24,764 nucleotides of DNA from a virus. Below the pieces are notes generated by a model that saw only the letters and a list, made by a program, of their open reading frames with translations, did not search any database and was not told the DNA's origin. The position numbers and the translations under genes are program-made. Where the stretch lies: positions 1 through 24,764 of the IMG/VR virus record IMGVR_UViG_3300045996_002565; one strand, given 5' to 3'. This document shows positions 1 to 24,764 of the stretch, one piece after another; position 1 is the first letter of the stretch, and every line of letters begins with the position of its first letter.

Positions 1-2
1 TG

Positions 3-1202
3 TCGCACGGCAACGTCGGTGTCCTGGGCGGTAAGGCGTTCGTCGAGTGCGGTCCGGGTTTCCCGGCCCTGCAGCTCAAGCCGCAGTACCAGCTGGACAG
101 CTTCTACATCGAGGCGTTCCCGGCGGCGGCGGCCGGAGCGACGACCGAGGCCAGCACGGGCATCTGGATCCAGTCGCCGTCGGTGCCGGGCGGAACCGAC
201 ATCGGGTTCCTGTTCGACATGGTCAACAACGTGCTGTCGTTGCGGAGCCGTTCCGGCTACTTCGACGGTGACGCCGTCGACCTGGCCTACGATCCGGTCG
301 CGCACGCGTGGCTGCGGCTGCGGATCGTCGGCGGGAACGCCCTGTGGGACACCAGCCCGAACGGGGTGACGTGGACCAACCAGCGCACGGCGACTGCCCC
401 GGCGTGGGTGGTCACCGCGACCGACGTCCGGCTGCTGTTCGAGGCGCACCGCTCGGACGGCACCACGAACCAGGCGTACTTCGACAACCTCAGTGTGTCG
501 TCGGCGACCAGCCAGGTCGCCGCGGCGGCGGACACGCTGGCCCTCAGCGATATTCCCGCGGTGGGAATCTCGCTGCAGTCGTCGGCGGGGGAACCGCTGG
601 CGTTGGCGGACACGCCGACGTCGCTGCGGGCCATCCTGGCGGCGGTCGCGCAGGCGCTGAACCTGGCCGACGCAGCGGGGATCATCGCCGGGCGCGGCCG
701 GGGCGCGGCTGACAGCATCACGCTGGCGGACACCCCGACCCGGCCCGGCAGCGGCCGGGCCCGGACGTCCGCCGACGCGGTGCAGGTGACCGACGCGGCC
801 GACCGGGCGGTGAACCGGGGCCGGGCGGTCCCGGAGGCCGTGCAACTGGCCGACGCGCCGGCACGGCAGTTGTCCCGTGGCCGGGACACCGCCGATGCGG
901 TGGTCCTCGGTAACGGCGTCGCCCGGGGCGCGGTGGTGCACGCCCGGGCGGTACCGGACCTGGTGCAGCTGGTCGACGCCGTCGGCGTGTTCCAGTTCAT
1001 CGCTCCGGCGCTGGCGTTCGACTCGCTGACCCTGAGTCCGTCGGCCGGGCGCCGGGTCGCTGCGGCGCGCGCGGTCACCGACGTGCTCGAGCTGGCCGAC
1101 GAGGTCCAGATCGGGGCGCCGCCGCCGATCGCGCACAACCACTTCGTCGAGATGACCGTGACGGCCGGGGTGGTCGAGTACACCGCCGGTCCGGGGATCT
1201 GA
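3..1202 (+). CDS. Lectin-like, repeat-rich virion structural protein (5' end outside window)
   Basis: The frame is open from the first complete codon at base 3, so the true start lies upstream; the ATG/GTG codons inside are not credible starts because coding continues before them. The visible part is 399 residues. The first ~175 residues look like an all-beta carbohydrate-binding (concanavalin/LamG-like) domain, with alternating hydrophobic/aromatic strands and the phrase NQAYFDNLSV typical of the last strand of such domains. Then come about ten 20-21-residue repeats (bases 528-1121), then a short tail ending at a TGA. The gene sits just upstream of the head-tail connector genes, where a capsid or capsid-decoration gene normally lies. 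A capsid-attached fibre or decoration protein is therefore inferred; a misplaced minor tail protein is the alternative. The structural role is fairly likely, the exact role is not. Confidence 0.6.
   Translation, partial: SHGNVGVLGGKAFVECGPGFPALQLKPQYQLDSFYIEAFPAAAAGATTEASTGIWIQSPSVPGGTDIGFLFDMVNNVLSLRSRSGYFDGDAVDLAYDPVAHAWLRLRIVGGNALWDTSPNGVTWTNQRTATAPAWVVTATDVRLLFEAHRSDGTTNQAYFDNLSVSSATSQVAAAADTLALSDIPAVGISLQSSAGEPLALADTPTSLRAILAAVAQALNLADAAGIIAGRGRGAADSITLADTPTRPGSGRARTSADAVQVTDAADRAVNRGRAVPEAVQLADAPARQLSRGRDTADAVVLGNGVARGAVVHARAVPDLVQLVDAVGVFQFIAPALAFDSLTLSPSAGRRVAAARAVTDVLELADEVQIGAPPPIAHNHFVEMTVTAGVVEYTAGPGI
528..1121 (+). repeat. About ten tandem 20-21-residue protein repeats
   Basis: Read in the frame of the first gene, this stretch encodes a degenerate unit with consensus [A/P][D/E]x(V/L)xLxDxxxRxxxRGRA. 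Examples are ADSITLADTPTRP, PEAVQLADAPARQ and TDVLELADEV. Spacing is regular at 20-21 residues, and the nucleotide copies are diverged. Such short periodic units with a conserved L-x-D core suggest a beta-solenoid or fibrous stalk, but this is inference. Confidence 0.75.
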
Positions 1203-1224
1203 CCAGCAGGGATAGGAGAACCGG

Positions 1225-1914
1225 ATGAGCGCGGTCGTCGACGTTGGTGACGCCTTCAAGCTGACCTTCAACTCGCTGCCGGGCCAGCCGGTCTTCGTGG
1301 ACTGGCTGAACCCGGACCAGGGCACGGTCCTGGACCAGGTGCAGGTGCAGGAGGACCCGCCGGCCAGTGGGAAGTTCCCGAAGACGTTCACCGCGGACCG
1401 GGCGGGCATGTGGACCGCCCGGTTCTACGCCAACGGCGCGTTCGAGGACTACTACGTGCGGGTCGTCTCGCACGTCGGTCAGCCGCCGCCGCTCGCCGCG
1501 GTCGGTGACGTGGTGGCGCAGTACGGGCAGCTGACCGCCGACGAGGCGACCCTGACCCGGTATCTGCTGCGGGCGGCGTCGGCGATGATCCGGCACCGGG
1601 TGCCGAACATCGACGCGCTGATCACCAGCGGCCGGCTGGACCAGAACGTGGTCGCGCTGGCCCCGGCGGCGATGGTGCTGCGGGTCCTGCGGAACCCGGA
1701 AGGGCTGCGCAGCGAGACGACCGGTCCGTTCTCTCGCACCTACGACACGTCGGCGGCGGCCGGCCTGCTGGTCATCACCCCCGACGACATGGCCAACGTG
1801 ACGCCCGGCCCGATCGCGCCGACCGCCAGCTCGTGGGCGCCCGCGGCGACGATCCGGGTCACGCCCGGCATGGCGCCGCCGCTGATCCCGGGGGCGCGAC
1901 GTGGCTGGCACTGA
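1225..1914 (+). CDS. Ig-like domain fused to Gp19/Gp15/Gp42-type head-tail adaptor
   Basis: The protein is 229 aa. The ATG is preceded by a good site (AGGAGA) in a 22-base gap after the previous gene. Residues ~1-82 form a compact beta-rich domain (GDAFKLTFNSLPG through DRAGMWTARFYANG) resembling a bacterial Ig-like sandwich. Residues ~93-190 match the connector family annotated as phage Gp19/Gp15/Gp42 (HK97 gp6-like adaptor): VGDVVAQYGQLTADEATL, then helices, then MVLRVLRNPEGLRSE, GPFSRTYDTSAAAG and an ITPDDM end. A Pro/Ala-rich tail follows. Adaptors form the ring below the portal in the neck. Family members usually consist only of the second part, so the added Ig-like domain probably decorates the neck surface. 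The adaptor assignment rests on remembered family motifs. Confidence 0.75.
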   Translation: MSAVVDVGDAFKLTFNSLPGQPVFVDWLNPDQGTVLDQVQVQEDPPASGKFPKTFTADRAGMWTARFYANGAFEDYYVRVVSHVGQPPPLAAVGDVVAQYGQLTADEATLTRYLLRAASAMIRHRVPNIDALITSGRLDQNVVALAPAAMVLRVLRNPEGLRSETTGPFSRTYDTSAAAGLLVITPDDMANVTPGPIAPTASSWAPAATIRVTPGMAPPLIPGARRGWH

Positions 1915-2221
1915 GACCGTCGTCGTCGTCCGCGACCCGGGCAAGGACACGTTCGGCGACCCGGTCGCCGGGGACCCGGGCCGGTTCCTGGTTCCGGGCT
2001 GCCGGTTCGCGCCCGGCCCGTCCCGTGAGCTCGGCGGGAACAGCAACTCCGTCGAGTCCGACGGCACCGTCTACGCGGTCAAGGGCATCAGCACGGTGCC
2101 CGAAGGGATCAAGGCCACCGACCGGATCGAGGTCCGCGGCGACCTGTACTCCGTGGTCGGCCACCCGCAGAACTGGGGCCGGGCCGGCTGGGTCATCGTC
2201 CTGAAGCGCTACACCGGCTGA
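1901..2221 (+). CDS. Head-tail stopper-like connector protein
   Basis: The protein is 106 aa with a GTG start and overlaps the end of the adaptor gene by 14 bases, so translation is probably coupled. It is a small all-beta protein: a GDPVAGDPGRF turn, a flexible loop with NSNSVESDG, and the strand pair DRIEVRGDLYSVVGHPQNW. This last phrase is characteristic of head-closure/stopper proteins (SPP1 gp16 / HK97 gp7 type), which plug the portal channel after DNA packaging. Position directly after the adaptor supports the call. No catalytic motif is visible. Confidence 0.65.
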   Translation: MAGTETVVVVRDPGKDTFGDPVAGDPGRFLVPGCRFAPGPSRELGGNSNSVESDGTVYAVKGISTVPEGIKATDRIEVRGDLYSVVGHPQNWGRAGWVIVLKRYTG

Positions 2222-2253
2222 CGGAACCTTACGGAAGTTGACACCGGAGGGCG

Positions 2254-2832
2254 GTGGACGCGGTGGCTTACAAACGCGGCACGGACCTCGGCGACCGGCG
2301 CGTCACCGTCTACCGCGGCCGCGGCGTCAAGGTCGACTTCGCTATGAGCCGGGCCGGGATCCGGAAGATCGCCATGGGCCCGGAGCTGCTCGGGTCGTGC
2401 CGGTCGGTGATCGTGGACCGGGCCATGCCGTACGCGATCCGGAACAGCCCCCGCGGCCGGCTCGGCGACGCTGACGGCGACCCGCCGTTCGTCACCCAGT
2501 GGCGGGTGTCCGAGGGCTCCACCGTGCTGGTCGGGCTGCGCCGCGTCAGCGTGAAGCTGATCAACGTGTCGCCGCACGCCGCCGCGGTGGAGTTCATCAA
2601 CCCGAAGACCGGCCGCGGACACGGCTACGGGATCTTGGCGAAGACGCTGGCGCACCTGCACGGCGAGGCCAGCGGCGTCGCGGGGACCCGGGCCCGTAAG
2701 CGTGCGACGGCGCCGTTCGTCCCGGAGCAGCACCCCCGCGGCCCGCGGGGCCGGTTCATCCCGAAGCGAGCCACCACGCCGGAGGGTCAGGTCGGCGACG
2801 CGATCGGCGACGCGTTCCGCAGGCGCCGGTGA
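2254..2832 (+). CDS. HK97 gp10-like neck/tail-completion protein
   Basis: The protein is 192 aa from the GTG at 2254. A second in-frame GTG at 2263 (product begins MAYKRG) is just as possible: the GGAGG at 2246-2250 is only 3 bases from the first and 12 from the second. Features are KVDFAMSRAGIRKIAMGPE near residue 27, a central VGLRRVSVKLINVSPHAAAVEF, and a basic Arg/Pro-rich C-terminus. A small protein with these features between stopper and terminator is typically annotated as a gp10-like (tail-completion/neck) protein. The conserved-position argument is stronger than the sequence match. The basic tail may contact DNA or the neck ring. Confidence 0.5.
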   Translation: MDAVAYKRGTDLGDRRVTVYRGRGVKVDFAMSRAGIRKIAMGPELLGSCRSVIVDRAMPYAIRNSPRGRLGDADGDPPFVTQWRVSEGSTVLVGLRRVSVKLINVSPHAAAVEFINPKTGRGHGYGILAKTLAHLHGEASGVAGTRARKRATAPFVPEQHPRGPRGRFIPKRATTPEGQVGDAIGDAFRRRR

Positions 2833-2923
2833 AAATGCCCGTCAAGATGCCTGGCCTGCGGAAACACCCCGGATCGGGCTGATTCTGCAAGTCACCGTCA
2901 AGTAAGCGAGAGGCGGTGGGGGC

Positions 2924-3307
2924 GTGGCGCGTGGCTTCGCGCACCTGGAGCGGACGATAGCCGGCCTGCTGGTGCCGCAGTTCTTCGGCGGCGATGCGAC
3001 CCGGGTCGGGTCCGAGACGCCGTCGGACCTTGAGCAGCGGCTTCCGTACGGCCTGATCACCAAGACCGGCGGCGACCGCACCGTCATCGACGACAACCCG
3101 TTCTTCGACGTCGACGTGTTCCACCCGCTGGACACCGGCGCGGAGACCCTGGCCTCGGACATCTGCGACTTCCTGATCGCCAAGCCGTTCCCGCTGGACT
3201 TCGTGATCTGCACGGAGGGGCCGCGGGAGCTGCCGTGGCGTGAGGACCGCTCGTTCCGCCGGTACGGCGCGACGTACTCCGCGAGTCTGCGCCGGGTGCA
3301 GCTGTAG
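2924..3307 (+). CDS. Tail terminator protein
   Basis: The protein is 127 aa with a GTG start after a G-rich site (GAGGCGGTGGGGG). It is a compact alpha/beta protein: an N-terminal helix (HLERTIAGLLVPQFF), then RLPYGLITKTGGDRTVIDDN, DVDVFHPLDTGAETLASDI, and a final strand DRSFRRYGATYSASLRRV. This pattern, ending in a last strand of the type R-Y-x-A-x-Y, matches gpU-like tail terminators, which cap the tail tube and join it to the neck. The gene lies immediately before the major tail gene, the usual place. The call is based on fold pattern and synteny. Confidence 0.6.
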   Translation: MARGFAHLERTIAGLLVPQFFGGDATRVGSETPSDLEQRLPYGLITKTGGDRTVIDDNPFFDVDVFHPLDTGAETLASDICDFLIAKPFPLDFVICTEGPRELPWREDRSFRRYGATYSASLRRVQL

Positions 3308-3585
3308 GAACCGGAGCCCCAGCGGCCCGGGAGGTGCTGCTCCCAGGTGTTCCGCCAGGGACATCCGGCCCGCCGGCGCTCTGTACGTCACTGAGCTACT
3401 CGCGTCCTGCGCGAGGCGGGACCGCTAACCCCGCGACCTCCGGCCTGCGCACCACTTTACGCCCGCGCTGATGCGCGGGCCTTCGTTTGTCCGCTCGGCC
3501 ACCGGCCTGGCGGGAGGCCCACCCGCCTTTCATCCGCCCCGCACGTCGGGGCCCACCCATGCCTCGGCCTGGAAGGGGACGAGTT
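3308..3585. other. 278-base non-coding gap before the major tail gene
   Basis: I see no gene here with a ribosome-binding site and plausible composition. It holds a small inverted repeat CTCGCG/CGCGAG (3399-3404 with 3410-3415), a strong hairpin with a T-rich tail (3461-3487), and a CCCCG/CGGGG repeat (3537-3541 with 3547-3551) just before the major tail gene. A promoter for the major tail gene would be expected in this gap, but no clear -35/-10 pair is visible. Confidence 0.6.
3461..3487 (+). terminator. Rho-independent terminator upstream of the major tail gene
   Basis: There is a perfect 8-bp stem GCCCGCGC (3461-3468) with GCGCGGGC (3473-3480), a TGAT loop, and then a T-rich run CTTCGTTT. 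It would end or attenuate transcription from the connector genes before the highly expressed major tail gene. That fits late phage genes whose products are needed in very different amounts. Confidence 0.6.
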
Positions 3586-4248
3586 ATGCCTTATTCCGCC
3601 CTGCGGGACAAGAAGAACGAGCTGATCCGGCGCGCGAAGGACGGTTCCGTGTTCGTTGCGGAGATGACCGTCGCGCTGCCGGCGACGCTGACCTCCGGAG
3701 CGACGGCGGACCTGGTCGTTCTGGACCCCACCGACTGGCTGGACCTCGGCCACATGAGCACCGACGGTGTGACCTACGAGCGGGAGACGGAGTCCACGGA
3801 CACCAACTCGTTCGGTTCGCGTGAGGCGACCCGTACGGACGTCACCCGCGACGAGATCAGCATGTCCGTTACCGCCCAAGAAACGAAGCTTCTCACCATT
3901 GGTCTCACTACGGGTGCAGACCTGGCCGCGATCAAGGCGGCGGCGGTCACGGGCGAGGTCCAGATCGCCAAGCCCTTCACCCCGCGGCTGCGGTTCTACC
4001 GCACCCTCGGTCTGTTCATCGACCACTCGGACTCCGGCAAGGAGATCTACTTCGGTCGCCTGATGCCTCGCGCCCAGATCGCCGAGTTCGGCAGCCAAGG
4101 GTACACCGAGGGCGAAGAGGGCATTTCGTACCCCATGACCTGGCGGGGCAAAGAGGACAGCACGGCAGGTTTCAGTCACAAGTGGTTCTGGGGCGGCCCC
4201 GGCTGGCTCGAACTCCTGGACGAGATGGGGATCGAACAGCTCGTCTAA
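3586..4248 (+). CDS. Major tail (tube) protein
   Basis: The protein is 220 aa. I chose the ATG at 3586 because GGAAGGGG (3571-3578) lies 7 bases upstream; the open frame extends to a GTG at 3487, but that stretch covers hairpin DNA. Motifs typical of siphovirus tube subunits are an early DPTDWLDLGHMSTDGVTY segment, a central EISMSVTAQETKLLTIGLTTG, and late KPFTPRLRFYRTLGLFIDHSDSGKEIYFGRLMPRA strands followed by EGEEGISYPMTWRGK. It polymerises as hexameric rings around the tape measure protein. It is flanked by hairpins on both sides, as befits the most abundant late product. Part of it (around 3866-3925) is less GC-rich than its surroundings. Confidence 0.8.
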   Translation: MPYSALRDKKNELIRRAKDGSVFVAEMTVALPATLTSGATADLVVLDPTDWLDLGHMSTDGVTYERETESTDTNSFGSREATRTDVTRDEISMSVTAQETKLLTIGLTTGADLAAIKAAAVTGEVQIAKPFTPRLRFYRTLGLFIDHSDSGKEIYFGRLMPRAQIAEFGSQGYTEGEEGISYPMTWRGKEDSTAGFSHKWFWGGPGWLELLDEMGIEQLV

Positions 4249-4276
4249 CGAGCTGATCCCCCTCGGCCACTGATCC

Positions 4277-4312
4277 CCGGCACCGGCAGCAGCCACGCGC
4301 TGCCGGTGCCGG
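4277..4312 (+). terminator. 14-bp perfect hairpin after the major tail gene
   Basis: Arms CCGGCACCGGCAGC (4277-4290) and GCTGCCGGTGCCGG (4299-4312) pair perfectly around an 8-base loop. No T-tract follows, so it may be a weak terminator, an attenuator, or an mRNA 3'-end stabiliser that lets the tail tube gene be expressed above its downstream neighbours. It begins 28 bases after the stop codon. Confidence 0.6.
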
Positions 4313-4405
4313 CCTGTGTCGGGGCGGCGTACCGGGTGGGCGCGCCGCCCCGACTCACACCCATGTCAACGCCCGCCCGGCACCCGGCCCCGGAGGTCCA
4401 CTCGC

Positions 4406-4630
4406 ATGTCCGCCACGAGCAGCAACCGCAAGACCCGCACCACGCCCGTCGTCCAGACCTTCTACCGGGACAACCCGGAGGGCGGCGACCGCCTCGAGCG
4501 CGCCGTCTACAGCGAGGCCGACGCCGTCCAGGCCCGGTTCGACGGCTACTTCCCCGACGGCGCCGCGGCCAAGGACAAGGTCGCCACCACGAACAAGCCC
4601 AGCACGTCCAGCGGCTCCAGCAACAGCTGA
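4406..4630 (+). CDS. Small protein between major tail protein and chaperones, unknown function
   Basis: The protein is 74 aa; the ATG at 4406 has GGAGG at 4392-4396. The open frame extends upstream to 4316, but the strong site and the hairpin before it favour 4406. The sequence has a basic start (SSNRKTRTTPVVQTFY), a central ERAVYSEADAVQARFDGYFP helix, and a Ser/Thr-rich disordered tail. I do not recognise a named family. A small ORF with an AVxSxxDAVxxRFDGY-like core is common at this spot in actinophages, so a tail-morphogenesis role is plausible but unproven. Confidence 0.55.
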   Translation: MSATSSNRKTRTTPVVQTFYRDNPEGGDRLERAVYSEADAVQARFDGYFPDGAAAKDKVATTNKPSTSSGSSNS

Positions 4631-4676
4631 CCGCCCCACCCCGTAACCACCACCAGAACAGGAGCCCACCCAGCTC

Positions 4677-5120
4677 ATGACCACCACAAACGGCAAGGCC
4701 CGTAAGAGCACCGCGGCGCCGGCGGCAGCCGCCCCTGCCGCCGAGCCCCGCGAACAGCTGGTCGAGGGACCGACGATCGAGCCGGATTCTCCGGCCGAAC
4801 CGCTGGCGCCCGTCAACCTGGACCTCGACTCGCTCGACAAGTTCGACGTCGTCCCGGACGCCGTCGCCGAGGAGTTCACCTTCCGCCTCAAGGGCCAGGT
4901 GTTCACCATGGTCGACCCGCGCGACATCGACTGGAAGGACGTCCTCCAGTCGATCCGGAACCCCGCGATGTTCATGCGGTACGCGATGCCCGCCGACCAG
5001 CAGGACGTCTTCTACGCCCTCGGCATGCCGGCCTGGCAGCTCGGCGTGCTGATGAACCGCTGGCACAAGCACTACAAGATGGCCGACCCGGGCGACCTCG
5101 CCAAGCTCGTCACCGGGTAA
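4677..5120 (+). CDS. Tail assembly chaperone, G-type
   Basis: The protein is 147 aa, ATG at 4677. After an Ala/Pro-rich, probably disordered N-terminus (~50 residues), residues ~65-140 form the conserved helical domain: EEFTFRLKGQVFTMV, DWKDVLQSIRNPAMF, PAWQLGVLMNRWHKHY. It lies between the major tail protein and the tape measure gene, where gpG-type chaperones coat the tape measure protein and recruit tube subunits during assembly. It ends ACC GGG TAA, four bases before the start of a second chaperone ORF in the +1 frame. A frameshifted G-T fusion of about 402 residues is possible. The same core domain recurs at the start of the next ORF. Confidence 0.7.
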   Translation: MTTTNGKARKSTAAPAAAAPAAEPREQLVEGPTIEPDSPAEPLAPVNLDLDSLDKFDVVPDAVAEEFTFRLKGQVFTMVDPRDIDWKDVLQSIRNPAMFMRYAMPADQQDVFYALGMPAWQLGVLMNRWHKHYKMADPGDLAKLVTG

Positions 5121-5121
5121 G
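5113..5121 (+). other. Possible +1 programmed frameshift site (ACC GGG TAA G)
   Basis: In the G frame the last sense codon is GGG followed by the stop TAA. Slipping +1 from GGG to GGT keeps two-base pairing and reads AAG GCC GTG directly into the next ORF. The downstream frame is open back to 5056, so any shift must fall between there and 5120. There is no obvious -1 heptamer here, and the frame relation (+1 or -2) would not allow the lambda-type -1 shift. Independent initiation at GTG 5125 with a weak site (GGGTAAGG) is the competing explanation. Confidence 0.35.
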
Positions 5122-5124
5122 GCC

Positions 5125-5886
5125 GTGAACCTGGTCCTGGAGCTGGACGCCCTGGACCGCGAGCGGCCGGACCAACCGTTCACGGCCCGGGTCGCCGGGC
5201 AGGTTGTCGCCTTCCGGGCGGCGCAGGACCTGACATGGCGGGACCTGATCGACGGGCTGCGGAACTTCATCGGCTTCGTCACCTGGATCGCACCAGGTGA
5301 CGAAGCCAGCACCAGCCTGCTGAGCAGCATCCCGGTCTGGAAGATGCAGGGCCTGATGACCCGGTACCGGCAGCACTACGGGCTGCCGGAGAACGCCCGC
5401 GGTGACCAACGACTGCTGAACCTGCTCGGCCACGCCGAGTACCGCAAGGCCATCGAGTGGGACCTGCACGCCATCCACGGCCTGGACGTCACCACCGAGT
5501 GGCAGGCCCGCCGGTGGCGCCGGCTGCTCGACTTCATCGACGGCCTGCCGAACCACTCGCACTTCGGTGAGGCGATGGCCGCCGACGAGGAGCTCGCCGC
5601 CGCGATCATCGACGCCGACGACGGCAAGCCGAAGAAGCCCGTCCGGCGGATCTCGGACTACAGCCCTGAGGTCGAGATGCTCACGCTGATCGCCGACCGG
5701 GTCGCCGAGAACACGCAGGTGCTCGTGGCCAGCCGTGGCGGTAAGCCGCGCAAGCTGCCGCACCTGCCCCGGCCGGTGACCGCGGTGGAGAAGGTCCGCG
5801 CGAAGCGCCGGCAGAAGAAGCACGAGTGGACGGTGGCTCGCGTCTACGGGCGCATCGGCCCCGGGTCGCCGCCGCCCAACCCGTAA
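5125..5886 (+). CDS. Second tail assembly chaperone ORF (G-like domain plus T-type extension)
   Basis: The ORF is 253 aa from GTG 5125, four bases after the G-type ORF and in the +1 frame. Residues ~17-85 (FTARVAGQVVAFRAAQD, WRDLIDGLRNFIGFVTW, VWKMQGLMTRYRQHYGL) align with the core of the preceding chaperone, so the two are paralogous. The rest resembles a T extension: a helical GDQRLLNLLGHAEYRKAIEW region, then EVEMLTLIADRVAENTQ, and a basic end PHLPRPVTAVEKVRAKRR. Such extensions bind the tail tube subunit while the G part binds the tape measure protein. It could be made alone, by coupled re-initiation, or as a +1 fusion with the upstream ORF. Confidence 0.65.
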   Translation: MNLVLELDALDRERPDQPFTARVAGQVVAFRAAQDLTWRDLIDGLRNFIGFVTWIAPGDEASTSLLSSIPVWKMQGLMTRYRQHYGLPENARGDQRLLNLLGHAEYRKAIEWDLHAIHGLDVTTEWQARRWRRLLDFIDGLPNHSHFGEAMAADEELAAAIIDADDGKPKKPVRRISDYSPEVEMLTLIADRVAENTQVLVASRGGKPRKLPHLPRPVTAVEKVRAKRRQKKHEWTVARVYGRIGPGSPPPNP

Positions 5887-5934
5887 CACGTCGCGGCGGA
5901 CCATCCCGCCCCGCCTGATCAGAAGGGGGGCGGG

Positions 5935-8900
5935 ATGGCCGCCAAGACGTACAGCGCAGGCACTGCCTGGCTTCAGGTGGTGCCGTCGTTCCGGGACGTC
6001 GAGGACGCGCTGGGTCAGGAGGCGGCCAAGCTCGGTAAGCAGATCGAGAAGACCCTCGGCGGGGCGCTGCCCAAGGGGATGGCCGAGGGTGCCCGGCGGA
6101 CCCGCAGCGAGGCCGAGAAGGCCGGAACGACGTACGGCGGGAACTTCGGGAAGACCGCGGTCCGGCAGATCGAGGCGGCGTGGAAGGCCCTGCCCGAGCC
6201 GACGCTGAAGATGAACAAGTTCGACCAGCAGGTGCAGCAGGTCCGTAAGCAGCTGCGGTCGCTGTACGGCGACGCCCTGGCCGGCAACATCGACGAGAGC
6301 CGCCTGATCTCAGGGGTGGAGTCTGCCGCCGACCGGCTGCGGTTCCTGCAGGGCAACGCCAGGGGCGCCCAGAACTTCTTCAACACCCGAGACGCGGGCC
6401 GGGCCCTGGAGTCGTTCCTCGACATCGCGGATGACGCTGCCCGTAAGGGCGCGCAGGCCGGCGCCGGGTTCGGTGGTGCGTTCGCCGACCAGATGCAGCG
6501 CACGATCGAGGATGCGATCTCCTCGCTGCCGGCGTTCCCGATCCGGGCCAACGGCAGGGAGGCCCGGGACGAGATCGCGCGGATCCGTGACGAGCTCGTC
6601 CGGCTGTCCGCCAGGACCATCGGTGTCGACGTCGACCCGGGCCAGGCGTTCGCCGCCCTGACGCGTATCCGTGCGCAGCTGGCGGAGCTGTCGGCGCGGG
6701 AGTACGACGTCGACGTCGAGATCAAGATGGCGTCGGATGTGGCGGGCGGGAAGATCGGCCGGGCGCTGGGTGAGGACGCCCGGCGGCAGGGCGACCAGGC
6801 CGGCGCGGCGTTCGTGGGCGCGTTCGACGCGCACCTCAAGACGTCGCTGGCCAGTGCCATCCAGGCGATCCCGGACATCACGCTGACCGCCGACATGAGC
6901 GACGCGCAGCGGCTGCTCGGCGTCCTGCGGGCGCAGTTGCAGGAACTCAGCGAGAAGACGATCAACGTCGACATCGACGCTACCGACGCGTACGGGGAGT
7001 TCCTGCGGCTGCACGCCGCGCTGCGGGACCTGGAAGCGCAGGACGTCGAGCTGGACGTGCGGGTCAACGCGGCCAGCGCGGCGGACGGCATGGCCCGCCT
7101 GGCGAACGAGACCGACGAGGCGTCTCGGTCGATGCGCGACATGGACGGCAACGCCAAGCTGACGATCTCCCGCCTGGGGATCATAATCGGCCTGAGCGCG
7201 TCGTTCGGCTCGGTGTTCGTGCCCGGCGCGCTGGCCGCCGCGGCCGCGGTCGGCACGATCGGCACGCTCGCGCTGGGCTCGGTCGCCGGCGTCGGCGTGC
7301 TCGCGCTGGGACTCAACGGGATCAGCGACGCCGTGGGCGCGCTGAACAAGGCCGACCAGGACGCGGACAAGACTGCCCGGTCGCTGTCGCAGGCGCACAA
7401 CGCCGTCCGTAAGGCGGCCGACGGCGTGGCCACGGCGGAAGCCAACCTGGGCCGCACCCGCGAGCAGGTCAACGAGTCCGCGGCCGACGCTGCCCGCCGG
7501 GTGGAAAAGGCTGAGGAGGCGGTGGCCGACGCCCGCCGTAAGGCGGCCCGGGAGGCGCGGGACGCCGCCCGGGACATCGTCGACGCGCAGCGGTCTGTCA
7601 CCGACGCGGAGGAAGACGCCGTCGAGGTCCGTAAGGGCCTGAACGAGGCCTACAAGGAGGCCGCGCGAAACCTTGAAGATCTCAAGTCGAAGCAGGAGAA
7701 CAACGCGCTTGACCAGCGCAAAGCCACGACGGAGATCCTTAAGGCCAAGGAAGAACTCGACAAGATCATCAACAACCCTCGGGCGACCGAGGTCGAGCGG
7801 CGCACCGCGCGGGAGACGTACGACGAGCGGGTCCAGCAACTCAAGGACCTGCAGCTGGAGGGCAAGCAGCTCGGCCAGGACCTGGCGGACGCGAACAAGA
7901 AGGGCCTCGAAGGCAGCGACGAGGTAGTCGCCGTCCGGAAGAGGATCGCTGACGCCGACGACAGGGTCCGGGCCGCGCAGGAGCGGCTCTCGCGCGCGCA
8001 GGAGCGGGCGGCCGAGCGGCAGGCGGACTCCAACGAGCGGATCGCTGACGCTCAGGAGCAGGTAGCTGAGGCGCAGCGGGCCCAGGCCCGTCAGGCCCGG
8101 GACGGTGCGTACCAGATCCAGCAGGCCAGTAAGGGCGTGCGGGATGCCCGGCTCGCCGAGCGGGACGCCACCGAGGCGCTGGGCGTCGCCGGCGGCGAGG
8201 CGATCCGCAACCTCGAGAAGTCCATGGACTCGCTGTCGCCGGCCGGCCGCCGGTTCGCGAAGTTCCTGTTCGGGCTCAAGGACGAGGTCATCGGTCTGCG
8301 GGACGCCGCGCAGGAGAACCTCCTGCCGGGCCTGCAGGAGGCGATCACGATGGGCCTTCCGGCGCTGCCAGCGCTGGAGGAGTTCATCGGCAAGGTCGCC
8401 CGCAAGGTCGGTGACCTGGCCGTCCAGTCGGCGAAGGCGTTCGGCGGCAGCACGTGGCAGCGGTTCTTCGACTACGTCGACCAGACCGCGGTCCCGTCTC
8501 TGCAGACCGTCTTCGACATCGGCTCGGACGTTGCCGAGGGGATGGTGGCGCTGTACCTGGCGCTGACCCCGTTCAACTCGCAGGTCGGTGGTGGCCTGAC
8601 CAAGCTGGCTCAGGACTTCGCCACCTGGGCGAAGGAGCTGGACCGGTCGCAGGGCTACCGGGACTTCCTGGAGTACGTCGACGAGCACGGCCCTGAGGTC
8701 GTCGAGCTGCTCGGCAACTTCGGTGTCGCGCTGGTCAACATCGTCAAGGCGGCGATGCCGCTCGGCGCGATCATGCTGGACGTCACGAACGCCATCCTGG
8801 AGTTCGTCGACGCGATCCCCGGCCCGATCCTGACCACGCTGGTCACCACGCTGGGGCTGGTCGCGCTCGGCATCCTGGGCATCTCGGCCGCGATCCGGGT

Positions 8901-11235
8901 CGGGAAGTTCAAGCGGGAGCTCAGCGACATCTTCGGGCCGCCGGCTCAGAAGATGGTCCAGACGTACGCCATCGACACCGGCCGGGCCACGACCGAGACC
9001 GGCAAGTTCGGTAAGGCCATGGCCACCGCGGGGGGCGCGGCGGAGAAGGCCCGCGGCAAGTTCAAGAACGCCGGGTCGAGCCTGGCCGGCATCGTGGACT
9101 TCGCCACCGGCCCGGTCGGTCTGAGCATCGCCGCGGTCACCGCGTACATCGGCGCCTTCGGGCAGAAGACTGCGGAGCAGAAGGCCAGGGTTGAGACCCT
9201 GTCCAACGCTCTCGGGGCGCTGAACGACGAGTTCCGGGATCTGCGGGCGGAGGGCAAGACCGCCGGCGATGCCGCCGACCTGGCGTTCAAGAAGGCGGTC
9301 CAGAGCAACCCGAAGTTGCAGGAGGCCGTTAAGACCCTGACCGCGATGGGCGTGTCGGTCGAGGAGCTGATCAGGGCGTCGACGAGCGGCGACCCGTCGG
9401 TGCTGGTGAAGAAGCTCAACGACGAGATCGAGCGGCAGCAGCAGCTGACTGTCGACGCCAAGAACAAGGGCGGCGACAAGGAGCAGTACGAGAACGCCAA
9501 GCGGCGCATCATCCAGCTGACCGACATGCGGGACGCGGTGATCGCCAACTCCAACGCGATCGGCCTGCAGGCGGACGCGACCCGGATCCTCAACCAGCAG
9601 ACCACTCAGGCGGTCGCGCTGGAGAACTACCGGCGCGAGCACCCGTACGCGACGCCGGCTGAGATCCAGGCCCAGACCGATGCGTACACCCGGAACTCCG
9701 ACCGGGTGAACGTCCTGACGGACCTGGTCGCGGCGTACAGCACCGGCCAGAACGACGCGGGGGCCAAGGCCGCCGCGTTGAAGAACGCGATCGACCTGCA
9801 GACCGGGTCGTTGATCGCGGCCGAGGAGGCCGGGGAGGCGTGGAACTCCCAGCTGCTCAGCCTGAGCGACTCGGTCAAGGCGAACGGCACCACGCTGGAC
9901 GCCAACACCCGGGAGGGCCTGTCCAACCGCGACGCCATCCAGGCGGCGGCGAAGGCGGCCCGCGACTTCTACCTCGAGGAGATCGCGTCCGGTAAGCCGA
10001 TCGAGAAGGTCACCGGTCTGCACAAGGACCGGATCACCCAGCTCAAGGCGGAGGCGCAGCGGCTCGGGATCGCCAGCACCGAGACGGACAGGTTGATCGA
10101 CCTGTACGGCGACGTGCCGGAGGACGTCAAGACGCTCTACAAGACCGACGGGTTCGACAAGGTCTACAACGAGCTGTCGCAGCTCAAGTTCATCCAGGAG
10201 GCCCTGAACAAGGGCTGGACGATCGAGCGGGCCAAGAAGGAGTGGTCGAAGCTCCGGGAGACCAGCCTGACTCCGGGCCCGACGATGGGCCCGCCGAAGA
10301 AGGCCGACGGCGGCCGGATCACCGGGCCGGGCACCGGCACGTCCGACGACGTGCTGATGTACGGCTCGAACGGCGAGTGGGTGCACCGCGCCGCGGCGGT
10401 GGGCTACTACGGCGACGACTTCATGTCGGCGATCAACAACATGGAGATCCCGAAGGAGTGGCTGCCGGGGTTCTCGACCGGCGGGAAGGTCGGCGGCGGC
10501 GACGGGGCCAGCCAGATCCCCGGGTTCGCCAAGGGCGGCAAGATCCTCAACTGGGATGCGGTCGTACCGGTCGGTAAGACCCTCATCCCGGCGATCGAAG
10601 ACCTCGCCAACGCGATCGGCGGGTTCGGCGGCAGCGGCGACCTCGGCGGCGCCGGCGGCGATCGGGGCTGGCGCTGGCAGATGAAGGTGCTCCGGGACAC
10701 GTTTCCGGGACTGGACCTGTACTCCGGTTTCCGTAAGAACTCCTACACCTCCAGCGGTTCGCTGTCGTGGCACTCCCGCGACGGCGGCCGGGCCGTGGAC
10801 ATCCCGCCCAGGCAGGACGTCTTCGACTTCATCCACAACAAGTACGGCAAGAACACCAAGGAGCTGATCTGGGGCGGTGACCCGAACCGGAACATCTACC
10901 GGGGCGACCATCACCGGTTCAGCGACTCCCTGCTGTACCGCCACGGCCCTTACAAGGGCAAGCGGGGGCCGTCGCCACACGTCCACTGGGCGTTCGACGA
11001 GGGCGGCTGGATGATGCCGGGGATGCCGAGCATGAACCTGCTCCGCGAACCGGAGCCCGTCCTGACGCCGTGGCAGTGGGACGCGATCGAGAACTTCGTG
11101 AACCAGGGCATGGCCGGTGGCGGTAAGGGCGATACGTACAACTTCGAGTTCGCCGACACCACCCTCACACCGGATCGCCTCAGCGCGATCCAGCAGCGGC
11201 AGGACGCCCTCGCGCGCGTGGGTCGTCCCCGCTAG
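5935..11235 (+). CDS. Tape measure protein with C-terminal M15-like peptidase domain
   Basis: The protein is 1766 aa, ATG at 5935 after AGAAGGGGGG. It is the longest gene here and sets tail length; at the usual ~0.15 nm per residue it predicts a tail near 260 nm. N-terminal residues ~70-377 carry repeated ~85-residue modules. Hydrophobic segments fall at ~410-465, ~942-990 and ~1051-1079, and a long Ala/Glu/Arg/Lys coiled coil spans ~478-752. Residues ~1579-1690 look like an M15-type zinc peptidase: WRWQMKVLRDTFPG, SGFRKNSYTSS, SxHxxDGGRAVD (H1613, D1622), and HVHW (H1682, H1684). That domain probably opens peptidoglycan during DNA entry. The chaperone genes lie directly upstream and the distal tail gene downstream. 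A less GC-rich patch lies near residues 575-621. Confidence 0.9.
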   Translation: MAAKTYSAGTAWLQVVPSFRDVEDALGQEAAKLGKQIEKTLGGALPKGMAEGARRTRSEAEKAGTTYGGNFGKTAVRQIEAAWKALPEPTLKMNKFDQQVQQVRKQLRSLYGDALAGNIDESRLISGVESAADRLRFLQGNARGAQNFFNTRDAGRALESFLDIADDAARKGAQAGAGFGGAFADQMQRTIEDAISSLPAFPIRANGREARDEIARIRDELVRLSARTIGVDVDPGQAFAALTRIRAQLAELSAREYDVDVEIKMASDVAGGKIGRALGEDARRQGDQAGAAFVGAFDAHLKTSLASAIQAIPDITLTADMSDAQRLLGVLRAQLQELSEKTINVDIDATDAYGEFLRLHAALRDLEAQDVELDVRVNAASAADGMARLANETDEASRSMRDMDGNAKLTISRLGIIIGLSASFGSVFVPGALAAAAAVGTIGTLALGSVAGVGVLALGLNGISDAVGALNKADQDADKTARSLSQAHNAVRKAADGVATAEANLGRTREQVNESAADAARRVEKAEEAVADARRKAAREARDAARDIVDAQRSVTDAEEDAVEVRKGLNEAYKEAARNLEDLKSKQENNALDQRKATTEILKAKEELDKIINNPRATEVERRTARETYDERVQQLKDLQLEGKQLGQDLADANKKGLEGSDEVVAVRKRIADADDRVRAAQERLSRAQERAAERQADSNERIADAQEQVAEAQRAQARQARDGAYQIQQASKGVRDARLAERDATEALGVAGGEAIRNLEKSMDSLSPAGRRFAKFLFGLKDEVIGLRDAAQENLLPGLQEAITMGLPALPALEEFIGKVARKVGDLAVQSAKAFGGSTWQRFFDYVDQTAVPSLQTVFDIGSDVAEGMVALYLALTPFNSQVGGGLTKLAQDFATWAKELDRSQGYRDFLEYVDEHGPEVVELLGNFGVALVNIVKAAMPLGAIMLDVTNAILEFVDAIPGPILTTLVTTLGLVALGILGISAAIRVGKFKRELSDIFGPPAQKMVQTYAIDTGRATTETGKFGKAMATAGGAAEKARGKFKNAGSSLAGIVDFATGPVGLSIAAVTAYIGAFGQKTAEQKARVETLSNALGALNDEFRDLRAEGKTAGDAADLAFKKAVQSNPKLQEAVKTLTAMGVSVEELIRASTSGDPSVLVKKLNDEIERQQQLTVDAKNKGGDKEQYENAKRRIIQLTDMRDAVIANSNAIGLQADATRILNQQTTQAVALENYRREHPYATPAEIQAQTDAYTRNSDRVNVLTDLVAAYSTGQNDAGAKAAALKNAIDLQTGSLIAAEEAGEAWNSQLLSLSDSVKANGTTLDANTREGLSNRDAIQAAAKAARDFYLEEIASGKPIEKVTGLHKDRITQLKAEAQRLGIASTETDRLIDLYGDVPEDVKTLYKTDGFDKVYNELSQLKFIQEALNKGWTIERAKKEWSKLRETSLTPGPTMGPPKKADGGRITGPGTGTSDDVLMYGSNGEWVHRAAAVGYYGDDFMSAINNMEIPKEWLPGFSTGGKVGGGDGASQIPGFAKGGKILNWDAVVPVGKTLIPAIEDLANAIGGFGGSGDLGGAGGDRGWRWQMKVLRDTFPGLDLYSGFRKNSYTSSGSLSWHSRDGGRAVDIPPRQDVFDFIHNKYGKNTKELIWGGDPNRNIYRGDHHRFSDSLLYRHGPYKGKRGPSPHVHWAFDEGGWMMPGMPSMNLLREPEPVLTPWQWDAIENFVNQGMAGGGKGDTYNFEFADTTLTPDRLSAIQQRQDALARVGRPR

Positions 11236-11247
11236 ATCCCGTCAGGT

Positions 11248-11283
11248 CGCCGGCCCGCCACCGCACCAGGTGGCGGGCCGGCG
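11248..11283 (+). terminator. 15-bp perfect hairpin after the tape measure gene
   Basis: Arms at 11248-11262 and 11269-11283 (CGCCGGCCCGCCACC and its complement) pair perfectly around the loop GCACCA. No T-run follows. It starts 13 bases after the tape measure stop and ends 13 bases before the next ribosome-binding site, so it may attenuate or protect the transcript rather than fully end it. Confidence 0.55.
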
Positions 11284-11295
11284 CCGTCATGCCCG

Positions 11296-11305
11296 AAGGA
11301 GGTGA
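11296..11305 (+). promoter_or_regulatory. Near-perfect Shine-Dalgarno site for the distal tail gene
   Basis: AAGGAGGTGA matches the 3' end of 16S rRNA at all ten bases, with GGAGG ending six bases before GTG 11309. It fixes this GTG as the start and predicts strong initiation directly after the hairpin. Confidence 0.8.
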
Positions 11306-11308
11306 GCT

Positions 11309-12304
11309 GTGCCGATTCTCGCTGGCGGGCTGGCCACCGCACCGGTGATCCCCGACGAGGAGATCTTCCAGCCCGTGTGGTCCGAGGACCTGGGCACGAT
11401 GTCGGCCACGTGGATCGACCCGGACGGCGTCGAGTGGCCGCTGAGCAACCCGGACCTGGGCTGGTTCACCATGGACGGCCCGGCCGGGTGGATGGCCGGC
11501 CAGCTGGAGCTCATCACCGACCCGCTGCCCCGCGGCGGCGAGCAGGTGCGCTACGTCAGGACGAAGTCGCGCCGGGTGCAGTGGCCGCTCTACATCGGTG
11601 GGGACACCCACGAGGAGTTCGTCGACCGGGTCCGGCGCCTCATCCGGGCGTTCACCAAGACCACCCAGCGAGGCGATACCGGGTGGCTGCGGGTCGCCCG
11701 GCCGAACGGCCGTTACCGGCAGATCGCCTGCTACTACGAAGAGGGGCTGGAGGGCGCCGCCGGCGAGCACCACCTGTGGGCCCGGCCGGTCATCACCCTG
11801 TTCTGCCCGGACGGTTTCTGGTCCGGGGACGTGCCCGTCGTCGCAGACCGGGAGTTCGAGGCGGCGTCGGCCGACCCGGATGAGGTCGCCAGCTTCTACG
11901 AGCCGTTCATCAACGTCACCAGCTCCCGGGTCGTCTCCGGCGACGGCGACGGGTCGGTGCCGTCGACGACGATCGCCAACCCCGGCGACGTCGAGGCGTG
12001 GCCGGTGTGGACCATCACCGGGCCGATGACCTCGCTGACCGCGGTCAACCTGACCACCGGCGCCCGGTTCACCCTGACCTACACGCTGCTGGCCGGGCAG
12101 ACGATCACCATCACCACGAACCGGCCGACCGTGCGGGGGCCGGCCGGGCAGAACCTGTCGCGCTACATCGACTGGCTCAACCCGCTCGGGACCGAGCTGT
12201 GGCCGCTGGTCGACGGCAACAACGAGATCAGCTTCGTCGCGCTGGGCGCCGGAACCGGCACCCGGGTGCGGATGGCGTTCACCCCCCGGTACGAGACCGC
12301 ATGA
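11309..12304 (+). CDS. Distal tail protein (Dit-like, Sipho_tail family)
   Basis: The protein is 331 aa, GTG at 11309. The N-terminal half has features of distal tail proteins: WIDPDGVEWPLSNPDLGW, a GGEQVRYVRTKSRRVQWPLY strand pair, EEFVDRVRRLIRAF, and GRYRQIACYYEEGLEG. This is the belt domain that forms a hexameric ring at the tail tip. Residues ~205-331 are a second beta-sandwich (AWPVWTITGPMTSLTAVNLTTG, then FTLTYTLLAGQTITITTNRP), comparable to the galectin-like domain of Dit. It sits just after the tape measure gene, the standard Dit position. It connects the tube to the hub and to receptor-binding parts. Confidence 0.75.
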   Translation: MPILAGGLATAPVIPDEEIFQPVWSEDLGTMSATWIDPDGVEWPLSNPDLGWFTMDGPAGWMAGQLELITDPLPRGGEQVRYVRTKSRRVQWPLYIGGDTHEEFVDRVRRLIRAFTKTTQRGDTGWLRVARPNGRYRQIACYYEEGLEGAAGEHHLWARPVITLFCPDGFWSGDVPVVADREFEAASADPDEVASFYEPFINVTSSRVVSGDGDGSVPSTTIANPGDVEAWPVWTITGPMTSLTAVNLTTGARFTLTYTLLAGQTITITTNRPTVRGPAGQNLSRYIDWLNPLGTELWPLVDGNNEISFVALGAGTGTRVRMAFTPRYETA

Positions 12305-12320
12305 CCACGGAGGTGATCCG

Positions 12321-13595
12321 ATGACCGCGCCGCTGCCGGTGACCGGCCCTGCGGCCGAGAGGCTGCTCCGCGCCGACTACAACATCCTGGTCACCGACCA
12401 GGACCTGAACGTCATCGGCGACCCGCTGCACGAGTGGAGCTCGTTGCAGGCGACGCTGCGGTGGAAGGAGCCCGGCTCCGGGCAGATCGTCATCCCGGCC
12501 CACCCTTACATCCGGGAGCAGCTGGTGCCCGGCTGCCGGATCGTGGTCATCCGTAAGGTCCTCGGCCAGTCCAGCGTGCTGCTGGCCGGCCCGATGGAAG
12601 AGAAGCTGCGCGAGCGGGCCGACAACGGGGAGAACGGCGGCGTCGGGAAGCTGACCGTGACGTTCGCCGACGACATGGCGTGGCTGGCGGCGCGGCTGGC
12701 GTACCCGGACCCGACCAAGACCCCGGAGACGCAGACCACCGACTGGTGGGTCTACAGCGGGAACCCTGAGCAGGGCATGTTGCAGCTGGTCAACACGCAG
12801 GCCGGCCCGGCGGCGCTGGCGGCGCGGCGGGTGCCGAAGCTGACCGTGGCGCCGTTCTCGGGGATCTCCGGGACGGGCACGGTCGCGCTGGGCCCGACCG
12901 TGGACGTGGACCTGCCCCGCGAACGGCTGGAGACGCTGACCGAGGTGCTCCGCAAGATCTGCACCCTCGGCGCCGGCACGGGCGGGCACCCGGACTCGCT
13001 GGGCTTCCGGGTCCGGCAGACCGTCGTCGGTGGCCAGAACGTGCTGCTGTTCGAGCCGATCCGCGCCCGGAACCTCTCCGGAGACGTCCACTTTTCGTTC
13101 GGTATGGGCAACTTGAAGTATTACTCCTTCCAGGAGTCCGCGCCGACCCTGACCCACCCGATCGTCGGCGGTCAGGGTGAGGGCGCGGACCGCTTCATCA
13201 AGGAGTTCCCCACCACCGACACCGCCCAGCTGGCGTGGGGCCGGTGGGAGGGCTACGTCCCCCGCCCCGGCACCACCTCGAACGCAGAGATGCAGGACGC
13301 CGCGACGCAGGCACTCAAGGAGGCCGGGCAGTCCGCGCGGCTCGCCTCCAACGCCGCCGACACCGTCGACCAGCGGTTCGGCGTGCACTACGGCGTCGGG
13401 GACCTCGTCTCGATCGAGCTGGACCTCGGCGAGTACATCGCCGCCCCCGTCCAGACCGTCAACCTGCAGGCGTTCCCCACCGCGGGTGAGGTCGTCGGCA
13501 CCACGATCGGCGACCAGGCCGCTCGGTACGACTCGAAGTGGATCCGCCAGATGCGGCTCATGGATCAGCGGATCGGCCGGATCGAGCGCGGCTGA
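12321..13595 (+). CDS. Minor tail / hub protein, ReqiPepy6 Gp37-like
   Basis: The protein is 424 aa, ATG at 12321 with GGAGGTGA upstream and a 16-base gap from the Dit gene. It matches the Siphovirus ReqiPepy6 Gp37-like family as I remember it: early YNILVTDQDLNVIGDPLHEW, the strand phrase LRWKEPGSGQIVIPA, LVPGCRIVVIRK, and a central HFSFGMGNLKYYSFQESAP followed by FGVHYGVGDLVSIELDLGEY near the C-terminus. Members sit where Tal/gp27-like hub proteins lie and form the tail-tip platform. No enzymatic motif is visible. The stretch around 13085-13130, encoding the FSFGMGNLKYY core, is locally less GC-rich. Confidence 0.75.
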   Translation: MTAPLPVTGPAAERLLRADYNILVTDQDLNVIGDPLHEWSSLQATLRWKEPGSGQIVIPAHPYIREQLVPGCRIVVIRKVLGQSSVLLAGPMEEKLRERADNGENGGVGKLTVTFADDMAWLAARLAYPDPTKTPETQTTDWWVYSGNPEQGMLQLVNTQAGPAALAARRVPKLTVAPFSGISGTGTVALGPTVDVDLPRERLETLTEVLRKICTLGAGTGGHPDSLGFRVRQTVVGGQNVLLFEPIRARNLSGDVHFSFGMGNLKYYSFQESAPTLTHPIVGGQGEGADRFIKEFPTTDTAQLAWGRWEGYVPRPGTTSNAEMQDAATQALKEAGQSARLASNAADTVDQRFGVHYGVGDLVSIELDLGEYIAAPVQTVNLQAFPTAGEVVGTTIGDQAARYDSKWIRQMRLMDQRIGRIERG

Positions 13596-13641
13596 CCTGC
13601 TCTGCCTGCTCGACGTTGACAACAGCATAAGGAGGCCCCGC

Positions 13642-14595
13642 GTGGGCGAAACGTCTTACCCCGTGGCCGGCGGCGCCGGGGTCACCGATGCTCGGTACGA
13701 AGAGCTGATGGCGCAGGTGTCCGGCACCGGCCGGGTCGCCTACAACCCCAGCTCGGCGACGCTGAGCCAGGGCATCGTCTACGCCGACTCGACCGGCCGG
13801 CAGGTCAAGGTCCGGGGCAACGTAGCCGCGATCGTGCGGGGCTTCCGCTGGGAGACCGACGCGGCCGGGCTGCTCCAGCCCATCGACGCCAACACCAGCG
13901 GCCAGACCCGCATCGACCTGGCGGTGCTGCGCCTCAACCGCGAGACGTACACGGTGTCGTTCCGGATCGTGAAGGGCACCCCGAGCACCACGCCGGTCCC
14001 GCCGACGCCGGTGCAGACGACCGGCGCCACGACGTACGAGTGGCCGGTCGCGACGATCAGGGTGACCAGCAGCGCCTCGTCCGGTCTGCCGTCGATCGGC
14101 CTGGCCGACGTCACCGTCCTGGACACCTTCATCGCGCAGACCCCGATGACGGGGCACTCGTCGCGGCGCCCGCCGGCCGCTTACGGCGGGCTGTGGACGG
14201 AGTACGACACCGGCCGCACCTACGTCGGCATGGGCGGGTCGTGGGTCCTGATCGGTGAGGCCGGTGACCTGACCCGGCTCGGCGTGAACAGCACCTGGGA
14301 GCAGCCCGGCCAGGTGTGGGCGGCACGCCGTAACGGGTTCGTCTACCTGCAGGGCGTCGTCCAGTGGAACTCCACCACGAGGTCCGCCGGTACCGACCTG
14401 ACGATCTGCACCATCCCGGACACGTACCGGCCTGCCACCGGTGACCTGTACGTCGACTTCAACATCGACACCGGCCACCTGGGCCGCGGCTACATCGACG
14501 CGAGCACCGGCCGGCTCTACATCTACTCCTACGGCGTGTCGATCGCCTCCGGCGTCAACGTCTCCGTCCACCCCGTCACGTACCCCGCGAAGTAA
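13642..14595 (+). CDS. Baseplate/tail fibre protein (BppU-like N-terminus)
   Basis: The protein is 317 aa. GTG 13642 is chosen because AAGGAGG (13629-13635) lies six bases upstream; the frame is open further upstream but that overlaps the previous gene. The N-terminal ~140 residues (GETSYPVAGGAGVTDARYEE, NPSSATLSQGIVYADSTGRQ, TRIDLAVLRLNRET) resemble the attachment region of actinophage minor tail proteins. A Pro/Thr linker (TPSTTPVPPTPVQTT) leads into a middle region. The C-terminal ~100 residues (VWAARRNGFVYLQGVVQWNS, TGRLYIYSYGVSIASG) look like a beta-rich fibre-head or carbohydrate-binding domain. It probably helps bind the host surface. Confidence 0.65.
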   Translation: MGETSYPVAGGAGVTDARYEELMAQVSGTGRVAYNPSSATLSQGIVYADSTGRQVKVRGNVAAIVRGFRWETDAAGLLQPIDANTSGQTRIDLAVLRLNRETYTVSFRIVKGTPSTTPVPPTPVQTTGATTYEWPVATIRVTSSASSGLPSIGLADVTVLDTFIAQTPMTGHSSRRPPAAYGGLWTEYDTGRTYVGMGGSWVLIGEAGDLTRLGVNSTWEQPGQVWAARRNGFVYLQGVVQWNSTTRSAGTDLTICTIPDTYRPATGDLYVDFNIDTGHLGRGYIDASTGRLYIYSYGVSIASGVNVSVHPVTYPAK

Positions 14596-14610
14596 GGGAG
14601 GTCCGACAAG

Positions 14611-16425
14611 ATGCGTCCCTTCTTCGGCGGTGGCCCGGAAGACGTCTACCTGGTCACCGACACCGAGAACGACCTGCAGGCCGGTGGCGGTTTCCCCGCA
14701 CTGTTCTACGAGGGGGAGGAGCCGGAGGCGCCGCAGATCACCGATCTGCAGGACATCGACGGCGACCCGATCACCTTCATCCTGACCAGCGACGGAACCG
14801 ACGGGCACGCCAAGGGCCAGATCCCGATGTTCCAGGGCTCCGACGAGCTCTGGCAGATGTGGTGCTCGGTCAACGGCTCGCCGCGGTTCCTGCTGACCGG
14901 CAAGGTCGGCCCGGCCGTCGGGCAGATGCGCCAAGAGGTCGCGTCGATCCTGGCCGGCGGCGCGGGCGGTGTCCAGACCGCGCTGGCCGGCCTGACCGAC
15001 GTCGACGGCGCCGCCGTCAGCAGCGCCCCGGAGGGCGCGGCCCTGATCCGGCGGTCCGGCGGGGTGTGGTCGACCACGACCGCACCGACGAACTACCAGC
15101 TGACCGGACCGCAGGCGATCCCGCTGCCGTTCGGGGCGGCCGTCGACGGCGAGCGCCGCCGGTGGCGTGCGCAGGCGGCCGGCACGGACCGGACCGCGAC
15201 GTTCGACGCCGGGTTCCGCACCTCCGACCGGGTTCCGGCCCGGGCCATCGTCATCCCCGCCGGGCAGGTGCTGATGGCAGAGGCGGAGTATTCGTCGCTG
15301 CTGACGTCGTGGGTGCTGACCAACGCGGTCATCACCACCGGTGTCGCCGGAACGGGCCCGGCCGCCGGCCTGTCCGCCGGTGTCGACACCGCGCTGACCA
15401 CCGCGCAGACGTTCAGCCGCACCGCGACCGAGCCGGAAGGCGCGACGATCACCGCCCGCGAGTGGAAGATCCTGGCCGGGCCGCTCGGTGTCGGCATGGT
15501 CGTCGGGTCCACCGCGGCGGTCACGTGGAAGCCGGGCTCGTCGACGAACGGCTCCAACGACATCCGGAACCCCACGTTCCAGGAGATCGCCCTGCAGATG
15601 ACGTCGACGTCCGACCGCACCAGCACGACCTGGACGGCCGGTTACGCGACGATCGCGACCGACCCGGGCGCGCAGCTGGGCTACGTCGGTGGGATCGCCG
15701 GGTTCTCCTCGGCGACCGGGTCGATGCTGCAGCTGATCCAGCAGTACGCCATCGAGAAGACGTCCGGGAACACCCTGTCGTCGTACATCCCCGGCCTGCA
15801 GACGTGCGTCGACGTCGGCAAGGGCTCCGGCGCGGCGGCCGCGGCGACCGCCAACCTGGGCTCGGCGTTCCTCACGGCGTGGGCGAACGCGGCGAACACC
15901 GACGCGGTGTTCCGGAAGGTCCAGCGCGACTTCCGTAAGGCCCTCTGGTGGGACGACGCGCTCACGCAGGCGCTGGCTGACGGCGTCGGCCCGCTCGGCC
16001 TGGCCATCTACTACGACATCATGGCCCAGCACGGCCCGGGCACCGTCAACGACTCGTTCGGCGGCATCCTGTCCTACGTCCGGCAGCGCAACACCAAGCC
16101 GGCGTCCGGCGGGAACATGGCCACCTGGCTCAACGCGATCGTCGACCGGAGGAACACCATCCTCGAGGGACGCGGCGACACGGCGTCGGCGGTCAGCGGC
16201 CGGGTGGCGTACCACCGGATCCAGATCAACGGCGGCACGGTCGGCGGCGTGGCCCAGGCCGCGAACCTGAACCTGGTCGCACCGATCAAGTGGTCGAACA
16301 ACGGCAACGTCTACACCATCTCCGCCCGGCCGGACCCGGCCGCGGACTCGGTGATCGGTGAGTACGTGCTGCGCTACACCGCGACCGGAGCCGGCACCGA
16401 CGACGTCATCGTCACGGTCGCCTGA
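14611..16425 (+). CDS. Tail-tip protein with GH46 chitosanase-like domain
   Basis: The protein is 604 aa, ATG at 14611 with GGGAGG upstream. Residues 1-~100 resemble an actinophage minor-tail attachment module (DIDGDPITFILTSDGTDG, GQIPMFQGSDELWQMW). A linker and a beta region follow to ~310. Residues ~320-590 align with GH46 chitosanases recalled from memory (Streptomyces N174): QEIALQM, GYVGGIAGFSSATGSM, FRKVQRDFRKALWWDDALTQ, DGVGPLGLAIYYDIMAQHGPG, DSFGGI and NLNLVAPIKW. By that alignment the acid Glu22 becomes D335, Asp40 becomes A354, Thr45 becomes V359 and Asp57 becomes S371. It may therefore bind an aminosugar polymer rather than cut it, or use other residues. It is the last tail gene, a typical receptor-binding or depolymerase position. 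Confidence 0.8.
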   Translation: MRPFFGGGPEDVYLVTDTENDLQAGGGFPALFYEGEEPEAPQITDLQDIDGDPITFILTSDGTDGHAKGQIPMFQGSDELWQMWCSVNGSPRFLLTGKVGPAVGQMRQEVASILAGGAGGVQTALAGLTDVDGAAVSSAPEGAALIRRSGGVWSTTTAPTNYQLTGPQAIPLPFGAAVDGERRRWRAQAAGTDRTATFDAGFRTSDRVPARAIVIPAGQVLMAEAEYSSLLTSWVLTNAVITTGVAGTGPAAGLSAGVDTALTTAQTFSRTATEPEGATITAREWKILAGPLGVGMVVGSTAAVTWKPGSSTNGSNDIRNPTFQEIALQMTSTSDRTSTTWTAGYATIATDPGAQLGYVGGIAGFSSATGSMLQLIQQYAIEKTSGNTLSSYIPGLQTCVDVGKGSGAAAAATANLGSAFLTAWANAANTDAVFRKVQRDFRKALWWDDALTQALADGVGPLGLAIYYDIMAQHGPGTVNDSFGGILSYVRQRNTKPASGGNMATWLNAIVDRRNTILEGRGDTASAVSGRVAYHRIQINGGTVGGVAQAANLNLVAPIKWSNNGNVYTISARPDPAADSVIGEYVLRYTATGAGTDDVIVTVA

Positions 16426-16515
16426 CGAGAGAGGCCCCGGCCGTCCGGCCGAGGCCGCGGGTGTCTCCCGTCCCATCCCCCGCGCCTCTGCCGGCGCACT
16501 CGTGATCGGAACCAG

Positions 16516-17118
16516 ATGACCTCCATGACGACCGAAGAAAGCGACCACTGCGCCACCTGCTCCTGCCGGAGGGGCGGAACTCTGAGCTGGCGGCCCGTGG
16601 TCACGATCCTGCTGCTCATGTCCATCTGGGACACCGTGGGTCTGCTGTTCGGTGGGAACAGCTTCTACGGCAGCCCCAGCTACTCAGTCCTGCGGGACAT
16701 CGGGAACCAGGTTCGCTTGGGTGGCGACCCGCTCGGTGTCCGCGTCTACGGCATCACCCTGATGGTGATCTCCGGGGTGGTGGCGTGGGCGTTGCTGGCC
16801 CAGAGGCACCACGACGGTCGGGTGTCGAAGGCGCTGCGCCTGGCCCTGTCGGCGCTGGCCGCCTACTGGGTGGCGTGGTGCTTCGGCGTCCTCATGTCCT
16901 TCGTGACGTCCGGAGAGGTCCACGCGTGGGGCGCAATCGGCAAGCTCGCCGGCATCGCAGCGATCGCGGTGCTGGCAGCGCGTGTGCCGCCGCCGAGGGC
17001 GGCTCCGCGGCGAACAACGGGGAAGGTGAACTGTGCGGTGGATGCCCCTGTTGCTTCGACCAGGAGGTCCCGAGCAGATCGGCATAGGCCCGTTGCTGGG
17101 CCCGCTACTGGCTCCTGA
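16516..17118 (+). CDS. Four-TM membrane protein, possible holin-like
   Basis: The protein is 200 aa. ATG 16516 has only a weak upstream site; ATG 16525 is a possible alternative. A Cys-rich start (HCATCSCRRG) precedes four hydrophobic segments at about 25-45, 74-95, 106-130 and 139-157. The last ~43 residues are Arg/Pro-rich, and their final 28 codons overlap the next gene out of frame. It opens a run of membrane proteins that ends in an endolysin, so a role in lysis or membrane modification during infection is inferred. No named family is recognised. A 90-base gap separates it from the last tail gene; that gap holds only GC-rich imperfect repeats. Confidence 0.55.
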   Translation: MTSMTTEESDHCATCSCRRGGTLSWRPVVTILLLMSIWDTVGLLFGGNSFYGSPSYSVLRDIGNQVRLGGDPLGVRVYGITLMVISGVVAWALLAQRHHDGRVSKALRLALSALAAYWVAWCFGVLMSFVTSGEVHAWGAIGKLAGIAAIAVLAARVPPPRAAPRRTTGKVNCAVDAPVASTRRSRADRHRPVAGPATGS

Positions 17119-17476
17119 GCTGGTGGGCGAAGCGTCGATGTGGGACAAGCTGGCGGTGCCGATAGTCGGCACCCTCGGCATGGTCCTCGTCGGCGCGCTG
17201 ACCCTGATCGGCACGTTCCGCACCTCCGGCAGGTCTGCCCAGGTCTCCCGGGACAACCAGCTCGACGAGCGCGCTGACCGGCAGAACGAGCGTCTGACGG
17301 CTGAGGTGACCCGGTTGACGGCGGTGCTGGAGACGCGGGAGAGGGAACGCGACACGGCGATCGAGGCCCGAGACGCGGCCCGAGAGCAGCTGAACGACTA
17401 CCGGGAGCGGTACGCCGCCCTCCGCGTTCATGTCCGCAACGCCGGGTTCGACCCGGACACCATCGGCCAGCAGTAG
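17033..17476 (+). CDS. Single-TM coiled-coil membrane protein
   Basis: The protein is 147 aa. GTG 17033 has GGAAGG six bases upstream, which supports this start although it overlaps the previous gene by 86 bases; ATG 17138 (product begins MWDKLAVPIV) is the main alternative and would nearly remove the membrane-proximal leader. One TM segment spans ~41-62 (AVPIVGTLGMVLVGALTLIG). A strongly charged coiled coil follows at ~70-130 (QNERLTAEVTRLTAVLETRE). One TM plus a coiled coil is the outline of spanin-like or lysis-regulator proteins, but nothing here is diagnostic. Overlap and gene order suggest translation coupled to its neighbours. Confidence 0.55.
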   Translation: MRWMPLLLRPGGPEQIGIGPLLGPLLAPELVGEASMWDKLAVPIVGTLGMVLVGALTLIGTFRTSGRSAQVSRDNQLDERADRQNERLTAEVTRLTAVLETRERERDTAIEARDAAREQLNDYRERYAALRVHVRNAGFDPDTIGQQ

Positions 17477-17492
17477 GAGAGGCGGCCCGTCC

Positions 17493-17996
17493 GTGCCCAA
17501 ACGGAAAGACCCCGATGAGGAACAGCCCCAGTACCCCGTCCTGACCAACCAGCCGGGCGCCATGCTGATGAACCCGCAGCGGCGGATCCGGGCCGGTGTC
17601 GTCCTCCTGGCCTTGGCGATCGTTCTCGGGTCGGGGGCGGCGGCTTACACCTCCACCATGCTGGCCGGCCGTAAGACCGACCAGCACACCCACGAGCTGA
17701 TGGACGAGCTGAACCGGCGCACCGCCGAACGCCGCCGGGAAGCCGCGGTGACAGCGGCGGTCCTCGAGCAGAACCGGCGCACCTTGTGCGAGCTGATGCC
17801 GGGGGTGACACCGACCAGTGCCGAGCATCAGCAGAAGATCGTCACGCTGAGGGAGGCGTACCGGTGCGGCACCGCGAAGGACCCGCTGGTCCCGAAGGGA
17901 TGGTCGGCGCCGCCCGGGTGGCCGCCGCTGCCGCCCGGCGCCGACGGGTTCACCGCGCCGCCGACCGTGAAGCCGACGCTCGGCGGTAGTAAGTAG
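17493..17996 (+). CDS. Single-TM protein with helical and Pro-rich C-terminal region
   Basis: The protein is 167 aa from GTG 17493. AGGAGAGG at 17475-17482 overlaps the previous stop codon; an upstream ATG at 17430 would place the start inside the previous gene and is less likely. A basic, Pro-rich cytoplasmic start precedes one TM segment at ~34-56 (AGVVLLALAIVLGSGAAAYT), then a charged helix (DELNRRTAERRREAAVTAA). Two cysteines (99 and 125) could form a disulfide outside the membrane, followed by a Pro/Trp-rich end. With the preceding gene it makes a pair of bitopic coiled-coil proteins just before the holin candidate. Function is unknown; a lysis-accessory role is inferred from position only. 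Confidence 0.55.
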   Translation: MPKRKDPDEEQPQYPVLTNQPGAMLMNPQRRIRAGVVLLALAIVLGSGAAAYTSTMLAGRKTDQHTHELMDELNRRTAERRREAAVTAAVLEQNRRTLCELMPGVTPTSAEHQQKIVTLREAYRCGTAKDPLVPKGWSAPPGWPPLPPGADGFTAPPTVKPTLGGSK

Positions 17997-18013
17997 CGCC
18001 GCAGCTTCACCCG

Positions 18014-18044
18014 GCCCGGCCCCTTTCCGGGGGCCGGGCTTTTT
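18014..18044 (+). terminator. Classic rho-independent terminator
   Basis: Stem GCCCGGCCCC (18014-18023) pairs with GGGGCCGGGC (18030-18039) around a six-base loop and is followed directly by TTTTT (18040-18044). It is the most textbook-like terminator in the window. It separates the upstream membrane genes from the holin and endolysin genes. Confidence 0.9.
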
Positions 18045-18086
18045 CGTGTCCCCGACAGGGGGCCCGCCCGTAAAGGAGTCACCACC

Positions 18087-18473
18087 ATGTCCCTGATCCA
18101 GAAGTACGGCAAGGCGCTCGTGCCGGCCGCGATCGCGGTGGTCACCGCCGCGCAGGCCCCGGTCTCCGACGGCAAGATCACCGTGCAGGAGGTCATCACC
18201 TTCCTGGTCGCGGTGAACGCCGCCGTCGGTGTCTACGTCGCGCCGAACCTGACCTACAAGTACGCCAAGACCGTCGTCGGTGTCGCCAACGCCGTGCTGC
18301 TGGCCTTGGCCAGCGTCGTCATCGGCGGCATCAACGCCCACGACGTCACCGAGCTGCTGCTGGCCGGCCTGCTCGCGGTGACGTCGGTGGCCGCCCCGGC
18401 GAAGTCGACGCCGGTGATCGACGGCGAGACCGTCGGCGAGGCCCGCGACGAGCCGTACCCGCACACCAACTGA
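18087..18473 (+). CDS. Putative holin
   Basis: The protein is 128 aa, ATG at 18087 with AAAGGAG upstream. Hydrophobic segments lie at ~10-24, ~33-53, ~62-82 and ~87-104, with a short DGKITVQE loop between the first two and an acidic, soluble C-terminus. The arrangement (a Lys-containing N-terminus, a D-G-K-[IV]-T loop, then a segment ending VGVYVAPN) is typical of small actinophage holins. It lies 19 bases upstream of the endolysin gene. It would form pores in the cell membrane to release the amidase. It is the best holin candidate of the four membrane proteins here, though none has been tested. Confidence 0.7.
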   Translation: MSLIQKYGKALVPAAIAVVTAAQAPVSDGKITVQEVITFLVAVNAAVGVYVAPNLTYKYAKTVVGVANAVLLALASVVIGGINAHDVTELLLAGLLAVTSVAAPAKSTPVIDGETVGEARDEPYPHTN

Positions 18474-18492
18474 CCCCCGAGGGGAGAGCACC

Positions 18493-19395
18493 ATGCGCGT
18501 TCTCTGGCTACCGGCGGTCCTGCGGGCCGCCGGCCTGACGGTGCACGAGGTGTCCGGGTGGAGGACCCGCGGCAACGACTCGTTCGGCCCGGTCCGGGGC
18601 ATCACCTGCCACCACACCGCCGGGTCGCGGACCAGCACGGTCTCCGGTGAGATCAACACCCTGCTCCACGGGTCGAACAGTGCGCCGGCGCCGATCGCCC
18701 AGCTGTTCCTGGCCCGTAACGGCGACTGGTACGTCGTCGCGTCCGGGCTCTGCTACCACAACAAGCAGGGCTGGGCCGGCCCGAACGAGGGCTACGGCAA
18801 CGACAACCTGCTGGGCATCGAGGCGCAGCACTCCGGCGGCAGCGAGCCGTGGACCGACGAGCAGTACGGCAGCTACGTCAGGGGTGTCGCCGCCCTTGTC
18901 AAGCACGACGCGCCCGGCTGGGACGTCTCGGTGTCCCGGGTTGCCGGGCACAAGGAGCACCAGCCCGGCGCGAAGTCGGACCCGACGTTCAACATGGACA
19001 CCTTCCGCGCCCGCGTTCTGGGCCAGATCCGAGATGGAGATGACGACATGGCCACGATCACCCAGGAGGACTTCAACGCGCGGATGGACGCGTGGTGGAA
19101 CGCCCGGATGAGCCCGTCCGCCAAGGACAACCCGCAGCGTGCCGCGCTGCGGGTCGCCCCGTGGCAGCAGACCGTGGGCGCCACGGACCGGTCGACGCAC
19201 AACGTGCTGTTCGGCGACATGTACGCCCTGCTCCAGCAGGCGTCCGCCGACGACACCGACGAGGCCACGATCGCGAAGCTGGTCCTGGCCGGCCTCGGCG
19301 GCCCGGACAGCGACCCGCAGCAGCTCGCCGCGGCCCTGCGGACGGTGCTCGGCGACGCCGCGCCGGAGGTCGGCCGGATCCTCGCGTCCGCGTAA
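18493..19395 (+). CDS. Endolysin, N-acetylmuramoyl-L-alanine amidase (Amidase_2/PGRP type)
   Basis: The protein is 300 aa, ATG at 18493 after GAGGGGAGAG. Residues ~30-175 form the amidase domain: ITCHHTAGS (H40/H41 at the first zinc site), LFLARNGDWYVVASG, NLLGIEAQHSG (E110), and AGHKEHQPGAKSDP (H153, with K161 and D163 as the conserved C-terminal active-site cluster). It cleaves the bond between N-acetylmuramic acid and L-alanine in peptidoglycan. Residues ~186-300 (ATITQEDFNARMDAWWNARM, then Ala/Leu-rich helices) form a separate C-terminal region found in several actinophage lysins and probably wall-binding. A ribosome-binding site and ATG lie exactly at the domain boundary. No signal peptide is seen, so release depends on a holin. 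Confidence 0.9.
   Translation: MRVLWLPAVLRAAGLTVHEVSGWRTRGNDSFGPVRGITCHHTAGSRTSTVSGEINTLLHGSNSAPAPIAQLFLARNGDWYVVASGLCYHNKQGWAGPNEGYGNDNLLGIEAQHSGGSEPWTDEQYGSYVRGVAALVKHDAPGWDVSVSRVAGHKEHQPGAKSDPTFNMDTFRARVLGQIRDGDDDMATITQEDFNARMDAWWNARMSPSAKDNPQRAALRVAPWQQTVGATDRSTHNVLFGDMYALLQQASADDTDEATIAKLVLAGLGGPDSDPQQLAAALRTVLGDAAPEVGRILASA
19036..19050 (+). promoter_or_regulatory. Internal ribosome-binding site and start codon within the endolysin gene
   Basis: GGAGATGA begins at 19036 and an in-frame ATG lies at 19048-19050, eight bases after GGAG. Initiation here would make a 115-residue C-terminal domain without the amidase. It falls in the Asp/Gly-rich linker (GDGDDD) between the domains. Internal starts that yield free binding domains are known for some clostridial and enterococcal endolysins. 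Confidence 0.45.
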
Positions 19396-19404
19396 GCCCC
19401 TTCC

Positions 19405-19438
19405 GCTGACCGCCGGGTGCCGCGAACCCGCGGTCAGC
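19405..19438 (+). terminator. Hairpin after the endolysin gene
   Basis: GCTGACCGCCGGGT (19405-19418) pairs with ACCCGCGGTCAGC (19426-19438) with one bulged base and a seven-base loop, nine bases after the endolysin stop. There is no T-run. It probably ends rightward late transcription together with the next hairpin. Confidence 0.6.
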
Positions 19439-19439
19439 A

Positions 19440-19478
19440 TGATGGCCCGGCCGGACACCTCCCCCGGCCGGGCCATCA
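19440..19478. terminator. Bidirectional hairpin at the convergent junction
   Basis: A perfect 15-bp stem, TGATGGCCCGGCCGG (19440-19454) with its complement at 19464-19478, encloses the loop ACACCTCCC. It lies between the + strand endolysin gene and the - strand zinc-ribbon gene, whose stop codon is only nine bases away. It can therefore serve transcription from both sides. Confidence 0.7.
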
Positions 19479-19486
19479 CCCCTTAC

Positions 19487-19738
19487 TCAGAACGGTCGCT
19501 CGTCCCACGCAGGGACGCGCTTGCCCTTCGCGATCGCCTTCTCGCGGCGCCGCTCCAGGGCGGCCTGGTGGCGGATGCCCCACAGCAGCTGGAGCGGCTC
19601 CCGGCGGATCTGACGCGGCGACGGCCGGCACCACCGGCAGCGGGTGCCCTCCCAGGTGTAGCCGTTGTCGTTGCAGTTGAAGCAGTCCGGCTCCTGCTGG
19701 CCCTCGTAGTCGTCGTACGGGTCGTCGTCGTAGCTCAC
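19487..19738 (-). CDS. Small zinc-ribbon protein
   Basis: The protein is 83 aa. The GTG at 19738 overlaps the TGA of the upstream gene (GTGA), and GGAGG lies just one base before it, so it depends on coupled translation. An acidic start (SYDDDPYDDYEGQQEPD) is followed by C19-x2-C22 and C34-x2-C37 (CFNCNDNGYTWEGTRCRWC), a four-cysteine zinc-binding knuckle. A basic C-terminus (RREPLQLLWGIRHQAALERR) suggests nucleic-acid or protein contact. It is the last gene of the leftward operon. No family is recognised; the open frame extends further upstream but overlaps the preceding gene. Confidence 0.6.
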   Translation of the reverse strand: MSYDDDPYDDYEGQQEPDCFNCNDNGYTWEGTRCRWCRPSPRQIRREPLQLLWGIRHQAALERRREKAIAKGKRVPAWDERPF

Positions 19739-20424
19739 GCCTCCGGCTCCCAGCTGTCGTCGGGGTTCAGGGGCTTCGCCATCCGCCACAACGCCATCGC
19801 CCACATCCCGGAGTTCTCGGCCAGCGCCCGCAGCCCGGAACCGTGGCTGATCGCGTGCTCGCCGGCCAACTCCCTGGCCGCGTACCCGAGGGCGTCGGAG
19901 ACGAGCTGGCCGCCGTCGTTGCGGGCCTGACCCATCTTCTGGAACAGCTCGGCGAGCCGGTCCGCGTAGTCGCCGGCCGGCCGGACGCCGCCGAAGCGGG
20001 CCCAACCCCGGACGATCTCCGCCTCCCACGACCCGGGCCGGCCGTGGACCAGCTGCCGATCGCGGTCGAACAGCTTCTCGGCCGCGCCAGCGAGGGCGTA
20101 CGCCACCAGGTTGCCGACCTCGAGCCCGGCCAGGCGGCCGTTCACGATCACCGCGGTCATCTGCTCGCGGCGCTCCCGGGCGGCCTTGCCGTACTCGCTG
20201 GTCGTGACGTCGTAGCGCAGCGCGAACGACAGCCGTCGCACGTGCCGGTCCTCCAGCGGAATCGTGGTCTCCCGGCCGGTCGGTAGCCGCAGGACGAGCT
20301 CGGCGGCAGCGCCCGCGGCGTCGTCCGGCCAGGCCGGGCGGGTGGTTTCCATCCACGTCTGGAACAGCGCGGGCAGCGCGTCCGCGCCGCGCGGGATTCC
20401 CTGGTCGGTGGTGGGCTCGTCCAT
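19735..20424 (-). CDS. Hypothetical protein, mostly helical
   Basis: The protein is 229 aa. ATG 20424 is chosen because GGAGG lies six bases upstream; the frame is open further but overlaps the neighbouring gene with implausible Arg-rich sequence. After an acidic start (DEPTTDQGIPRGAD) comes a beta segment with AELVLRLPTGRETTIPLED. The rest is a long helical region (SEYGKAARERREQMTAVIVN, DYADRLAELFQKMGQARNDG, ALRALAEN-type helices). No catalytic or metal motif is visible and I do not recognise a family. Its stop overlaps the start of the zinc-ribbon gene, so both are likely translated together. Confidence 0.65.
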   Translation of the reverse strand: MDEPTTDQGIPRGADALPALFQTWMETTRPAWPDDAAGAAAELVLRLPTGRETTIPLEDRHVRRLSFALRYDVTTSEYGKAARERREQMTAVIVNGRLAGLEVGNLVAYALAGAAEKLFDRDRQLVHGRPGSWEAEIVRGWARFGGVRPAGDYADRLAELFQKMGQARNDGGQLVSDALGYAARELAGEHAISHGSGLRALAENSGMWAMALWRMAKPLNPDDSWEPEA

Positions 20425-20456
20425 CAGGTGCCTCCGGGGGCTTCGGGTCGGGGTTA

Positions 20457-21449
20457 TCAGATCAGGGTCTGCTGGCCGGCCACCTGCGCCAGCGGGTGGT
20501 CGTGGGTAAGCGGCTCGGTCGTGTCGGCGCCGGGGACGGCGGTGACGATCGGGTCGACCATGTCCGGCGACCACATGAACATCACGCTGTAGTCCTTGGC
20601 GGTGCCGCCGTGCTCGCGGACGACGTCGACCATGATGCGGTTCCACAGCCACCAGCCCAGGTAGGCGCCGACCGCCAGGTCCGTCTCGCAGCCCTCGCCG
20701 CCCAGCTCGTTGAAGAACTCCAGCGCGCCGGCTCCCATCGAGCCGCGACCGTCGTGCCAGTGCAGGTCGTTCCACTCCGGCCACCGGTCGAGGTAGTCGG
20801 CCAGGTGCGCACGCAGGTAGGCGACCGCGTCGAGGAACACGAACGGCGACTTGCCGTCCTTACCGAGTTCGGTGCGGTAGCACTCCCCGATCATCGGCAT
20901 GTGGCCGTCGAGCGGCTTGACGTCCTCCCCGGCGTCCTTACGGGCCATGCGCCGCTCGAACGACGGACCCACAATCAGGTACATCATGTGCGGGTCGAAG
21001 CGCTCCTCGGCTTCCTGGGCGGCCGGAGCGGCGTCTTCCGCGGGCGGCTCGGCCGGGGCCTGCGGCGCCTGGCCCTCGTCGGCGCGGAAGTCCAGCGGCC
21101 ACTCGGCGAGGTAGTAGTTCGGGCCGAGGTAAGTGCCGTAGTTGACGTACACCCCGCCGGCGGACTCAGCCATGCCGGTCGCCCGGTCAACGGCAACGAT
21201 CCTCAGCGCGGCGCCCGGCCCGAAGCCCTTGATGGCCGGGTCCTTCCGTTTCGGACGCTCCCGCCACACCTGCCCGGCCGCGACGATCACGTTCGGGTCG
21301 CCGTTCGCGTACGCCGTCGTGGCGTACCGCAGCGCAGCGTCCGGCCGCATCGTCCCCTCAAGGGACATCCGGTCCGCGGCGGCCTGAATCAGCGCGGCGC
21401 GCCGGTCCGGGCCGATGATCTTGTCATGGTTCGTGATCTTGTGCACCAC
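20457..21449 (-). CDS. Hypothetical protein with GQVW-type beta domain
   Basis: The protein is 330 aa. GTG 21449 is chosen: GGAAGGGG lies eight bases upstream and the preceding gene ends two bases before; a second GTG codon follows directly at 21446. The N-terminal ~50 residues are helical (RRAALIQAAADRMSLEG). Next comes AAGQVWRERPKRK with GAALRIVAVDRATG, a pattern seen in small phage proteins with a G-Q-V-W ... R-x-(L/I)-R-V-V core. A Pro/Ala/Glu linker leads to a C-terminal ~180-residue domain (HMMYLIVGPSFERRMARK, WPEWNDLHWHDGRGSMG, YLGWWLWNRIMVDVVREHG). No function is known. The Trp/His-rich C-terminal half could bind a ligand, but nothing proves this. Confidence 0.6.
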   Translation of the reverse strand: MVHKITNHDKIIGPDRRAALIQAAADRMSLEGTMRPDAALRYATTAYANGDPNVIVAAGQVWRERPKRKDPAIKGFGPGAALRIVAVDRATGMAESAGGVYVNYGTYLGPNYYLAEWPLDFRADEGQAPQAPAEPPAEDAAPAAQEAEERFDPHMMYLIVGPSFERRMARKDAGEDVKPLDGHMPMIGECYRTELGKDGKSPFVFLDAVAYLRAHLADYLDRWPEWNDLHWHDGRGSMGAGALEFFNELGGEGCETDLAVGAYLGWWLWNRIMVDVVREHGGTAKDYSVMFMWSPDMVDPIVTAVPGADTTEPLTHDHPLAQVAGQQTLI

Positions 21450-21451
21450 GT

Positions 21452-22045
21452 CTAAAGCCCCTTCCACCAGCGGACGCTGGTCCGGTCTTCTGGTTCGCCG
21501 TCGTCTATCCGGGCACCCCACCGCTCGACCGCGGCCGCGGCGAGCTCACGCTCTTCCGTGGACATCTTCGTTGTGATCCAACGCCACTTCCCGTGGAGCC
21601 ACACGTCGCCCCACGCCGCGTCCTCAGTGGCCCGGGCCTCCTCAAGCGCAGGGTCCGGGTCTGGGACCACCGCGGCCCGTGACTCCCAACCGTTACGGTG
21701 CGCGTCGCGGTACAGCTCGTCGACGACCTCGATCGGATCGGCCAACGCCCCGTAAGCACCGAACAGGTCCAGCGCCCGTTCCGCCCATTCCTGCGGCGCG
21801 GTCGGCTGCTCGTCGCTCGCCGGCGCCAGGGCCAGGCCCCGCTCGGCGAGCATCTGCCGGAAGCCGGGGCTGTGGATCGCGTCGAACAGCGCGTCGGCCA
21901 TGACCTCCATCAGCGAGTCGTGGAGCACGTCGCGCAGCGGCGCGGTGGCCGGGTCTTCCGACCGGGCGTCGACGACCCGGCGCGCCCGACGGTCGTGGCG
22001 CTGCTGCTCGCGCTGGCGCGCGAGCTCCGCGTCTTCTCTGCTCAT
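21452..22045 (-). CDS. Hypothetical protein
   Basis: The protein is 197 aa. ATG 22045 forms an ATGA overlap with the stop of the preceding two-TM gene and has GGGGG eight bases upstream. The start is highly charged and helical (SREDAELARQREQQRHDRRA). A helical middle follows (VLHDSLMEVMADALFDAIHS, WAERALDLFGAYGALADPIE), then a Trp-rich end (WGDVWLHGKWRWITTKMSTE, RTSVRWWKGL). No known motif is visible. It is part of the tightly packed leftward operon, with a two-base gap to the next gene. Confidence 0.6.
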   Translation of the reverse strand: MSREDAELARQREQQRHDRRARRVVDARSEDPATAPLRDVLHDSLMEVMADALFDAIHSPGFRQMLAERGLALAPASDEQPTAPQEWAERALDLFGAYGALADPIEVVDELYRDAHRNGWESRAAVVPDPDPALEEARATEDAAWGDVWLHGKWRWITTKMSTEERELAAAAVERWGARIDDGEPEDRTSVRWWKGL

Positions 22046-22254
22046 GGCCGCTGCCCCCGGTGCAGGTAGAAGACGATGGCCACGAACCCGGCGCACAGCA
22101 TCGCGCGCTCGAGCGCCCGTACCTGCTGGCCGCCGACCAGAGCGACGGCGGTCATCATGGCGTTCCAGGCCGCTGCCACGGTCGCCCCCATCACGAACCA
22201 GCTGAACGGCTCCTGGGCGGGCGGCCTGGCCGGCCGCTTCCTCTTCGGCCTCAT
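22042..22254 (-). CDS. Small two-TM membrane protein
   Basis: The protein is 70 aa, with ATGA overlaps at both ends of the gene. A very basic N-terminus (RPKRKRPARPPAQEP) should stay in the cytoplasm. Two hydrophobic segments follow at ~16-40 (FSWFVMGATVAAAWNAMMTA) and ~50-65 (AMLCAGFVAIVFYL). The family is unknown. Small membrane proteins encoded among early or middle phage genes are often exclusion or host-membrane factors, but here that is only a possibility. Confidence 0.55.
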   Translation of the reverse strand: MRPKRKRPARPPAQEPFSWFVMGATVAAAWNAMMTAVALVGGQQVRALERAMLCAGFVAIVFYLHRGQRP

Positions 22255-22460
22255 GACTGTGACCGCCCCGGAGCCGGGGCGGCACCATCGGCCTGGTCGT
22301 ACGCGGTGTGGTCCTGCTCGATCCGGTCGACCTTGACGTAGAACGTGGCCAGGTCAGCCATTCCGGCGTCGCCTTCCTCGGTGACCAGGTACGTCTGGAG
22401 GAGTCGGTGGAGCGCGGCCGCCTCCCGAGGTGTGACGGCGACCCGCGTGCTGGTGCTCAC
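22251..22460 (-). CDS. Small hypothetical protein
   Basis: The protein is 69 aa. GTG 22460 overlaps the previous TGA (GTGA) and its own TGA overlaps the next ATG. It is probably helical: TPREAAALHRLLQTYLVTEE, then ADLATFYVKVDRIEQDHTAY, and a disordered Ala/Pro-rich end. Length and overlaps fit a real gene in a coupled operon. No function can be assigned. Confidence 0.5.
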   Translation of the reverse strand: MSTSTRVAVTPREAAALHRLLQTYLVTEEGDAGMADLATFYVKVDRIEQDHTAYDQADGAAPAPGRSQS

Positions 22461-22930
22461 CGCGGCCGTCCCGGCATCAGGGCGGGCAGCTCGCCGCTGG
22501 CGTACGCCTGCTCGATGTTCGGGACGACCAGGTCACCGACGGTCCGCCCGTTCGGGAGCAGCACGTGCATGCCGAACTCCTGCTCGAACGTGACGACGCC
22601 GGACTGCACCGCGACGAGCTTCGCCTTGAGGATCAGCAGCAGGGCACGCCAGCTCTCCCGGGTGGCCTGCTCCCACGCCGCCTCGGCCGACGCCTTGGTC
22701 CGGACCCGGCGCGACGACGGCGTAAGCCGGAACTGCGGGTCGCCGCGGTCGGGAAGCGGCAGCCGGAACAGCACCTGCAGGTTCCGGATCGTGAACGCGA
22801 TCGTCGCCTGCCCGTTCACCCAGCCGTAGGCGAACTCGTTCGCGCCGAACCGGACCAGGGTCCGCTCGATCTCGGCGCGGGTCTTCTCCGACGACACCGA
22901 CGTGCCGCTCGCGTATCCGGATGCAGCCAT
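22457..22930 (-). CDS. Conserved actinophage protein of unknown function
   Basis: The protein is 157 aa. ATG 22930 starts three bases after the DUF5131 stop codon; the site before it is weak, so translation is probably coupled. Motifs include SSEKTRAEIERTLVRFGANE, then GQATIAFTIRNLQVLFRLPL, a central SAEAAWEQATRESWRALLLI helix, and KLVAVQSGVVTFEQEFGMHV with LLPNGRTVGDLVVPNIEQAY near the end. I recall this layout (R-x-E-I-E-R-T-L ... F-x-I-R-x-x-x-F-x-L-P-L ... W-R-A-L-L-L ... L-P-x-G-x-T-V-G) from many actinobacteriophage genomes, where it is uncharacterised. The phage-family match is from memory. Confidence 0.65.
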   Translation of the reverse strand: MAASGYASGTSVSSEKTRAEIERTLVRFGANEFAYGWVNGQATIAFTIRNLQVLFRLPLPDRGDPQFRLTPSSRRVRTKASAEAAWEQATRESWRALLLILKAKLVAVQSGVVTFEQEFGMHVLLPNGRTVGDLVVPNIEQAYASGELPALMPGRPR

Positions 22931-22932
22931 TC

Positions 22933-24051
22933 TCACCACGTCCCGAAGCCGGGGAACTGCTGCCACATGACGCCGTCCAGGTCGTGCCCGGCCTTGCCCT
23001 TACCGACCTTCGCCGCGAACGTGTTGTCGTCGAGCATGACGCCGCCCTTGGTGACGTCGCCCGCGCGCAGCGGCCGGAGGGTGGCGTCGCGCATCGTGCC
23101 GGACGGGCCGGGCTCGCGGATCGCGGCCGCGGTGAGCCCGCCGGTCGGGTGCTGGAACATGCGGCCGCCGGCGTACGCCGCGTTGTCGACGACCGAGACG
23201 GCCCGGTACTCGCCGTGCTGCTTGAAGAAGAACGGGACCTCGGCGATCAGGCACTGGTCGCGCAGGCTGCGGAACCAGTCCGGGTGGGCCGGGCGGGCGT
23301 CGCGGCCGGACTCGCCGCCGGTGACGACCCAGTCCAGGGCGCGCCAGCAGCCGATGTCGATGCAGCTCTGGCGGTGGTGGTCGCAGGGCTCGGGGTCCCA
23401 CAGCTCGATCGGGCCGAGCAGAGGTTCGGCGGAGATCCAGCGGACGGCGGCCGGGGTGTCGAGCAGGGCGGGGATGCGCAGCAGCGCGGTGGCCTGGTTC
23501 TCGACGGAGACGCCGAGGCGGACGTTCGGCAGCGGCCAGGGCCGGACCGGGCGGCGGCTGTCCTCGTCGTCGGCGCGGATGGTCAGGTCGACCATCTTGA
23601 GGGCGACCTCGTGCCGGAAGGCTTCGCTGTTGAGCAAGGACTTCATGCGCCCGTGCCGCTTGGTGGTGATGATGAACGTGTGCTGCGGGCAGAGCGCGAA
23701 GACGGCGAACTGCAGGGCGATGAAGGAGTCCGGGGCGTTCTTGTGGAACAGGTCGCCCATCGACGGCACGAAGTAGGTGGTCGGCTTGCGCCGGCCGAGC
23801 GGTTCGACGGCGCGCTCGGGCAAGACGTTCACCCGGCCGGACCATTCGGTCTTGCCGTTGCGGCGGACGGTCAGGCCCTCGTAGGCGGCGGCGACCTTGG
23901 CGTTGGGGTTGCTGGCGCGGATCCGGGCGATCGGGATCGGGTAGCAGTTGTCGCAGCCGGAGGAGACCGGCTCGCATCCGGTGACGGAGTTGAGGGTCTG
24001 CCCGGGGGTGAGGTCGGGGTTGCGGACCCACTCGATGGATGTGGTCGACAT
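22933..24051 (-). CDS. DUF5131 / phage Gp37-Gp68 family protein, radical-SAM-like
   Basis: The protein is 372 aa; ATG 24051 shares one base with the TGA of the gene before it. Family hallmarks are all present: an N-terminal SIEWVRNPDLTPGQTLNSVT leading to G-C26-EPVSSG-C33-DN-C36-Y, the Cx6CxxC cluster expected to bind an iron-sulfur centre; FVPSMGDLFHKNAPD; TFIITTKRHGRM; NVRLGVSVENQ; RWISAEPLLGPI; DWVVTGGESGRDARP; and PFFFKQHGEYR. It ends with HDLDGVMWQQFPGF. Length and motifs suggest an intact protein. The reaction is unknown for the family; a radical-SAM-like modification of nucleic acid or protein is the usual guess. An extra C223/H225/H226/C230/C235 group might bind a second metal. Confidence 0.85.
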   Translation of the reverse strand: MSTTSIEWVRNPDLTPGQTLNSVTGCEPVSSGCDNCYPIPIARIRASNPNAKVAAAYEGLTVRRNGKTEWSGRVNVLPERAVEPLGRRKPTTYFVPSMGDLFHKNAPDSFIALQFAVFALCPQHTFIITTKRHGRMKSLLNSEAFRHEVALKMVDLTIRADDEDSRRPVRPWPLPNVRLGVSVENQATALLRIPALLDTPAAVRWISAEPLLGPIELWDPEPCDHHRQSCIDIGCWRALDWVVTGGESGRDARPAHPDWFRSLRDQCLIAEVPFFFKQHGEYRAVSVVDNAAYAGGRMFQHPTGGLTAAAIREPGPSGTMRDATLRPLRAGDVTKGGVMLDDNTFAAKVGKGKAGHDLDGVMWQQFPGFGTW

Positions 24052-24743
24052 CAGCGCACCTCGTCCATCTCGACGATGCCGTACGGGTTGATCGTGGACT
24101 GCAGCTGGTCAACCGTGTTGGTAACGATCAGGTGTCCACGTTCGTCGATATCGCGTACGTGCGCGGCGAGTCGCACGCCGTTGTCCAGGAACATCCAGTA
24201 CGTACGGCCCAGCATCGCCGCCTTGTCGGCCGGGTCACGCAGGTCGATCGTCTCGAAGACCATGTCGTCGCGGCCGATGATCACGGGCGCTCGAAGGTCG
24301 TTACTGAACGCGTGCAGATAGCTGTAGGGCTCAGGGATCCAGCCGCCGGGCGGCAGCAGCGCGAGGATGCGCTCGCCGGACCGGAACGCGCGGACGTCGC
24401 CGTTGGCGACGTCGTGCAGGATCCGGCCGAAGTGCCAGCGGTCCACGCCGCTGGTGAGCGACACGCCCGGGGTGCCCATGACCGTCTTCCGGGCATGGGC
24501 CAGGTCGAGGCCGTCGAGGCGGCTCGTGTCGGCCGGCATGTCGAGGTGGCGGGGCAGCACGACGGGGTTGATCTCGGCGCCGGTGGCGGTCGTGGCGCCG
24601 GTGCCGGCGAGTCGGTAGAGGTGGGTTCCGGGGTCGTTGAACCGGCCCATGATCTGCACGACGATGCCGTCGTAGAGCTGGCGGGTGGAGACGCACATCC
24701 CTTGGATGAGGTCGCCGAGGTTCGGGAGCTTGTGGTCGGACAT
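24051..24743 (-). CDS. Hypothetical protein, first visible gene of the leftward operon
   Basis: The protein is 230 aa, ATG 24743 after a strong GGAAGGGAAG site. It is a mixed alpha/beta protein with GMCVSTRQLYDGIVVQIMGR, FNDPGTHLYRLAGTGATTAT, a helical DRWHFGRILHDVANGDVRAF segment, LLPPGGWIPEPYSYLHAF, and MVFETIDLRDPADKAAMLGR. No catalytic motif or family is recognised. Its stop overlaps the start of the DUF5131 gene, suggesting the two are made together. Only 21 bases remain to the right edge, so the promoter and any upstream genes are not visible. Confidence 0.65.
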   Translation of the reverse strand: MSDHKLPNLGDLIQGMCVSTRQLYDGIVVQIMGRFNDPGTHLYRLAGTGATTATGAEINPVVLPRHLDMPADTSRLDGLDLAHARKTVMGTPGVSLTSGVDRWHFGRILHDVANGDVRAFRSGERILALLPPGGWIPEPYSYLHAFSNDLRAPVIIGRDDMVFETIDLRDPADKAAMLGRTYWMFLDNGVRLAAHVRDIDERGHLIVTNTVDQLQSTINPYGIVEMDEVR

Positions 24744-24764
24744 GCTTCCCTTCCTGCTGGTCTG

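Follow-up and report, generated by a model that had tools for sequence, protein, structure and literature searches.

An apparently inactive GH46 chitosanase-fold domain in a tail-region protein of a probable actinobacteriophage

In GH46 enzymes the general acid is invariably a glutamate, and Asp57 does not vary within clusters A–D (PMC4663542). Every substitution of Arg42 lowers chitosanase activity considerably (PMC3848431). The chitosanase of Janthinobacterium 4239 is active, yet it has no alignable Asp40 or Arg42 (PMC2835661, PMC4663542), and Glu36 and Thr45 were proposed as stand-ins for Asp40 in this enzyme (PMC2835661). Ten phage lytic proteins with GH46 are recorded in PhaLP (PMC8310338); hence, the presence of GH46 in phages was already known. 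The soil-virus chitosanase whose function has been characterised belongs to GH75, whose fold is unrelated (PMC9485262). The GH46 proteins of the Streptomyces phages Rimavirus (gp20/21), Ponzi (gp58) and Scarif are annotated as chitosanase or glycoside hydrolase. Comparison of sequences and models suggests that the phage GH46 domain described here is inactive, and no earlier description of an inactive phage GH46 was found in a literature search.

The window, i.e., the whole stretch of DNA that was analysed, is a single uncultivated contig of 24.8 kb (24,764 nucleotides). The gene under study starts with ATG and encodes a modular tail-region protein of 604 residues, which is matched by the phrog_20173 profile (E = 3e-91). 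Its product was 41% identical to a protein of the IMG/VR contig L016 over 619 columns and 49% identical to Ponzi gp58 over 453 columns. The gene is preceded by those for the tape measure (5935–11235), the Dit protein (11309–12304), a Gp37-like hub (12321–13595) and a further minor structural protein, and a matching neighbourhood surrounds the GH46 gene of Ponzi. The product is probably a host-facing tail protein of an actinobacteriophage, the host being probably among the soil actinobacteria, and the gene order suggests that the protein is incorporated into the virion. The hints of a receptor-binding role are two, namely this gene order and the phrog_27064 match of the N-terminal module. The features of the locus are given in Table 1. 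A separate endolysin gene is present, so lysis may proceed independently of the GH46 domain.

Table 1. Features of the GH46 gene and its surroundings (window positions; reference residues numbered as in CsnN174).
Feature	Position	Strand	Basis
Ribosome-binding site GGGAGG	14596..14601	+	5' of ATG, read in sequence
ORF of tail-region protein, 604 aa	14611..16425	+	Homologous to L016 protein and Ponzi gp58
N-terminal module, residues 1-143	14611..15039	+	phrog_27064, E = 1.4e-12; aligns with L016
Middle beta-rich module, residues ~161-244	15091..15342	+	Common to Ponzi, L011 and L016; model strands of low confidence
Ig/PKD-like beta-sandwich, first half, residues 256-314	15376..15552	+	Beta strands in model
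GH46 chitosanase-fold domain, residues 317-571, probably nested in Ig/PKD-like sandwich	15559..16323	+	Pfam, phmmer, AlphaFold, Foldseek
D335 at general-acid position Glu22	15613..15615	+	Alignments; near end of helix 321-336 in model
A354 at general-base position Asp40	15670..15672	+	Alignments
L356 at Arg42	15676..15678	+	Alignments
V359 at Thr45, water-positioning	15685..15687	+	Alignments
S371 at Asp57, GlcN recognition at subsite -2	15721..15723	+	Alignments; role from PMC4663542
Ig/PKD-like sandwich, second half, residues 573-604	16327..16422	+	Strands 583-592 and 595-603 in model
Separate endolysin gene, Amidase_2	18493..19395	+	Pfam, E = 1.5e-13; 3' of GH46 gene

The N-terminal module is the probable virion-attachment part, and the middle module is shared with proteins of the IMG/VR contigs L011 and L016. 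The flanking beta strands suggest that the GH46 domain is inserted into an Ig/PKD-like sandwich. When the halves of two homologues were put together, Big_9/PKD profiles gave sub-threshold matches across the join, and with the two halves from the window itself joined, these profiles returned nothing. In the contig L031 (1885–6711), a GH16-like domain apparently lies inside a PKD/Ig-like domain, with VNAGSDATVAPG... preceding and GTYTLEYFATNSQGTSTDQVVVTV following it, and this insertion uses a different Ig/PKD loop than the GH46 domain of the window. Ig/PKD domains may thus be carriers of inserted enzymes. Furthermore, a partial first ORF of the window (3–1202, phrog_14065) includes a module of ~160 residues that is 36–38% identical to the C-termini of Ponzi gp58 and of the L016 GH46 protein, which argues that this module has been traded between structural genes.

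The GH46 assignment was supported at the level of both profile and structure. Pfam PF01374 matched the protein with E = 6.3e-38 and 131 bits, far above the cut-off of 27, and phmmer returned the N174 chitosanase 1chk (E = 6.8e-39) and 4qwp, 4olt and 4ily (E ≤ 3e-30). Weak matches of the domain to VgrG3-like and endolysin-type proteins were also obtained. The full-length AlphaFold model, from 7 sequences, was weak at the active site; the model of residues 245–604, from an alignment of 12 sequences, was good (pLDDT 88.8, pTM 0.85). According to Foldseek, the latter has the two-lobed alpha-helical GH46 fold, with TM values of 0.82–0.93 to cluster A structures (0.93 to 4olt, with an rmsd of 2.1; 0.85 to 1chk, the CsnN174 structure). 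The model of the Ig and GH46 parts together gave a TMq of 0.86 to a TieDye protein. A preliminary description of this DNA had placed the GH46-like region at residues ~320–590; the GH46 fold is assigned here to residues ~317–571.

Residues were mapped by pairwise HMMER, MAFFT alignments and a tree alignment. All three returned the substitutions of Glu22, Asp40, Thr45 and Asp57 that the preliminary description had listed. Further changes that it had overlooked are Arg42 to L356, Asn23 to R336, Tyr34 to T347, Glu36 to T350 and Tyr122 to W446. A single-residue insertion at A349 lies to the left of D351; counting from the anchor G357–Y358, A354 therefore corresponds to Asp40 and D351 to Asp37. In the model D335 lies where the first GH46 helix (321–336) ends, at the place described for the general acid (PMC4663542). 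Hence, among the features that mark an active chitosanase, the glutamate acid, the base with its arginine, the water-positioning Thr/Ser and the aspartate for GlcN at subsite -2 are all replaced, and the Arg-Asp-Arg network (Asp145, Arg190, Arg205) is present as D469, R514 and R531. Trp28, Asp37, Trp101, His150 and Trp227 are likewise retained, as are Thr55, Pro152 and the cleft glycines 46, 47 and 50. The net charge of the cleft is 0, versus -4 to -6 in all other domains compared. For the OU01 enzyme, the general-base position is Ala in the substrate co-crystal 4qwp and Asp in 4olt; the window has the same change. A local frameshift or assembly error was considered as the source of the substitutions and rejected: the frame is open over 604 codons with the flanking motif in register, neither of the remaining reading frames there holds an intact motif, and several of the substitutions require at least two base changes.

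Homologues were drawn from 30 Streptomyces phage records, nine of them examined in detail, and from IMG/VR. Glu22, Asn23, Tyr34, Asp40, Arg42, Thr45, Asp57 and Tyr122 were kept in 20 of 20 other GH46 domains (15 phage tail-type and 5 cellular-type, representing ~10 independent lineages, since some of these phages are closely related), and none of the eight was kept in the window. The comparison with homologous phage proteins proposed earlier thus sets the window apart from every phage tail-type domain in the set. Of the columns that did not vary across 19 other domains, the window departed from 8 of 11 in the cleft versus 5 of 34 elsewhere (Fisher p = 7e-4). In the tree, the window domain fell inside an actinophage PKD–GH46 clade of intact-looking relatives (support 97/90); hence, the loss of the active site is derived. 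Its end branch was 0.93, compared with 0.004–0.37 for the other clade members, and the relative-rate excess on this branch was mostly in cleft columns. Judged from these alignments, the cleft-focused change points to a fold preserved after catalysis was lost, not to general decay. Relatives sharing the substitutions were sought in a viral collection: the single-protein scan returned none, and the alignment and DNA-pattern scans returned intact relatives only. Scans of genome contigs confirmed none, and their two pattern matches were probably due to chance.

The literature on Arg42, Glu22 and Asp57, combined with the loss of both proposed Asp40 stand-ins, indicates that the window domain is most likely no longer a chitosanase. 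We consider it probable that the domain is a pseudoenzyme that acts in adhesion or in the structure of the tail. The tree and the intact relatives show that the ancestors of the domain carried a complete GH46 active site. In the window lineage Asp40 and its partner Arg42, Thr45, Asp57 and the residues of subsite +1 were replaced, and the core and the Arg-Asp-Arg network were left unchanged. Most likely, the remodelled, uncharged cleft or the domain surface now works at the tail tip as a module for glycan adhesion or for structure, and its ligand would be a wall polymer that is neutral or anionic, not one of glucosamine. The earlier proposal that the fold but not the active site was kept is strongly supported by the TM range and by cleft-concentrated substitutions that none of the 20 relatives has. 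The narrower version, a GH46 pseudoenzyme turned lectin whose cleft was rebuilt from acidic to neutral with loss of catalysis and which adheres to a different actinobacterial wall polymer, is offered tentatively, at about one chance in three. Several points count against the pseudoenzyme reading. It comes from one uncultivated sequence, whose substitutions recur in none of the relatives found, and the Janthinobacterium 4239 enzyme is active despite having no alignable Asp40 or Arg42. Moreover, D335 retains a carboxyl group and R531, its arginine partner, is present as well, and an acid-only mechanism is conceivable. Residual or altered hydrolysis may occur through D335 alone.

The domain could on this account still be a hydrolase, with altered chemistry and substrate. 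D335 would supply the acid, the water would be activated with no base set aside for it, a mechanism known from goose-type lysozymes, and peptidoglycan or another wall glycan would fit into the uncharged cleft. The retained D335 and Arg-Asp-Arg network, the lysozyme-superfamily fold with its weak VgrG3-like and endolysin-type matches, and the record of an active GH46 enzyme without an identifiable Asp40 (PMC2835661) speak for such an enzyme. We nevertheless regard it as unlikely, because the general acid is elsewhere always Glu (PMC4663542), the positions of both stand-ins hold T350 and V359, Arg42 is lost, and no new cleft carboxylate is evident in alignments of the domain. D351 was rejected as a new catalytic aspartate. 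The preliminary description had suggested that it might pair with D335; D351 is, however, the conserved Asp37, shared by 19 of the 20 sequences compared, every one of which has the ordinary catalytic pair. Less probable than a surviving hydrolase is decay, whereby the activity was no longer needed and the domain became a passive spacer in the tail protein. The long end branch would fit such relaxation, and nothing points to a ligand; but the frame is intact, 29 of the 34 invariant non-cleft positions are kept, and the non-cleft columns are mostly without significant acceleration, whereas plain decay would not be expected to spare the core while hitting the cleft. The preliminary description had favoured a receptor binder of glucosamine polymers, and Thr55, His150, Pro152 and the cleft glycines are indeed kept. 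Nevertheless, Asp57, which sets the GlcN preference at subsite -2, is now Ser, Arg42, Tyr34 and Tyr122 are gone, and the net cleft charge, about -5 in the relatives, is 0 here, an unfavourable setting for a polycationic ligand. Binding of poly-glucosamine is therefore rated the most improbable of these alternatives, and the pseudoenzyme in adhesion or tail structure remains the preferred reading.

Other GH46 domains of phages are likewise unlike chitosanases in places. Around subsite -1, the intact ones have Trp in place of Glu197 and Tyr, Leu or Phe in place of His200; therefore, even these domains may not cut chitosan. Moreover, GH46 occurs in very large multi-enzyme ORFs of phage contigs (L026:1879–6057, L031:1885–6711, L035:1147–6462 and L027:2095–4650), where its partners, in varying combinations, are alginate-lyase-2, GH16-like, chondroitinase-B-like and BSP peptidase domains. 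The GH46 copy at L027:2791–3630 ends before Arg190 and Arg205 become alignable and is followed by Big_7 and an alginate-lyase-2 domain; its activity is doubtful.

Annotation pipelines would label the window gene a chitosanase, and soil-virus chitosanases are commonly taken as auxiliary metabolic genes. Since the gene lies in a tail module and the activity is probably lost, such a label would be mistaken, and so would the ecological interpretation. Within one architecture, intact GH46 domains and this apparently dead one form a natural pair for the question of cutting versus binding in actinophage tails, and for asking which wall polymer the tail enzymes of actinophages meet. If the lectin reading is true, actinophages can move from cutting a coat to holding it with one domain.

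Cluster E of GH46 resembles the window, according to its description, in the absence of Asp57 and in that activity was not demonstrated in the paper, but its members are bacterial multimodular proteins in which the catalytic residues are mostly kept (PMC4663542). Cluster A (CsnN174, 1chk; OU01, 4olt/4qwp; SACTE_5457, 4ily) shares with the window the whole fold, at 30–36% identity in structural alignments, and Trp28, Trp101, Trp227, the Asp145–Arg190–Arg205 network and His150. It differs in that its members are secreted enzymes, whereas the window domain is part of a tail-module protein in which the acid has changed from Glu to Asp, the base, its Arg, the water-positioning Thr and the GlcN-specific Asp are gone, and the cleft is neutral. 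Retention of an enzyme fold after loss of the catalytic residues, with a binding or other role, is seen in the GH18 chitinase-like lectins and in alpha-lactalbumin, which, unlike the window domain, belong to unrelated families and occur outside phage tails. Also close to the window protein are the Streptomyces phage tail-module proteins of Rimavirus, Ponzi and Scarif (phrog_20173), in which GH46 is likewise nested in an Ig/PKD-like domain at 46–51% identity. Ponzi gp58 additionally has the middle module, and its gene, as in the window, follows the minor tail genes, whereas the Rimavirus and Scarif genes lie between the major tail protein and the tape measure and have another N-terminal module. 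In contrast to the window domain, all of these phage proteins keep every catalytic residue.
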